Shown here: positions 1 through 64,000 of the stretch, one piece after another
Numbering within the stretch: position 1 is the stretch's first letter
How the letters are laid out: each line of letters begins with the position of its first letter
Assembly: GCF_032391395.1 (NCBI RefSeq)
Contig: NZ_CP135916.1
Span: forward strand, 2,108,001-2,172,000
Length of the DNA stretch: 64,000 nt
Source of the DNA: Sphingomonas sp. Y38-1Y
GTDB lineage: Bacteria; Pseudomonadota; Alphaproteobacteria; Sphingomonadales; Sphingomonadaceae
Reading direction: 5' to 3'
Notes under the pieces: model-generated
The model's input: the letters and a program-made list of their open reading frames with translations, nothing else
Database searches by the model: none
Told to the model about the DNA's origin: nothing
Position numbers and translations under genes: made by a program

Positions 1-1885
1 GGTTCACGCTGGCGGCGTTGCCATCGCCACCACGCTGCAGGATCGTCGAGTCGTTGTAGCGACCGTTCTGCACCGTCGACGCGGCATAGGTGCCGAGGCT
101 GGCGTTCGCCGACGACGAGACCTGCTGGACGTCCGACGTGTTATAGGCGCCGATCTGCTGGACATAGGCGCTGGTGTCGCCCGCCTGATAGACGTCGCTG
201 AGGTTCTCGTCGCCCGTTTGCGTGACGTCGATCAGGCCGCCGTTGCCGAACTGCTCGACATAGGACACGTTGGTCGGCGCGTTCGCCGGCAGGCCGAGGT
301 TCTGGCCCTGCTGCGTGACGTTGACGACCGAGCCGGTGCCCGACTGCTTCACGTCCGAGGCGTTGCGCGCGAACGGATCATTCCCGCCCTGCGTCACGGT
401 CAGCGCGTTGCCGCTGCCCGCCTGCTGCGAGACCGAGGTGTTGTAGACGCCGGTCTGGCTGATCGTCGCCGATACACCCGTGCCCGTCTGAACCGCGTTG
501 GCGCGGTTCAGCGTGCCGTTCTGCGTGATCGACGCGTTCGAACCGTTCGAACCCGCATCCTGCCGCACCAGCGCGACGTTGTTGGTGTAGGGCTGACCCG
601 CCGATGATACCGGCAGGGCCACGCCGTCCCAATTACGCGGGCCGAGCGTGTTGGCGCCGCCGCCCTGCGTCACCGACGCACTCGAGCCCGACGACTGGTC
701 GACATCGGCATAGTTGCCGTTGCTGGTCTGCGTGACCGTCGCGGTCGCCCCGGCCGCCGTCGCGCGCTGGGCGACGAATGCCTTGTTGTTGTCGGCATCG
801 GTCGCGCCCGACCCTTGCGTGATCGTCGCGCTGACGGGCACCGCTGCCTGAAGGACGTCGGCCAGGTTGCCGTCGCCCGTCTGGGTCACGGTCGCCTTGG
901 CATTGTCGCCGGCGACGACCGGGCTGCTCGCCGGATTGGCGTTGCCGCTGCCGTCGGCGGTTTGCCTGACCGACGCTTCGTTGTCGCTACCCGTCTGCGT
1001 CACCGTCGCGGCGGCGAAGTTGCCGCTCTGGTCGATGGTGGCGAGGTTGTCGTTGCCCGTCTGGACGACGTCCGCAACGGTGTTGTCGCCCGACTGTTCG
1101 ACGAAGCTCTCGTTGCCGTCACCCGTCTGGGTCACGCCCACGCCCACGCCGCTTTCGACGTTGCCCAGGTTGTTGTCGGGATCGCCGACATCGCCGTTGG
1201 TGCCGCTCTGGCGCACTTCGGAGACGTTGCCCGTGCCGACCTGGCGCACGCCAGCCTCGTTGAAGCGGTTCGACTGCTCGATAAAGGAGCGGCTCGCCCC
1301 ATCCTGATAAACGGCGGCGTTCTGCGCGCCGGTTCTCTGGCGGATTTCGGAATCGGCGGCGCCGCTCTCCTGGATCACGCTGGCGCGCTGGTCGCTGCCC
1401 GTCTGGCTGACGCTGCTGGTTGCGGCGTTCGTCAACGCGCGCTGGTAGACTTCGGCGCGGCCGCCGGTGCCGCTCTGCGTCACGAACGAGCCGGTGGAGG
1501 TGCCACCGCCCACACCGGCCTGATCGACGCGCGCGCCGTTGTTCAGGCCCGTCTGGTTGACGGTCGAGCGCATGCCCGACGAGCCGGCCGACTGCGTCAC
1601 CGCCGCGGCGAGCTGGCCGCCATTCTGAGTGACGCTCGAGCGGCCGTTGGCGCCCGCCTGGCTGACGGTCGTCGCGACCGAACGGCCGCTGTTGGCACCA
1701 TTGGCAAAGGTCTGCGTGCCGCCGGTCTGGTCGACCGTCGACTGGTTGCTGGCGCCGTTCTGCGTGACCGTGGCACCGGCATTGTTGCCCGATTGGGTCG
1801 TGGTCGAATTGTTGCTCTGGCCCATCGCCGGAGCAGCCGCGAACATCGCGAGCGCCGAGACGCTCGAAAGAATGATCGTCTTCAT
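1..1885 (-). CDS. Curlin-repeat amyloid subunit (CsgA/CsgB-like), partial at window edge
   Basis: Probable extracellular functional-amyloid subunit. The frame is open without a stop from the ATG at 1885 to base 1, so at least 628 residues are encoded and the C-terminus lies outside the window. The first ~23 residues are a Sec signal peptide ending in A-M-G-Q. The rest is a long tandem series of about 11-residue strands with the pattern V/I-x-Q-x-G-x-x-N, the curlin signature. E. coli CsgA has only five curlin repeats in about 150 residues. GAGGA lies about 7 bases before the ATG. The gene follows another curlin gene by 98 bases in the same direction, in a locus with csgG and csgF. Which of the two is the nucleator and which the major subunit cannot be decided from sequence. 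Confidence 0.88.
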   Translation of the reverse strand, partial: MKTIILSSVSALAMFAAAPAMGQSNNSTTTQSGNNAGATVTQNGASNQSTVDQTGGTQTFANGANSGRSVATTVSQAGANGRSSVTQNGGQLAAAVTQSAGSSGMRSTVNQTGLNNGARVDQAGVGGGTSTGSFVTQSGTGGRAEVYQRALTNAATSSVSQTGSDQRASVIQESGAADSEIRQRTGAQNAAVYQDGASRSFIEQSNRFNEAGVRQVGTGNVSEVRQSGTNGDVGDPDNNLGNVESGVGVGVTQTGDGNESFVEQSGDNTVADVVQTGNDNLATIDQSGNFAAATVTQTGSDNEASVRQTADGSGNANPASSPVVAGDNAKATVTQTGDGNLADVLQAAVPVSATITQGSGATDADNNKAFVAQRATAAGATATVTQTSNGNYADVDQSSGSSASVTQGGGANTLGPRNWDGVALPVSSAGQPYTNNVALVRQDAGSNGSNASITQNGTLNRANAVQTGTGVSATISQTGVYNTSVSQQAGSGNALTVTQGGNDPFARNASDVKQSGTGSVVNVTQQGQNLGLPANAPTNVSYVEQFGNGGLIDVTQTGDENLSDVYQAGDTSAYVQQIGAYNTSDVQQVSSSANASLGTYAASTVQNGRYNDSTILQRGGDGNAASVN

Positions 1886-1983
1886 GATGTCGTCCTCGAA
1901 TTAGGGTTGCCGCGGGCCGGCCGCGCCATTCGCGCGCCGCCCGTCGGGGCGAGCGGGGATGCCGCTCGCCCCTCCGTGGGAGA

Positions 1984-3747
1984 TCAGTTCGGCAGCCCGC
2001 CGCCCGACTGGGTGACGTTGGCCGAATTGTTCATGCCCGACTGAGTGATGGTCGAGGTGTTGCCGAAGCCGCTCTGGCTGACGACCGCGCTGTGGCCCGA
2101 TCCGGCGTTCTGATGGATGTACGAGTTGTTCGACTCGCCCGTCTGCGTCACGTCGGCCGTGCTGTTGGTCGCGTCCTGCGTGATGATCGAGCCCAGCTCC
2201 GTGCCGTTCTGAGAGACCGCCGCGGCGTTGTCCGCCCCGGCCTGCGTGATCTCGGAATTGTTGCCGTAGCCCGTCTGCTCGACATAGGCCGCATAGCCGA
2301 CGGCCACGTCGACCTGGTTCGACGAGGCCGCGTTCTGCGTCACGCGCGAGACGTTGGCCTGGCCGATCTGGCTGACATAGGCATCGCTCGCCGCGGTCTG
2401 GTCGACATAGGCAAGGTTGCGATCGCTCTCGAAGCCGCCGACATTGTTGGTCTGGAACACGTTGGCGATCGCGCCGGCGCCGGACTGGTCGATATCGGCG
2501 AAGTTCTGCTGGCCGTTCTGATCGACGGTGGCCGTCGCCGCCGCCGACTGGAGGATCAGCGCTTCGTTGGTCGGGAACTGCGTCGGCGCGTTGCTGTCGG
2601 CAGTCTGGTCGACCCTGGCGGACGCGGCACCGGCGGTCGCGGTCTGGGTCACCTGCGCGCTGTTGTCGCCGTACGCGCCGCCCTGGCTGACGGCGACGGT
2701 GCCGTTGCTCGCCTGATTGACGGTGGCGTTGTTGAAGATGCCGCGCTGTTCGATCTCCAGCCCGGCGTTGCTGCCGGTCTGCCCGGCGACCGCGCGGTTG
2801 AGATGACCCTTCTGGTCGATTTCCATCTCGTTATTGTCGCCGCCCTGCGACACGCGAGCATAGTTGGCGCGCACCGGATCACCGCCCGCGGTGTCGCGGC
2901 CATCGTCGCCGCGGAGGCGCGGGACCGCGTTGCCGGAGTTGTCCTCATCCTGCTTGATGTCGACGTCGCCGTTGGTGCCCGACTGAGCGACAATCGCGTC
3001 GTTCTGGTTGTCGAGCTGGAGGACGGTGGCGATGTTGTCCTTGCCGCCCTGGCTGACTGCGGCGCCGTTCTCGCTCCCGGTCTGCGTCACCGTGGCAGTG
3101 AGGCGCGACTGGGAGACCTGCGAGAGCTGGTTGATCGTCGCTTCGTTGTCGTCGCCGGTCTGAACCACGGTGGCGGTGCTGCGATTGGCGCCGCCGGCAT
3201 TGTTGACCTCCTGCCGGATGGTCGAGCTGTTGCCGTTGCCGAATTGGTCGACGTTGGCCGACGAGAAGCTGGTCGGATCCTGATCGATGCTGGAGGTGTT
3301 GTCGTCGCCCGTCTGGATGACGCCTGCCGCCGAGCTGTTCAGCGCGTTGCCGACGGTGTTGCTGTTGCCGTTCTGATTGATGGTCGAGCTGTTGCCATCG
3401 CCATTCTGGCGGACTTCGGCTTCCTGCGACGTGCCGTTCTGCGAGATGTACGAATAGCTGTCGCCGTTCTGGATCACCTCGGCATCGTTGCGGTCGCTGC
3501 CCGACTGGATCAGCACCGACTCCGCGCTGTTGCCCGACTGGCGGACCAGCACTTCATTGGCGTTGGCCGCGTTGCTGCCGTTGCCCGACTGCGTGACCTG
3601 CGAAGAACCGTTGCTGCCGGTCTGGCGGACTTCCGCTTTGTTGAAGGCGCCCGACTGCGAGACGGTGCTGCCATTGTCCTGTGCCAGTGCCGGCACGGCG
3701 GCGAGCAGAGCGGCAAAAGAAACCGAAGTCAAAATCGTCCGTTTCAT
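1984..3747 (-). CDS. Curlin-repeat amyloid subunit (CsgA/CsgB-like), 587 aa
   Basis: Secreted curli-type fibre subunit. A signal peptide (about 23 residues, ending A-L-A-Q) is followed by some forty short V/I-x-Q-x-G/N strands, which is about 22 strand-loop-strand curlin units against five in E. coli CsgA. The start is placed at 3747 because GAGGA lies 9 bases upstream of it, whereas it directly abuts the alternative ATG at 3756, and because the signal peptide then begins M-K-R. The protein has no cysteine and is rich in Asn, Gln, Ser and Ala. Export should use the CsgG pore encoded just upstream. The interior near residues 270-300 is less regular and more acidic (DEDNSGN, RGDDGRD), possibly a linker. 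Confidence 0.9.
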   Translation of the reverse strand: MKRTILTSVSFAALLAAVPALAQDNGSTVSQSGAFNKAEVRQTGSNGSSQVTQSGNGSNAANANEVLVRQSGNSAESVLIQSGSDRNDAEVIQNGDSYSYISQNGTSQEAEVRQNGDGNSSTINQNGNSNTVGNALNSSAAGVIQTGDDNTSSIDQDPTSFSSANVDQFGNGNSSTIRQEVNNAGGANRSTATVVQTGDDNEATINQLSQVSQSRLTATVTQTGSENGAAVSQGGKDNIATVLQLDNQNDAIVAQSGTNGDVDIKQDEDNSGNAVPRLRGDDGRDTAGGDPVRANYARVSQGGDNNEMEIDQKGHLNRAVAGQTGSNAGLEIEQRGIFNNATVNQASNGTVAVSQGGAYGDNSAQVTQTATAGAASARVDQTADSNAPTQFPTNEALILQSAAATATVDQNGQQNFADIDQSGAGAIANVFQTNNVGGFESDRNLAYVDQTAASDAYVSQIGQANVSRVTQNAASSNQVDVAVGYAAYVEQTGYGNNSEITQAGADNAAAVSQNGTELGSIITQDATNSTADVTQTGESNNSYIHQNAGSGHSAVVSQSGFGNTSTITQSGMNNSANVTQSGGGLPN

Positions 3748-3831
3748 GGTTGTCATTCCTCATATTGGATATGATAACCATGCCGCCCCCCGAAGAGAGG
3801 GGTTCGACATGATCGATATGCTACCCATTCT

Positions 3832-3863
3832 CCGCGTGACGGCGCTGCAACGCTGTCACGCGG
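3832..3863. promoter_or_regulatory. Perfectly placed palindrome upstream of curlin gene
   Basis: Two 13-base arms (3832-3844 and 3851-3863), with one mismatch, flank a 6-base loop in the 244-base gap between csgG and the first curlin gene, about 85 bases before the curlin start. On the plus strand the stem is followed by TTTTGTCTT, so it would also read as an intrinsic terminator for plus-strand transcription, although no plus-strand gene precedes it. On the minus strand it could be an operator or a 5' UTR hairpin. Function is inferred only. Confidence 0.45.
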
Positions 3864-4000
3864 TTTTGTCTTGAGCCAGCGACGCGCTGCAACACGCCGG
3901 TCGGCCCCTCAAAACCTGGAGTTGATTGCGTCGGCTAGGTCCCAGGCGACCCGCCGATCTGCTACATTCCCGGCTGCGACTTGTGCCGGGATCTCGTGTA

Positions 4001-4990
4001 TCACCGCATCGCGGTGCCGCCGGCGCTGCGCACCTGGCTCGTCTCGGGCGGCGCGATGCGGCGCGGCGTCATCTTGGCAGGGGGCATCGCCGCGATGCGC
4101 TTGACCGCGTCGGCGACCGCCTTGGCATCGAGGTTGCCGGCCCGTTCCTCGCGGTAGCGATAGAGCAGGGGCCAGCCGGCCTTGGCGTCGGCGAAATCCC
4201 AGAGCTTGAGATCCACGCCCTCCATGATGATGCCGTACACCGCCTTCTCGATCGCCTGCTGAAGCGCGAGCTGATCGGGTTCGTTGGTGGTGTAGCCGAG
4301 CTCGGCCTCGAGCAGTTCGCGAAAGGCCACGAAGCGGAAGGCGCTGGCGCCCAGCGATTGCGAGGCGATCGTCTTGGAGGCCGTGACCGTCGTCAGCACC
4401 TCGCCCGTGCGAACCGACACGGCGCGAAGATAGACGGTGACAGTATCCTGACGATACTGCGTTCGCGCCCCGATGCCGAGGAAGCCGGCCCCCGCGCCGC
4501 CGGTGACGGTGTTGCTGTCATAGCCGATGATCCCGCCTTCGAGCAGGACGCCGGCGAACAGCAGCGCGGGCAGCGCCTGTGGGTTGATGTTCGCCTCGCC
4601 GAGATAGCGCTCGCGCATCTCGCGGATGATCTGGCGTTCGTTGAGGAGGTTGCGAAGGCTTTCGCGCTCGACGATCGTGAACCACTGGCGATTGCCAGCG
4701 TCCTGCAACGCCTTGACCAGGATCGAGCCGCCGCCCTGGCTGACCGCCCGCGACAGGGTCTGGCCGGTCTCGCTCGGCTTGAACTGGCCGGTCTGATCGG
4801 TGAAGCCATAGACGGCGATCGCCACCGGACGCGCGGGTGGGGGGATCAGCCCCAGCGCCTTCTGCGTCTGCGTCTGCGCCGGATAGACGGCAAGGCTGCT
4901 CATCTCGGGAAGCGTGGCACGGCCCGAATCGCCGACGGTCATGCAGCCGGCAAGCATCGAGGACAGGAGGATCAGCGAAGCGACGCGCAT
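4001..4990 (-). CDS. csgG: Curli secretion pore lipoprotein CsgG
   Basis: Outer-membrane lipoprotein that forms the nonameric curlin export channel. It has a lipobox (L-A-G-C, Cys at residue 15), then recognisable CsgG blocks: YGFTDQTGQFKPS, FTIVERESLRNLLNERQI, LEGGIIGYDSN and a Thr/Ser-rich strand region GEVLTTVTASKTI. It has 329 residues against 277 in E. coli; the extra length is mostly a C-terminal tail of about 50 residues. It starts 3 bases after the csgF stop, so the two are probably cotranscribed. The segment that forms the pore constriction in E. coli (Tyr51, Asn55, Phe56) aligns here with Ser, Gln and Thr. The related holdfast protein HfaB is an alternative, but adjacent csgF and curlins favour CsgG. 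Confidence 0.93.
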   Translation of the reverse strand: MRVASLILLSSMLAGCMTVGDSGRATLPEMSSLAVYPAQTQTQKALGLIPPPARPVAIAVYGFTDQTGQFKPSETGQTLSRAVSQGGGSILVKALQDAGNRQWFTIVERESLRNLLNERQIIREMRERYLGEANINPQALPALLFAGVLLEGGIIGYDSNTVTGGAGAGFLGIGARTQYRQDTVTVYLRAVSVRTGEVLTTVTASKTIASQSLGASAFRFVAFRELLEAELGYTTNEPDQLALQQAIEKAVYGIIMEGVDLKLWDFADAKAGWPLLYRYREERAGNLDAKAVADAVKRIAAMPPAKMTPRRIAPPETSQVRSAGGTAMR

Positions 4991-4993
4991 AGG

Positions 4994-5455
4994 TCAGCCG
5001 AGGTCCACGAAGGTCGGGATGACGATGGTCGTGACTTCGCCCGTTGCGTCGTTGGTGATGTTGATCGTCACCTCGTCGAGTGTTCGGAAGAAATCGACCG
5101 TCTGGCCGCCAAAGCTGATCTTGCCCTGTTCCTGCGGGTTCTCCCCGAAAATCGCATTCACGATCTGGGACGAGAGGGAGGAGAGCAGCCGAGATTCGAG
5201 CTGGCGGCGGAACACGTCGGCCTGGGAGTTGGTCGAGGTGGCGCGAACCGACGCCGGGTCCTTGTAGTCGTTCTGCGCGTTCGCGATGCCGAGCAGATGA
5301 GACGAGTTGAACGGATTGCCACCGAAGGACGGATTGACCGGTGTGTAGACCATGTCCTGTGCCGCGGCGGGCGAAATCATGGCGATCGTCGCAGCCAATA
5401 CGCCAGCCCTCACGCAACGCCCCACGGGCGCCGCGCGCTGATACTTACCCACCAT
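4994..5455 (-). CDS. csgF: Curli assembly factor CsgF
   Basis: Small secreted protein that, in E. coli, docks in the CsgG pore and presents the nucleator at the cell surface. It has a signal peptide of about 33 residues, then the diagnostic block NPSFGGNPFNSSHLLGIANA followed by QNDYKDP, which matches CsgF closely. The start at 5455 is chosen because AGGGGG lies 8 bases upstream; an in-frame GTG at 5464 overlaps that ribosome site. The protein is 153 residues. It is the first gene of the csgF-csgG pair, with a long upstream region. No csgE is visible in the window. Confidence 0.92.
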   Translation of the reverse strand: MVGKYQRAAPVGRCVRAGVLAATIAMISPAAAQDMVYTPVNPSFGGNPFNSSHLLGIANAQNDYKDPASVRATSTNSQADVFRRQLESRLLSSLSSQIVNAIFGENPQEQGKISFGGQTVDFFRTLDEVTINITNDATGEVTTIVIPTFVDLG

Positions 5456-5753
5456 CAGGAACACCCCCTAAAGTCTGTCTGGACGTGCGAGCAACGCTTC
5501 CCCCGACTCGCCGCCATTAATCGATCATTAACTGCCGGACAGGATTCATCATCCCCCAAATTGGGTATTGACCGCTTTCAGCCGCGACTTGTTTTTGGTT
5601 GTGCGGAATTGGTACATTGCTGATCTCCGTTGAACCGGTATGGTGTCGCGAGCGTATCGCTGCTGTTGATCGAGGTCGGTACTTGGCAAACGCTGCGAAA
5701 AATTGGCGCCGGTTCAAGCTGATCCATCCTGCGCCAAACGGGTCCGTTTTGGA
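5456..5753 (-). promoter_or_regulatory. csgF upstream region, likely curli promoter
   Basis: This 298-base gap between the LuxR-type gene and csgF is clearly more AT-rich than the flanking genes. It holds ATTAATCGATCATTAA (around 5516-5531) and an imperfect CCCAAATTGGG palindrome near 5555. It encodes no convincing protein on either strand. It is the natural place for a regulated csgFG promoter, but no exact -35/-10 pair can be asserted. Confidence 0.4.
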
Positions 5754-6410
5754 CTATTCGTAACGGTAGCGATTAAGCCGATGCAGTAACTGCTCGCGCG
5801 ATCCGACACCTAGCTTCTGGTAGATCCGCCGAAGATGCGTGCGGACGGTCATCACCGACACGTTCGATGCGCTGGCGATCACATCCGCGGTGCTGCCGCG
5901 AAGCAGCGCTAGTACGATACGGTTCTCCGACGCGGTCAGGCCGAAGATCGATTCGAAATCATGGTATCGTGGCGTCGAGAGTTCGGTATCGGGCGTAATG
6001 AGCAGCGAGACATACTCGCCCTGCGGATCCGGCAAGCGGCGACCGCTGAACAACAGCCACCCGCCATCCTCGCCAAGCGGAAGCGCCATGGCGCCGATCT
6101 GAACCAGGTCGCGCACAAAACCAGCGACCTGCCGCTCATGGTCGGCATGGAAGAACTGCAACCGGTCATGATGGTTGGCGACCGCGCGCCCGGTGCCGAG
6201 CAGGCGATCCGCTGCGGCATTGCTCCATTGGACCGACAAGCCAGGACCGACGACCAATCGAGCGCGCTGGTCCTCGAGCAGTTGTTGGGCGAAGGCGGCT
6301 GTCCCGGGCGGGAGGTTCGCGGCAAGAAGCGGCAAGGATGCAGGACCTTTGGCTGTCGTGTTCGGTCGCGACCCGCAATCTTGTTGGCCTGAAATTCCAA
6401 CGACGGCCAT
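5754..6410 (-). CDS. LuxR-type DNA-binding regulator next to the curli genes
   Basis: Putative transcription factor. The C-terminal ~60 residues form a LuxR/FixJ helix-turn-helix (LTASENRIVLALLRG, then VSVMTVRTHLRRIYQKLGV). The N-terminal ~130 residues look like a PAS-type sensory fold rather than a phospho-receiver, so it is not an orthologue of the E. coli curli activator CsgD in architecture. The ATG at 6410 is used; an in-frame TTG at 6419 is the alternative, and neither has a strong ribosome site. It lies directly upstream of csgF in the same direction, separated by 343 bases from its stop to the csgF ATG region, so control of curli genes is a reasonable inference. Confidence 0.75.
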   Translation of the reverse strand: MAVVGISGQQDCGSRPNTTAKGPASLPLLAANLPPGTAAFAQQLLEDQRARLVVGPGLSVQWSNAAADRLLGTGRAVANHHDRLQFFHADHERQVAGFVRDLVQIGAMALPLGEDGGWLLFSGRRLPDPQGEYVSLLITPDTELSTPRYHDFESIFGLTASENRIVLALLRGSTADVIASASNVSVMTVRTHLRRIYQKLGVGSREQLLHRLNRYRYE

Positions 6411-6513
6411 GGTTGTCAATATGTAAACCGGAATGCCACAATTTGCATCCTGTTGCGAAGTGCCGCGTAACCCCGAGACCGGGCGGCGTTTTTCACAACG
6501 GTCGGTGCGCTCG

Positions 6514-7725
6514 TTAGCCGCCGGCCGCCGCCGGCAGCAGGACCGTCACCGTCGTGCCGTTTCCCGGCTTGCTGGCGATGTCGAGGCGGCCGCGGTGGCG
6601 TTCGACGATGTGCTTGACGATCGACAGGCCGAGGCCGGTGCCGCCCGCCTGGCGGCTGCGCCCCGAATCGACGCGGTAGAAGCGCTCGGTCAGGCGCGGG
6701 AGATGCTCGGGGGCGATGCCGTCGCCTTCGTCGCGGACGGCGAGGCGGACCATCGCGCCGCCGTCGTGGCGCAGTTCGACCATCACCGGCGTGCCCGGGC
6801 GCCCGTATTTCAGCGCGTTGCCGATCAAATTGTGGAGCACCTGGCTCAGTTGCGCACGGTCGCCCTTTACCGCCGGGGCGTCGCCCACCGCGGTGACGAG
6901 GTCGGCGGCGCGGCCGTCGGCGATGCTCGCGACCTCGGCACGGACCTCCTCGACCAGCTCGCCCAGGCGGACGACCTGGTCGGGCTCACGATACTTCTCT
7001 GCTTCGATCCGCGACAGGCTCATCAGGTCGTCGACCAGCCGCCGCATCCGCGTCGCCTCGCCGAACATGATCTTGAGGAAGCGGTCTCGCGTCTCGGGAT
7101 CGTCGCCGGCGCCCTCGCGCAGCGTTTCGATGAAGCCGAGGATCGAGGCGAGCGGCGTGCGCAGCTCGTGGCTGGCATTGGCGACGAAGTCGACGCGGAT
7201 CTTGTCGGCGGCATAGCTGCCGGTTCGGTCGATCAGATGGACGACGCGCAGCGACGGCCCGGCGGCGCGGACGTGCATCTCCCAGCGCTGCTCGCGCGTG
7301 CCGACACCGACCAGCTCGATCGGCGCGTCATTGCCGGACAGCGGCGCGGTCAGCCGCTCGGCCGCGGCGGGGTGGCGGATGGCGAGGCGGACGTCGTCGC
7401 CCAGGATGTGCTGGCCGAGCAGCGCGCGCGCCGGCGCGTTGGCGCGGACGACGCGGCGGTCGGCCACCACCAGCACGGGCTCGACCACCGCCTCGATCAC
7501 GTCGCTGACCAGCGCGTCGGGGGCAGCCGCGGGCGTCGCGGCGACCGGTGTGGCGGCGCGCGGCTCGTCCGACTCGGTACCGAGGGCGACCAGCACCGCG
7601 GCGATCGCGCCGACGATCGCCACCAGCGTCGCCGACACGTCGCCCCCGATGATGAGCGCCGCCGCGCCGCTCGCCACCGCCAATGCCAGCGCAATCCCTG
7701 CGCGAATCGCCCGATCGCCGCCCAT
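6514..7725 (-). CDS. phoR: PhoR-like sensor histidine kinase
   Basis: Inner-membrane sensor kinase. Two closely spaced hydrophobic helices sit at residues ~9-27 and ~32-48. A PAS-like domain follows (about 75-165), then the H-box FVANASHELRTPLASILGF with the phospho-accepting His near residue 185, the N-box LHNLIGNALKYG, and the G-boxes DEGDGIAPEHLPRLTERFYR and GGTGLGLSIVKHI. This order matches PhoR, the phosphate-starvation kinase. Length 403 residues is normal. No phoB, phoU or pst gene is adjacent, so the assignment to phosphate sensing rests on domain similarity only. It diverges from glyQ across a gap of 114 bases. Confidence 0.8.
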   Translation of the reverse strand: MGGDRAIRAGIALALAVASGAAALIIGGDVSATLVAIVGAIAAVLVALGTESDEPRAATPVAATPAAAPDALVSDVIEAVVEPVLVVADRRVVRANAPARALLGQHILGDDVRLAIRHPAAAERLTAPLSGNDAPIELVGVGTREQRWEMHVRAAGPSLRVVHLIDRTGSYAADKIRVDFVANASHELRTPLASILGFIETLREGAGDDPETRDRFLKIMFGEATRMRRLVDDLMSLSRIEAEKYREPDQVVRLGELVEEVRAEVASIADGRAADLVTAVGDAPAVKGDRAQLSQVLHNLIGNALKYGRPGTPVMVELRHDGGAMVRLAVRDEGDGIAPEHLPRLTERFYRVDSGRSRQAGGTGLGLSIVKHIVERHRGRLDIASKPGNGTTVTVLLPAAAGG

Positions 7726-7839
7726 GTCCCCCGCGCTACCTGATCGCCCGGCGAAAGTCGCCCGCGGGCGTTATTGACCGCGGGCGCCCCCTTCGCCAAG
7801 GGATGCGGCCTTTCCTTGACCCTGCCCGGAAGGCCCGCC

Positions 7840-8742
7840 TTGCTCAACACCAGCGCGCCCATGAGCTTTCAGCGCATGATCCTGACGCTCCACGACTATT
7901 GGGCGGCGCGGGGGTGCGTGATCCTCCAACCCTATGACATGGAGATGGGGGCGGGTACCTTTCACCCCGCGACGACGCTGCGCGCGCTGGGACCGGAGCC
8001 GTGGAACGCCGCCTTCGTCCAGCCGTGCCGCCGCCCGACCGACGGCCGCTATGGCGAGAACCCCAACCGGCTCCAGCATTATTACCAGTACCAGGTGATC
8101 CTGAAGCCGAGCCCGTCCGACCTTCAGGAGCTGTATCTCGGCAGCCTGGCGGCGATCGGCATCGACTTTGCCGCGCACGACATCCGCTTCGTCGAGGACG
8201 ATTGGGAAAGCCCGACCTTGGGCGCCTGGGGCCTAGGCTGGGAAGTGTGGTGCGACGGGATGGAGGTGACGCAGTTCACCTATTTCCAGCAGATGGGCGG
8301 CTTCGACTGCAAGCCGGTAGCGGGCGAGCTCACCTACGGGCTCGAACGGCTGGCGATGTACATCCAGAACGTCGACAGCGTGTACGACCTGGCCTTCAAC
8401 GACGCGGGCGTCAGCTATGGCGACGTGTTCCTGGAGAATGAGCGCCAGATGTCGACCTGGAACTTCGAGGTCGCCGATACCGAGCGGCTGTTCGACGGGT
8501 TCCGGAAGGCGGTGGCCGAGTGCGAGAACTCGCTGGCCGCGGGTCTGCCCATCGCCGCCTATGAGCAGGCGATCAAGGCGAGCCACCAATTCAACCTGCT
8601 TCAGGCCCGCGGCGTCATCTCCGTCGCCGAGCGCCAAGCCTATATCGGCCGCGTCCGTGACCTCGCGAAGGGCGCGTGCAAGGCGCAGATCGACAAGATG
8701 ACCCCCGATTGGGAAGCGCGTTTTCCGGAGTGGAGCCTGTGA
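7840..8742 (+). CDS. glyQ: Glycine--tRNA ligase alpha subunit
   Basis: Catalytic subunit of the bacterial alpha2beta2 glycyl-tRNA synthetase, charging tRNA-Gly with glycine. It contains the family blocks [33 protein letters not shown] and [14 protein letters not shown]. The start is placed at TTG 7840 because GGAAGG lies exactly 6 bases upstream and the protein then has the usual short leader before SFQ; an ATG at 7861 is the alternative. The stop overlaps the GTG start of glyS (GTGA), so the two subunits are translationally coupled. Confidence 0.95.
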
Positions 8743-11240
8743 CCGACTTCCTCCTCGAACTCCGTTCCGAAGAGATCCCGGCGCGGATGCAGGATCGCGC
8801 GCGGGCCGATCTGGAGAAGCTGTTCGTCGCCGAACTGGCCAAGGCAGGCGTCGCGGCGGGCGCGATCGTCACCTATGCGACGCCGCGCCGCCTGGCGCTG
8901 ATCGCGCGCGACTTGCCCGAAGCGACCGAAGGCTCGCGCGAAGAAGTGAAGGGGCCGCGCACTTCGGCGCCGGAGCAGGCGCTGGAGGGCTTCCTGCGCA
9001 AGACCGGGCTGTCGAAGGAACAGCTGACCGAACGCGACGGCGTGTGGTTCGCCGTCACCGAAAAGCCGGGCCGCGCCACCGCGGAGGTGCTCGCCGCCGC
9101 GATCCCCGCGATCGTCCGCGCCTTTCCCTGGCCCAAATCGATGCGCTGGGGCGATGCCTCGCTGTCGAGCGAGAGCCTGCGCTGGGTCCGGCCGCTGCAG
9201 GGCATCGTCGCGATCTTCGGAGAGGCGCTCGTCCCTTGTGCGATCGCCGGGGTCGAAAGCGGCTATGCGACGGTGGGTCACCGCTTCCACAGCCCGCATG
9301 GCCTCACCATCGGCGGCGCGCATGATTATGCCGAGAAGCTGCGGCTCGCGCATGTCATCGTCGATCAGGACGAGCGCCGCGCGATCATCCGTGACCGCGC
9401 GACCGCGCTGGCGAGCGCGGCGGGGCTGACGCTGATCGAGGACGAGGGGCTGGTCGCCGAGAATGGCGGCCTCACCGAGTGGCCGGTGCCGCTGCTCGGC
9501 CGCTTCGACGAGGCGTTCCTGGACGTGCCGCCCGAGGTCATTCAGCTGACCGCGCGCGTGAACCAGAAATACTTCGTCTGTGCGCGGGCGGATGGCGGCT
9601 TGGCCAACGCCTTCGTCTGTGTCGCCAACATCGATGCGCGCGACGGCGGCGAGCGGATCGTCGCGGGCAACCAGAAGGTGCTCGCCGCACGGCTTTCCGA
9701 CGCGCGCTTCTTTTACGAGACGGACCTCAAGGTACCGCTCGAGGAGCAGGCGAAGAAACTCGAGAAGATCGTCTTCCACGAAAAGCTCGGCACCGTAGCC
9801 GACAAGGTCGAGCGCGTGGCGAAGCTGGCGCGGTGGCTGGTCGAGGAGGGGATCGTAAAGCCTGCACCCCTCCCGCTTGCGGGAGGGGTCGGGGGTGGGC
9901 CTGACCAGGCGTCGTCACCCGCGGACAGGCCCACCCCTAGCCCCTCCCGCGAGCGGGAGGGGGATCTGGCCGACATGGCCGAACGCGCCGCGCGCCTCGC
10001 CAAGGCCGACCTCGTCACCGGCATGGTCGGCGAGTTCCCCGAATTGCAGGGCCTGATGGGCGGCTATTACGCCAAGGCGCAGGGCGAGCCGCGCGAGGTC
10101 TGGGAAGCGGTCCGCGACCACTACAAGCCGGTCGGGCAGGGCGACGACGTGCCCACCGCGCCGGTGACGGTGGCGGTGTCGCTGGCGGATAAGTTGGATA
10201 CGCTTATTTCGTTCTTCTTCGAGGAGCTTCTGCCCACCGGTTCAAAGGACCCATTTGCGCTCAGACGGGCAGCTCTTGGTGTCTTGCAAGTCATCGAAAC
10301 AAGCGATCTCCGTTTGGGGCTGGCGACGATTGCTGCCGAGGCTGCCTTGCCCCTGGCGGCCCGAAGCTTTCCTGTTGAAAGCGGAATCGCGGATGATCTG
10401 TTGCGTCGTTCGTCGAAACTGCTCCCGAAGGCACTTCTAACTAGCCCGGAAATCGCTGCGAAAGACGAGATACGCGCTGTTCAATCGGCTGTGCTCGAAA
10501 TGCTGCAAGGAAGCGTGCGAACATCTCGGCTGCTGCTCGACTTCTTCGCCGACCGCCTCAAGGTTCAGCAGCGCGAAGCCGGCGTTCGCCACGACCTGAT
10601 CGACGCGGTGTTCGCGCTGGGTGGGGAGGACGATCTCGTCCGCTTGCTTGCGCGCGTGCACTCGCTTCAGGCGTTCGTGGCGACGGGTGAGGGGGCCAAC
10701 CTGCTCGCCGCGTACAAGCGCGCGGCGAACATCCTCAAGAAGGAGGGGTGGAGCGACACCGCTGCCCCCGCCGCGACGCCGACGCTGGCCGACATGGCCG
10801 AGCAGTCGAAGCCGTTCGGCGACGAGCCGCAGCGCCTGCCCGAGGAGCGCCGCGTGATCGAGGCCGATCTGGCGGGCGGTCGCATCCCTGAGACCGGCGA
10901 GGAGGACCCGCTTGCCGAGGGCGCGGGTCAGGACAACGCAGGCATGACCGCCGGCGAGGGCAGCGGCGACGCTCGCGCGACCGCGCACGAGCCCGCCGAA
11001 GCCGCGCTGATCGCCGCGCTCGATGCCGCGGAGCCGCGCGCCGCCGCAGCGGTCGAAGCCGAGGATTTCGAGGGCGCGATGGCGGCGCTCGCGTCGCTGC
11101 GCGCGCCGATCGATGCCTTTTTCGACCAGGTGACCGTCAACGACGCCGATCCCGCCAAGCGCGAGGCGCGGCTGCGGCTACTCGCGCGGATGCGGGCGGC
11201 GGTTCATCGCGTGGCGGATTTCTCGCGAATCGAGGGCTAG
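8739..11240 (+). CDS. glyS: Glycine--tRNA ligase beta subunit with in-frame repeat insertion
   Basis: Large subunit of glycyl-tRNA synthetase (tRNA recognition and anticodon binding). It opens with [16 protein letters not shown], typical of GlyS, at a GTG that overlaps the glyQ stop. At 833 residues it is much longer than the 689 of E. coli. One reason is an in-frame palindromic repeat at 9866-9962, read as a Pro/Gly/Arg/Ser-rich stretch between VEEGIVKPA and [15 protein letters not shown] second is a low-complexity acidic stretch (roughly codons 690-755) before the C-terminal domain. From about 10180 to 10550 the codons (CTT, TTG, GGT, TCA, AGA, CAA, ATT) differ sharply from the rest of the gene. 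The reading frame stays intact. Confidence 0.95.
9866..9962. repeat. Palindromic repeat element inserted inside glyS
   Basis: A nested palindrome. The left hairpin has arms CCCCTCCCGC (9867) and GCGGGAGGGG (9879). The right hairpin has the same arms at 9941-9962. Between them a GGGGTGGGCCTG / CAGGCCCACCCC pair (9892 and 9927) brings the two hairpins together. The hairpin style resembles the intergenic repeat at 20950-21073. It is read through in frame within glyS. Confidence 0.85.
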
Positions 11241-11326
11241 GAACCGCTTTAGTCGGAGTGGACATCCTCGAGGGCTCGCTGCAATGCAGCGCATAGCTAT
11301 GCAAAGAACAAGGCTCGGGGGATAAG

Positions 11327-14007
<2,681 letters not shown>

Positions 14008-14011
<4 letters not shown>

Positions 14012-14202
14012 AGCGTCGGCGGGCTTTGGTGACGAAGGACGGCTATGACCGGGTGGGGCCGTTCCACCCGTTCGTGGCGTGGGGTGCGGTGGCGCTGTTC
14101 GACCTGTCGCTGGTCGCGGCGGTGACGCTAACGCTGCTGGTGGGGATCGACTGGACCGAAGATCTGATCTTCCCGGGCGGGCCGGAGATGCTGCCGTTTT
14201 AA
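14008..14202 (+). CDS. Small single-pass membrane protein, unknown
   Basis: A 64-residue protein beginning with GTG inside the ppdK stop (GTGA overlap), which suggests translational coupling. A basic N-terminus (KRRR) precedes one hydrophobic segment, about residues 24-46, and a short acidic tail ending EMLPF. No family is recognised. A repeat-rich region follows the stop. The coupling and the clean membrane segment support a real gene, but it is short and could be a fortuitous frame. Confidence 0.5.
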
Positions 14203-14212
14203 GGTAGAAGAA

Positions 14213-14313
14213 AGAAGCGGGGCCCCGGATCAAGTCCGGGGTGACGGTTGGGGATGGAGCTGTCCTCTACCACCCGCGTCATCCCGGACTTGATCCGGGA
14301 TCCCGCTCCTTCT
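14213..14313. repeat. REP-like inverted repeat
   Basis: Two imperfect inverted arms (about 14213-14245 and 14278-14313) each contain the core CGGATCAAGTCCGG, itself a near-palindrome, flanked by GTGACG/CGTCAT. They are separated by about 32 bases. This is the kind of extragenic palindrome scattered in sphingomonad genomes. Lying between two convergent genes, it could also end transcription from both sides. A degenerate single core (CGGATCAAATCCGG) occurs at 22314-22327. Confidence 0.8.
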
Positions 14314-14322
14314 TCTCAAGCC

Positions 14323-15609
14323 TCAGTCCATCACCGCCAACATCGAATCGATCGTCACGAAGGCGAAGCCCACCGAGCTGTCGGCGATCCCGTACGGGAT
14401 GAACAGCCGGTCCCCATGCCGGATCGCGCCGCACGAATAGACGACGTTCGGCACATAGCCCTCGCGGTCCTGGTCCGCCGCCGCCAGCAGCGGCTCGCGC
14501 GTGCGGCCGATCACCTTCGACGGATCGTCCTTGTCGAGCAGCACCGCGCCGATCGAATATTTGCGCATCGCACCCACGCCGTGGGTCAGCAGCAGCCAGC
14601 CCTCGTCGATCTCGATCGGCGGACCGCAATTGCCGATCTGGACGAGTTCCCAGGGGTAATGCGGCTTGAGCAGCAGCTCGCCCTCGTCCCAGTGCGTCAG
14701 CGTGTCGGACTGGATGAGGAACAGGTTCTCGCCGTCCTGGCGCCCGATCATCATGTACTTGCCGCCGACCTTGCGCGGGAACAGGCCCATGCCCTTGTTG
14801 CGCGCGGCCGATCCGGTCATCGGCACGAGGTCGAAGGCGCGGAAGTCACGGGTCCGCAGCATCTCCGACTGGATCACCGACCCGTTATAGGCGGTGTAGG
14901 TGCCCAGCCACTCGGCCGACCCGTCCTCGTGCGTGAAGTGGACGAGGCGCATGTCCTCCAGCCCGTTCGACTGCGCACGCGTGATCGGGAAGATCACCGT
15001 GCCCGACAGCGTCGAATCACGGTGGCGGTGGACGGTCACCTCACCCTCGGGAATCCGATGTTCCTCGCCGCCCTCGACATCGACGGCGGTGGCGAAGGGG
15101 GGCTCTGGCGCGAGGATCAGCTCGTTCTGATCGGTGATGATCCCCTCACGGAACGCGACCGAGCTGATATGCCCTTCGCCGACCGAGCGGAGCGACATCA
15201 GGATGCGCAGCGATCCGCTCGGCATGCCCGACTGGTCGAAATGCGGGACGGCGCTGGGGTTCATCAGCGCGGCGGCGGCATAGCTGTATTCGTGACAGAA
15301 ATAGGCGCCGATCAGCTGGCGCTTCTCGTCCGAGATCTGGCTGCCGTCGAGCTTGAGCAGCGTCTCGATCTGGTCGTAGCGCGTCATGAAGACGCGCCGC
15401 GTCTGCCAGTGACGCGCCTCGAAATCCTTGAGCACGGTGTTCAGCTGCTGCCGCGCTTCGACCGGCGACATGGCGAGCACGGCCTGGACCAGCCGCTCGG
15501 TGCGGCTGGGCGCCGAGCCGTTGGACTGCCACGCGATATGAAACGGACGCACGACCACGCGCGACGGATCGGCATGCAGCCGCAGCGCGTGGGTTTCCAA
15601 ATCGAGCAT
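14323..15609 (-). CDS. Glycoside hydrolase family 130 phosphorylase
   Basis: GH130 enzymes phosphorolyse beta-mannosidic linkages, releasing mannose 1-phosphate. Family blocks visible are LEDMRLVHFTHEDGS, YTAYNG, KNKGM-like RNKGMGLFPRKVGGKYMM, IGNCGPPIEIDEGWLLLTHG and VPNVVYSCGA. Length 428 residues is usual for the subgroup with an N-terminal extension. GAGGGGGG lies just upstream of the ATG at 15609. It is 42 bases downstream of a glycosyltransferase gene transcribed the same way, so the pair probably makes and recycles one glycan. Exact substrate is unknown. Confidence 0.85.
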   Translation of the reverse strand: MLDLETHALRLHADPSRVVVRPFHIAWQSNGSAPSRTERLVQAVLAMSPVEARQQLNTVLKDFEARHWQTRRVFMTRYDQIETLLKLDGSQISDEKRQLIGAYFCHEYSYAAAALMNPSAVPHFDQSGMPSGSLRILMSLRSVGEGHISSVAFREGIITDQNELILAPEPPFATAVDVEGGEEHRIPEGEVTVHRHRDSTLSGTVIFPITRAQSNGLEDMRLVHFTHEDGSAEWLGTYTAYNGSVIQSEMLRTRDFRAFDLVPMTGSAARNKGMGLFPRKVGGKYMMIGRQDGENLFLIQSDTLTHWDEGELLLKPHYPWELVQIGNCGPPIEIDEGWLLLTHGVGAMRKYSIGAVLLDKDDPSKVIGRTREPLLAAADQDREGYVPNVVYSCGAIRHGDRLFIPYGIADSSVGFAFVTIDSMLAVMD

Positions 15610-15651
15610 TCAAGCCCCCCTCAAGGCCGCCGCTCTACGACCCAAACTGAT

Positions 15652-17931
15652 TTATGCGACGACGATGCGCGGCGGGTCTGCCAGATTTGCAGTGGCCTTT
15701 GAAAGGGTGGAAATGGCGCAATTGGCGAGTTGAAGCGCCAAAATCGACTCCGCGCCCTGGTTCCGGTTGAGCCCGGTGGGCTGAAGGCCGTCGAAGCAGC
15801 CGCCATCCTGCGCCGTCGCCAGCGGCAGGCCCAGATCGTTGCCGCCCAAATACCAGCGATAGGCGCGTGTCGCTTCCTCGACCCAGCGCTGTTCGCCCGT
15901 CGCCTCGTAAGCGGCGACGCATGCCTCCACCGTTGCCTGTGCTTCCAGCGGCTGCTGGTCGAAGGGCAGGGGCTCGGCATATTCGCGGCCGAAACTCTCG
16001 GTGCCGACGGCGCGGAACCGCCCCTCGGGCGAGGTTTGGCGCGAGACGATCCATTCGAGCGTCTCGATACCGCAGGCGATGAAATCCTGGCGGCCCAATG
16101 CATGCCCGGCGCGGATCAGCGCCTCCGGCAGGCGCGCATTGTCATAGGCAAGGACGATCTCGAACCACTGCCAGTCGGGCCGGCGATTGGCTTCGCACAG
16201 CGCTACGAGCTGCTCGCCGAACGTCTCCAGGATGCGCGTCGCGATCGGGTGATTGGGGTGCCCCTCGCGCATCGCGGCGGCGCCGAGCATCGCGAACGCC
16301 TGCGCTCGCGGGCTGCCGAGTTCGAGCGCCAGGCTGCCGGTCTGATCGAACATCGCCGCCGCCCAGTCGCGGTGCTTCTGCTCGCGCGCCTCGGTCGCGG
16401 CGACGCCGAGCGCCCAGAGCGTACGGCCGTTCGAATCCTCCGATCCTTCGTCCTCGCACCAGCTACGGTCGAAGCGCATGAAGTTGCGGAAGCGGCGGCG
16501 GTCGGGGTTCCAGGCGTACTGGACGAACGAGGCATAGATGCTCGTCCACTTGTCGCGCACGACATCGTCGATCGGATCGATGCGGCACATCAGGATCAGC
16601 GCGCGGGCATTGTCGTCAATGCAATAGCCGTGGCGGCGATCGGGGATCGAGTAGATCGAATGCTGGAGCATGCCGGTGGCATCGCTCATCCGCTCGACGG
16701 CGGCGAGGTCGGGGGCGAGCGGCGCGAACTCGCCGGCGTTGGTCGCGATGCGGTGAAGGCGCGCGCCGGCGACGCCCTCCGCCGCCTTCATCACGCCCTC
16801 GGCCAGGCAGGGCCAGAGCATCGTGCGGCCGCGGGCGTAGGCCCGCGTCGCCAGTGCCATCCGCGCGCCGTCGTCGGCAAGGAGCCCCCCGATTGCGGAG
16901 GCGAACCCGTCCTTGTCGCCGAAGTCGACCAGAACGCCATGCTCGTCGGCCAGGATCTCGGTCGCATGGACATAGGGGGTCGATACGACCGGCTTGCCCA
17001 TGCCCACCGCGAAGCTCAGCGTGCCCGACGTGATCTGCGCCGGGTTGTGGTACGGCGTCGCATAGATGTCCGACGCCTGGAGGTAGTCGAGCAGCGCCGG
17101 CTCGTCGACGAAGCCGTCGATCAGCTCGACACGGTCGGCGACGCCGAGCTCCGCGGCCTGAGCGATCAGGCGCTCGCGATACGCCTCACCCTCGTGCGCG
17201 ACGAGGTTCGGGTGGGTGGCGCCGAGCACGACATAGTGCGCGCGCGGTTCGGCGGCGACGATCGCCGGCATCGCCGCGATCATCGTCTCGATGCCCTTAT
17301 TGGGTGCGAGCAGGCCGAAGGTGAAGATGACGCGGCGACCCTGCCAGCCGAACCGCGCCTTGACGCTGTCGGGGTCGAGGAACGGGCGATCGGGGACGCC
17401 GTGCGGAATGGTGACAATGCTGCGCGGGTCGGCGGCATGGACGCGCATCAGGATCTCGCGGCCCTTCTCCGCCATCACGATCACCTTGCTCGCGCGGCGC
17501 AGGAGCGCCTCCATCACGCGGCGCTCCTCCGCGCTCGGACGCTCCAGGATGGTGTGGAGCGTGACGATGACGGGCAGCGAGACACGATCGAGCAGCGCGA
17601 GCAGATGGTCGCCCGCCGACCCGCCGAAAATGCCGTATTCGTGCTGGACCCATAGCACCTCGGCGCCCGACGCCTCGATCGCGCGCGCCGTCGACAGATA
17701 GGCCGACAGGTCGTGCTGCGGGATCGTCGCAGTCACTGCCTCCGGATAGTCATAGCGGCCGGGGTGGTCGTCCATCGCATAGACGTCGACGCGAAGGTCG
17801 GGATAGCGCGCGGCCATCGCCTGATGACAATGCGTCGTGAACGTCGCGATCCCGCACTGGCGGGGAAGGTAGTTGCCGATCAGCGCCAGATGATTGATCT
17901 GCTGCGCCTTCGCTCCCTCAAGCGTCGACAT
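15652..17931 (-). CDS. Family-4 glycosyltransferase with C-terminal helical domain
   Basis: A two-domain protein of 759 residues. Residues ~1-395 are a GT-B glycosyltransferase: start GNYLPRQCGIATFT, sugar-nucleotide region FGLLAPNKGIETMI, and the acceptor loop ASDIYATPYHNPAQITSGTL in which the usual EGFG-type motif is changed. Residues ~400-759 resemble an alpha/alpha-barrel (RHGYCIDDNARALI, WCEDEGSEDSNGRTLWALG, LNRNQGAESILALQLA), a fold common in glycan-active enzymes. The start at 17931 has AAAGGG 5 bases upstream; the open frame continues 36 codons further but lacks a ribosome site. Cytoplasmic by lack of a signal peptide. It is paired with the GH130 gene downstream. Confidence 0.82.
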   Translation of the reverse strand: MSTLEGAKAQQINHLALIGNYLPRQCGIATFTTHCHQAMAARYPDLRVDVYAMDDHPGRYDYPEAVTATIPQHDLSAYLSTARAIEASGAEVLWVQHEYGIFGGSAGDHLLALLDRVSLPVIVTLHTILERPSAEERRVMEALLRRASKVIVMAEKGREILMRVHAADPRSIVTIPHGVPDRPFLDPDSVKARFGWQGRRVIFTFGLLAPNKGIETMIAAMPAIVAAEPRAHYVVLGATHPNLVAHEGEAYRERLIAQAAELGVADRVELIDGFVDEPALLDYLQASDIYATPYHNPAQITSGTLSFAVGMGKPVVSTPYVHATEILADEHGVLVDFGDKDGFASAIGGLLADDGARMALATRAYARGRTMLWPCLAEGVMKAAEGVAGARLHRIATNAGEFAPLAPDLAAVERMSDATGMLQHSIYSIPDRRHGYCIDDNARALILMCRIDPIDDVVRDKWTSIYASFVQYAWNPDRRRFRNFMRFDRSWCEDEGSEDSNGRTLWALGVAATEAREQKHRDWAAAMFDQTGSLALELGSPRAQAFAMLGAAAMREGHPNHPIATRILETFGEQLVALCEANRRPDWQWFEIVLAYDNARLPEALIRAGHALGRQDFIACGIETLEWIVSRQTSPEGRFRAVGTESFGREYAEPLPFDQQPLEAQATVEACVAAYEATGEQRWVEEATRAYRWYLGGNDLGLPLATAQDGGCFDGLQPTGLNRNQGAESILALQLANCAISTLSKATANLADPPRIVVA

Positions 17932-18059
17932 AAGCACCCTTTCGCAATGCAATAAGGACCGGAAGGGTCCGTAGCTTGGTCTCCCAAACGGCTTAAGCGA
18001 AATATGGTTGCAACATTGCCGCAACGCAACATGGACCATTCATCGTTTGTTCAGGGCCG

Positions 18060-18506
18060 TCAGCCGCGTCCGCGGTACCCCGCAACCCCCTGATCGGGCA
18101 CCCAAAGCCCAGTCGGGACCGTCCCGGATTGCCAAAACACGTCGATCGGAATGCCGCCGCGCGGGTACCAGTAGCCGCCGATGCGCAGCCATTGCGGCGC
18201 CATTTCGCGGAACAGCCGCTCGCCGATGCCGACGGTGCAATCCTCGTGGAACGCGGCATGGTTGCGAAAGCTGCCGAGGAACAGCTTCAGCGACTTGGAT
18301 TCGACGATCGTTTCACCTGGCGCATAGTCGATGACGAGATGCGCGAAATCGGGCTGACCCGTCACCGGACAGAGCGAAGTGAATTCGGGCGCCGCGAACC
18401 GCACACAGTACAAGGACCGGGGGCGCGGATTGGGAACATAGTCGAGCTCTGCTTCGTCGGGGCTGGCGGGCAGGGCGCTGGTCTGGCCGAGATGCTTGGG
18501 GGTCAT
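18060..18506 (-). CDS. queF: NADPH-dependent 7-cyano-7-deazaguanine reductase
   Basis: Reduces preQ0 to preQ1 in queuosine tRNA modification. The protein is the short, unimodular QueF type (148 residues). Catalytic Cys46 sits in [15 protein letters not shown] with the partner Asp53, and the QueF signature [15 protein letters not shown] follows. Its start codon lies only 37 bases from the divergent photolyase start, so its promoter must lie in that gap or inside the neighbour. No other queuosine gene is nearby. Confidence 0.96.
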
Positions 18507-18543
18507 GACGCGCGATATAGGCGTGTCGAAGGCGGAGGGAAGC

Positions 18544-20085
18544 GTGACAATCCTGATCCCGATCCTGGGCGATCAGCTTTCCGACGACATCGCTTCGCTG
18601 AAGGGCGTCGACAAGGGCGATGCCAGCATCCTGATGATGGAGGTGGGGGAGGAGGCGACCTATGTCCGCCACCACGTCCGCAAGATCGCCTTCCTGTTCT
18701 CGGCGATGCGCCACCATGCCGCGCGGCTGCGCGACGCGGGGTGGAAGGTCGACTACGTCAAGCTCGACGATCCGGATAACGAGGGCAGCTTCTCGGCGGA
18801 GGTGGCGCGTGCGGTCGAGCGGCTGAAGCCCGATCGCATCATCGTCACCGAAGCGGGCGAATGGCGCGTTCGCGGCATGCTCGAAAGCTGGCAGGATCGG
18901 TTCGACTGCGACGTCGAGATCCGCGCCGACACGCGCTTCGTCGCCAGCCATGCCGAGTTCGAGGCATGGGCCGAGGATCGCAAGTCGCTCCGCATGGAGT
19001 TCTTCTATCGCGAGATGCGGCGGAAGACCTGCCTCCTGATGGACGGCGACAAGCCCGAGGGCGGGCAGTGGAATTACGACGCCGAGAACCGCAAGCCACC
19101 ACCGGCCGACGCCCGCCCGCCGGCGCCGCTGACATTCGAGCCCGACAAGATCACCGCGGCCGTGCTCAAGCTCGTCAAGGCGCGGTTCGACAACCATGTC
19201 GGCCGCCTCGACGATTTCGGCTTCGCGGTGACGCGCGAGGATGCACTGAAACAGCAGGCGCATTTCATTAGGCATCACCTGCCCAAGTTCGGCGACTATC
19301 AGGACGCGATGGTGACGGGCGAGCCGTACCTTTGGCACGCGATCCTCTCGCCCTATCTCAACTGCGGGCTGCTCGACCCGCTCGATCTCTGCCGGGCAGT
19401 CGAGAAGGCGTACAAGGCGGGCAGGGTGCCGCTGAACGCCGCCGAGGGGTTCATCCGCCAGATCATCGGCTGGCGCGAATTCGTGCGCGGCATCTACTGG
19501 CGCGAAGGGCCGGACTATACCAGCCGCAACTTCTTCAATGCCAAGCGCGACCTGCCCGACTTTTACTGGACGGGCGAAACGGACATGCAGTGCCTGTCGC
19601 AGGCGATCGGCGGGACGATCAACCATGCCTATGCCCATCACATCCAGCGGCTGATGGTGACGGGCAACTATGCGCTGCTGATCGGTGCCGATCCCGAACA
19701 GGTGCAGCGCTGGTATCTGGAGGTCTATGCCGACGCCTATGAATGGGTGGAGGCGCCCAACACGCTGGGCATGAGCCAGTTCGGCGACGGCGGGCTGCTC
19801 GCGTCGAAGCCCTATGCCTCGTCCGGCGCGTACATCAATCGAATGTCCGATTACTGCGGCAAGTGCCGCTATGACGTCAAAAAGCGGGTGGGCGAAAACG
19901 CCTGTCCGTTCAACGCGCTGTATTGGGACTTCCTGGCCCGCAATCGCGGCAAGCTCGGCAACAATCAGCGGCTGGCCATGCCGTACCGGAATTGGGACCG
20001 GATGGCCGAGGCGACGCAAAAGGCGGTGCGCAAGCAGGCGGCATCGTACCTTCGAGCGCTTGGCGGGGGACCGGCTTCTTCGTAG
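18544..20085 (+). CDS. phrB: Iron-sulfur cryptochrome/photolyase (PhrB-type, FeS-BCP family)
   Basis: Flavoprotein of the FeS-BCP group, whose Agrobacterium member PhrB repairs (6-4) photoproducts. An N-terminal Rossmann domain ([11 protein letters not shown]) is followed by the helical FAD domain ([59 protein letters not shown]). With the GTG start at 18544 the cluster ligands fall at Cys350, Cys438, Cys441 and Cys454, the same numbers I recall for Agrobacterium PhrB. GGAGGGA lies just upstream of this GTG. Length 513 residues fits the family (about 507). Photorepair is the likely role; a light-signalling role is possible. Confidence 0.93.
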
Positions 20086-20114
20086 ATTCGGGCTAGACGA
20101 AGGAGGGACATGCC

Positions 20115-20948
20115 ATGGATTCGCTCGTTTCGACCGACTGGCTGGAAGCGGAACTGGGGAGCGGCGACCTGCGCGTCGTCGATGCCACCTGGTTCATGCC
20201 CGGACAGGGCGATGCCGCCGCCGATCATGAGCGCGCGCACGTCCCCGGCGCGGTGTTTCTGGACCTGGAGGACGTGCGTGACACGTCCAGCGCCCTGCCG
20301 ATGATGCTGCCCGCGGCCGAGAAGTTCGCCAGCCGGATGCAGTCGCTGGGCCTTGGCGACGGCAGCCGCATCGTCCTCTACGACAACTCGCCCTATCGCA
20401 CCGCCGCGCGCGCATGGTTCATGCTCAAGACGTTCGGGGCGCACGACGTCGCGATCCTCGACGGCGGCTTTGCCAAGTGGCTGGCCGAGGACCGGTCGGT
20501 CGAGAGCGGCAAGGCGAGCGTCCGCCACCGCCACTTCACGCCGTGGGAGGATCGCGGCCATGTGCGCGACCTGTCGGCGATGAAGGCCAATCTGGACAGC
20601 GGCGCCGAGCAGATGGTCGACGCGCGCTCCGCCTCGCGCTTCTCGGGCGAGGAGCCCGATCCGCGCGCGGGGACGGCGGCGGGGCACATCCCGGGCTCCA
20701 GGAACCTGCCGATCGCGCGGCTGTTTAATCCCGACGGCACCTACAAGTCGAAGGACGAGCTGCGCGCCGCGTTCGAGGCGGCGGGCGTGGACGTCGAGCG
20801 GCCGGTGGTCACCACCTGCGGCTCTGGCGTGACCGCATCGGTGCTCGCTTTCGCGCTGCATCTTCTGGGGCAGAAGGCCGCGCTCTACGACGGCAGTTGG
20901 TCCGAATGGGGCGCAGAGGCGGACACACCAAAAGCGACGGCCGCCTAA
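20115..20948 (+). CDS. sseA: 3-mercaptopyruvate sulfurtransferase (tandem rhodanese)
   Basis: Transfers sulfane sulfur from 3-mercaptopyruvate to thiols or cyanide. Two rhodanese domains are present: the inactive N-terminal one (about 5-125) and the C-terminal one with catalytic Cys235 in TTCGSGVTASV. The CGSGVT loop indicates mercaptopyruvate rather than thiosulfate as donor. AAGGAGGG stands 7 bases before the ATG. Length 277 residues is typical. It lies 29 bases after the photolyase and 162 bases before a cystathionine-lyase-like gene, also involved in sulfur amino acids. Confidence 0.94.
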   Translation: MDSLVSTDWLEAELGSGDLRVVDATWFMPGQGDAAADHERAHVPGAVFLDLEDVRDTSSALPMMLPAAEKFASRMQSLGLGDGSRIVLYDNSPYRTAARAWFMLKTFGAHDVAILDGGFAKWLAEDRSVESGKASVRHRHFTPWEDRGHVRDLSAMKANLDSGAEQMVDARSASRFSGEEPDPRAGTAAGHIPGSRNLPIARLFNPDGTYKSKDELRAAFEAAGVDVERPVVTTCGSGVTASVLAFALHLLGQKAALYDGSWSEWGAEADTPKATAA

Positions 20949-20949
20949 T

Positions 20950-21073
20950 CCCTCCCCCGGCGGGGGAGGTGGCAGCCGCAGGCTGACGGAGGGGTCGTCG
21001 CCGCAAGGGTATCGCAAGCGGCTACACCCCTCCACCATGCTGCGCATGGTCCCCCACCCCTTGCAGGGGAGGA
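20950..21073. repeat. Sphingomonad-type composite palindromic repeat
   Basis: An intergenic element made of several hairpins: CCTCCCCCG/CGGGGGAGG at 20951-20969, an internal ACCATGCTGCGCATGGT hairpin, and a closing CCCC...GGGGAGG at the right end. The outer ends are inverted CCTCCCC motifs, and GGAGGGG / CCCCTCC pair internally. It fills almost the whole gap between sseA and the next gene and may terminate sseA transcription. No coding sequence is present. Confidence 0.75.
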
Positions 21074-21110
21074 ATTGTCCGGCTCGCGCCCTGCCGCTAC
21101 GGCGAGCCCC

Positions 21111-22310
21111 ATGACCGATCCCATCGACCCCGCCGCCCCGATCGCCGACGCCACCCGCGTGGTCCAGGGCGGGCGGCGGAGCGAGTGGACGGGGGGGATC
21201 GTCAATCCGCCGGTCTGGCGTGCATCGACGATCCTCTACGACAGCGTCGAGGATCTGCGCACCAACGCCCGCCGCGACACGCACCACCGCCTGTTCTATG
21301 GCCGGCGGGGCACGCCGACGCAGTGGAGCCTCGCCGACGCGCTGACCGAGCTGGAGCCGGGCGCAGAGGCGACGATGCTCTATCCCTCCGGCGTGGCGGC
21401 GATCGCGACCGCATTGCTGGCGGTGCTGTCGCCGGGCGACGAGCTGCTGGTGCCCGACAGCGCCTATGATCCGACGCGCTCGCTCGCCAGCGGGCTGCTG
21501 AAGCGGATGGGGATCACCACGCGCTTCTACGATCCGATGGTCGGCGCCGGCATCGCCGAGCTGATCGGCCCCGCCACCCGCGCGATCTTCATGGAGAGCC
21601 CCGGCAGCCTGACCTTCGAGGTTCAGGACGTGCCCGCGATCGTCGCCGCGGCGAAGGCGCGCGGGATCGTGACGTTGCTCGACAACACCTGGGCGACGCC
21701 GCTCCTGTTCCGCGCGATCGAGCGGGGCGTGGACTACACGATCCTTGCCTGCACCAAATACGTCGTCGGGCATTCGGACGTCATGCTCGGGTCGGTGACC
21801 GCGGGGCCGGGGCGGCTGGAGGCGCTGCGCACGGCCACCTATCAGCTCGGCCAGTGCGTCAGTCCCGACGACGCCTGGCTCGGCAGCCGTGGGCTGCGCA
21901 CGATGAAGCTTCGCATCGACGAGCAGGGGCGTTCGGCGCTCGCCATCGCCGAATGGTTGAAGGGTCGGCCGGAGGTTGCGCGCGTGCTTCATCCGGCGTT
22001 GCCGGACTGTCCGGGGCATGAGGTCTTCGCACGCGACTTTGCCGGCGCATCGGGGTTGTTCAGCGTGGTGCTGAAGGGCGGCGGCGATGCGGGCCGCATC
22101 GCGCTGATCGACGGCCTTCGTCACTTCGGCATCGGTTACAGCTGGGGTGGTTACGAGAGCCTGGTCATCCCGATCGACCCACAATTCTATCGAACCGCGA
22201 CGAAGTGGGACGCGGAGGGACCGATGATCCGGCTCCAGATCGGGCTGGAAGATACCGGCGACCTGATCGCGGACCTGGAGGCAGGACTGGCGCGATTTAG
22301 CGCGGCCTGA
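21111..22310 (+). CDS. metC: Cystathionine beta-lyase-like PLP enzyme
   Basis: Trans-sulfuration family enzyme of the Cys/Met metabolism PLP-dependent fold; the closest recognisable function is cleavage of cystathionine to homocysteine. Key blocks are TRVVQGGR, FYGRRGTPTQWSLADALTELE, the PLP-contacting LLDNTWATPLLF and the Schiff-base lysine in ILACTKYVVGHSDVMLG. The C-terminal SWGGYESLV-IP matches MetC more than MetB or MetZ. The ATG at 21111 gives 399 residues; a TTG at 21075 in frame lies inside the repeat and is less likely. Confidence 0.88.
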   Translation: MTDPIDPAAPIADATRVVQGGRRSEWTGGIVNPPVWRASTILYDSVEDLRTNARRDTHHRLFYGRRGTPTQWSLADALTELEPGAEATMLYPSGVAAIATALLAVLSPGDELLVPDSAYDPTRSLASGLLKRMGITTRFYDPMVGAGIAELIGPATRAIFMESPGSLTFEVQDVPAIVAAAKARGIVTLLDNTWATPLLFRAIERGVDYTILACTKYVVGHSDVMLGSVTAGPGRLEALRTATYQLGQCVSPDDAWLGSRGLRTMKLRIDEQGRSALAIAEWLKGRPEVARVLHPALPDCPGHEVFARDFAGASGLFSVVLKGGGDAGRIALIDGLRHFGIGYSWGGYESLVIPIDPQFYRTATKWDAEGPMIRLQIGLEDTGDLIADLEAGLARFSAA

Positions 22311-22338
22311 ACTCGGATCAAATCCGGAGTGCGGAGCT

Positions 22339-23202
22339 TCAGTTCGACTTGTCGATCCCCGTGATCCGCCTTGCCTTGGCGATCGCTCGGTAGGCCGTCG
22401 ATTTTGCCAGGTTCTGCGACGGATACCGCTTGGGCGCGGAGGGCGACAGGCCGACATCGCGCATCATCGCGTTGAGATTGTGCGCGTATTGCTCGCGATA
22501 GCTCCACTCCGACCGCCAGGTGATCGAGAAGGAGACCGATGTCGCCGGGCCATTTTGCACCCAGTGCGGCGCCTTGACGGGGACATAGATCGCCTCGCCC
22601 GGCGTGATCGTGATCGGCTGTCCGCGATCGGCGATCGCCTGATCGAAGGGCAGGTTGCGGTGGGCGCCGCGGTGGAACGCCTCGTGCGCCTGCGGCTTGA
22701 CGACGTCGTGATCGGCCGGATCGAAAACCGTCATCGTCTTCTGCCCGCGCAGTTGCAGCAGGATGTTGTGCTCGGGATCGAAGTGGAACGGCGTCACGGC
22801 ATTCGGCGAGGAGACGAAGATGAACGCCTCCCGCTTCAGCATCGGTCCCGTCGACGGCGCGGCGAGCGGCGCGATCTCGTCCAGCACCTCGTCCATCAGC
22901 GCCTTGTAGGCCGGATCCTGCTCGACGAACTTGAGTACCATCCACGACCCGTTCTCTTCGATGGACCGGATCGTGTCGGCGAAGGACAGGCCGTTGTCGC
23001 GGACGCTGTCGGGATCAACGCCGATCGGCAGGTTGGCGAGGTTCTGTTCGACATCGACCGGCCGCATCCGCTGGGCAAGGTCGACGAGCGACTCGAGCTC
23101 GAACAGCTTGTGGCCGACGAGTTGGTGGGTCAGCTTGCCCGGCTTCTCGGGATACAGCGTGTCGAAGGTCGCGCGCGCGCCGTCGTCAAAGATCTGCGTC
23201 AT
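22339..23202 (-). CDS. Cupin/JmjC-like putative oxygenase
   Basis: A 287-residue soluble protein of the cupin-like (JmjC-related) group. The metal-binding pattern HFDPEHN (His-x-Asp) is followed about 70 residues later by the distal His in VKAPHWVQNG, consistent with a Fe(II)/2-oxoglutarate hydroxylase fold. The start at 23202 lies 17 bases inside the end of the upstream acyltransferase gene, so the two are translationally coupled. Substrate is unknown; related proteins may hydroxylate peptides or small molecules. Confidence 0.78.
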   Translation of the reverse strand: MTQIFDDGARATFDTLYPEKPGKLTHQLVGHKLFELESLVDLAQRMRPVDVEQNLANLPIGVDPDSVRDNGLSFADTIRSIEENGSWMVLKFVEQDPAYKALMDEVLDEIAPLAAPSTGPMLKREAFIFVSSPNAVTPFHFDPEHNILLQLRGQKTMTVFDPADHDVVKPQAHEAFHRGAHRNLPFDQAIADRGQPITITPGEAIYVPVKAPHWVQNGPATSVSFSITWRSEWSYREQYAHNLNAMMRDVGLSPSAPKRYPSQNLAKSTAYRAIAKARRITGIDKSN

Positions 23203-24445
23203 CGTCGTTCGTCCGTGGTTGGGAAGAAGGGGGAGCGCGGCGCGCCTTGATCGCGGCCCAACCGCGCTCGACCGCGCGCGCGGCGGCAAAGGCGAGGCGC
23301 CCGCGCGCGCCACCCAGGGGGAGCGTCAGGCGGATGATGCCGCGCCGCTCGGCCCAAAGGCTGTCGATCATCGGATGGTTGGCGGCCGCGCAGCTGTCCA
23401 TCCAATCGATGCCGGGCGCATCCAGGATGTCGTAATTCTCGATCTGGATGAGCACGCCGGGCGAGAAGCGCGCATAATCCTCGTCATAGGCGATCTTGAA
23501 CGATGCGCTGCCCGGCGCGCAGAGGAAGTTGACGAGCATCGCGATCGTCCGCTCGCCGACGCTCATGCGCAAGAGTTCGAGTCGGCCGGCATCGTGCGCG
23601 CCCGCCAGCGCCTCCGCAAAGAAGCCGCGCTTGCCGTCGTCATTGCCGAGCGCGGATCCCTCGCGGCCCTTCCATCCCGATGCCTCGAGCGCGAGGAAGG
23701 CTGCGATCCACTCGGCGAGATCGTCACCCGCACCGAACCGCCGCGTCTCGACCAGCCCGAGCTCGGCGAGGCGATTGGCGAGCCGCTTCAGCTCCTTGCG
23801 CTTCTTCTTGCGGACGGTGGCTTCGTAATAGGCAGTCGGCGTCAGTGCGCTCTGCAGCAGCGCGCGTTCGTGGCGGAGGACGGTCGCGATCGAGCGAGCG
23901 GCGACGCCGATCAGTGCACGGTGAGCGGCGCCATCCTCGACGATCGAGGTGAGATGGAGGAGAGGCGGGATGCCCGGCGTGCGATCGAGCACCGCCAGTA
24001 TCTCGCGCCATGCTGCCGCCTCATCGCCCGCCCGGAGCAGCGGCATGCCGAGGAACGCGTTGGCGTGGACCCAGTTGGCGAGCGTGGGGACGGGAATACG
24101 GTAGTAGCGGCTTTCGCGCGCGATCGGCATCAGCCCGATCAGCCGGTCACCGCGGAACGCCGCCACTGCATGCACCGTCGCCGGATCGGCGAGGTGGCGG
24201 GCTGACGCCATCACGAACCAGCGCTCGGCAAAGGGGTTTGGTTCGGCGGCGTGGCGGACGCACTCGTCCCACGCTGCGCCATGAACCGCGTCGAGCTCGG
24301 CCAGCGTGAGCAGACGCGCGGAGGCCGGCGCGGAGGGCGCCAGCGGGACCGCGTCGCTGCCTTTGATCGCCTGATGGTACAGTGCCGCCTCCACGATGGC
24401 GGCAACGCTTAGCGACGAGCCGTTAACAAGCCGCTGCCATTTCAA
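23186..24445 (-). CDS. GNAT-fold acyltransferase of the BioF2/CelD type
   Basis: Putative acyltransferase with a tandem GNAT-like fold as in CelD/FemAB-related proteins of polysaccharide loci. Visible features are an N-terminal half with ADPATVHAVAAFRGDRLIGLMPI, a basic KKKRKELKRLANRLAELG helix, and a C-terminal GNAT half with ASFKIAYDEDYARFSPGVLI. No signal peptide or membrane segment is present. The first in-frame start is a TTG at 24445 without a clear ribosome site; a GTG at 24394 is the alternative. It overlaps the cupin-like gene by 17 bases, pointing to one pathway. Confidence 0.75.
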   Translation of the reverse strand: MKWQRLVNGSSLSVAAIVEAALYHQAIKGSDAVPLAPSAPASARLLTLAELDAVHGAAWDECVRHAAEPNPFAERWFVMASARHLADPATVHAVAAFRGDRLIGLMPIARESRYYRIPVPTLANWVHANAFLGMPLLRAGDEAAAWREILAVLDRTPGIPPLLHLTSIVEDGAAHRALIGVAARSIATVLRHERALLQSALTPTAYYEATVRKKKRKELKRLANRLAELGLVETRRFGAGDDLAEWIAAFLALEASGWKGREGSALGNDDGKRGFFAEALAGAHDAGRLELLRMSVGERTIAMLVNFLCAPGSASFKIAYDEDYARFSPGVLIQIENYDILDAPGIDWMDSCAAANHPMIDSLWAERRGIIRLTLPLGGARGRLAFAAARAVERGWAAIKARRAPPSSQPRTNDDDADL

Positions 24446-24480
24446 CAGAAACGGCGCCGGATCCCCCGAACCGGCGCCGC
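24443..24480 (-). terminator. Intrinsic terminator of ctrA
   Basis: Read on the minus strand, a 9-base perfect stem (CGGCGCCGG / CCGGCGCCG) with a 10-base loop is followed by TTTCTGTT. It lies 40 bases after the ctrA stop. It also overlaps the presumed start region of the acyltransferase, which would therefore need its own promoter or read-through. Confidence 0.75.
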
Positions 24481-24519
24481 TCCCATGTTCCCCCGCTCAG
24501 GGGAAGCGAAGTCGTGAAA

Positions 24520-25221
24520 TCAGGCGACCTGCGCCTCGCGCGCTTCCTCCGGATCGCGCAGCACATAGCCGCGACCCCAGACGGTCTCGATATAGTTGTC
24601 GCCCTCGGTCGCCATCGACAGCTTCTTGCGAAGCTTGCAGATGAAGACGTCGATGATCTTGAGCTCGGGCTCGTCCATTCCGCCATAAAGGTGGTTCAGG
24701 AACATTTCCTTGGTCAGCGTCGTGCCCTTGCGGAGCGAGAGCAGCTCCAGCATCGCATATTCCTTGCCGGTCAGGTGCACGCGGGCGCCATCGACCTCGA
24801 CCGTCTTGGCATCCAGGTTGACCGCCAGCTTGCCGGTCTTGATGACCGACTGCGAATGCCCCTTGGAGCGGCGGACCACGGCGTGGATGCGCGCGATCAG
24901 TTCCTCGCGGTGGAAGGGCTTGGTGACGTAATCGTCGGCGCCGAAGCCGAAGCTGCGCACCTTCGAATCCATTTCGGCAACGCCCGACAGGATCAACACC
25001 GGCGTCTGCACCCGGGCGACGCGCAGCTTCTTGAGCACGTCGTACCCGTGCATGTCGGGCAGGTTCAGGTCGAGCAGGATGATGTCGTAGTCATAGAGCT
25101 TGCCAAGGTCCAAACCCTCTTCGCCCAGGTCGGTCGAATAGACGTTGAAACCCTCGGTCCCGAGCATCAGCTCGATCGCCTTGGCAGTGGTAGGCTCGTC
25201 CTCGATCAGCAGTACGCGCAT
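24520..25221 (-). CDS. ctrA: Cell-cycle master response regulator CtrA
   Basis: OmpR-family DNA-binding response regulator that controls cell cycle, motility and related genes across alphaproteobacteria. The receiver domain (1-120) has the acidic pair Glu7-Asp8, phospho-acceptor Asp51 in LLDLNLPD and Lys in VTKPF. The winged-helix domain carries the hallmark [20 protein letters not shown] and [20 protein letters not shown], nearly invariant in CtrA. Length 233 is typical. The upstream gap (25222-25333) is AT-rich. The C-terminus ends AREAQVA rather than the AA degradation tag of Caulobacter CtrA. Confidence 0.97.
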
Positions 25222-25322
25222 CGGCCGGATCCCCTGTCCTCTGACGAGATGCTCTCTGCCCCCTTTGGCACGGCCGCTCGTTGGACTGTTCCATTAACCT
25301 AAACAGCTCTGAAGCCAAAAGG

Positions 25323-25337
25323 TTAATTTCTCGCTAA
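25323..25337. promoter_or_regulatory. Possible CtrA box upstream of ctrA
   Basis: TTAA, seven bases, then CTAA, one mismatch from the TTAA-N7-TTAA binding consensus of CtrA. It stands about 100 bases before the ctrA start and overlaps the end of the LysR gene. Two further TTAA motifs in the same gap (25294 and the opposite strand of 25320) make autoregulation plausible. A single GANTC site is at 25353. Confidence 0.35.
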
Positions 25338-26272
25338 GGCGCGGTAATCCTCGAGTCGGCGTGCTTACCTTCTCGTTCGCAAATGTTACGGAAGCGTTCG
25401 GTAAACCAGGCGATCAGCAATTCCACGCGTGCCGGACGGCGCGGGCTGGGCGGGGTGAGCAGATGGAGCGCGACCGGCGGCGCGCGCCATCCGGGCAGGA
25501 TCGCGACCAGGTCGCCGGTGGCAAGCTCGCGATCGACGATGAAGTCGGGCAGGCGGGCGATGCCGATGCCGGCGAGCAGGGCGGGGATCATCGCCTCGCC
25601 ATTGTTGGTGGCGATCGGGCCCGTCGCTCGGACAGCCGCGACTTCGCCGCCCGGACCCTGGAACAGCCAGGTCGGGTTGGCGATGTTGGTGTACCCGAAG
25701 CAAGGATGCTCGGCGAGCTGCGCCGGATGCGTCGGCGTGCCCGCGCGGGCGAGATAGGCGGGGCTGGCAACGACGTGCGAGCTGACCGCCGACAGCCGCC
25801 GTGCCCGAAGCGAGCTGTCGGGCAGGTCGGCAATGCGCAGCGCAATGTCGATCCCCTCGGCGACGATGTCGACCCGCGCGTCCGACAACGCGAGTTCGAT
25901 CTCGATCCCGGGATGCTCGGACATGAAGTCGGCGAGCGCGGGCGCGACGTGACGGACGCCGAACGTCATCGGCGCGGCGACGCGGACCAGGCCGGTCGGC
26001 GCCTGCGCGCTCTCCAGCGCCTGCTCCTCCGCCGCCTGTCCCTCGGCCAGGATGCGCTGCGCATGTTCGGCGAGCGACCGGCCGCTGTCGGTCAGCGTCA
26101 GCCGACGCGAGGTGCGGTGGAACAGCGCGGTGCCCAGCCGCGCCTCCAGCCGGCTGATCGCCTTCGACACGGTGGCCTTGCTGAGGCCGAGCGACTGGGC
26201 GGCGCCGCTGAAGCTGCGATGATCGACCACGCAGGCGAAGATCGCCCAGGCCTCGAAATCGGGCAGCGCCAT
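25334..26272 (-). CDS. LysR-family transcriptional regulator
   Basis: DNA-binding regulator of 312 residues. The N-terminal winged helix-turn-helix shows FACVVDHRSFSGAAQSLGLS and KATVSKAISRLEARLGTALF. The C-terminal effector-binding domain runs from about residue 90 with VRVAAPMTFGVRHVAPALADF and matches the CrgA/PecT-like subgroup. The ATG at 26272 gives the canonical LysR N-terminus. It starts 7 bases after the stop of the pseudouridine synthase gene, so they may be cotranscribed. Target genes are unknown; the usual divergent partner is absent. Confidence 0.92.
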   Translation of the reverse strand: MALPDFEAWAIFACVVDHRSFSGAAQSLGLSKATVSKAISRLEARLGTALFHRTSRRLTLTDSGRSLAEHAQRILAEGQAAEEQALESAQAPTGLVRVAAPMTFGVRHVAPALADFMSEHPGIEIELALSDARVDIVAEGIDIALRIADLPDSSLRARRLSAVSSHVVASPAYLARAGTPTHPAQLAEHPCFGYTNIANPTWLFQGPGGEVAAVRATGPIATNNGEAMIPALLAGIGIARLPDFIVDRELATGDLVAILPGWRAPPVALHLLTPPSPRRPARVELLIAWFTERFRNICEREGKHADSRITAP

Positions 26273-26279
26273 GGCGCGC

Positions 26280-26945
26280 CTAGCCTTCGCCGAAGCCCGC
26301 GGCGGCGAAGCGCTCGGGCAGCGGCGCCTCCGCCTCGATCGGCGCCTTGCCGTCGCGAGGAAGCGACAGGCGATGCGCGTGGAGCAGCATCCCGCCCCGC
26401 TCGCCGCGGCCATAATGCGGGTCGCCGACGATCGGAAGGCCGATGCCGTTTGCGGCGTGGACGCGGATCTGGTGCGTGCGTCCCGTCTCCGGCACGAAGG
26501 CGACGAGCGCGCGGCCGGTTTCCACTCGCAGCACTTCGTAATGCGTGACCGCCCGCTTGCCGCGCGGATCGGGGACCATGCGCCAGCCTGTCTCCGCGGT
26601 CGACACCTTGGCGAGCGGCAGGTCGACCGTACCTTTCGCTTCCGCCGGAACGCCCGAAAGCACGGCCAGATAGCGCTTGCCGACCAGCCCGCCCTCGAAT
26701 GCTTGCTGGAACCGCTTGTGCGCCTTGGGGTTGCGCGACAGGAGCAGGCAGCCGCTGGTGTCGCGGTCGAGCCGATGGACGGGAAGGGGCGCACGCTTGA
26801 AGCCGAAGGTCAGCGTATCCAGCATCGATTCGACGCTCGGTGAGCGGTCGCGCGGTTCGTCGACGGGCAGCCCCGCGGGCTTGTCGAGGATCAGCGCCTC
26901 GCCATCGATGAACAGTACGCGGTCGGCAAGATCGGGGAGGGCCAT
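26280..26945 (-). CDS. RluA-family pseudouridine synthase
   Basis: Converts specific uridines of rRNA or tRNA to pseudouridine. The catalytic motif HRLDRDTSG (Asp nucleophile) is present with LILDKPAGLPV and GRTHQIRVHAANGIGLPIVG. At 221 residues it lacks the N-terminal S4 domain, like RluA/TruC-sized members, so the exact RNA site cannot be named. Its ATG (26945-26943) overlaps the ATG of the divergent lipoprotein gene within the tetramer CATG. Confidence 0.92.
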   Translation of the reverse strand: MALPDLADRVLFIDGEALILDKPAGLPVDEPRDRSPSVESMLDTLTFGFKRAPLPVHRLDRDTSGCLLLSRNPKAHKRFQQAFEGGLVGKRYLAVLSGVPAEAKGTVDLPLAKVSTAETGWRMVPDPRGKRAVTHYEVLRVETGRALVAFVPETGRTHQIRVHAANGIGLPIVGDPHYGRGERGGMLLHAHRLSLPRDGKAPIEAEAPLPERFAAAGFGEG

Positions 26946-27735
26946 GCGACGTCGCCTAGCATGCGCATGGGCGCTGGGGGAGGGGGCGCTGCTCGCGCTC
27001 GCCGGATGTGCCGCGCCGCCGGCGCCGGTGACGATAGCGAACCCGGCCCCTGCACCCTACACCCCGCTTCCTGCGGCACCGCCCCCGGTTCTCGTCGCCG
27101 CAGCACGGCCGCCGATGGCGCTGTGCGGGCGAGGGACGGTGGCGCCAGGGCCCGATGGCCGGTTGCTCAATCACTTCCCCTATCCCGAAATGCCGTCCAG
27201 CGCGCTGGTGCCCGCCCCTGCGTCGCTCGGCGACAATGGTTGCCGCGTGAACCCGGCGATGCTGCCCGACCTCCAGCGCCTGATCGCCGCCGCCGACGCG
27301 GATCCGCGCGTCGCGGGCAAGCTGCGCGCGGTGTCGTGCCAGCGAAGCGTCGCGTTCCAGGCGCAGACCTTTTGCGCGGGCATCCTGTCGGGGCGCACGC
27401 AGGGGTTCACCGACCGCGCCTGGGCCTCTGCACCGCCGGGGCATAGCGAGCATGCGACCGGCTATGTCATCGATTTCGGGACGCGCGATCGCGGCGGCTG
27501 TCCCGATGCGGATGCGTGCTTCGCCGCGACCGACATGGGCAAGTGGCTGCTCGCCAACGCCGCGCGCTATGGATTCGAGCTCAGCTTCCCCGCGGGCAAC
27601 AGGCAGCAGGTGAAGTGGGAGCCGTGGCACTGGCGCTGGGTGGGGACGAACGCGGCAATGCCGAGTGCGGAGGCGGCGCGGCGGACCTTCCGGTTGGCGC
27701 GGGCGAAGTTTCCGGCCAATCCGGGGGTCGACTGA
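26944..27735 (+). CDS. VanY-type D-alanyl-D-alanine carboxypeptidase lipoprotein
   Basis: Probable periplasmic peptidoglycan carboxypeptidase of the M15B/VanY group. A lipobox-like L-A-G-C at about residues 18-21 suggests a lipoprotein, followed by a Pro/Ala-rich linker to about residue 55. The catalytic zinc domain shows SEHATGYVIDFG (His and Asp ligands) and EPWHWRWVG (Glu and His). Length is 263 residues. Its start codon overlaps that of the divergent pseudouridine synthase. The linker and lipid anchor would hold it at the outer membrane. Confidence 0.85.
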   Translation: MRRRLACAWALGEGALLALAGCAAPPAPVTIANPAPAPYTPLPAAPPPVLVAAARPPMALCGRGTVAPGPDGRLLNHFPYPEMPSSALVPAPASLGDNGCRVNPAMLPDLQRLIAAADADPRVAGKLRAVSCQRSVAFQAQTFCAGILSGRTQGFTDRAWASAPPGHSEHATGYVIDFGTRDRGGCPDADACFAATDMGKWLLANAARYGFELSFPAGNRQQVKWEPWHWRWVGTNAAMPSAEAARRTFRLARAKFPANPGVD

Positions 27736-27778
27736 CTGGAGCGGTTGCTCCGATTGGCGCCGTCGTTTAGGGAGCGCG

Positions 27779-27900
27779 CAACCCTTGGGGAGTAGTTACC
27801 CGCATGCAAGCGGGGCTGTCGTCAACAAGCTCGGTCCTGCGGATCGTGGCGGCAGCAGCGGCGAAAGGCCGCCCGACGAGACCAGCGGCAGCACCGGGCC
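27779..27900 (+). ncRNA. yybP-ykoY manganese riboswitch
   Basis: The conserved core elements of the family are present in order: GGGGAGTAG at 27787-27795, GTCGTCAACAAGC near 27828, and GACGAGACC at 27875-27883. It lies directly upstream of mntP, the classical manganese exporter target. In this family Mn2+ binding between the two conserved loops turns expression on. Downstream GC-rich segments (GGCAGC...GCTGCC, 27886-27927) can form the expression platform before the AGGA ribosome site at 27943. Confidence 0.92.
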
Positions 27901-27954
27901 ACGATGGGCCAGGGTCGGTGGCTGCCGTTCGATCTCGGCCCCAGGATTTGCGAC

Positions 27955-28527
27955 ATGCCCGGTATCCTCACGCTCGGCGCGCTCGGCGCCAGCCTTTCGG
28001 TCGACGCCTTTGCGGCGGCCCTCGGCAAGGGGGCGCAGGCTCCGCGAACGCGGTGGCGCGACGCGCTGCGCGTCGGCGCGGTGTTCGGCTTCTTCGAGGC
28101 GCTGACCCCGGCGGCGGGCTGGCTGCTCGGCTATCTGGTCAACGACTGGATCGCGGACTGGGATCACTGGGTCTCGTTCGTGCTGCTCGCGGTGATCGGC
28201 GGGCACATGATCGTCCAGAGTGTCCGCGGCAATGCGGAGATCGAGGCGCCCGCCCCGAGCGAGACCAACTATTTCCGACTGATGCTCACCGCACTCGCCA
28301 CCAGCATCGATGCGGCGGCGGTGGGCGTCACGCTGGCGCTGATGGACGTCAACATTGCGGTCGCCTGCATCGTCATCGGCGGCGTCACCTGCCTCGTCGC
28401 AACGGGCGGCGTGATGCTCGGCAAGCGGGTGGGGCCGTATCTGGGCAATTACGCCGGGATCGTCGGCGGCGTCGTGCTGGCGGGGATCGGCACCGCGATC
28501 CTCCTCCAGCACACCGGCATCATCTAA
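27955..28527 (+). CDS. mntP: Manganese efflux pump MntP
   Basis: Inner-membrane exporter that removes excess Mn2+. Six hydrophobic segments are visible, and the two conserved acidic transport motifs occur as SLSVDAFAAALGKG near the N-terminus and ATSIDAAAVGVTLALMD in the middle. The start at 27955 has AGGA 8 bases upstream and aligns with the E. coli start; an upstream in-frame ATG at 27904 falls within the riboswitch platform and is rejected. Length 190 residues is typical. Control by the preceding manganese riboswitch is expected. Confidence 0.95.
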   Translation: MPGILTLGALGASLSVDAFAAALGKGAQAPRTRWRDALRVGAVFGFFEALTPAAGWLLGYLVNDWIADWDHWVSFVLLAVIGGHMIVQSVRGNAEIEAPAPSETNYFRLMLTALATSIDAAAVGVTLALMDVNIAVACIVIGGVTCLVATGGVMLGKRVGPYLGNYAGIVGGVVLAGIGTAILLQHTGII

Positions 28528-28531
28528 CGCA

Positions 28532-28843
28532 TCAGCCGCAGGTCAGGCGAGCGATCTTTCCGTCCGCGCCGCGCTCGACGTTCAGCCGGTCGGGGCGGAA
28601 ATCCTGCGTCACCGCGTCGCCCGTGTTGTAGCTGCGCACGGTGCGCGCACCTGAGGTCGACCGCGCGCGCTCGATCGTGGCGGCGTCGGCGGTCTGGCCG
28701 ACCAGCGACTGGACGGCGGTCGCGTCGCACTGCGCACCCGTCGTCGGATCGGTCGCGACCGGGCTCTCGGCCGCGGGCGGCGTGTCCGTCGTCGGCGTGC
28801 AGGCGGCACAGGCGATCAGGGCGATCGGGGCCAGTCGGATCAT
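28532..28843 (-). CDS. I78-family peptidase inhibitor lipoprotein
   Basis: Small secreted protein of 103 residues. A short signal peptide with Cys at residues 12 and 15 (ACAACTPT) suggests a lipoprotein. The rest, from CDATAVQSLVGQTAD to RLNVERGADGKIARLTCG, matches the I78 potato-inhibitor-like fold, including two framing cysteines. Its ATG overlaps the rnd stop (ATGA), and GAGGAGGAAG, which is also the coding sequence of the acidic rnd tail, serves as ribosome site. It could protect the periplasm from serine proteases. Confidence 0.8.
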   Translation of the reverse strand: MIRLAPIALIACAACTPTTDTPPAAESPVATDPTTGAQCDATAVQSLVGQTADAATIERARSTSGARTVRSYNTGDAVTQDFRPDRLNVERGADGKIARLTCG

Positions 28844-30018
28844 TCGGCTTCCTCCTCGGTACGCGTCATCTTGAGCTTGCCGCCCTTGACGGCGAAGCCC
28901 AAGCGCCCTTCGACCAGCGCCACCGCATCGCGGCCGAACTGTTCGAAGCGCCATCCCTCGAGCACCGCCAGTCCCTCACGCTGTCCGGCGGCGAGCGCCT
29001 CCAGATCGTCGGATCGGGCGAGCAGGCGCGAGGCGACGTTGATCTCCTTGGCGCGGATCTTGAGGAGCAGCTTGAGCAGGTCGGCGACCAGCGCGCCGTC
29101 CTTGCCGACGCCGGGCTTGCGATCGTCGCGTGCGGGCAGCTCGTCGCCGCGCATCGGCGTCGCGCCCTCCAGCGCGGCCATCAGTCGCCCGCCGATATCG
29201 TTGCCGCCCCATGTTGCCGACAGCCCGCGCACGCGCGTCAGGTCGCCCTGCTTCCTGGGCGGATTGGCGGCGAGGTCGGCGATCGTCTCGTCCTTGACGA
29301 TGCGGCCACGCGGCAGGTCCTTGCCCTGCGCCTCGAGCTCGCGCCAGCGGGCGAGTGCCTTCAGCCGACCCAGCACTTCGGGCTTGCGGCTGTTGATGCG
29401 GACGCGCTGCCACGCCTCATCCGGATCGTTGAAATAGTTGGCGGGGTTGGCGAGCCGCTCCATCTCCTCGTCCAGCCACAGCCCGCGGCCGGTGCGACGC
29501 AGCTTGTCGAGCATCCGCGGGAAGATCTTCGACAGGTGCGTCACGTCGGCGATCGCATAGTCGATCTGCCGCGCATCGAGTGGCCGGCGCGACCAGTCGG
29601 TGAAGCGTGCGCCCTTGTCGACGACGATGCCGAGATAGCTGTCGACCAGGTTCGAATAGCCGATCTGTTCGCCCTGGCCGAGTGCCATCGCCGCCACCTG
29701 CGTGTCGAACAGCGGGTGCGGGGTCTTGCCGGTCAGGTTGTAGATGATCTCGATATCCTGGCCGCCGGCATGGAAGACCTTGAGCACGTCCTCGTTCTCG
29801 GTGAGGAGGTCGAGCAGGGGCTTCAGGTCGATGCCCGGCTGCATCGGATCGATCGCCGCCGCCTCGTTCTCGTCGGCGATCTGGATCAGGCAGAGCTCGG
29901 GCCAGTAGCTGTTCTCGCGCATGAACTCGGTGTCCACCGCGACGAAGGGCGAGTTGGAAAGGCGCGCGCAGAGATTGGCGAGGGCGGCATTGTCCTCGAT
30001 CAGGCCATGTATGTGCAT
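28840..30018 (-). CDS. rnd: Ribonuclease D
   Basis: 3'-5' exoribonuclease that trims tRNA and other structured RNA. The DEDDy exonuclease domain shows VAVDTEFMREN (metal-binding Asp-x-Glu), KVFHAGGQDIEII, and DYAIADVTHL (Tyr-x3-Asp variant). One HRDC-type helical domain follows, around residues 200-290. The ATG at 30018 is preceded by a run of Gs (GGGGGG) and gives 392 residues, close to E. coli. It is divergent from aspS across 99 bases and coupled to the I78 inhibitor gene downstream. Confidence 0.95.
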   Translation of the reverse strand: MHIHGLIEDNAALANLCARLSNSPFVAVDTEFMRENSYWPELCLIQIADENEAAAIDPMQPGIDLKPLLDLLTENEDVLKVFHAGGQDIEIIYNLTGKTPHPLFDTQVAAMALGQGEQIGYSNLVDSYLGIVVDKGARFTDWSRRPLDARQIDYAIADVTHLSKIFPRMLDKLRRTGRGLWLDEEMERLANPANYFNDPDEAWQRVRINSRKPEVLGRLKALARWRELEAQGKDLPRGRIVKDETIADLAANPPRKQGDLTRVRGLSATWGGNDIGGRLMAALEGATPMRGDELPARDDRKPGVGKDGALVADLLKLLLKIRAKEINVASRLLARSDDLEALAAGQREGLAVLEGWRFEQFGRDAVALVEGRLGFAVKGGKLKMTRTEEEAE

Positions 30019-30117
30019 CGGCCCCCCATAGAACCAGTCGCGCGGGTTGACAAAGAGGGGAAGGAGCCGGATGCGCCGCCCCATTCCGTTTCGCGCTGAA
30101 TTGAAAGAGCAACGACC

Positions 30118-31920
30118 ATGCACGCCTATCGCACGCACCATTGCGGCGCCCTTCGCGACACCGATGTCGGCGCGACCGTCCGCCTATCGGGCTGGGTGCA
30201 CAAGAAGCGCGATCATGGCGACCTGGTCTTCATCGACCTGCGCGATCATTACGGCATTACCCAGATCGTGACCGAGGTCGACGGTCCCGTCTTCAACGTC
30301 ATCGAATCGCTGCGCAGCGAATCGGTGGTGACGATCACCGGCAAGGTCGTCGCCCGCGCGGCCGAGGCGGTGAACCCCAACCTGCCGACCGGCGCGGTCG
30401 AGATTCGCGCGACTGAGGCGGTGGTTCAGTCGATGGCGCACGAGCTGCCGATGCCGGTCGCGGGCGACAACGAATATCCAGAGGACATTCGCCTGCGCTA
30501 CCGCTTCGTCGACCTGCGCCGCGAGAAGGTGCACGCCAACATCATGCTGCGCGCCAGCGTGATCGCGTCGCTGCGCCGCCGGATGATCGACCAGGGCTTC
30601 ACCGAGTTCCAGACGCCGATCCTGACCGCGTCGTCGCCAGAGGGTGCGCGCGACTACCTCGTCCCCAGCCGCGTCCATCCGGGCAAGTTCTATGCGCTGC
30701 CGCAGGCGCCGCAGATGTTCAAGCAGCTGCTGATGGTCGCCGGCTTCGACCGCTATTTCCAGATCGCGCCCTGCTTCCGCGACGAGGATGCGCGCGCCGA
30801 CCGGTCGCCCGGCGAATTCTATCAGCTCGATTTCGAGATGAGCTTCGTCACGCAGGAGGACGTGTTCGCCGCGATCGAGCCCGTGCTGCACGGCTTGTTC
30901 GAGGAGTTCGCCGACTGGCAGGGCAAGGGGCGCCAGGTCTCGGCACTGCCGTTCCGCCGCATTCCGTATCGCGAGTCGATGCTGAAGTACGGCAACGACA
31001 AGCCCGACCTGCGCAACCCGATCGAGATCGTCGACGTGACCGATCACTTCCACGGCTCGGGCTTCGGCATCTTCGCCAGCCTGGTCGAGGGGGGCAGCGT
31101 CATCCGTGCGATCCCGGCGCCGGGCGCCGGTGCGGGGAGCCGCAAGTTCTTCGACGACATGAACAACTGGGCGCGGGGCGAGGGCTATTCGGGCCTCGGC
31201 TACATCAACATCAAGGATGGCGTCCCCGGCGGCCCGATCGCCAAGAACCATGGCGAGGAAGCGACGGCGAAGCTGATCGCCGCGCTTGGCCTGGGTGCCA
31301 ATGACGGCGTGTTCTTCGCCGCGGGCAAGGAAGGGCAGGCGGCCAAGCTCGCCGGGCTCGCCCGCACGCGCGTCGCCGAGCAGCTGAACCTGATCGACCA
31401 GAACCGCTTCGAGTTCTGCTGGATCGTCGACTTCCCGATGTTCGAATATGACGAGGACGCCAAGAAGGTCGACTTCAGCCACAACCCCTTCTCAATGCCC
31501 CAGGGCGAGTTGGAGTCGCTCACGACCAAGGACCCGCTCGACATCCTCGCCTATCAGTACGACATCGTCTGCAACGGCGTAGAGCTGTCGTCGGGCGCGA
31601 TCCGGAACCACAAGCCGGAGATCATGTACAAGGCGTTCGAGATCGCCGGCTATTCGCAGGAAGAAGTCGACGCGAACTTCTCGGGCATGATCAACGCGTT
31701 CAAGTGCGGCGCGCCGCCGCACGGCGGCTCGGCGCCGGGCGTCGACCGCATCGTCATGCTGCTGGCCGACGAGCCCAACATCCGAGAGGTCATCACCTTC
31801 CCGATGACGCAGAAGGCCGAGGATCTGATGATGAACGCGCCGTCGGCGGTCACGGCCAAGCAGCTTCGCGAGCTGGGCATCCGCATCGTCGAGGCACCGG
31901 CGAACAAGCCCGCGGGCTGA
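30118..31920 (+). CDS. aspS: Aspartate--tRNA ligase
   Basis: Class II synthetase that charges tRNA-Asp. The N-terminal OB-fold anticodon domain (1-110) includes [20 protein letters not shown]. The catalytic core has motif 2 ([19 protein letters not shown]), the bacterial GAD insertion (about 300-420, including [16 protein letters not shown]) and motif 3 ([20 protein letters not shown]). Length 600 residues is the bacterial norm. Whether it is discriminating or also charges tRNA-Asn cannot be told from this window. Confidence 0.98.
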
Positions 31921-31986
31921 TCCGCGCAACCTCGATCAACATCGGTCAGCATCTCGCTAACCTACAGCAAAGACGTCGTTTTCTCC

Positions 31987-32012
31987 GGAACATGACCTGC
32001 GAGCGCCCGTTT
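31987..32012 (+). promoter_or_regulatory. EcfG-type general stress promoter
   Basis: GGAAC (31987-31991), exactly 16 bases, then CGTTT (32008-32012). This matches the GGAAC-N16/17-CGTT consensus of the alphaproteobacterial general stress sigma factor EcfG. It points at the manganese catalase gene, 88 bases downstream, a typical stress-regulon product. The -10 element falls in the loop of a hairpin (31997-32023). Confidence 0.75.
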
Positions 32013-32065
32013 GGGCCTCGCAGCACATGATCCTGGCCGATGACTGCGAAGCGCCCGCTTCGCAG
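31997..32065. repeat. Two similar hairpins in tandem before the Mn catalase
   Basis: Hairpin one has CTGCGAG (31997) pairing CTCGCAG (32017) with inner GCCC/GGGC. Hairpin two has CTGCGAAGC (32044) pairing GCTTCGCAG (32057) around GCCC. Both contain CTGCGA(A)GCGCCC and are followed by CAC, so they look like diverged copies of one unit. The first may end aspS transcription; the second would lie in the catalase 5' UTR. There is no T-tract after either. Confidence 0.6.
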
Positions 32066-32099
32066 CACGGCCGCTCTCGTCCCGAGCCCGGAGGAAGCG

Positions 32100-32990
32100 A
32101 TGTACTATACCGACAAGCTGTTGCAGTATCCCGTCCGCGTCGAGAAGCCGGACCCGCTGTTCGCCAAGGCGTTGCAGCAGGCGATCGGCGGGATCGAGGG
32201 TGAGATCCGCGTCTGCCTGCAATATTTCTTCCAGGCCTGGGGCAGCCGCGGCCCCGCCAAGTATCGCGACCTCCTGCTCAACACCGCCACTGAGGAAATC
32301 GCACATATCGAGATGCTGGCGACGGCGGTGGCGCTTAATCTCGAGACGGCGCCGCTGTCGATGAAGGAGGACGTCGCCAAGGACGCGGCGGGCGGGTCGG
32401 TGCTCAACGGCATCGACATGCGTCACGTCCTGTCGACCGGATTGGCGGCGCTGCCGACCGATGCCAACGGCGTGCCGTTCGACACCAGCCACGTCTATGC
32501 CAGCGGCAACATCGCCGCCGACATGCTCGCCAACGTCACCGCCGAGGCGACGGGGCGGATGCTTGCGACCAAGCTCTACAACATGACCGAGGATCCGGGG
32601 ATGAAGGACATGCTGTCCTACCTCATCGCCCGCGACACCTATCACCAGCAGCAGTTCCTGGCGGTGATCGAGGAGTTGGGCGGGCTGGACGCCAACCTGC
32701 CGATCCCCAACAGCTTCCCGCAGGCGAGCGAGGCGGCCGAGTTCAGCTACGTCCAGCTCGGCTTCAACCGCGATGGGTCGCCGCCGCCGGCAGGGCGCTG
32801 GTCGCAGGGGCCGTCGCTCGACGGCAATGCCGAATACTCTCAGCGGGCGATGGAGCCGCTGGGCGGCGAACCGATGCTCGCGCCGCCGCGGCCCGGTGGC
32901 GGCGCGCAGACGCAGCAGATGTCGGATCAAAAAGAGGACGGCATGCTCGGCAAGGCCGCTCATGCCGTCCAGGACGCGCTCAAGAGCTGA
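32100..32990 (+). CDS. Manganese catalase
   Basis: Heme-free dimanganese catalase that decomposes hydrogen peroxide. The ferritin-like four-helix bundle carries ligand motifs QAIGGIEGEIRVCLQYFFQ, NTATEEIAHIEML, and RDTYHQQQFLAVIEELGG. A Pro/Gly-rich segment follows at about 230-275 and a short tail typical of small periplasmic-type Mn catalases. The start at 32100 follows GGAGGAAGCG; 296 residues. An EcfG-type promoter upstream indicates control by the general stress response. It may draw on the same manganese pool managed by MntP 4 kb away. Confidence 0.93.
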   Translation: MYYTDKLLQYPVRVEKPDPLFAKALQQAIGGIEGEIRVCLQYFFQAWGSRGPAKYRDLLLNTATEEIAHIEMLATAVALNLETAPLSMKEDVAKDAAGGSVLNGIDMRHVLSTGLAALPTDANGVPFDTSHVYASGNIAADMLANVTAEATGRMLATKLYNMTEDPGMKDMLSYLIARDTYHQQQFLAVIEELGGLDANLPIPNSFPQASEAAEFSYVQLGFNRDGSPPPAGRWSQGPSLDGNAEYSQRAMEPLGGEPMLAPPRPGGGAQTQQMSDQKEDGMLGKAAHAVQDALKS

Positions 32991-33008
32991 GCGCGCGAGG
33001 GAAGTGGT

Positions 33009-33039
33009 CTCGCCGGCGCCCTTATCGGGCGCCGGCGAG
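33009..33039. terminator. Bidirectional hairpin between convergent genes
   Basis: A perfect 13-base stem (33009-33021 with 33027-33039) with a 5-base loop TTATC, lying 19 bases after the Mn catalase stop and 11 bases after the carbonic anhydrase stop. It has no U-tract, so termination would rely on stem strength. Its position between convergent genes supports a shared terminator. Confidence 0.75.
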
Positions 33040-33049
33040 TAGTCGGGGA

Positions 33050-33709
33050 TTAGAGAACGGCGGTCTCGACCGCGCGCGGCTGCGGGAAGTGGAACTTGTC
33101 GTCCTCACCCAGCACGTGGAGCTCGCCGTCCATGATCGAGAAATAGGCGCCGTGAAGCTTGATCTCGCCCGCCGCCTTGGCCTTCTGGATGAAGGGGAAG
33201 GTGTCGAGGTTGGCGAGCGAGACGCGAACCGCCTCATACTCCATCTCGCGGCCCGCTTCGGCGCTGTCGCCGTGGCTGGCCTTGATCTTCTCACGCGCGC
33301 CGTCGAGGATGCTGACCCAGTCGCGGACGAATCCGCCCTCGCCGGGCTCGGCATCCTTGAACACGTTCGACAGCGCCGCGGCGCAGCCGCCGCAGGCGCC
33401 GTGGCCCATGACGACGATCTCTTCGACCTTGAGCTTGGTCACCGCGAATTCGAGCGCGGCCGACACGCCGTGGCGGCCGCCGGTATCCTCGAACGGGGGG
33501 ACGAGCGCGGCGACGTTGCGCACGACGAAGATCTCGCCCGGAATGGTGTCGAAGATCTGCGACGGCTCGACGCGGCTGTCGGAGCAGGCGACGATCATCA
33601 CCTTGGGCTCCTGCTTCTCGCGCAGCTCCAGCCAGCGGTCATGCTGGCGACGAAGGTCCGAGGTCCGGAACCGGTGATAGCCGTCAATCAGCTCGTTGAA
33701 GTGGGTCAT
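33050..33709 (-). CDS. can: Beta-class carbonic anhydrase
   Basis: Zinc enzyme interconverting CO2 and bicarbonate in the cytoplasm. The zinc ligands and catalytic dyad are visible: Cys42-x-Asp44-x-Arg46 in IVACSDSRVEP, then His103 and Cys106 in MGHGACGG. Length 219 residues is typical. The ATG at 33709 follows GGGAGG by 4 bases; the open frame extends far upstream across the lipA promoter and into lipA on the other strand, which is not coding. It is divergent from lipA. Confidence 0.96.
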   Translation of the reverse strand: MTHFNELIDGYHRFRTSDLRRQHDRWLELREKQEPKVMIVACSDSRVEPSQIFDTIPGEIFVVRNVAALVPPFEDTGGRHGVSAALEFAVTKLKVEEIVVMGHGACGGCAAALSNVFKDAEPGEGGFVRDWVSILDGAREKIKASHGDSAEAGREMEYEAVRVSLANLDTFPFIQKAKAAGEIKLHGAYFSIMDGELHVLGEDDKFHFPQPRAVETAVL

Positions 33710-33841
33710 TTGGCCTCCCGACAAGGGTTGATTGCTGTGACGTGCAGCTAGGCAAGGGTGTTTTGCCAAGCAACGAACGCTTTGTGTCAAATGATGTCCC
33801 GGCCGATTGTCTCCACGGTCCGCTGCCTCTATCTGGACCGC

Positions 33842-34768
33842 ATGACCGACAGCCCCGTTCTTGCTCCCCGCGCGCCGCGTGCGCGCAAGCCCGACTGGAT
33901 TCGCGTCAAGGCGCCGACCTCCGCCGGGTTCGCCGCCACGCGCGAGCTGATGCGATCGAAAAGCCTGACGACGGTGTGCGAAGAGGCGGCGTGCCCGAAC
34001 ATCGGCGAATGCTGGTCGAAGAAGCACGCGACGGTGATGATCCTGGGCGACACATGCACGCGCGCCTGCGCGTTCTGCAACGTGAAGACGGGGATGCCGC
34101 GCGCGGTCGACCGGATGGAGCCGCAGAACGTCGCCGACGCCGCGGCGCAGATGGGGCTGAACCACATCGTCATCACCTCGGTCGATCGCGACGACCTGCC
34201 CGACGGCGGGGCGAGCCAGTTCGTCAAGGTGATCGAGGCGATCCGCGCGTCGAACCCGACCACGACGATCGAGATCCTGACCCCCGACTTCCGCAACAAG
34301 GCGGAGGCCGCGGTCGAGGCGATCGTCGCGGCGCGCCCGGACGTGTACAATCACAACCTGGAGACGGTGCCGAGGCTCTATCCGACCATCCGGCCGGGCG
34401 CGCGCTACTACGCGTCGCTGCGCCTCCTGGAGAGCGTCAAGAAGCACGACCCGTCGATCTTCACCAAGTCGGGGATCATGCTGGGGCTGGGCGAGCAGCG
34501 GCTGGAGGTTCATCAGGTGATGGACGACATGCGCTCCGCCGACGTCGATTTCCTGACGATGGGCCAGTATCTTCAGCCGACGCCGCGCCATGCCAAGGTC
34601 GAGGATTTCGTGACGCCGCAGGCGTTCGATGCCTATGCCGCGATCGCGCGGGCCAAGGGCTTCCTTCTCGTCGCATCCTCGCCGCTCACGCGGTCGAGCT
34701 ATCATGCGGGCGACGATTTCGAGCGGCTGCGCACCAATCGCGAGGCGAAGCTCGCCCGCACCCGCTGA
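33842..34768 (+). CDS. lipA: Lipoyl synthase
   Basis: Radical-SAM enzyme inserting two sulfur atoms into octanoylated E2/H proteins. The auxiliary cluster motif [12 protein letters not shown] and the radical-SAM motif CTRACAFCN are both intact, and the C-terminal [10 protein letters not shown] supplies the Ser ligand. The start at 33842 gives 308 residues with the usual short leader before [11 protein letters not shown]; upstream in-frame ATGs at 33758 and 33791 are less likely. The stop overlaps the next ATG (TGATG). Confidence 0.97.
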
Positions 34769-35259
34769 TGCCCAAGCACAACGAGACGCGGGCACTGCCG
34801 TACAGCCCGGAGCAGATGTACGACATGGTGGCCGATGTCGGCCGCTATGCCGAGTTCCTGCCCTGGGTCAGCGCGATCCGCGTGCGATCGAACAGCGAGA
34901 CGGAAATGGTCGCCGACATGATCGTCGGCTTCAAGGGCCTGCGCGAAAGCTTTACCTCGCGCGTGAAGAAGGAGCGGCCGGAGCATATCCGCGTCGATTA
35001 CCTCGACGGGCCGCTCAAATACCTCAACAACGACTGGACCTTTCGCCCCGACGGAAAGGGCGGCACGCTGGTCGACTTCGCCGTCGACTTCCAGTTCAAG
35101 AGCCGGGTGTTCGAGATGCTGGCGGGCCAGGTGTTCGACCGCGCGCTGCGCAAGATGATCGGCGCGTTCGAGGAGCGCGCCGCGACGCTCTACGGCAGTT
35201 CGACCTCGGGCTCCGCGGCGTCCGGCAGCAGCAGTTCGAGCGCGCACGACGCCGCCTGA
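34768..35259 (+). CDS. COQ10/RatA-like START-domain protein
   Basis: Small SRPBCC/polyketide-cyclase-like protein; relatives are the ubiquinone-binding COQ10 of mitochondria and RatA of E. coli. Typical blocks are ALPYSPEQMYDMVADVGRYA, EFLPWVSAIRV and DGPLKYLNNDWTFRP. Residues 1-145 cover the whole domain. A Ser/Gly/Ala-rich tail of about 18 residues follows, whose DNA overlaps the end of the convergent cinA gene by 70 bases. Coupling to lipA (overlapping stop/start) is common in alphaproteobacteria. A role in respiratory quinone use is inferred. Confidence 0.88.
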   Translation: MPKHNETRALPYSPEQMYDMVADVGRYAEFLPWVSAIRVRSNSETEMVADMIVGFKGLRESFTSRVKKERPEHIRVDYLDGPLKYLNNDWTFRPDGKGGTLVDFAVDFQFKSRVFEMLAGQVFDRALRKMIGAFEERAATLYGSSTSGSAASGSSSSSAHDAA

Positions 35260-35729
35260 AGGCGGATCCCCGCGCGGCCATTGTCCTCGAACAACCTGGA
35301 ATCGGCGTGGACGTCCTGCGGATCGGCACCGCGGACCGCGCGAGCGAACACGACCGTACCGACCGGTTTCTTCGGCGAACCGCCGCCCGGCCCGGCGATA
35401 CCGGTGATCGCCACCGCGACGTCGGCGCCCGAATGGTCGAGCGCGCCCTGCGCCATCCGCCACGCGACCGCGATCGAAACCGCACCGAACGTTTCGAGGA
35501 CATCCAGGCTGACGCCCAGCGTCTTCATCTTCGCTTCGTTCGAATAGGTGACGAAGCCCGCGTCGAGCACCTCCGACGAGCCGGGGATCTCGGTCAGCGC
35601 GGCGGCGACGAGGCCGCCGGTGCAGCTTTCGGCCAGCGCGACGCGGCGACCGCGTTTGTGGTTCGCCTCGACCACGCGCCGGGCGAGCGCGACGAGATCG
35701 GGGGGCAGCATCGTGTCCATGCGCGTCAC
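35190..35729 (-). CDS. cinA: CinA-family nicotinamide-nucleotide amidohydrolase
   Basis: Stand-alone C-terminal CinA domain (PncC type), which deamidates nicotinamide mononucleotide in NAD recycling. Motifs include LAESCTGGLVAAALTEIPG (catalytic Ser and Lys region), AGFVTYSNEAKMKTLGV and ITGIAGPGGGSPKKPVGTV. The GTG at 35729 overlaps the stop of the upstream gene (GTGA); an ATG at 35720 is the alternative. 179 residues, a normal size. Its last 70 bases are antisense to the tail of the COQ10-like gene. Confidence 0.93.
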   Translation of the reverse strand: MTRMDTMLPPDLVALARRVVEANHKRGRRVALAESCTGGLVAAALTEIPGSSEVLDAGFVTYSNEAKMKTLGVSLDVLETFGAVSIAVAWRMAQGALDHSGADVAVAITGIAGPGGGSPKKPVGTVVFARAVRGADPQDVHADSRLFEDNGRAGIRLQAASCALELLLPDAAEPEVELP

Positions 35730-36259
35730 CGATTGGGCGCTTCGCAGATCGTCAGCGGCGAGCGGCGTCCGGACTGGCGGTCGCGATCGTTGGCGATCTG
35801 GAGAAAGGCAACGGCGATGCCCGCGACATTCTGTGGCGGCAGCGGCGCGACGAGCGAGAGGATGCGATCAAGCTGCGGGCAGTCGGCGGCCTTGATCTCC
35901 GACGCGACGAGCGGTGCGACCAGCGACGACACCGCCGGCGCGGCGAAAGCCGAGTCGAGCAGCGGGGCGACATCCGGACCGGCAACCTTGGCGATTGCGA
36001 CGCGCGCGGCCGGCCATGCATCGGCGCTCGCCGCGGCATAGCGCCGGCCAAGGTCGCCCGAACGGCGCAGATAGGCGCTGGCGGGCAGCACGGGCGCGCA
36101 GATGCGGCCCGCCTGCGAAAGCAGATCGGGGGCGAGGTAGAGCAGCACCGCCTCGCCCTCGCGCTCGGTCAGGCACTGGCTGCGCGCCTGCGCCATGGCG
36201 GGGGCGGGCAAGGCGAGCGCGGCGAGCCACAGCGCGCCGCGCGAAATCGTGTCGATCAT
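35726..36259 (-). CDS. Hypothetical secreted protein
   Basis: A 177-residue protein with a signal peptide (hydrophobic core ALWLAALALPAPAMA, cleavage near residue 24). Three cysteines (in SQCLTE, RICAPV and ADCPQL) plus one near the C-terminus (TICEAPNR) may form two disulfides. No family is recognised. Its ATG overlaps the ispDF stop (ATGA) and its stop overlaps the cinA start, so it is part of an ispDF-hypothetical-cinA transcript. Confidence 0.8.
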   Translation of the reverse strand: MIDTISRGALWLAALALPAPAMAQARSQCLTEREGEAVLLYLAPDLLSQAGRICAPVLPASAYLRRSGDLGRRYAAASADAWPAARVAIAKVAGPDVAPLLDSAFAAPAVSSLVAPLVASEIKAADCPQLDRILSLVAPLPPQNVAGIAVAFLQIANDRDRQSGRRSPLTICEAPNR

Positions 36260-37401
36260 GGTTCCTGTCCCGGTACGCGGACCGTCGCGCTCGCCTGAGC
36301 AGCGATCCCTTCGCCGCGGCCGGTGAAGCCCAGCCGCTCGGTCGTCGTTGCCTTGACGCTAACGTGGGCGACCGGAAGCTGCAAGATCGCCGCGATCCGC
36401 TCGCGCATCGCGGCGCGGTGCGGGCCGATCTTCGGCGCCTCGCACATCAGCGTCAGGTCGATGAAGTCGATGATCCCGCCCGCCTTGGCGACGAGGGTTG
36501 CGGCGTGGGCGAGGAACTGGTCCGAGCGAGCGCCCTTCCACTGCGGATCGCTGGGCGGAAAATGCTGGCCGATATCGCCCGCCGCGATCGTGCCGAGCAG
36601 CGCGTCTGTGATCGCATGGAGCGCGACGTCGGCATCGCTATGCCCCGACAGCCCCTTGTCGTGCGGGATCAGGACGCCGCCGAGCCACAGCTCCTCGCCG
36701 GCCTCCAGCCGGTGGACGTCGAAGCCCGTTGCGGTGCGGCTGACCAGTCGCGATGCGAGCCGCGCTTCGGCAGCGGCGAAGTCGGCGGGGTAGGTGATCT
36801 TGTCGAGCATCGGGCTTCCTTCGACCAGCGCGACGGTGTGGCCGGCGGCGCGCAGCATCTGCGCATCGTCGGTGGCCTCGGCATCGGCGGGCCAGGCGTC
36901 GTGCGCGGCGACGAGGTCGGCGAGGCGAAAGGCCTGCGGCGTCTGGATGCGCACCATGCCGTCGCGCGGCACCGTATCGCCCAGCACCTCGATCCCGCGC
37001 GCAAGCGTGTCGGCGACGGCGAGGGCGGGGGTGGCACCCGCATCTTCGTCCAGCGCGGTCAGCAGCGCGTCGATCACCGACACCGGGACGAACGGCCGGG
37101 CGGCATCGTGGACGAGCACGCGGTCATGGCCCGCCAGCGCCGCGATCCCCGCGCGCACGGACTCGCGCCGCGTGGCGCCGCCGATCACGAACGGGACCTC
37201 GCCCAGCGCCTCGACCAGCATCGTTTCCTGTCCCGCGCCGATCGCGACGAGCACGGTGTCGATGCCGGGGTGCGTCGAGAGCGCGGCATGGCTCCAGGCG
37301 ATGAGCGGTCGCCCGCCGAGATCGCGGAACTGCTTGGGGCCGCCGGCGCGCGTGCCTTGCCCGGCGGCGACGATCAGGGCGGCGGTCTTGGGGCAATCCA
37401 T
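36256..37401 (-). CDS. ispDF: Bifunctional IspD/IspF of the MEP isoprenoid pathway
   Basis: Fusion of two non-consecutive MEP-pathway enzymes. Residues 1-~222 are the cytidylyltransferase IspD ([31 protein letters not shown]). Residues ~225-381 are IspF, which forms the cyclic diphosphate ([14 protein letters not shown] with Asp and His metal ligands, [20 protein letters not shown]). The fusion is typical of alphaproteobacteria. The ATG at 37401 is used; a GTG directly before it at 37404 is possible. It is divergent from dusB across 92 bases. Confidence 0.97.
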
Positions 37402-37493
37402 CACCGCGCGCCTACGCGAATCGTAGCGGAGCCGCCAGCCTTGCGAGTCACCGGCCCTTCGGTTATGCGCTGCCCGTTTTTCAGGCAGTATCG

Positions 37494-38492
37494 ATGACCC
37501 AGCTCGCTCCCATCCAGATCGGTCCGGTGCGGATCGACAGTCCCGTGATCCTCGCGCCGATGACGGGTGTCACCGACCTGCCGTTCCGCAAGATCGTGCG
37601 CCGCTTCGGCTCGGGCCTGAACGTCACGGAGATGATCGCCAGCCAGGCGATGATCCGCGAGACGCGCCAGTCGCTGCAGAAGGCGGCGTGGGATCCGGTC
37701 GAGGAGCCGGTGTCGATGCAGCTCGCCGGCTGCTCGCCGTTCGAGATGGCGGAGGCGGCCAGGCTCAACGAGGATCGCGGCGCCGCGATCATCGACATCA
37801 ACATGGGCTGCCCGGTCAAGAAGGTCGTCAACGGCGATGCGGGCTCCGCGCTGATGCGCGACCTGCCGCTCGCGGCCAGCCTGATCGACGCGGTGGTCAA
37901 GGCGGTAAAGGTGCCGGTCACCGTCAAGATGCGGATGGGCTGGGATCATTCGAGCCTGAACGCGCCTGAACTCGCGCGCATCGCGCAGGATCTCGGCGCA
38001 CAGCTCATCACCGTCCACGGCCGCACCCGCAACCAGATGTACAAGGGGAACGCCGACTGGGCGTTCGTCCGCACCGTCAAGGATGCGGTGACGCTGCCCG
38101 TGATCGTCAACGGCGACATCTGCTCGATCGAGGATGCCGACACCGCGCTGGCGCAGTCGGGTGCGGACGGCGTGATGATCGGGCGCGGAGCGTACGGCAA
38201 GCCGTGGCTGCTGGGCCAGGTGATGGCGCATTTCGCCGGTGGGCGCGAGGTCGCCGACCCGTCGATCGAGGCGCAGTACGAACTGATCGCCGAGCATTAC
38301 GATATGATGCTGTCGCACTACGGCACCGAGACCGGTGTCAACATGGCGCGCAAGCATATCGGCTGGTACACGCGCGGCCTTCATGGCTCGGCCGAGTTCC
38401 GCAACAAGGTCAACCAGATCGGCGATCCCAAGGTCGTCCAGGCGATGCTCGCCGACTTCTACGCGCCGTGGCGCTCGCGCGCGGCGGCTTGA
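37494..38492 (+). CDS. dusB: tRNA-dihydrouridine synthase (NifR3/DusB)
   Basis: FMN-dependent reduction of uridine to dihydrouridine in tRNA. The family motif [16 protein letters not shown] begins the barrel, with catalytic Cys in [19 protein letters not shown] and FMN-phosphate binding around [10 protein letters not shown] and [15 protein letters not shown]. Length 332 residues is standard. It is the first gene of the classical nifR3-ntrB-ntrC operon. Its TGA overlaps the presumed TTG start of ntrB. Confidence 0.96.
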
Positions 38493-39501
38493 GGGTCGAG
38501 GGCGGCCCCGCCGCGGCCGAGCTGTTCGCGGCGCTGCCGGTGGCGGTGCTGGTGCTGGATCCCGGTGACGGGATCGTCTTCGCCAACGGCGCCTGCGAGC
38601 TCCTGCTCAACCAGTCCGACCGATCGATGCGCGGCCTCGGCCTGACGCAGGTGCTGGTGCTGCCGGAGGAGTTCGTGCGCGGGCGGGAGCGCGGCGGCCT
38701 GGCGCTGCTCGACACAGACCTGGTCACCCGCCGCGGCCACCGCATCCGCGTCGACATGATCGAGGCGATGCTGCCGGAAAGCGGCTGGCGCGTCGTCACG
38801 CTGCATGACGCGAGTGCGGGACGCCGGCACGGTGTGGGCGATCGCGGCGGTGCACGGGCGGCGATGGGCGCGGCGGCGATGCTCGCGCACGAGATCAAGA
38901 ACCCGCTGTCGGGCATCCGCGGCGCGGCGCAGCTTCTGGCCGACGAAAGCGGCGAACAGGAACTGACCGGCCTCATCACCACGGAGGTCGATCGCGTCGC
39001 CGCGCTGATCGACCGCATGCAGGACTTCACCGACACGCGCCCGCCGGCGCTGGAGGGGGCGAACATCTATCCGCTGCTCGCCCATGCCAAGCGGCTGGCA
39101 CAAGCGGGGTTCGCGCGCGGCGTGACGATCGAGGAACGGTTCGACCCGTCACTGCCCGACGTGCTGATCGACCGGGACCGCTTCGTCCAGGTGATGGTCA
39201 ACCTGATGAAGAACGCGGCGGAAGCGCTGCAGGGCCGGCGCGATCCGCGGATGCAGATCAGCACCGCCTACCGCCACGGCATGTCGGCGAGCACGGCGCC
39301 GGGCCGCCCACGCCAGAAGCTGCCGATCGAAATCTGCGTCGTCGACAATGGCCCGGGCGCGCCTGCCGACATCGCCGAGCATCTGTTCGAGCCGTTCGTG
39401 TCGGGCAAGCCGGAGGGGCAGGGGCTCGGCCTGCCGCTGGTCGACAAGCTGGTGCGCGACATGGGCGGGATCGTCGCCTATGCTCGCGAGGGAGAGCCTG
39501 A

Positions 39502-40992
<1,491 letters not shown>

Positions 40993-41052
40993 CGGCAGGA
41001 TGAGCGAAAGAATGTGTTTTCGCGGCCACGCTGACGTTGTACCGTTGCAACG

Positions 41053-43317
41053 ATGGAGGCTGTGGCCGTTCCCGATGCGTTGACGACCGAACCGCGCCGC
41101 CGGCTGAGCGTCACGCCGCTGGTCGAGCTGGGTGTGCTCGCGGCGGCGATCGCGATCGGTATCGCCACCTATTTCATCATCACCGCCGACCCCAGTTCGC
41201 CGCGCCCGCTGACGCCGCCGCTGGTGGCATTGCTGATGGTCGCCAACCTGGTGCCCGCGGTCGCGCTGATCGTGCTGATCGGCCGCCGCATCGCGATCAA
41301 GCGCGCGGCCGAAACGGCGGCAGGGGGGCAGGGGCGGCTCCACGTCCGGTTGGTCGCGCTGTTCTCCGTCCTCGCCAGCGTGCCGATGATCCTCGTCACG
41401 ATCGTCGCATCGATGCTGTTCCAGTACGGCGTCGAGTTCTGGTATTCCGACCGCGCCAAGGACATGATCGAGCGGGCGGCGACGCTCGCCAACGAATCCT
41501 ATGTCGAGATGACCCGCTGGGTCGATGGCGAGAACATCGCCGTCGGCAAGGACGTCGCCAATCTGCTGTCGAGCGGCTACGGCTTCGACTCCCCGGAATT
41601 TGTCGGCACTTACGCGCAGAGCGTGCTTCAGCGCAGCTTGGCCGAGTCGATCATCTTCGGCGTGTCGCCCAAGGGCGAGATCCTGACCTTTGCCCTCCTC
41701 GACCCGTATGAGCGTGGGCTGGCGAGCAGCATTCGCATCGAAGATGCCCGCGCCGTGCTGGCGGGCAAGCCGAGCGTGGTGATCGTGAGTGGCGAGCGGG
41801 TTCAGTCGATCGCGCCAGTGCCCGGCACGCAATATCTCGTGGCCTCCAGCCGCGTCGTCGGCGCCAAGGAGCTGATGCAGCGTAAGCAGCGGGCCGAGGG
41901 TGTGGTCGCCGACTATCGGGCGTTGCGCGAACGGTCCCGGTCGCTCCAGCTTCGCTTCAACCTCGCGCTGCTCGGGATCTCGCTGTTCATCGTCGGGCTT
42001 GCGGTCTTTGCAGCGCTTGCCATCGCCGATCGCCTCGTGCGGCCGGTGAACGATCTTGTCGACGCCGCGCGCCGTGTGGCCGGCGGCAATTTCGACGCTC
42101 GTGTCAGCACGCCCAAGCGGATGGACGAGGTCGGCACGCTGGCGGGCGCGTTCAACACGATGACCGAGCGGCTGAAGGAGCAGACCGGCGCCCTCGTCGC
42201 CGCGAACGCGGAGTCGGAAGGGCGCCGTGCGCTGATCGAGGCGGTGATGTCGGGCGTCTCCGCGGGCATCGTGTCGATCGGACCGGGGCGGACGGTGCGG
42301 CTGATCAACAGCTCGGCCGCGAGTCTCCTCCAGACCGGCGAGGCGAGCGCGATCGGGCGTCCGCTCGCCGAGATCGCGCCCGAGCTCGACGCGCTGCTGG
42401 GCAGCGACCAGCGCGAAGCGGTGGTGCAGCTGACGCATGGCGGCGAGGCGCGGACGCTCGCGGTCAAGATCACGCGCGACGCCGCCGGGCCGATCCTGAC
42501 CTTCGACGACATCACCCAGCAGCTCGCCGACCAGCGCCGTGCCGCCTGGGCCGACGTCGCACGCCGAATCGCGCACGAGATCAAGAACCCGCTCACCCCG
42601 ATTCAGCTCGCGGCCGAGCGGCTCCAGCGCCGTTACGGCCGTCAGATCGATCCCGCCGACACGACCTTCCCGCGCCTGACCGAGACGATCGTCCGTCAGG
42701 TCGGCGACCTGCGGCGCATGGTCGACGAGTTCTCCTCCTTTGCGCGGATGCCCAAGCCCGTGTTCCGCCGCGAGTCGCTGGTCGACATCGCGCGCCAGTC
42801 GCTGTTCCTGCACGAGGTCGGGCATCCCGACATTGCCTTCCGCCTCGACCATGACGCCGACGCACCGGTCACGCTCGTCTGCGATCGGCGCCAGATCGGC
42901 CAGGCGCTGACCAACATCATCAAGAACGCCGCCGAGGCGATCGGCGCGCGCGATGGCGAGGAACTGCCCCCCGGCGAGGTCGTGCTGACGCTGGGCGAGG
43001 CGGATGGGCGCGTGCTCCTCAGCGTCGCCGACAATGGCGTCGGCCTCCCGCTGGAGCGCGACCGCATCGTCGAACCCTATATGACGACGCGCAGCCGCGG
43101 CACTGGCCTGGGCCTCGCGATCGTCAAAAAGATCGTCGAGGAGCATATGGGCTCGATCGGCTTTGCGGACCGCCCCGGCGGCGGCACGATCGTCACGCTC
43201 GCCTTCGACGCGCGCGCGCTCGCGCCGCTGGCGATCGTCGAGGATGCCGAAGCGACGCCGATGATCGACGACGACCGCCTCCACATGTTGACTCGTAACC
43301 GGAAGCCAATGCCATGA
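41053..43317 (+). CDS. ntrY: Membrane sensor kinase NtrY
   Basis: Redox/nitrogen-linked histidine kinase partner of NtrX. Transmembrane segments lie at about 24-45, 57-80, 98-122 and 303-328. A periplasmic sensing region (125-300) precedes a HAMP domain, a PAS-like domain (about 385-490), the H-box RIAHEIKNPLTPIQLAAERL, N-box LTNIIKNAAEAIG and G-boxes DNGVGLPLERDRI and RGTGLGLAIVKKI. At 754 residues it is typical. It lies 60 bases after ntrC and overlaps ntrX by 4 bases. Confidence 0.95.
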   Translation: MEAVAVPDALTTEPRRRLSVTPLVELGVLAAAIAIGIATYFIITADPSSPRPLTPPLVALLMVANLVPAVALIVLIGRRIAIKRAAETAAGGQGRLHVRLVALFSVLASVPMILVTIVASMLFQYGVEFWYSDRAKDMIERAATLANESYVEMTRWVDGENIAVGKDVANLLSSGYGFDSPEFVGTYAQSVLQRSLAESIIFGVSPKGEILTFALLDPYERGLASSIRIEDARAVLAGKPSVVIVSGERVQSIAPVPGTQYLVASSRVVGAKELMQRKQRAEGVVADYRALRERSRSLQLRFNLALLGISLFIVGLAVFAALAIADRLVRPVNDLVDAARRVAGGNFDARVSTPKRMDEVGTLAGAFNTMTERLKEQTGALVAANAESEGRRALIEAVMSGVSAGIVSIGPGRTVRLINSSAASLLQTGEASAIGRPLAEIAPELDALLGSDQREAVVQLTHGGEARTLAVKITRDAAGPILTFDDITQQLADQRRAAWADVARRIAHEIKNPLTPIQLAAERLQRRYGRQIDPADTTFPRLTETIVRQVGDLRRMVDEFSSFARMPKPVFRRESLVDIARQSLFLHEVGHPDIAFRLDHDADAPVTLVCDRRQIGQALTNIIKNAAEAIGARDGEELPPGEVVLTLGEADGRVLLSVADNGVGLPLERDRIVEPYMTTRSRGTGLGLAIVKKIVEEHMGSIGFADRPGGGTIVTLAFDARALAPLAIVEDAEATPMIDDDRLHMLTRNRKPMP

Positions 43318-44690
43318 CCCTCGACATCCTCGTCGTCGACGACGAACGCGATATCCGCGAGCTGGTGGCAGGGGTCCTCGAAGACGAAGGCTATGAGACG
43401 CGCGCCGCGGCCGACAGCGACTCCGCGCTCGAGGCGATCGCGACGCGGCGGCCCAGCCTCGTCCTGCTCGACGTCTGGCTGCACGGATCGCGGCTCGACG
43501 GGTTGGAGTTGCTTGAGGAGATCAAGCGGCGCGATCCGTCGCTGCCCGTGCTCGTCATCTCCGGCCACGGCAATCTCGACACCGCGGTGGCGGCGATCCG
43601 GCGCGGCGCCAGCGACTTCATCGAAAAGCCGTTCGAGGCGGAGCGCCTGCTCCTCCTCGTCCAGCGCGCGACCGAGACCGAGCGGCTTCGCCAGGAGGTC
43701 GAGAGCCTGCGCGCGAGTGCCGGCCGCGACACCGACCTGACCGGCGCGTCGGCGGCGATCAACACCGTGCGCGCGACGCTCAAGCGCGTCGCTTCGACCG
43801 GGAGCCGCGTGCTGATCTCGGGTGGGCCGGGGGTCGGCAAGGAGGTTGCCGCCCGTCTGCTTCATGCCTGGAGCCAGCGGTCGAACCTGCCGTTCGTCAT
43901 CGTCAGCGCCGCGCGAATGACGCCGGAGCGCGTCGAGGAGGAGCTGTTCGGGGTCGAGGAAGCGGGCGATCTCGTCCGCCCGGGGCTTCTCGAACAGGCG
44001 CATGGCGGCACGCTGTTCCTCGACGAGATCGCCGACATGCCGGTCGCGACACAGGCGCGCATCCTTCGCGTGCTGACGGACCAGAGCTTTACCCGCGTCG
44101 GCGGCACGCGCGTGGTCAAGGTGGATGTCCGCGTCGTGTCGGCGACGGCGCGCGACCTGATGGTCGAGATCGGGGAGGGGCGGTTCCGCGAGGATCTCTA
44201 CTACCGCCTCAACGTCGTGCCCGTCGTCATCCCGCCGCTGGCCGACCGGCGCGAGGACATCCCGCCGCTGGTCGAGCATTACGTCGCGCGCTACGCCGCG
44301 GATCGCCGCGTGCCGACGCCCGAGGTCGCACCCGATGCGATGGTCGCGCTGCAAAGCTATGAATGGCCGGGCAATGTCCGCCAGCTTCGCAACGTTGTCG
44401 AGCGGACCGTCATCCTCGCGCCCGGCGATCGGATCGGTCGCATCGACCTCGACCTGTTGCCGCCCGAAGTGCTTCAGACCGGCCGCGACGGCAGCGGGCT
44501 GGGCGCGAGCGCGATCATGGGCACGCCGCTTCGCGAAGCACGCGAGACGTTCGAGCGCGAGTATCTGCGCGTCCAGATCCGCCGCTTCTCCGGCAACATC
44601 AGCCGCACCGCGAGCTTCATCGGGATGGAGCGGTCGGCGCTACATCGTAAGCTCAAGCTTCTGGGCATCACCGAAACCCGCGACGAGTAA
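43314..44690 (+). CDS. ntrX: Response regulator NtrX
   Basis: NtrC-family regulator paired with NtrY. The receiver (1-120) has VVDDERDIRE and phospho-Asp in VLLDVWLHGS. The AAA+ domain has Walker A GGPGVGKEVA and Walker B GGTLFLDEIADMP, and a C-terminal Fis-like helix-turn-helix (SRTASFIGMERSALHRKL). The GAFTGA sigma-54 contact loop is missing: at that place the sequence reads ELFGVEEAGDLVRPGLLEQ. It probably does not activate sigma-54 in the usual way, as also noted for other alphaproteobacterial NtrX proteins. The ATG overlaps the ntrY stop. Confidence 0.95.
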   Translation: MTLDILVVDDERDIRELVAGVLEDEGYETRAAADSDSALEAIATRRPSLVLLDVWLHGSRLDGLELLEEIKRRDPSLPVLVISGHGNLDTAVAAIRRGASDFIEKPFEAERLLLLVQRATETERLRQEVESLRASAGRDTDLTGASAAINTVRATLKRVASTGSRVLISGGPGVGKEVAARLLHAWSQRSNLPFVIVSAARMTPERVEEELFGVEEAGDLVRPGLLEQAHGGTLFLDEIADMPVATQARILRVLTDQSFTRVGGTRVVKVDVRVVSATARDLMVEIGEGRFREDLYYRLNVVPVVIPPLADRREDIPPLVEHYVARYAADRRVPTPEVAPDAMVALQSYEWPGNVRQLRNVVERTVILAPGDRIGRIDLDLLPPEVLQTGRDGSGLGASAIMGTPLREARETFEREYLRVQIRRFSGNISRTASFIGMERSALHRKLKLLGITETRDE

Positions 44691-44693
44691 GCT

Positions 44694-44721
44694 GGACGAT
44701 CGTCGCAATCGTCCCTATTTT
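44694..44721 (+). terminator. Intrinsic terminator after ntrX
   Basis: GGACGAT (44694) pairs ATCGTCC (44708) around a 7-base loop, followed by CTATTTT. It begins 4 bases after the ntrX stop. A second GC-rich hairpin (CGCGCC...GGCGCG) lies at about 44730-44745. Together they suggest hfq is mainly expressed from its own promoter in this 119-base gap. Confidence 0.6.
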
Positions 44722-44809
44722 CGAGCCACGCGCCGTCTTGGCGCGCGACCGACGCCGCTCTCAATCGGCGCACAGCGGGTAAACCCCGCCAAGAACAAGG
44801 GATCGACCG

Positions 44810-45301
44810 ATGGCCGACAAGCAGACCTCACTCCAGGATCAGTTCCTCAACGCCCTCCGCCGCGCCAAGACGCCGGTGACGATGTTCCTCGTCAAGGGTG
44901 TGAAGTTGCAGGGCATCGTCACCTGGTTCGACAATTTTTCGGTCCTGCTGCGCCGCGACGGCCAGTCGCAGCTCATCTACAAGCACGCGATCTCGACGAT
45001 CATGCCGACCGGCAATCTCGATCTGGCGCCGATCATCGACAGCGTGTCGGATAACGGCAGCAAGAACCCGGTCCTTCAGGAAATTTTCCTGAGCGCCGTC
45101 CGCCGTCAGCAGGAGCATGTGACCATGTTCCTCGTGAACGGCGTGATGCTCCAGGGTCAGATCGCCGCCTTCGACCTGTTCTGCATGCTGCTCCAGCGCG
45201 ACGGCATGTCGCAGCTTGTCTACAAGCACGCCGTGTCGACGATCCAGCCCGCCAACCCGCTCAACCTGGCCGAGGAGCAGGCACAGGGCGACGCCGCCTG
45301 A
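44810..45301 (+). CDS. hfq: RNA chaperone Hfq, tandem two-domain form
   Basis: Sm-like RNA chaperone for small-RNA pairing. Unlike the ~80-100 residue norm, this 163-residue protein carries two complete Hfq domains, about residues 5-70 and 84-150. Both keep the Sm2 motif YKHA and the FDxF strand. The proximal-face SLQDxF of domain 1 is VLQEIF in domain 2. The distal-face lysine (E. coli Lys31) is kept in domain 1 (KGVKLQG) but is Met in domain 2 (NGVMLQG). Three chains could form a pseudo-hexamer. AAGGGA precedes the ATG; hflX follows after 8 bases, the standard hfq-hflX order. Confidence 0.96.
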
Positions 45302-45309
45302 GCCCGCCG

Positions 45310-46602
45310 ATGAGTAGTGGGTTCGATCGCGACGCCGAGGAGTTCGCCCGCGGCGCGCGCGCCATCGTCGTGCTTCCAGATCAGGGCGGCGCCAGCCGTG
45401 AGGTCGATGCGCGGCTGGAGGAGACCGCCGGTCTCGCCGCCGCGATCGGGGTCGAGGTGGTCGAGCGTGTCGGGCTGCGCGTCCGCACGCCGCGACCCGC
45501 GACATTGATCGGCGGTGGTCAGGTCGAGAGCCTGCACGAGCGCGTCGAGGCGCTTGGCGCCGGTCTGGCGGTGTTTGACGCGGCATTGACGCCGGTGCAG
45601 CAGCGCAACCTGGAGACCGGCCTCGGCTGCAAGGTTATCGACCGCACCGGCCTAATCCTCGAGATCTTCGGTGAGCGCGCGCGGACGGCCGAGGGGCGGT
45701 TACAGGTCGAGCTCGCCCACCTCGACTATCAATCCTCGCGCCTCGTGCGAAGCTGGACCCACCTCGAGCGGCAGCGCGGCGGCTTCGGCTTCCTGGGCGG
45801 TCCCGGCGAGACGCAGATCGAGGCCGACCGGCGAATGATCCGCGACCGCATGGCGCGCCTTCGCCGCGAGCTCGATCAGGTGAGCCGCACGCGCACGCTC
45901 CACCGCGATCGGCGCCAGCGGGCGCCCTGGCCGGTCGTCGCGCTCGTCGGCTATACGAATGCTGGCAAGTCGACGCTGTTCAACCGCCTGACCGGGGCGG
46001 GGGTGATGGCCGAAAACCTGCTGTTCGCGACGCTCGATCCGACGCTGCGGCAGGTGGCGCTGCCGGGGATCGACAAGGCGATCCTGTCGGACACGGTGGG
46101 CTTCGTGTCGGAGCTGCCGACGCAGCTGGTCGCGGCCTTCAAGGCGACGCTGGAGGAAGTCATCTCGGCCGACCTCCTCATCCACGTTCGCGATGTCGCG
46201 CATCCCGACAGCGAGGCGCAGCGGCAGGATGTCGAGGATGTGCTCGGCGAGATCGGCGTCGATCCCGAGACGCCGCGGATCGAGGCATGGAACAAGCTGG
46301 ATGCGCTGGACGACGAGCGTCGCGGCGAGGTGATCGAGGACGCGGCGGCGCGCGGTGACGTGGTCGCAATCTCCGCCTTGACGGGGGAGGGCGTCGACGA
46401 CCTCGTCGCTACCGCCGCCGCCCGCCTGACGGCGGAACACCGGCGTTTCATCCTGACGCTGGATCCGGGCGACGGCGCAGGGGCGGCGTGGCTGCACCAG
46501 CATGGCGAAGTGCTGGACCACTGGATCGACGACGACGGCGCGCATTACGAAGTACGGCTGGCGCCGGAAGATCACGAGCGGTTCGTCAGCCGGGCAGGGT
46601 AG
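45310..46602 (+). CDS. hflX: Ribosome-associated GTPase HflX
   Basis: GTPase that splits or rescues stalled ribosomes, particularly under stress. The N-terminal HflX domain (about 20-190) includes LIGGGQVESL and GFGFLGGPGETQIEADRRMI. The G domain has G1 VALVGYTNAGKSTLFN, G3 DTVGF and G4 NKLD. Length 430 residues is typical. It is the last gene of the dusB-to-hflX series and probably cotranscribed with hfq. mazG is convergent 24 bases downstream. Confidence 0.96.
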   Translation: MSSGFDRDAEEFARGARAIVVLPDQGGASREVDARLEETAGLAAAIGVEVVERVGLRVRTPRPATLIGGGQVESLHERVEALGAGLAVFDAALTPVQQRNLETGLGCKVIDRTGLILEIFGERARTAEGRLQVELAHLDYQSSRLVRSWTHLERQRGGFGFLGGPGETQIEADRRMIRDRMARLRRELDQVSRTRTLHRDRRQRAPWPVVALVGYTNAGKSTLFNRLTGAGVMAENLLFATLDPTLRQVALPGIDKAILSDTVGFVSELPTQLVAAFKATLEEVISADLLIHVRDVAHPDSEAQRQDVEDVLGEIGVDPETPRIEAWNKLDALDDERRGEVIEDAAARGDVVAISALTGEGVDDLVATAAARLTAEHRRFILTLDPGDGAGAAWLHQHGEVLDHWIDDDGAHYEVRLAPEDHERFVSRAG

Positions 46603-46626
46603 CGCCTGGGTTTGGCAAACGCGGCG

Positions 46627-47373
46627 TTAACCTCGTTCGGCGCGCTTCGCGGCCACCCATAGCGCTTCCTTGGCTTCCAGTTCCAGCGCCGGGAACGCGT
46701 CGCCCGCTGACGCTTCCATCGCTTGAAAGCGGCGCTCGAACTTGCCGTTGGCGACCCGAAGCGCCGCCTCTGGATCGATGCGGTGATGGCGCGCCCAGTT
46801 GACGACGGCGAACAGCAGGTCGCCGACCTCTTCGGTGCGATGCTGGTCGTCGGCGGCGCTCTCGACCTCGGCAATCTCCTCGTCGATCTTGGCACGAGCC
46901 CCGCTGGCGTCGGGCCAATCGAAACCGACCCGGGCGGCGCGGTTCTGAAGCTTCTCGGCGCGGGTGAGCGCGGGTAGGCCCAAGGCAACGCCCGCCAGCG
47001 CGCCGCCGTTGGATTTGGCCGCACGTTCCTCGGCCTTGATGACCTCCCACAGATGGTGACCGCCATCGGCGCGGTCGCCGAAGATGTGTGGGTGTCGGCG
47101 CTCCATCTTGTCGCTGATCGATGTGACGACGTCGGCCAGCGTGAACGCGCCGGCTTCCTCGGCCATGCGGCTGTGAAAGACGACCTGGAGGAGCAGGTCG
47201 CCAAGCTCGTCGCGAAGGTCGTCCATGTCGCCGCGCTCGCATGCGTCGGCGACCTCGTACGCTTCCTCGATCGTGTATGGTGCGATCGATCGGAAATCCT
47301 GAGCGACGTCCCACTCGCAGCCGCGTTCCGGATCGCGGAGGCGGGCCATGATCGCCACCAGACGCTCCATCAT
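46627..47373 (-). CDS. mazG: Nucleoside triphosphate pyrophosphohydrolase MazG
   Basis: Hydrolyses NTPs and dNTPs to monophosphates, a house-cleaning role. Two MazG helical domains are visible; the first has WDVAQDFRSIAPYTIEEAYE and DDLRDELGDLLLQVVFHSRM, the second EEVGDLLFAVVNWARH. These acidic Glu/Asp clusters bind Mg2+. Length 248 residues matches the tandem form. The ATG at 47373 is followed directly by a second ATG, both after GGGGGG. Its position next to hflX is common in alphaproteobacteria. Confidence 0.95.
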   Translation of the reverse strand: MMERLVAIMARLRDPERGCEWDVAQDFRSIAPYTIEEAYEVADACERGDMDDLRDELGDLLLQVVFHSRMAEEAGAFTLADVVTSISDKMERRHPHIFGDRADGGHHLWEVIKAEERAAKSNGGALAGVALGLPALTRAEKLQNRAARVGFDWPDASGARAKIDEEIAEVESAADDQHRTEEVGDLLFAVVNWARHHRIDPEAALRVANGKFERRFQAMEASAGDAFPALELEAKEALWVAAKRAERG

Positions 47374-47415
47374 CCCCCCATCTCCGCAAGTTCGATAATA
47401 TACATTATGTAAAGC

Positions 47416-48006
47416 TCAGCTGCGTTTGGGTTCGAGGATGAGCGTGCGACCCTCAACCCGCCAGCTACCCAGCCGCGACAGGAAGTTCATGCCGACGACG
47501 CTCATCTCGCCGAAGCTTGGCGAAATGACGACCGACAGATCGCGCGTTTCCAGGTCGCCGATCGCGAACGTCTCGGCGACCCCGCGACGGGCCTGGACCT
47601 GTCCATTGGCGGTCGCCAGGATCACCGGCATTCCGCCCTCGGCCTTGACGCCCGCAGCCTGCGCCGCGCTCTCGGACAAGGCCGTGATCGTCGCGCCGCT
47701 GTCCACCAGCATCCGCTGGCGCGTGCCGTTAATGCGGACATCGGCATAGAAATGACCATCAGGCGACTGGCGGATGCGAACCGTGTCGCCCGAGACCTGC
47801 TGGCCCGTCAGCCCGGCCTGCTCGGCAAACAGCGCGATGCGATCCTGGTTGTTGAACAGCACGAACAGCACGCCGGCGATCGCCACCCAGCCGAGCACGT
47901 TGCGGATCAGCACGCCCGCCGACACGCGCCGCACGGTGAGCGCGCTCAGCACCAGCACCAGCGCGCCGACACCCCAGATCAGCTCGACACCCTGATCGCC
48001 GGTCAT
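47416..48006 (-). CDS. Membrane-anchored retropepsin-like aspartic protease
   Basis: Clan AA aspartic protease of the single-domain bacterial type. Two hydrophobic helices (about residues 8-25 and 34-51) anchor it in the inner membrane, and the protease domain (about 80-196) would face the periplasm. The catalytic motif is MLVDSGATITALS, with the hydrophobic-hydrophobic-Gly block MNFLSRLGSW near the C-terminus. It should act as a dimer. Its ATG overlaps the stop of the MBL hydrolase gene (ATGA). Substrate is unknown. Confidence 0.88.
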   Translation of the reverse strand: MTGDQGVELIWGVGALVLVLSALTVRRVSAGVLIRNVLGWVAIAGVLFVLFNNQDRIALFAEQAGLTGQQVSGDTVRIRQSPDGHFYADVRINGTRQRMLVDSGATITALSESAAQAAGVKAEGGMPVILATANGQVQARRGVAETFAIGDLETRDLSVVISPSFGEMSVVGMNFLSRLGSWRVEGRTLILEPKRS

Positions 48007-48767
48007 GGCACCAGCTCCATGCCGTCATAGCCAAGCTCGACCCCGGTTGGCAGCGCGGCGTTAACCGTGCGATAGTCCATCGAATTGTCCATGTGGATCA
48101 GCACCGCGCGGCCGGGTTCGACCCGCTCGATATGGTCGAGCGCGAGCGGCAGATGATTGTGCGACGGATGCGGGTGGCGGCGCAGCGCGTCGAGGATCCA
48201 CACTTCGCAACCTGCAAATGAGTCTGCCATTTCGTCGGTAAGTGCATGGAAGTCGGTTGAATAGACGATCCGTTTACCATTTTGTGTGAAGATGAGCCCG
48301 GCACTGGTGATCTCGCCATGCGGCTGATCGACCACATCAATCTCGACCCCGCCGATCGTGATCCGATCCGGCAGCACCGACAGCGAAGCGACCGGCCGAT
48401 AGCCGCCGCCGCCACGGAAGATATAGCCGAACCGCTCGTCCAGCACCGCCGCGGTCGCAGGCCGGGCCCAGCACGGCACCCGCTGCCCCAGCGAATGCGC
48501 AAGCTGGCGCAGGTCGTCGATCCCATGCGTGTGGTCGGCATGGTCGTGGGTCCAGATCACCGCATCGACGCGGCCGACATTGGCGGCGTTCAGCTGTTCG
48601 CGCATGTCGGGACCGGTATCGATCAGGATGCGCGTGTTGCCGCTTTCGACCAGCGCGGCACAACGCGTGCGGCGGTTGCGCGGCTCGCTCGGATCGCAAT
48701 CGCCCCAGTCGTTGCCGATCCGCGGCACGCCGGACGAGGTGCCGCAACCGAGCAGCGTCAGCTTCAC
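48003..48767 (-). CDS. MBL-fold metallohydrolase (PhnP-like)
   Basis: Metallo-beta-lactamase-fold hydrolase of about 254 residues, resembling PhnP and RNase Z-like phosphodiesterases. The two-metal motif THDHADHTHGIDDL is intact, as are IDTGPDMREQL and YSTDFHAL. The GTG at 48767 overlaps the tatD stop (GTGA). In alphaproteobacteria this gene regularly follows metG and tatD. It could cleave cyclic nucleotides or phosphodiesters; no phosphonate genes are near, so a phn role is unlikely. Confidence 0.9.
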   Translation of the reverse strand: MKLTLLGCGTSSGVPRIGNDWGDCDPSEPRNRRTRCAALVESGNTRILIDTGPDMREQLNAANVGRVDAVIWTHDHADHTHGIDDLRQLAHSLGQRVPCWARPATAAVLDERFGYIFRGGGGYRPVASLSVLPDRITIGGVEIDVVDQPHGEITSAGLIFTQNGKRIVYSTDFHALTDEMADSFAGCEVWILDALRRHPHPSHNHLPLALDHIERVEPGRAVLIHMDNSMDYRTVNAALPTGVELGYDGMELVP

Positions 48768-49543
48768 GCGCGCGTCTTCGCGAACAATGCGTGGAAGTTG
48801 GCGGCGGTCGCCTCGCCCAGCGCCTCCGCCGTGGTGCCGCGCAGGGTGGCGAGGAAGGCACAGGTGTCGGCGACGAAGCCCGGCTCGCCCGGCTTGCCCC
48901 GGTGCGGCACCGGCGCAAGGAACGGCGCATCCGTTTCGATGAGCAGTCGCTCGATCGGCAGCCGCGCGGCGGTTTCCTGAAGATCGCGCGCGTTCTTGAA
49001 CGTCACGATCCCGGAAATCGAGATGTAGAAGCCGAGGTCCAGCATCCGGTCGGCGAACGGACCGGTGCCGGTAAAGCAGTGGATGACGCCGGGAAAGGCC
49101 CCCTTCCCCAGTTCGTTCTCCAGCAACGCGGCGGTATCGTCCTCGGCATCGCGGGTATGAACGATGATCGGCAGGCCGGTCTCTCGCGCGGCGGCGCAGT
49201 GCGCGCGGAAGCTCGACGCCTGTGCCGCGCGATCGCTGTGATCGTAGTAATAGTCGAGCCCGCATTCGCCGAGCCCGACGACCCGCGGGTGCCGCGCCGC
49301 CTCGATCAGCTTGGCCGCATCGACGTCCGGGTGCTGATCCGCCTCGTGCGGGTGGATGCCCACGCTGGCCCAGACATCGGACTCCCGCTCGGCAACCGCA
49401 ATGACGTCGCCCCACTCACGCTCGCGCGTCGAGATGTTGAGCATCGCGGTCACGCCGCGCGCGCGGGCGCGTTCGAGGACCTTGGCCTGTTCCTCGACCA
49501 ACCCCTTGTAGTTCAGGTGACAATGGCTGTCGGCCAGCGTCAT
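48764..49543 (-). CDS. tatD: TatD-family metal-dependent deoxyribonuclease
   Basis: TIM-barrel hydrolase with 3'-5' DNase activity in characterised members. Metal ligands are visible in DSHCHLNY (His-x-His), GLGECGLDYYYDHS (Glu), VHTRDAEDD (His) and HCFTGTG, with the final Asp in LIETDAPFLAP. Length 259 residues is standard. The ATG at 49543 overlaps the metG stop (ATGA). It lies between metG and the MBL hydrolase gene in a continuously overlapping series. Confidence 0.95.
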   Translation of the reverse strand: MTLADSHCHLNYKGLVEEQAKVLERARARGVTAMLNISTREREWGDVIAVAERESDVWASVGIHPHEADQHPDVDAAKLIEAARHPRVVGLGECGLDYYYDHSDRAAQASSFRAHCAAARETGLPIIVHTRDAEDDTAALLENELGKGAFPGVIHCFTGTGPFADRMLDLGFYISISGIVTFKNARDLQETAARLPIERLLIETDAPFLAPVPHRGKPGEPGFVADTCAFLATLRGTTAEALGEATAANFHALFAKTRA

Positions 49544-51096
49544 GCCGCGGCTTCCTCCTCGGGCACGTCCAGGCGCGGGAAGATGGGGGTCGGGGGCGCG
49601 ATGCGAAAGCCCTCGCCCGCCTTTCGCGCGTACCAGCCGGCATCGGCGAGCGCCTCATGGTCGCGCTCGTCGGCGCCGACCTGATCGAGCATCGCGCTGG
49701 CGGAGGCCGGGACGACGGGCAGGATCGTGATCCCCAGCAGCCGGATCGCGCGAACGAGCGTGCCGAGCACGGCGTGCATCCGGTCGGGATCGGTCTTGCG
49801 CAGCGACCAGGGGGCCTGCACGTCGATATACTGGTTGCAGGCGAACACCCCGCGCATCCAGGCTTCGAGCGCGGGGGTGATCGACTGTTCGGCAAACAGG
49901 CGGATGAACTCAGCGTTGGCTTCTGCCACGGTCGCGAGCAAGGCCGCGTCGGCGTCGTCGGGCCGACCTTCGGACGGCAACGCGCCGTCGAGGTTCTTGG
50001 CGATGAAGCTCAGCGTCCGCTGGGCGAGGTTGCCGAAGCTGTTCGAAAGGTCGGCATTGGCGCGCATTGCGATCGCACGCGGGCTGTAGCTGCCGTCCTG
50101 GCCCCAGCTGATGTCCCGCAGCAGGAAATAGCGGAGCGCATCGACCCCGAACGCATCGGAGAGCGCGAGCGGATCGACGACGTTGCCGACCGACTTCGAC
50201 ATCTTCTCGCCGCGGTTGAGGACGAAGCCGTGGCCGAACACCTCGCGCGGTACCGGCAGGCCCGCAGACATGAGGAAGGCGGGCCAATAGACCGCGTGGA
50301 AGCGGACGATGTCCTTGCCAATGACGTGCAGGTCGGCAGGCCAGTAGCGCCACAGCTCGCCCTCGTCCGGATAGCCGGCGCCCGTCAGATAGTTGGTGAG
50401 CGCATCGACCCAGACATACATCACGTGCCCCGGGCTGCCCGGCACCGGCACGCCCCAGTCGAAGCTGGTCCGCGACACCGATAGGTCGGTCAGCCCGCCT
50501 TCGACAAAGCGCAGCACCTCGTTGCGGCGGCTCTCCGGCCGGATGAAGCCGGGCTCGGCGGCATAAAGGTCGAGCAGCGGCTGCTGGTATTTGGACAGGC
50601 GGAAGAACCAGGTCTCTTCGGCGGTCCATTCGACGGGCGTGCCCTGCGGTGACAGGCGCTGCCCGCCGTCCCCGTCGGTCAGCTCCTTTTCTTCGTAGAA
50701 GGCCTCGTCCCGGACCGAGTACCAGCCCTCGTAACGGTCGAGATAGAGGTCGCCGGACGCCTGCATCTTCTCCCAGATCGCCTGGCTGGCGCGATAGTGA
50801 TCGGCTTCGACGGTGCGGATGAAGCGGTCGTGGCTGATGTTGAGGCGATCGGCCATCTCGCTGAAATGCGCCGACATCTCGTCCGCCAGCTCGCGCGCGG
50901 TCATGCCGCGGTCCCGCGCGGTCTGCGCCATCTTGAGCCCATGCTCGTCGGTGCCGGTCTGGAAACGGACGTCGCGGCCCGCCTGACGCTGGAAGCGGGC
51001 GATCGCGTCGGCGGCGATCATCTCATAGGCGTGGCCGATATGCGGCCGGCCGTTGGGATAGTGGATCGCGGTGGTGATGTAAAAGGGCTGAGCCAT
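49540..51096 (-). CDS. metG: Methionine--tRNA ligase
   Basis: Class I synthetase that charges tRNA-Met. The signature HIGH-like motif is in YPNGRPHIGHAYE and the KMSKS motif in GEKMSKSVGNVVDPL. FQTGTDEHG binds the substrate. Cysteine clusters for zinc are absent, as in the short form, and no C-terminal tRNA-binding domain is present (518 residues). The ATG at 51096 is chosen to give MAQPFYITTAIHY; the frame extends upstream a further 12 codons. It follows holB after 41 bases. Confidence 0.97.
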   Translation of the reverse strand: MAQPFYITTAIHYPNGRPHIGHAYEMIAADAIARFQRQAGRDVRFQTGTDEHGLKMAQTARDRGMTARELADEMSAHFSEMADRLNISHDRFIRTVEADHYRASQAIWEKMQASGDLYLDRYEGWYSVRDEAFYEEKELTDGDGGQRLSPQGTPVEWTAEETWFFRLSKYQQPLLDLYAAEPGFIRPESRRNEVLRFVEGGLTDLSVSRTSFDWGVPVPGSPGHVMYVWVDALTNYLTGAGYPDEGELWRYWPADLHVIGKDIVRFHAVYWPAFLMSAGLPVPREVFGHGFVLNRGEKMSKSVGNVVDPLALSDAFGVDALRYFLLRDISWGQDGSYSPRAIAMRANADLSNSFGNLAQRTLSFIAKNLDGALPSEGRPDDADAALLATVAEANAEFIRLFAEQSITPALEAWMRGVFACNQYIDVQAPWSLRKTDPDRMHAVLGTLVRAIRLLGITILPVVPASASAMLDQVGADERDHEALADAGWYARKAGEGFRIAPPTPIFPRLDVPEEEAAA

Positions 51097-51137
51097 GCCC
51101 TTCGCTCTAGGGGGCGCGCCGCAGTGCGGCAAGCGCG

Positions 51138-52115
51138 TCAGCGCGGCGCGAGACGCGCGACGATGCCGCCGAGTTCGAACACCGCGCCCGCCGCATCCTG
51201 CGTCAGCGCGAGCGCGATGCCGCCGACCTGCCGCGCATCGGCATGCGCGTCGAGCGCGGTGCGGAGGCGCTCGCCGCTGGCGACGCGCGCCTGCTCGGCG
51301 ATGAAGGCCGGCACGCGCTCGACGAAGGCGGCGAAACGAGCGGCGGCGCCCTTCCCCGCCAGCGCCTTGGCCAGCCGTCCGCGCGCCGCATTGTCGCGGT
51401 CGCCCGAGGCGGCGATCGTCTCGAGCTCGCGTTCGATCGCTGCCATGTCGAGCCCGGCAAAGGCGAGCGCGCGGCCGGGCGAGCCAGCACCGGCGCGGAC
51501 CAGCGCGGCGATTTCAGGCTCCGCCAGTTCCGGATCGGCATTGCGCAGCGCACGCGCGACGTCGCCGTCCTCCAGCGCCGAAAAGCGCAGCAGTCGGCAG
51601 CGCGAGCGGATCGTCGGGAGCAGACGGCCCGGCGCATGGCTGACCAGGAGGAAGATCGTGCCCGTGGGCGGCTCCTCCAGGTTCTTGAGGAGCGCATTGG
51701 CGCCGGCCCGCTCCAGATCGTCGATCGCGTCGATGACGATCACCCGCCGCTCGGACAAAGCGGGCTTGGTCGCGAACATCGGTTGGAGCGTGCGGACCTG
51801 ATCGATGGCGATGCTGCGCTTCAGCCCCTCGTCGGGCTTCGCGGCATCCTTCGGCAGGCGGACGAGCTCGCGATAGTCCGGATGCGCTCCGCTCGCGAGC
51901 AGGCGGGCGATGCGGTGGTCTGGCGGCAACGGACCCGCAAGAGGCACCGAAGGGTCGATCGCGCGGCCGAGCAGCACCGCCGCCGCCGCCCGCGCGAACA
52001 AGCCCTTCCCCACTCCTTCCGGTCCCGCGATCAGCCAAGCGTGGTGGATCGAGCCGCCCGCGACCGCGGCGGCAAAAGCGGCGCGCGCGGTCTCGTTGCC
52101 GATCGGCGACGTCAT
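51138..52115 (-). CDS. holB: DNA polymerase III delta-prime subunit
   Basis: Component of the clamp loader that places the sliding clamp on DNA. An AAA+ fold (about 15-190) has the P-loop-like GPEGVGKGLFARA and the delta-prime features IDAIDDLERAGANALLKNLE and SRCRLLRF. The usual zinc-binding cysteines of gamma/delta-prime are not evident. Length 325 residues is typical. The ATG overlaps the tmk stop by 4 bases. The tmk-holB-metG order is common in this class. Confidence 0.93.
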   Translation of the reverse strand: MTSPIGNETARAAFAAAVAGGSIHHAWLIAGPEGVGKGLFARAAAAVLLGRAIDPSVPLAGPLPPDHRIARLLASGAHPDYRELVRLPKDAAKPDEGLKRSIAIDQVRTLQPMFATKPALSERRVIVIDAIDDLERAGANALLKNLEEPPTGTIFLLVSHAPGRLLPTIRSRCRLLRFSALEDGDVARALRNADPELAEPEIAALVRAGAGSPGRALAFAGLDMAAIERELETIAASGDRDNAARGRLAKALAGKGAAARFAAFVERVPAFIAEQARVASGERLRTALDAHADARQVGGIALALTQDAAGAVFELGGIVARLAPR

Positions 52116-52738
52116 GGCAGCAGGTCGGCGAGCGCCTCGATCAAGGCGGCAGTCACCGTCTGCGGCGCGGCGCTGGCATCGATCCGGCGCACGCGCTCGG
52201 GCTCGGCGGCAGCGATCGAGTCGAAGGCGGCGGCAACCGCGGCGTGGAAGCCCGTTCCGCGCGTCTCGAACCGGTCATTGGCGGCCGGATCGCGCCCCGC
52301 CGCTCGCGCGGCGCCCTCGTCAGGGGGCAGGTCGAGCAGGAAGGTGCGATCGGGCATCAGCCCGCGCGAGCCGAAGCCGTGCAGCGCCAGGATCGCCGCA
52401 TCGTCGATCCCCTGCGCACCCTGATAGGCACGAGTCGAATCGACATAGCGATCGCAGATCACCCAATGGCCGGCGCCGATCGCCGGACGAATGTGCTTCT
52501 CGACATGATCGGCGCGGGCGGCGGCGAACAGCAAGGTTTCGGCGTGTGGGCTCCAACGGGCGATGTCGCCCTGCATCAGCAGGCTGCGGATCGCCTCCGC
52601 CCCCTCGCTGCCACCGGGCTCGCGCGTGACGAGAACGTGGAAGCCGCATGCCTCCAGGGCCTCGCCCAGCGCGCGCGCCTGCGTCGACTTGCCCGCGCCC
52701 TCGCCGCCTTCCAGCGTGATGAACCGACCCGGCGTCAA
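52112..52738 (-). CDS. tmk: Thymidylate kinase
   Basis: Phosphorylates dTMP to dTDP. The P-loop is in ITLEGGEGAGKSTQARAL, the DRY-like motif appears as VICDRYVDSTRAYQG and the lid region follows near DLPPDEGAARAAGRD. Length 208 residues is standard. Its start overlaps the dacA stop and its stop overlaps the holB start, so the three are translationally coupled. Confidence 0.96.
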   Translation of the reverse strand: MTPGRFITLEGGEGAGKSTQARALGEALEACGFHVLVTREPGGSEGAEAIRSLLMQGDIARWSPHAETLLFAAARADHVEKHIRPAIGAGHWVICDRYVDSTRAYQGAQGIDDAAILALHGFGSRGLMPDRTFLLDLPPDEGAARAAGRDPAANDRFETRGTGFHAAVAAAFDSIAAAEPERVRRIDASAAPQTVTAALIEALADLLP

Positions 52739-53901
52739 GCGCCGAACAGCCCCATCAGCCCGGCCCAGACGCGGCCGAAGAAGCCCGCCTCGCCCACCTC
52801 GCTCTCCGCGACGAGCGGCAGGCGCTGCTCACCCACGTCCGCGCTGGTGATGACGAGGTCGGCGATATGCTGGCCCTGCTTGATCGGCGCCTTGACCGGT
52901 CCCTGATAGACGACCTTGGCGGTCATCGCCGCCGACGTGCCGGCGGGCACCGTGACGTTGAGGTCGCGCGGCGCGACCAGGCCGACGGTCGAGGCGTCGC
53001 CGAGCTGGACGTCGGCGGTCTCGACGCGCTTGCCCTGCTTGACGACGGGCTTGGCCTTCCACGCGTTGAAGCCCCATTCCATCAGGCGGACGGACTCGCT
53101 GATGCGCTGGTTGAAGCTGTTGAGCCCGGCGACGACCATCACCAGGCGGCGGCCATTCTGCTCGGCGGAGCCGGTGAAGCCATAGCCGGCTTCTTCGGTA
53201 TGGCCAGTCTTCAGGCCATCGGCGCCGTTGACGCGGCCGAGAAGCGGGTCGCGATTGGCCTGGGTGATGGCGTTGCCGCCCATCGTCTGACCCCAGGTGA
53301 AGTCGCGGCGGCTGTAGAACTTCTTGTAGAGGTCGGGATAGTTTTCAATCGTCGCCCGGGCGAGCTGCGCAAGGTCACGCGCGGTCACATAGGTCCGCCC
53401 CTCGTCCGGCCAGCCGTTGGACGTGCCGAATTGGCTGTTCTTGAGCCCGATTGACTTGGCGCGCTGGTTCATCAGGTTGACGAACGCTTCCTCGGTCCCC
53501 GCCAGCCCTTCGGCCAGCACGACGCAGGCGTCGTTGCCGGAGAGGACGACGACGCCATAGAGCAGGTTCTCGACGCTGACCTGCTCGCCGGGCGACAGGA
53601 ACATCGTCGAGCCCGCCTGGGGTCCATGCCACCGCTTCCACGTCTCCGGCCGGACGGTGATCTTCTGGTCGAGCTTCACCTCGCCCTTCTTGATCATGTC
53701 GAAGATGACATAGGTGGTCATCATCTTCGCCATCGATGCCGGTGGCATCCGGCGGTCGGCATCCTTGGCGAACAGCACCGCGCCCGAGGACAGATCCTCG
53801 ATGAACGCGACCGGCGCGGGCGTGTCGAAGGGCGGGCGCTGGGCCGCGGCAGGCGCAGCGATCGCGAGGACGAGGGGCGAGAGGGCAAGCAGGCGGTTCA
53901 T
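52735..53901 (-). CDS. dacA: D-alanyl-D-alanine carboxypeptidase (DacA/PBP5 type)
   Basis: Periplasmic penicillin-binding protein that trims the terminal D-Ala of peptidoglycan. A signal peptide ends at about residue 21 (AAPAAAQ). The active-site Ser56-Met-Ala-Lys59, the SGN triad VVLSGNDACV and KTG in DGLKTGHTEEAG are all present. A beta-rich C-terminal domain (about 290-365) and a C-terminal amphipathic segment (FFGRVWAGLMGLFGA) that would bind the membrane follow. Length 388 residues is usual. It lies 32 bases after the SPOR-domain gene. Confidence 0.96.
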   Translation of the reverse strand: MNRLLALSPLVLAIAAPAAAQRPPFDTPAPVAFIEDLSSGAVLFAKDADRRMPPASMAKMMTTYVIFDMIKKGEVKLDQKITVRPETWKRWHGPQAGSTMFLSPGEQVSVENLLYGVVVLSGNDACVVLAEGLAGTEEAFVNLMNQRAKSIGLKNSQFGTSNGWPDEGRTYVTARDLAQLARATIENYPDLYKKFYSRRDFTWGQTMGGNAITQANRDPLLGRVNGADGLKTGHTEEAGYGFTGSAEQNGRRLVMVVAGLNSFNQRISESVRLMEWGFNAWKAKPVVKQGKRVETADVQLGDASTVGLVAPRDLNVTVPAGTSAAMTAKVVYQGPVKAPIKQGQHIADLVITSADVGEQRLPLVAESEVGEAGFFGRVWAGLMGLFGA

Positions 53902-53933
53902 CGGTCGGTCGGTACCCGGTGGCTTGAGGAAGA

Positions 53934-54794
53934 TCAGGGAATCTGGACGAGTGCGGCGCCGCCATGGCCGCGGCGGGCAAGGTCGGTCCGTGCGCGATCG
54001 GCGGCATTGCGGTCGGCAAAGGGGCCGAGCTGGACGCGGTAGAGGCCGCCGCCTTCACGCACGCGGCCGCCGAGCTGGCCGGCAAGCTTGCGCGCATTGG
54101 CGGCGTTGGAGAGCGCGGCGACCTGAACGCCCCAACCGCGCGCCGGCGCGGTCTGAGGCTTGGGCTGGACGGCAACCTGCTTTTCGGGCGGATCGATCGG
54201 GCGCTGGGCCGGTCGACGGACCGACTGCGTGGAGGCCTGGCCCGCGGCCGCCGGTACGGCCATCGGAGCGCCTCGCGCAGGGCGCGGCTTCGCCGCGGCG
54301 GTCGGTGACGGCGCCGATCGCGAAACCGCGGGCGCAGCGCGTGAGGGCAGTTCCTTGCGCAGGCCGACGAGCAGCACGGCGGGCGCATCGAGCCGCGCAC
54401 TTGCCGGCTGTCCGGCGCGAAGGGCGGCGATCTCCGGCGGCGACGGGCGCCCCGCGCGGACGCGGACAGGCGCATCGGCGCTGGCGATGCCGAGCTGCTG
54501 CATCGCGATGGCCGATAGGGCGACGACTTCGCCGGCGCGGGGCTGCATCCCCTCCGTCACCGCGAACAAAGCGGTCTTGCCCGTGTCGAGTGCGGTTACT
54601 TCCACGAAGCTGCCCGGCGGCAGGGTTGCGTGGGCGACGCCTGCGGGCGCCTCGATCGAGCCGGCATAGCCGACCGCGTCATAGCGCTCACCCTCGTTGG
54701 AAGAGGCGCGCGGCCCCTCGCCCGTCGGCGGCGCGTCCTGCGCCGGCGTCGCGGCGGCGAGTGTCAGGGCGATCAGCTCAGCGGGCGACGGCAT
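53934..54794 (-). CDS. RlpA-like protein with C-terminal SPOR domain
   Basis: Likely septum-associated cell-wall protein. The N-terminal half (about 30-130) resembles the double-psi barrel of RlpA in degenerate form (SFVEVTALDTGKTALFAVTE). A Pro/Ala/Arg-rich linker follows at about 140-212. The C-terminal SPOR domain (about 213-280, GWGVQVAALSNAANARKLAG to YRVQLGPFADRNAADRAR) should bind denuded peptidoglycan. The N-terminal signal is weak. It overlaps mltB by 17 bases and precedes dacA, forming a cell-wall operon. Confidence 0.85.
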   Translation of the reverse strand: MPSPAELIALTLAAATPAQDAPPTGEGPRASSNEGERYDAVGYAGSIEAPAGVAHATLPPGSFVEVTALDTGKTALFAVTEGMQPRAGEVVALSAIAMQQLGIASADAPVRVRAGRPSPPEIAALRAGQPASARLDAPAVLLVGLRKELPSRAAPAVSRSAPSPTAAAKPRPARGAPMAVPAAAGQASTQSVRRPAQRPIDPPEKQVAVQPKPQTAPARGWGVQVAALSNAANARKLAGQLGGRVREGGGLYRVQLGPFADRNAADRARTDLARRGHGGAALVQIP

Positions 54795-55824
54795 CGGCGA
54801 GCAATCCCACGGAAAGCGCGTAGAAATTAGAGCAGTTATAGTCGAGGATCACGCGGTAGTTCCCCGTCAGCAGATAGGCGGTGCGGCCCGGCCCGTCGGG
54901 CTCGATCAGCGTCGCGAGCACGTCGTCGGCCGGCCGGCGTCCCGATTGTGGCACCATGCCCAGCGAGCGCCATTCTCGCATCGTCCGCCACTGGCTGTGC
55001 CGCTCGAACACGCGCGGGCAGCGCGGCGAGATCGTGCGCGTCGTCATCCCCGCACGGTTGAAGCCGCCCGGCACATTGACCGCGACGCCCCAGGGCTGGC
55101 CCGCTCGCCACCCGGCATTGACGAAGTAGTTGGCGATCGAGGCGAGCGCGTCGGCCTCGCTCGTCCAGATGTCGGCGCGCCCGTCGCCATCGCCGTCGCG
55201 CGCCAGCCGCAGGTAGATCGACGGCAGGAACTGCGGATAGCCGGTCGCCCCCGCCCAGCTTCCCTTCAGCCGCTCACGCGGGATGCCGCGGTCCATCATC
55301 TTGAGAAGCGCGATGAATTCGCCCTCGAACAGCGCCCGGCGGCGGCCCTCATAGGCGAGCGTCGCCAGCGAGCGGGCAAGGTCGAAGTCGCCGGTATAGG
55401 CGCCGTAATTGGTCTCGTGGCCCCAGATCGCGACCATGATCGATTCCGGGACGCCGGTCTCCGCCTCGATCCGCGACAGGCGCGAACGGTTGGCGGCATA
55501 GGCGCGCTGGCCGCGGCCGATCCGGGCGGCGTCAACATGGCGCGCCTGATAGGGTGCAAAGTTCGGGATGGCGTTGGGATTGTTGCCGCCACCCGGCTGG
55601 CCGCGATCAAGCTCGATCACCCGCGGGTTGACGGTCAGCGTCGGCAGCACCGCATCCAGCGTGCGTGCGGTTACGCCCTGTTGCAGCGCGCGACCGCGGA
55701 CCTGGGACAGATAGGCCTGGAAGCCTGCCTCATCCTGCGCCATCGCGCCGCCCGCGGTGCCGACCAACAGCCACAGCGTCAACAACGCTGCGCCCCATCC
55801 ACGCTTGAACCCGTACCCCGACAT
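54778..55824 (-). CDS. mltB: Lytic murein transglycosylase B (GH103)
   Basis: Cleaves peptidoglycan glycan strands with 1,6-anhydro product. A signal peptide (about 1-30, core WGAALLTLWLLVGTAGGAMA) precedes the catalytic domain. The catalytic Glu is in MVAIWGHETNYGAYTG, with GATGYPQFLPSIYLRLA and DGDGRADIWTSEADALASIA further on. The start at 55824 gives MSGYGFKRG and 348 residues; the open frame extends upstream into the tRNA region but without support. It overlaps the SPOR gene. Confidence 0.95.
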   Translation of the reverse strand: MSGYGFKRGWGAALLTLWLLVGTAGGAMAQDEAGFQAYLSQVRGRALQQGVTARTLDAVLPTLTVNPRVIELDRGQPGGGNNPNAIPNFAPYQARHVDAARIGRGQRAYAANRSRLSRIEAETGVPESIMVAIWGHETNYGAYTGDFDLARSLATLAYEGRRRALFEGEFIALLKMMDRGIPRERLKGSWAGATGYPQFLPSIYLRLARDGDGDGRADIWTSEADALASIANYFVNAGWRAGQPWGVAVNVPGGFNRAGMTTRTISPRCPRVFERHSQWRTMREWRSLGMVPQSGRRPADDVLATLIEPDGPGRTAYLLTGNYRVILDYNCSNFYALSVGLLADAVAR

Positions 55825-55921
55825 GCACGAAGCTGTGCCACAGTCCCGGCCCGGCCTGAACCCCCCAATCGCGCGGGCTTGCACAAATGCGGCCGGGAGC
55901 GCTAACCCGGCGCCCACGTGC

Positions 55922-56011
<90 letters not shown>

Positions 56012-56014
56012 CCC

Positions 56015-56380
56015 TCAGTCGATCAGCGCGTCCGTCATGCGGACCAGGGCGCCGCCGATCCCGCCGAGCGCAAAAGCGGGGCTGAACGCATCGCGTCCGG
56101 TGTCGAGGCGCATCGACATGCGCGCGCGCATCGGCGCGCCGGGTTCGCGCGGGCGTTCGTGGGTGTCGGCGCAGAGCTCAGCCGTCGGCCGGTCGCCGGG
56201 GAGAAGATCGTCGCTCGACACCTCCGGCGTGATGCGGAACGGACGGGGCTGTGCCGCCTCAGGCGCGATCAGGCGAAAGTCGAGGGCAATGGGGGCAGCC
56301 GCTCGTGAGGGCGGCGCCGGCTCTCGCGGCGTGACCGCATCCGTGGTCAGCAACAATGCAATCGCCCATGCCCCAGCCAT
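56015..56380 (-). CDS. Hypothetical protein with possible signal peptide
   Basis: A 121-residue protein without a recognised family. The start at 56380 has GGGGAA 5 bases upstream; the frame continues upstream to 56440. A hydrophobic N-terminus (AWAIALLLTTDA) could be a signal peptide. The C-terminal part (MSMRLDTGRDAFSPAFALGG, then IGGALVRMTDALID) is mildly regular. It ends only 3 bases from the tRNA-Ser. Codon use fits the neighbours, which supports a gene, but the call is tentative. Confidence 0.5.
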   Translation of the reverse strand: MAGAWAIALLLTTDAVTPREPAPPSRAAAPIALDFRLIAPEAAQPRPFRITPEVSSDDLLPGDRPTAELCADTHERPREPGAPMRARMSMRLDTGRDAFSPAFALGGIGGALVRMTDALID

Positions 56381-56510
56381 CGACGTTCCCCGGCATCGCG
56401 CGGTCGGCCCGACCGGCAATGTGGCAGGATCATGGCTCAATTATGCGCGATGCGCCAGCGACGAACGAAGCTTGGTCCTGAAAAGCGCTCAGGCCGGCGA
56501 ACGGCCGCGG

Positions 56511-56852
56511 TCAGCCGCCCATCAACGCGTCGAATTCGGCTTCGCTGAGGGGTTCGTCGAACTGGCAGCCGGCTTCGTAATCGCGCGACCAGACGATGCG
56601 CGTCAGGCGGCGAATGTCGCCCGGCAGGGCCAGCACGATGCTGCTGCCGGCGCGAAGGTCGCCATAGGTCTGAATACGGGCCCCGTGGATCGACAGGTCG
56701 GTGACGCGGCACAAGCTGCCATGCATGGCGACGCTCGCCACGCCCGCTTCGATCGAGACGGCGGCTCGCGGTGCGCGGCGGCGGGTCTCGCCGGCGTCGA
56801 TCGGCGTCAGCTCGGCTGCGATGCGCGTGCGAACGGGGACATGGCTCTCCAT
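56511..56852 (-). CDS. PilZ-domain protein
   Basis: Small (113 residues) putative cyclic-di-GMP effector. The PilZ signature is complete: an Arg-rich motif RRRAPR near residue 24 and DLSIHGARIQT about 25 residues later, then a beta-barrel. Cyclic-di-GMP binding is likely from these motifs but not shown. It stands alone, 45 bases downstream of rpmE in the same direction. Curli and other adhesion in many bacteria respond to this messenger. Confidence 0.88.
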   Translation of the reverse strand: MESHVPVRTRIAAELTPIDAGETRRRAPRAAVSIEAGVASVAMHGSLCRVTDLSIHGARIQTYGDLRAGSSIVLALPGDIRRLTRIVWSRDYEAGCQFDEPLSEAEFDALMGG

Positions 56853-56897
56853 GTCCCCGATGCTAGTCTCGCTTGGTAAACGAGGTGTGAAGGCCGC

Positions 56898-57128
56898 TTA
56901 CTTGCGGAGCGACAGACCGCCGCCGAAACGCTTGTTGAAGCGGGCGACCTGGCCGCCGGCGTCGAGCAGGCGCTGGTTGCCGCCGGTCCATGCCGGGTGC
57001 GCGAGCGGATCGATGTCGAGCAGCATCGTCTCGCCTTCCTTGCCCCAGGTCGAGCGCGTCTCGAACACGGTGCCGTCGGTCATCTGCACCTTGATCATGT
57101 GATAGTCGGGGTGGCCGGTCTTCTTCAC
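56898..57128 (-). CDS. rpmE: 50S ribosomal protein L31
   Basis: Small protein of the large ribosomal subunit. The sequence [20 protein letters not shown] then HPAWTG matches L31. It has no CxxC pair, so it is the zinc-independent (C-) form. The 76-residue length is usual in alphaproteobacteria. It has its own short upstream gap of 90 bases after fabZ. Confidence 0.96.
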
Positions 57129-57218
57129 GTCATATCTCCAGGGATGGCCGCTGGTTTCCGACCAGCAGCGAAGGGCGCGCGCATAGCAGCGCGGCGCCCC
57201 GCCTGCAATGCGCTTGGG

Positions 57219-57701
57219 TCAGCCCGCCTTGGGCGGGTCGGCAATCATCGCGGTGAAGTTGGCGGTCGCCGCCACCGCGCCGTCGATCAGCGCGCGGCCG
57301 GCGAACTTGCAGACGCTCGACCGCTTCTGCACGAACTCGACCTCCAGGCTGAGGAGCACGCCGGGCTCGACGGGCTTCCGGAACTTGGCTTCCTCGATCG
57401 CCATGAAATAGACGAGCTTGCCCGAACCGGCGAGATCGAGGCTCTCCACCGCGAGCACGCCGGCGGCCTGCGCCACCGCTTCGACGATCAGCACGCCCGG
57501 CATGATCGGACGCCCGGGGAAATGCCCCTGGAAGAAGCCTTCGTTGATCGTCACCGCCTTCGTCGCGCGGATCGACCGGTCGAGGACGATTTCCTCGACG
57601 CGGTCGACCAGCAGCATCGGATATCGATGCGGCAGCGCGGCCATCACGCGGTTGATGTCGAGCGGGCCGATCGTGCGGCCCGCCCCCTCGCCTTCGCTCA
57701 C
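57219..57701 (-). CDS. fabZ: 3-hydroxyacyl-ACP dehydratase FabZ
   Basis: Dehydrates beta-hydroxyacyl-ACP in fatty-acid elongation. The hot-dog fold motifs are [13 protein letters not shown] and [20 protein letters not shown], containing the catalytic His, and [12 protein letters not shown] with the catalytic Glu. The GTG at 57701 overlaps the skp stop (GTGA). Length 160 residues is typical. Placement after bamA and skp is the standard envelope gene order, although lpxD, lpxA and others between skp and fabZ are missing here. Confidence 0.96.
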
Positions 57702-58318
57702 CGGCCGGCTGCGGCCGCGGCCGGAGCGGCAGGCGCCGCCGCGGCCTGCTGACCACCCGGCTGCCAGTTGGCGGGCGGCGTGATGCCGACGCTGGGCACC
57801 AGGCGGTTGAGCTCGGTCGTCACGTCGGCGGTGATGTCGGCCGCCGGGCCGGCCTGGACCGTCGCCTCGGGACGGAGCAGCAGCGTCACCTTCTTGCGCG
57901 ACATCGCGGCATTGACTGCCGCCTCGAGCTGCGCGCCGATCTGCTCGGCGGCATAGGCGCGGGCGCGCTGGACCGGCTGGGTCAGGCGCTGAAGCTCCTG
58001 GTTGGCGGTCTGCTCGCGCTGCTGGATGGTGGTCGCCTGGGTCTGCAGCGCGGCCTGGTTGGCGTTCGGGGCCGAACGCGCCTTGTTGAAGGCCTCGACC
58101 AACGGGCGAAGCTCGTTCTGGATCGCGGTCTGGCGCGTCTGCGCCTGATCTAGCTGCGCCTTGTAGGTCGTCTGGATCTGCGAGATCGCGGTCTTCCAGG
58201 CGTTCGACTGGAGGACGGCGGTCTCGGGATTGGCGACGGCGATGCCGTTGACCTGCGCCAGCGCGGGCGACGCGATCGCGACCGGCGCAAGCGCGGCGGC
58301 GAGAAGGAACTTGTTCAT
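57698..58318 (-). CDS. skp: Periplasmic chaperone OmpH/Skp family
   Basis: Holds unfolded outer-membrane proteins on the way to BamA. A signal peptide (1-21, ending SPALAQ) is followed by a mostly helical, Gln/Ala-rich coiled-coil region (about 40-130) typical of Skp arms, with the conserved start [15 protein letters not shown]-terminal Ala/Pro-rich tail ([19 protein letters not shown]) is unusual and may be disordered. It begins within 1 base of the bamA stop and overlaps fabZ. Confidence 0.9.
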
Positions 58319-61104
58319 TAGAAAGCGGCTCCAACGTTGAAGGTGAGAAGCTTGGGGTCGTCACCATCGACCGAAATCAGGTCCTTGGCGAGATCGATGC
58401 GAAGCGGACCGAACGGCGAGTTCCAGTTGACGCCGACGCCGACGGTAATGCGCGGCTTGGGGGTGTCGCCGACGAAGCGCTCGAGGAACGGCGTAATCGT
58501 CTGCGTCTGCGCCGCGTTCGGATCGTTGCCGGCGCAGGCGCCGCCGAAGGTGGCGGAGTAGCCGACCGAACACGTCGTCAGGCGCGTGCCGGTGACGCCG
58601 TTCTCGGTAAAGCTGTTGAGGTAGAGCTGCTGTCCTGCATCGGTGGTGACCGGACGAACCAGCGGCAGCAGCGAGGGCGAACCGTCGACGTTGAAGACGG
58701 GGTTGCCGCTCGAGTCGGTCGCCTGCGTAAAGGTCGCGGTCGGCAACGGACGGGTGATGCTGAACAGCGAACCCGCCTGGACATAGATCGACGGACGGAG
58801 GCCGAGCTCCTGAGCGCCCGAACCGAGCGGGATCTCGAGCTCGGCGCGGCCGAGATAATAGGCCTTGGCGCCCAGCGGATCGTCCACGATCGACTGGCGA
58901 TCGGTCTGGAGGATCGTATTGCCGTTCTCGTCCTGCGTGTACGGCACGCGCAGCACGCGTGGGCCAACGCCGCGGATGTCGAAGCCGCGGAACTGCGGCT
59001 CACCCAGATAGAAGCGATCGACGATGCGGACCGCATCGATGCCCGGACCCGGCGAGTCCTCCAGGCTCCTGATATAGCCGCCTTGGCCGTTCAGCGAGAA
59101 GATGAACCCGCCGCCCAGGCCCCAGAACTTCGAGCCTTCGACCGTGCCGCGCAGGTAGCGGACGTCGCCGCCGACGCCGGCGAAGTCGAGGCGTCCGACC
59201 AGTCGCTGACCGCGCGTCGGCCGCAGGCGGCTGTTGAGGCTGTCATAGACGAGGCTGACGCCGATGCGCGAGGTCAGGCGGTTGCCGATCTGCTCGCACA
59301 AATAGCGGCCGGCACGCAGCGGATCGCACGAACCGTTGGTGTAGTAGAGCGACTCGTCGAGCGTGACGTTGTCCTGCGACAGCTGATAGTTGCCCGACAG
59401 CGACCAATACTCGGTCAGCGGCACGCCCGCGACGATCTGAAAACCGGTCGAGGTCTGGCTGAAGGTCGTATTGCGGTTGTTGCCGATGAAGTTGAACGCG
59501 TTGTAGTCGCGGCGGAAGATCGTGCCGCCCAGCGCGATGTTCTTGTCGAACAGATAGGGCTCGGTGAAGCCCAGCTCGATGGACTTCGAATAGCTTGAAT
59601 AATTGGCTTGAAGGCGCAGGTCTTGACCCTTGCCGCGGAAGTTGCGCTGGCGGATCGAGCCCTGGAGGATGAATCGCTCGAGGCTGGAGAAGCCCGCCGA
59701 CAGCGTGAGCTCGCCGGTCGAGCGCTCCTCGACATTCGCACCGAGCACGACGCGATCGGGTGCGGAGCCTTCCTTCTCCTCGATCTCGAACTTGTCCTGG
59801 AAGAAGCCGAGCGAGTTGACGCGGTCCTGCGACCGCTTGCGAAGGAAGCTGTTGTACGCGTCGCCCTCGGACAGACGCATCTCGCGGCGGATGACCTCGT
59901 CCTGCGTCTGCGTGTTGCCGGTGATCTCGATCCGCTCGACATAGGTGCGCGAGCTTTCGGCGATGTTGAACGTCAGCCCCATCGTCAGGTTTTCGGCGTC
60001 GCGCCGATATTCCGGACGCACGTCGGCGAACGCATAGCCGAACAGGCCGGCGGTCTCGGTCAGCGACGTGACCGAGTCCTCGACCTGCTTGGCGTTGAAC
60101 CAGTTGCCCTTCTTGATCGGCAGCCCGGCGGCGAGCTTGGCGCCGTCGAAGTCGCGGATGCCGCTGTCCACCTCGACATCGCCGAATTTGTAGCGTGGAC
60201 CTTCCTCGACCACGTAGGTGATGATGAAGTCTTCCTTGTCGGGCGTCAGCTCGGCCACCGCGGAGATCACGCGGAAGTCTGCATACCCTTCGGTCAGGTA
60301 GAACTGGCGCAGCTTCTGCTGGTCGTACGCCAGGCGATCCTGGTCGTACGAAGTGTTCGAGCTGAAGAAGCGGAAGAATCGCGCCTGCTTGGTCGCCATC
60401 TGCTTGCGCAGCTCGTCATCGTCATACTTCTCGTTGCCGATGATGTTGATCTGGCGGACCTTGGACTTCGGTCCCTCGGTAATCTCGAAGACGACGTCGA
60501 CGCGGTTCTGGTCGAGGTTGACCTGCTTGGGCTCGACCACCGCGGCGAAGCGGCCCTGGCGGCGATACAGTTCGATGATCCGCGCCACGTCGGCGCGGAC
60601 CGCAGTGCGCGTGAAGATCTGGCGCGGCTTGAGCTTGATCTCCGGCAGGATCTTGTCGTTCTTCAGCCGCTTGTTGCCCTCGAGCACGATGCGGTTGATG
60701 ATCGGGTTCTCGACCACGCGCACGATCAGGTCGCCGGTTTCGACGCCTTCGATCTGGACAGTCTGAAGGAGGTCGGAGGCGAGCAGGTCCTTGATCGCCT
60801 GGTCGACCGTCTCGTTCGTATAAGGCTGACCGACACGAAGTTTGGTGTAGCTGAGAACCGTATCGGGTTCGATGCGTTGGTTGCCGAGGACGCGCAGCGA
60901 TTTGATCGTGCGCGCAGGTGCCGCCTGGACCGCGGGCGCGGGGGCCGTCGGTGCCTGCGCGGCGGGCGCAGCGGTCTGCGCCTCGGCCACACCCGCCAGC
61001 ATCGTGCCGGCAAGCAGCACCGAGCCCAGCGCACCCATCTTGCTCGCCTTGATCGCCGTCACCGTCGTCCCCACCCAAAATGTCCCGAAGAAAGAGTCCC
61101 GCAT
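58318..61104 (-). CDS. bamA: Outer-membrane assembly factor BamA
   Basis: Central insertase for outer-membrane beta-barrel proteins. After the signal region (about 1-43) and an Ala/Pro-rich stretch come five POTRA domains (about 65-430, beginning [20 protein letters not shown]) and a 16-strand barrel (from about 470), ending in the C-terminal Phe of [15 protein letters not shown] strands and the final GAAF. VRGF-like loop motif appears as [12 protein letters not shown]. The ATG at 61104 is chosen; GTG at 61074 and ATG at 61038 are alternatives. It follows rseP by 29 bases. Confidence 0.96.
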
Positions 61105-61133
61105 CGGGGCGCCACGCCCCTGCACGAACCGTG

Positions 61134-62267
61134 TCAGCCGATCAAGCCGGCGAGGCTGCGCCAAAGTCCGAATGCGCCGAGATCATTGATCGTCACGAGG
61201 AACATCAGCGCAAGCAGCGCCGCAAGTCCACCGCGGAACGCCCATTCGAGCACCTGCGGGTCGACGGGTCGACGGCGCACCGCCTCGATCGCGTAAAAGA
61301 GCAGGTGACCGCCATCAAGCATCGGAACTGGCAAGAGGTTGATGAACCCCAGGTTAATCGAAATGAGCGCGATCAAGCCGATGAACTCGGGCAGGCCCAG
61401 GCTGAGCTGCTGGCCGGACACCTGAGCGATGCGCAACGGTCCGCCAAGCTCCTCCACCGAGCGGCGGCCGGTGATGATCTGGCCGATCGTGTCGAGCATC
61501 ATGCCGACGATCTCGCCGGTGCGCTGGACGCCGACGACCGGCGCTTCGAGAAGGCCGATCGGCTCGCGTACCGGCGCGGCGGGGCCGATGCCCAGGCGCC
61601 CGATGCGATAGTCGTTGCCGAAGCGGTCGCGCTCCCGCCGCTCACCGATGGTGACGGGCAGAGTCTGGCCGATGCCGTCCCGCTCGATGCGGATGTCGAT
61701 CGCTTCGCCGGGCCGCAGCCGCGCGTATCCGGCGATGTCGTCGAAGGTCTCGATGCCGCGGCCACCGATCGTGACGATGCGGTCGCCGCGCTCCAGCCCC
61801 GCCGTCGCGGCGGCGCTGCCCGGCTCGATGACGCCGATCACCGGCGGCGTGCGGCTGACGCCATAGGCATAGGCGAAGCCGCCGAGAATCAGGATCGCGA
61901 GGAGGAAGTTGATCGCCGGGCCGGCCGCGACGATGATCGCGCGCTGCCACACGGGCTTGGCCTGGAAGGTCTGCGCACGCTCTTCGGCAGGCAGCGACAA
62001 CCATTCGGCATTGGGCTGGCTCGCGGGGCTCATGTCGCCGGCGAACCGGACATAGCCGCCGAGCGGCAGCCAGCCGAACTTCCACCGGGTGCCGCGACGA
62101 TCGGTGAAGCCCGCGACCTCGCGCCCGAAGCCGATCGAGAACGCTTCCGCCTTCACCCCGAACCAGCGGCCGGCGAGATAGTGGCCCAGCTCGTGCACGA
62201 ACACGAGCGGGCCGATCATCGCAACGAAGGCGATCGCCGTGAAGAACACACCCGGGTTTTCGATCAA
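61134..62267 (-). CDS. rseP: Site-2 protease RseP
   Basis: Inner-membrane zinc metalloprotease for regulated intramembrane proteolysis, for example of anti-sigma factors. The active-site HELGH is in LVFVHELGHYLAG and the second motif NLLPVPMLDGGHL near the C-terminus supplies the Asp ligand. One PDZ domain (about 125-205) lies between membrane segments. It starts at a TTG (62267) overlapping the dxr stop (TTGA), because no ATG or GTG fits before the first membrane helix. 377 residues. Confidence 0.94.
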   Translation of the reverse strand: MIENPGVFFTAIAFVAMIGPLVFVHELGHYLAGRWFGVKAEAFSIGFGREVAGFTDRRGTRWKFGWLPLGGYVRFAGDMSPASQPNAEWLSLPAEERAQTFQAKPVWQRAIIVAAGPAINFLLAILILGGFAYAYGVSRTPPVIGVIEPGSAAATAGLERGDRIVTIGGRGIETFDDIAGYARLRPGEAIDIRIERDGIGQTLPVTIGERRERDRFGNDYRIGRLGIGPAAPVREPIGLLEAPVVGVQRTGEIVGMMLDTIGQIITGRRSVEELGGPLRIAQVSGQQLSLGLPEFIGLIALISINLGFINLLPVPMLDGGHLLFYAIEAVRRRPVDPQVLEWAFRGGLAALLALMFLVTINDLGAFGLWRSLAGLIG

Positions 62268-63421
62268 GCGACGCGATCCTCTACCCGCTCGGCCGCGAAA
62301 CGCCGCGCCTCGCCGTCCACCGCCAGCACCCCATCGACATCGCCGGGTGCGGGCGGATCGTACCGTTCCAGCGTATCCGCGACGATTGCGGCAATTTCGA
62401 GGAAGCCGCAGCGCCGCTTGAGGAAGGCCTCGACCGCCACTTCGTTCGCGGCATTGAGGATCGCGGGGCGCGCGCCCCCTGCCCCCAGCGCCTGACGCGC
62501 GAGCGCCAGCGCGGGGAAGCGCACGGGATCGGGCGCCTCGAACTCCAGCCGCCCGAGCGCGACCAAATCGAGCGGCGCCATCGGCGTCGCCATGCGGTCG
62601 GGCCAGGCCAGCGTGTGCGCGATCGGCACGCGCATGTCGCTGGGCCCGATCTGCGCCAGCATCGATCCGTCGACATATTCGACCAGCGAATGGACGGCGG
62701 ATTGCGGATGGACGACGATGTCGATCGCTTCCGGATCGACCGGGAACAGCCGCGCCGCCTCGATCAGCTCCAGGCCCTTGTTCATCATCGTCGCGCTGTC
62801 GACGCTGATCTTGGCACCCATTGACCAATTGGGGTGGGCGACCGCCTGCTCGGGCGTGACCGACGCCATCCGGTCGCGGGTCCAGCTTCGGAACGGGCCG
62901 CCGCTGGCGGTCAGGATCAGCCGCCGGACGCCCGCGGGACGATCGCCGGCGAGGCACTGGAAGATTGCGTTGTGCTCGCTGTCGGCGGGCAGCAGCGTTG
63001 CGCCGCTTGCCTGCGCCGCGGCGAGGATGAGCTCGCCGGCGGAGACCAGCGGCTCCTTGTTGGCGATGACGACGGTCCCGCCGCCCTCGATCGCGGCTAG
63101 CGTGGGACCGAGCCCCGCACAGCCAACGATCGCGCTCATCGTCCAGTCGGCACCGGCGCGCGCCGCCTCGCAGATCGCCGCCGCGCCGCCGGCCGCCCGC
63201 GTCGACGTTCCGGCGAGCGCTGCCTTCAGCGCGGGCAGGCAGCTTTCGTCGGCGACGACCGCGAGCTCGGCGTTGGTGCGGCGCGCCGCGGCGGCAAGCC
63301 GTTCGACGTCGCAATTGGCGGTCAGCGCGACGACGCGGAAGCGGTCGGGCTCCCGCTCCACCAGATCGAGCGTCGAGGTGCCGATCGATCCGGTCGCGCC
63401 GAGGATCGTGACCGTCCTCAC
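62264..63421 (-). CDS. dxr: 1-deoxy-D-xylulose-5-phosphate reductoisomerase
   Basis: Converts DXP to MEP in isoprenoid synthesis, using NADPH. The nucleotide-binding motif TILGATGSIGTSTLDLV begins the protein. Catalytic and metal motifs are VIANKEPLVSAGELI and LLPADSEHNAIFQ (Asp, Glu), and SMGAKISVDSATMMNKGLE. The start overlaps the cdsA stop by 4 bases. Length 385 residues is standard. It complements ispDF elsewhere in the window. Confidence 0.97.
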   Translation of the reverse strand: MRTVTILGATGSIGTSTLDLVEREPDRFRVVALTANCDVERLAAAARRTNAELAVVADESCLPALKAALAGTSTRAAGGAAAICEAARAGADWTMSAIVGCAGLGPTLAAIEGGGTVVIANKEPLVSAGELILAAAQASGATLLPADSEHNAIFQCLAGDRPAGVRRLILTASGGPFRSWTRDRMASVTPEQAVAHPNWSMGAKISVDSATMMNKGLELIEAARLFPVDPEAIDIVVHPQSAVHSLVEYVDGSMLAQIGPSDMRVPIAHTLAWPDRMATPMAPLDLVALGRLEFEAPDPVRFPALALARQALGAGGARPAILNAANEVAVEAFLKRRCGFLEIAAIVADTLERYDPPAPGDVDGVLAVDGEARRFAAERVEDRVA

Positions 63422-64000
63422 GCCGCCGCTCCCACCGCGAGTACCAGCAGCGCGGCGAGCGGCGCCACCGGCACGATACCGTCGAGCCGGTCGAGCATGC
63501 CGCCATGGCCGGGGAGCAGCGTCCCGGAATCCTTGATCCCCGCCCGCCGCTTGAGCCAGCTTTCGTAGAGATCACCGAGCGCCGACACGACCGCGAGTAC
63601 GGGCGTCGCGGCAGCAAGCCAGGGCGACAGGCCGTTGGCGGCCATGATCCCGCCCAGCACCGCCGCGGCGACGAGCCCGCCGAGAAACCCCGACCATGTC
63701 TTGTTGGGGCTGATCGCCGGCGCGAAGCGCGGGCCGCCGACCGATCGACCGACGAAGAAGGCGGCGGTGTCGCACGCCCAGACCAAGCCCATCGCCCAGA
63801 GCGACAGGAACAGGCCATCGGGCATCGACCGCAGCAGCAAGAGCGACAAGGCGGGAAGGCCGGAATAGAGGATGCCGCCGGCCAGCGCGCGCCGCCCGGT
63901 GATCGCGCCCACGAAGAAGGCCGCGCCGACGACGAGGCCGAATGCGAAGAAGCTCGGCCCGCTGGCTATCGGCGCCATGATCGCGAGCGGTACGGATAAC
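63418..64000 (-). CDS. cdsA: Phosphatidate cytidylyltransferase CdsA, partial
   Basis: Forms CDP-diacylglycerol for phospholipid synthesis. The visible 193 residues are polytopic membrane protein with the CdsA signature: KTWSGFLGGLVAAAVLGG, SALGDLYESWLKRRAGIKDS, and LLPGHGGMLDRLDGIV. The frame stays open past 63978 to base 64000 (an ATG at 63978 lies mid-gene), so the N-terminal membrane segments are beyond the window edge. Confidence 0.93.
   Translation of the reverse strand, partial: LSVPLAIMAPIASGPSFFAFGLVVGAAFFVGAITGRRALAGGILYSGLPALSLLLLRSMPDGLFLSLWAMGLVWACDTAAFFVGRSVGGPRFAPAISPNKTWSGFLGGLVAAAVLGGIMAANGLSPWLAAATPVLAVVSALGDLYESWLKRRAGIKDSGTLLPGHGGMLDRLDGIVPVAPLAALLVLAVGAAA

Follow-up and report, generated by a model that had tools for sequence, protein, structure and literature searches.

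In-frame palindromic repeats in sphingomonad glycyl-tRNA synthetase: a dispersed element at a loop where repeat families alternate

How does a palindromic DNA repeat come to lie in frame within an essential gene, and what becomes of it there? GlyS, ValS and IleRS are essential enzymes, and the glyS gene of Sphingomonas sp. Y38-1Y contains such a repeat. We analyzed it within a window of 64,000 nt (contig NZ_CP135916.1, positions 2,108,001 to 2,172,000) and in related genomes. The explanation we favor, with a probability of roughly 80%, is that a REP/MITE-like mobile palindrome, dispersed through the genome, lies in frame in a GlyS loop where it is translated and tolerated, where repeat families turn over, and to which it was brought by a mover that is probably not a resident RAYT.

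A nested palindrome within the glyS reading frame

The gene for the glycyl-tRNA synthetase beta subunit (glyS, 8739..11240, + strand) belongs to an open reading frame listed from 8676, within which we read the start as a GTG at 8739 overlapping the glyQ stop. Pfam family PF02092 (glycyl-tRNA synthetase beta) matches residues 3-624 at E 2.2e-179 and spans the element, PF05746 is matched as well, and a structure search retrieved 7yse, 8ie2 and 7lu4. Inverted-repeat analysis, genome copies, alignment and folding delimit the nested palindrome at 9867..9962 on the same strand, to which all its parts are also assigned: two outer arms of 40 nt (9867..9906 and 9923..9962), 88% complementary, enclose a 16-nt spacer (9907..9922) that differs among copies, and each arm holds an inner hairpin with a 2-nt loop, with an 11-bp stem on the left (9866..9889, pairing 9866-9876 with 9879-9889) and a 10-bp stem on the right (9941..9962, pairing 9941-9950 with 9953-9962). 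The predicted RNA fold of 9861-9967 reaches -95.4 kcal/mol (z -9.3), and none of 200 shuffles was equally stable. The arms, the two inner hairpins and the strong fold bear out an earlier note, made from the sequence of the window, that had described a nested palindrome here. An Rfam scan gave 20 matches at E up to 1 (19 microRNA models and one sRNA), which we took as chance, all being under the gathering score.

The glyS frame is uninterrupted across the element, which encodes 32 residues. The AlphaFold model of the window's GlyS (mean pLDDT 84.8) places the insert between helices 352-368 and 403-419, with residues 381-392 scoring below 50. When GlyS was aligned to its E. coli counterpart (7yse), the aligned blocks ended at 378 and restarted at 383, with the insert in this 4-residue gap.

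Copies, empty sites and host genes

Twelve full-length places were found in the window's own genome, the glyS copy counted, together with three partial ones, the third of which (L027) matches spacer letters alone and is probably chance. With up to one mismatch allowed, the hairpin core was counted 24 times, versus once for its reversed control. Across the 12 copies the arms are near-invariant and the spacer is variable (consensus CCCCTCCCGCTTGCGGGAGGGGTCGGGGGTGGGCCT, spacer, GCCCACCCCCAGCCCCTCCCGCAAGCGGGAGGGGG), describing an element of ~92-102 bp in which two inverted units, each a 22-nt hairpin plus a G-rich arm, flank the spacer. Coding status was assessed by listing open frames across or adjoining each copy and scanning 30 of them against Pfam. 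Four of the 12 full copies lie in frame within domain-bearing genes (glyS, valS, rnr and metH), one lies upstream of a hisD domain, and the remaining seven have no domain in the scanned frames that cross them, a missing Pfam match not being proof of non-coding; eight of the 12 appear intergenic. The four coding copies share one reading register, but relatives use a second (PSRLREG...), and we gave no weight to a special register; a peptide search finds solely the register of its query.

The two relatives closest by ValS identity (92%) among the genus genomes searched, G282 and G292, have no insert in the DNA of glyS, valS or rnr, and their metH matches split around it. The alignment to close relatives that the earlier note had proposed thus revealed an empty glyS site in both, against which the window's segment measures 46 residues versus 13. 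The claim that the frame is kept stood; the size put at about 35 residues became a net gain of 33 codons. Because the 120-nt glyS windows on either side of the insert are both 91% identical to G282, recombination of the glyS 3′ half was rejected as the source of the insert. No target-site duplication was visible at the G282 and G292 empty-site junctions, where the few adjoining bases have diverged.

A separate feature of glyS emerged from the same comparison. Window positions 10284-10544 (GlyS residues 515-601) are hypervariable and lower in G+C, at about 55-60%. Identity to G282 and G292 is 41-45% in the 120-nt windows at 10241 and 10361, whereas it reaches 80-94% in the two preceding windows and 88% in the window at 10601. 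Among 284 sphingomonad GlyS pairs with both flanks more than 85% identical, the core is below 45% identical in 281 and above 70% in 3, and an all-against-all comparison of 61 cores gave five similar pairs. This segment has the look of a cassette exchanged within an essential enzyme, and is perhaps more surprising than the palindrome.

Beyond Y38-1Y, the element was matched in 254 of 295 genus genomes, its own counted; no more than three candidates were scored in each genome, and the count may take in related hairpin families. Both the 12 places in one genome and this breadth across the genus speak against the possibility, raised by the earlier note, that no other copy exists. We then took the 29 best-matching loci, one per genome, from the 253 genomes with a match, and scanned all 36 spanning frames for domains. 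Eight (L111, L112, L114, L117, L118, L122, L126 and L133) lie in frame within a domain-bearing gene, encoding a DnaE-type polymerase, IleRS (two), ValS (two), RNase R, UvrA and CarA. At L109, L121, L129, L131, L132, L134 and L135 the element precedes the first domain, and these were not counted; at the remaining 14, no frame that crosses the element bears a domain.

Protein searches widened the range of hosts. The RNase R insert peptide, compared with ~5.77 billion proteins, returned 107 at E up to 1 (227 candidates), of which 104 contain both the left and right peptide motifs (P0033 contains neither by the expressions used); in 98 the best stretch is flanked on both sides by more than 100 residues. 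Their hosts, by Pfam, comprise ~16 kinds: 48 GlyS rows, ValS and a DnaE2-type polymerase (two sites each), LigA, a CysN-like protein, CoaBC, MetH, RNase R, PutA, UvrA, Mfd, a Mur-ligase type, Uup, an RsmB-type and two more methyltransferase types. Of the 19 proteins found with a CGTC-type peptide, 17 have the GlyS domain, one is an IleRS and one is of another kind; a third-family peptide found 45 among 500 candidates, including GlyS, LigA, ValS, MetH, PheS and MurD. At the DNA level, one copy type recurs at 80-93% identity, spacer included, in glyS at a first site (L030) and a second (L239, G040), in valS (G040) and in metH (G159, G161), which is evidence of dispersal among genes. Five of 72,556 plasmid records, all from Sphingomonadales, also match the element, three of them along the greater part of it, so that its transfer among strains on a mobile replicon is conceivable.

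The second GlyS site, before the DALR domain, appears by peptide resemblance to be occupied in L030, L239, L228, L231, L232, L078 and L029; at this position the predicted model of the window's GlyS has an 80-residue low-confidence linker.

Alternation of families at the GlyS loop

The GlyS loop was compared across the best 80 of 583 loci plus 16 of 17 chosen partly for closeness or copy number. The final set holds 93 of 97 rows, after L084, L085, L087 and L089 were dropped where a contig end or N run cuts the gene. An insert is present in 50 of 74 sphingomonad rows, versus none of 19 others; with 24 sphingomonad rows empty, the segment is not a feature of all sphingomonad GlyS; its presence in every one, without the palindrome, would have told against an inserted repeat. 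All 50 inserts, each with both flanks readable, are in frame and stop-free, 48 of the filled segments measure 37-70 residues, and the interiors contain 16% Pro and 16% Gly. Among 38 segments of at least 18 residues, folded with DNA parameters and compared with mononucleotide shuffles, z fell below -3 in 28 and below -2 in 32; the other 10 fold no better than z -3. L060, L061 and L077 lie near zero, and are putative repeats by sequence resemblance alone. Two side observations concern the records themselves: the contigs of L085, L087 and L089 stop at or just past the insert, where assembly probably breaks at the repeat, and L082 (QDFQ01000001.1), titled Arthrobacter sp. TPD3018, has a GlyS of 69% identity that falls within the Sphingomonas part of the tree and is probably mislabelled.

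The filled loops hold different repeats. At least six hairpin types were distinguished by their cores, and family labels, assigned by eye, comprise four related Pro/Gly hairpin types (the window's included), CGTC-type REPs, a PERGGG...PPPRAGE type, and smaller classes with weaker or absent hairpins. On a quick LG+G4 tree of the same gene, built after removal of the insert columns and with 40 of its 89 inner branches starred, these labels require at least 43 changes, against a possible minimum of 9 and a shuffled mean of 47.8, a value as low being reached in 1 of 200 shuffles. Presence or absence requires at least 16 changes, 12 of them forced by starred branches, and the labels within the 50 filled rows alone at least 31. 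L030 and L239, with 2298 identities and 243 mismatches over the compared locus, carry different palindromes with the same boundaries, and near relatives such as L049 and L066 differ in having filled versus empty alleles. Shortened inserts also exist (L033, L038).

The loops of ValS, RNase R and MetH behave like that of GlyS. The alignments covered 30 loci for each gene, those with the highest scores in 61 genomes, a choice that biases the fractions upwards. A palindromic insert occupies 11 of 30 ValS rows (segments of 42-50 residues, versus 10-11 in the other 19), and z is -3 or lower in 21 of 30 RNase R rows and 9 of 30 MetH rows. In one of the 61 genomes, G131, the ValS palindrome (L303) is down to a single hairpin and the gene halves are in different frames, which may reflect assembly collapse between two like hairpins or a real deletion. 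Two other breaks are, as far as seen, unrelated to the insert: G009 valS breaks before an empty loop is reached, and in G219 rnr the out-of-frame stretch is longer, with both ends away from the insert site. In G182 rnr the reported stop precedes the gene's open frame, and stops were also reported in the G280 and G069 rnr and G026 metH rows.

Such alternation could arise if the sequence or structure of the DNA site made it a hot spot, each new element being drawn there into an empty glyS, with no replacement in place. The many changes of family and presence on the tree, and the filled and empty alleles of near relatives, speak for this alternative. Against it stands the right junction of the insert, where the window has Leu-Ala-Asp codons (9966..9974, + strand): in the 93-row comparison, Leu-Ala precedes the next helix in all 50 filled loops and in none of the 43 empty ones, 24 of them sphingomonad, a constancy unexpected from independent insertions. 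A constant junction would instead follow if the loop had opened once and all filled alleles descended from that opened loop, and the sequences suggest such a single opening, with palindromes replacing one another there since. Leu-Ala could also have arisen by convergence, through selection at the start of the helix, and not by shared descent.

The beginnings of some inserts bear on the same question. At L058, L082, L041 and L237 the first part of the insert is the 3′ end of elongator tRNA-Met, and a CGTC-type REP comes next; alignment scores of 20-30 compare with a shuffled maximum of 11 (52 inserts, 11 tRNA 3′ ends). A first pattern search for this tRNA-like start across 21 genomes gave no match, and a looser pattern led to tRNA-Met, displacing tmRNA as a candidate source. 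The CGTC-type inserts of L049, L082 and L237 share the spacer DGAGQEPH yet sit apart in the tree, and L033 looks by eye like a decayed tRNA-Met-type insert without its palindrome. This recurrence of the tRNA-Met remnant and shared spacer in separate filled lineages also weighs against independent attraction to an empty site, which we consider possible but doubtful. No REP was found within 130 bases after tRNA-Met at L286, L292 or L300, in genomes with such an insert.

Taken further, these patterns may mean that loops of core enzymes serve as heritable landing pads, with one ancient opening of GlyS, perhaps by insertion of a tRNA-Met 3′ end plus REP, followed by dozens of in-place swaps that left the junction as a scar. 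We would put even odds on this extended account; if it is true, the turnover of selfish palindromes from unrelated families keeps altering the primary structure of a core enzyme at one constant place.

Selection for the inserts themselves, as a useful linker, regulator or folding pause provided by a flexible loop or an mRNA hairpin, seems to us improbable. The same genes are hit repeatedly (GlyS, ValS, IleRS, DnaE2, UvrA, MetH, RNase R) and nearly all filled GlyS segments fall in one length range, but unrelated sequences occupy the same place, close relatives do without an insert, and shortened versions persist. That the element escapes translation, by RNA-level removal or by ribosome bypass like that of the mitochondrial byps of Magnusiomyces, is highly implausible: the predicted mRNA hairpin is very stable, bypassed palindromes have a precedent in the accessible part of PMC6649704, and the G131 frame falters at its ValS palindrome, but a skipped element needs no frame and every readable GlyS insert keeps one.

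A tolerated mobile palindrome thus remains our preferred explanation, and would work as follows. Insertion into glyS would have taken place where a loop joins two helices. The element would be translated as a flexible Pro/Gly/Ser/Ala-rich extension of ~33 residues, and would persist because the permissive loop tolerates it at little or no cost, while out-of-frame copies in such genes would be purged by selection. The loop would have opened long ago, with palindrome families then displacing one another and an occasional return to the empty state. Mobility would come from transposition or copying by an enzyme that is probably not a resident RAYT: a search that covered PF01797 only found no such Y1 transposase in the window's own genome, and 33 of 295 genus genomes have one while 254 match the element. 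A RAYT was therefore rejected as resident mover, though not as a past one.

Relation to known repeats

The closest parallel in behavior lies in Rickettsia, where the RPEs of Ogata (2000, 2002) are reportedly palindromes of ~100-150 bp, in frame in unrelated genes, in several families and with an unknown mobility enzyme; the 2002 title is said to present protein-coding palindromes as a Rickettsia peculiarity. The likeness drawn by the earlier note holds for behavior, as the window's element is likewise a palindrome in frame in genes of unrelated function and several families occur. In contrast to RPEs, the hosts here are free-living GC-rich sphingomonads, and a single loop is occupied by one family after another. 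RPEs are described in the accessible part of one review (PMC10969869), which considers it conceivable that a comparable process operates elsewhere.

The window's element also resembles a MITE in being short, non-autonomous, terminally inverted and dispersed. No target-site duplication was visible against G282 and G292, where the adjoining bases have diverged, and the PF01797 search of its genome gave no partner transposase. It does not fit the GTAG REPs associated with a tyrosine transposase (RAYT), lacking both the tag and, in its genome, PF01797.

E. lithoralis and S. alaskensis are sphingomonads. Intragenic REPs in the tRNA synthetases of these two species are listed in the accessible part of Di Nocera 2013 (PMC3733652), which corrects the earlier note's statement that repeats entering essential genes are rarely noticed in sphingomonads. 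The same part reports REPs and dimers of them lying within uvrA, dnaE2 and tRNA synthetase genes of several bacteria, and different REPs at about one recB site in two Xanthomonas species, with different sites in other genes of the category. The CGTC REPs described there have a CGTC tag, an 8-9 bp stem, a 4-5 nt loop and no transposase; another insert family at the GlyS site (VTPAKAG...SAGMT) fits this description, as far as the accessible text gives it, whereas the window's element, with 10-11 bp stems, 2-nt loops and no tag, does not. What could be consulted of PMC6649704 places few structures inside coding sequence, and the corresponding portion of PMC12306157 mentions neither "sphingo" nor "intragenic". 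The GlyS site appeared in no title or abstract opening found by our literature search, subscription papers being mostly beyond its reach.

Collectively, the kind of element is already known, and what is new, as far as these literature searches show, is a family that bears no tag and the exchange of one family for another at fixed loops. Earlier intragenic REPs were scattered cases, whereas sphingomonads give the process in replicate: a genus with hundreds of sequenced species offers the same loops, many families, and empty and filled alleles in near relatives, making testable the entry of selfish DNA into core proteins, its fitness cost and its replacement repeat by repeat.
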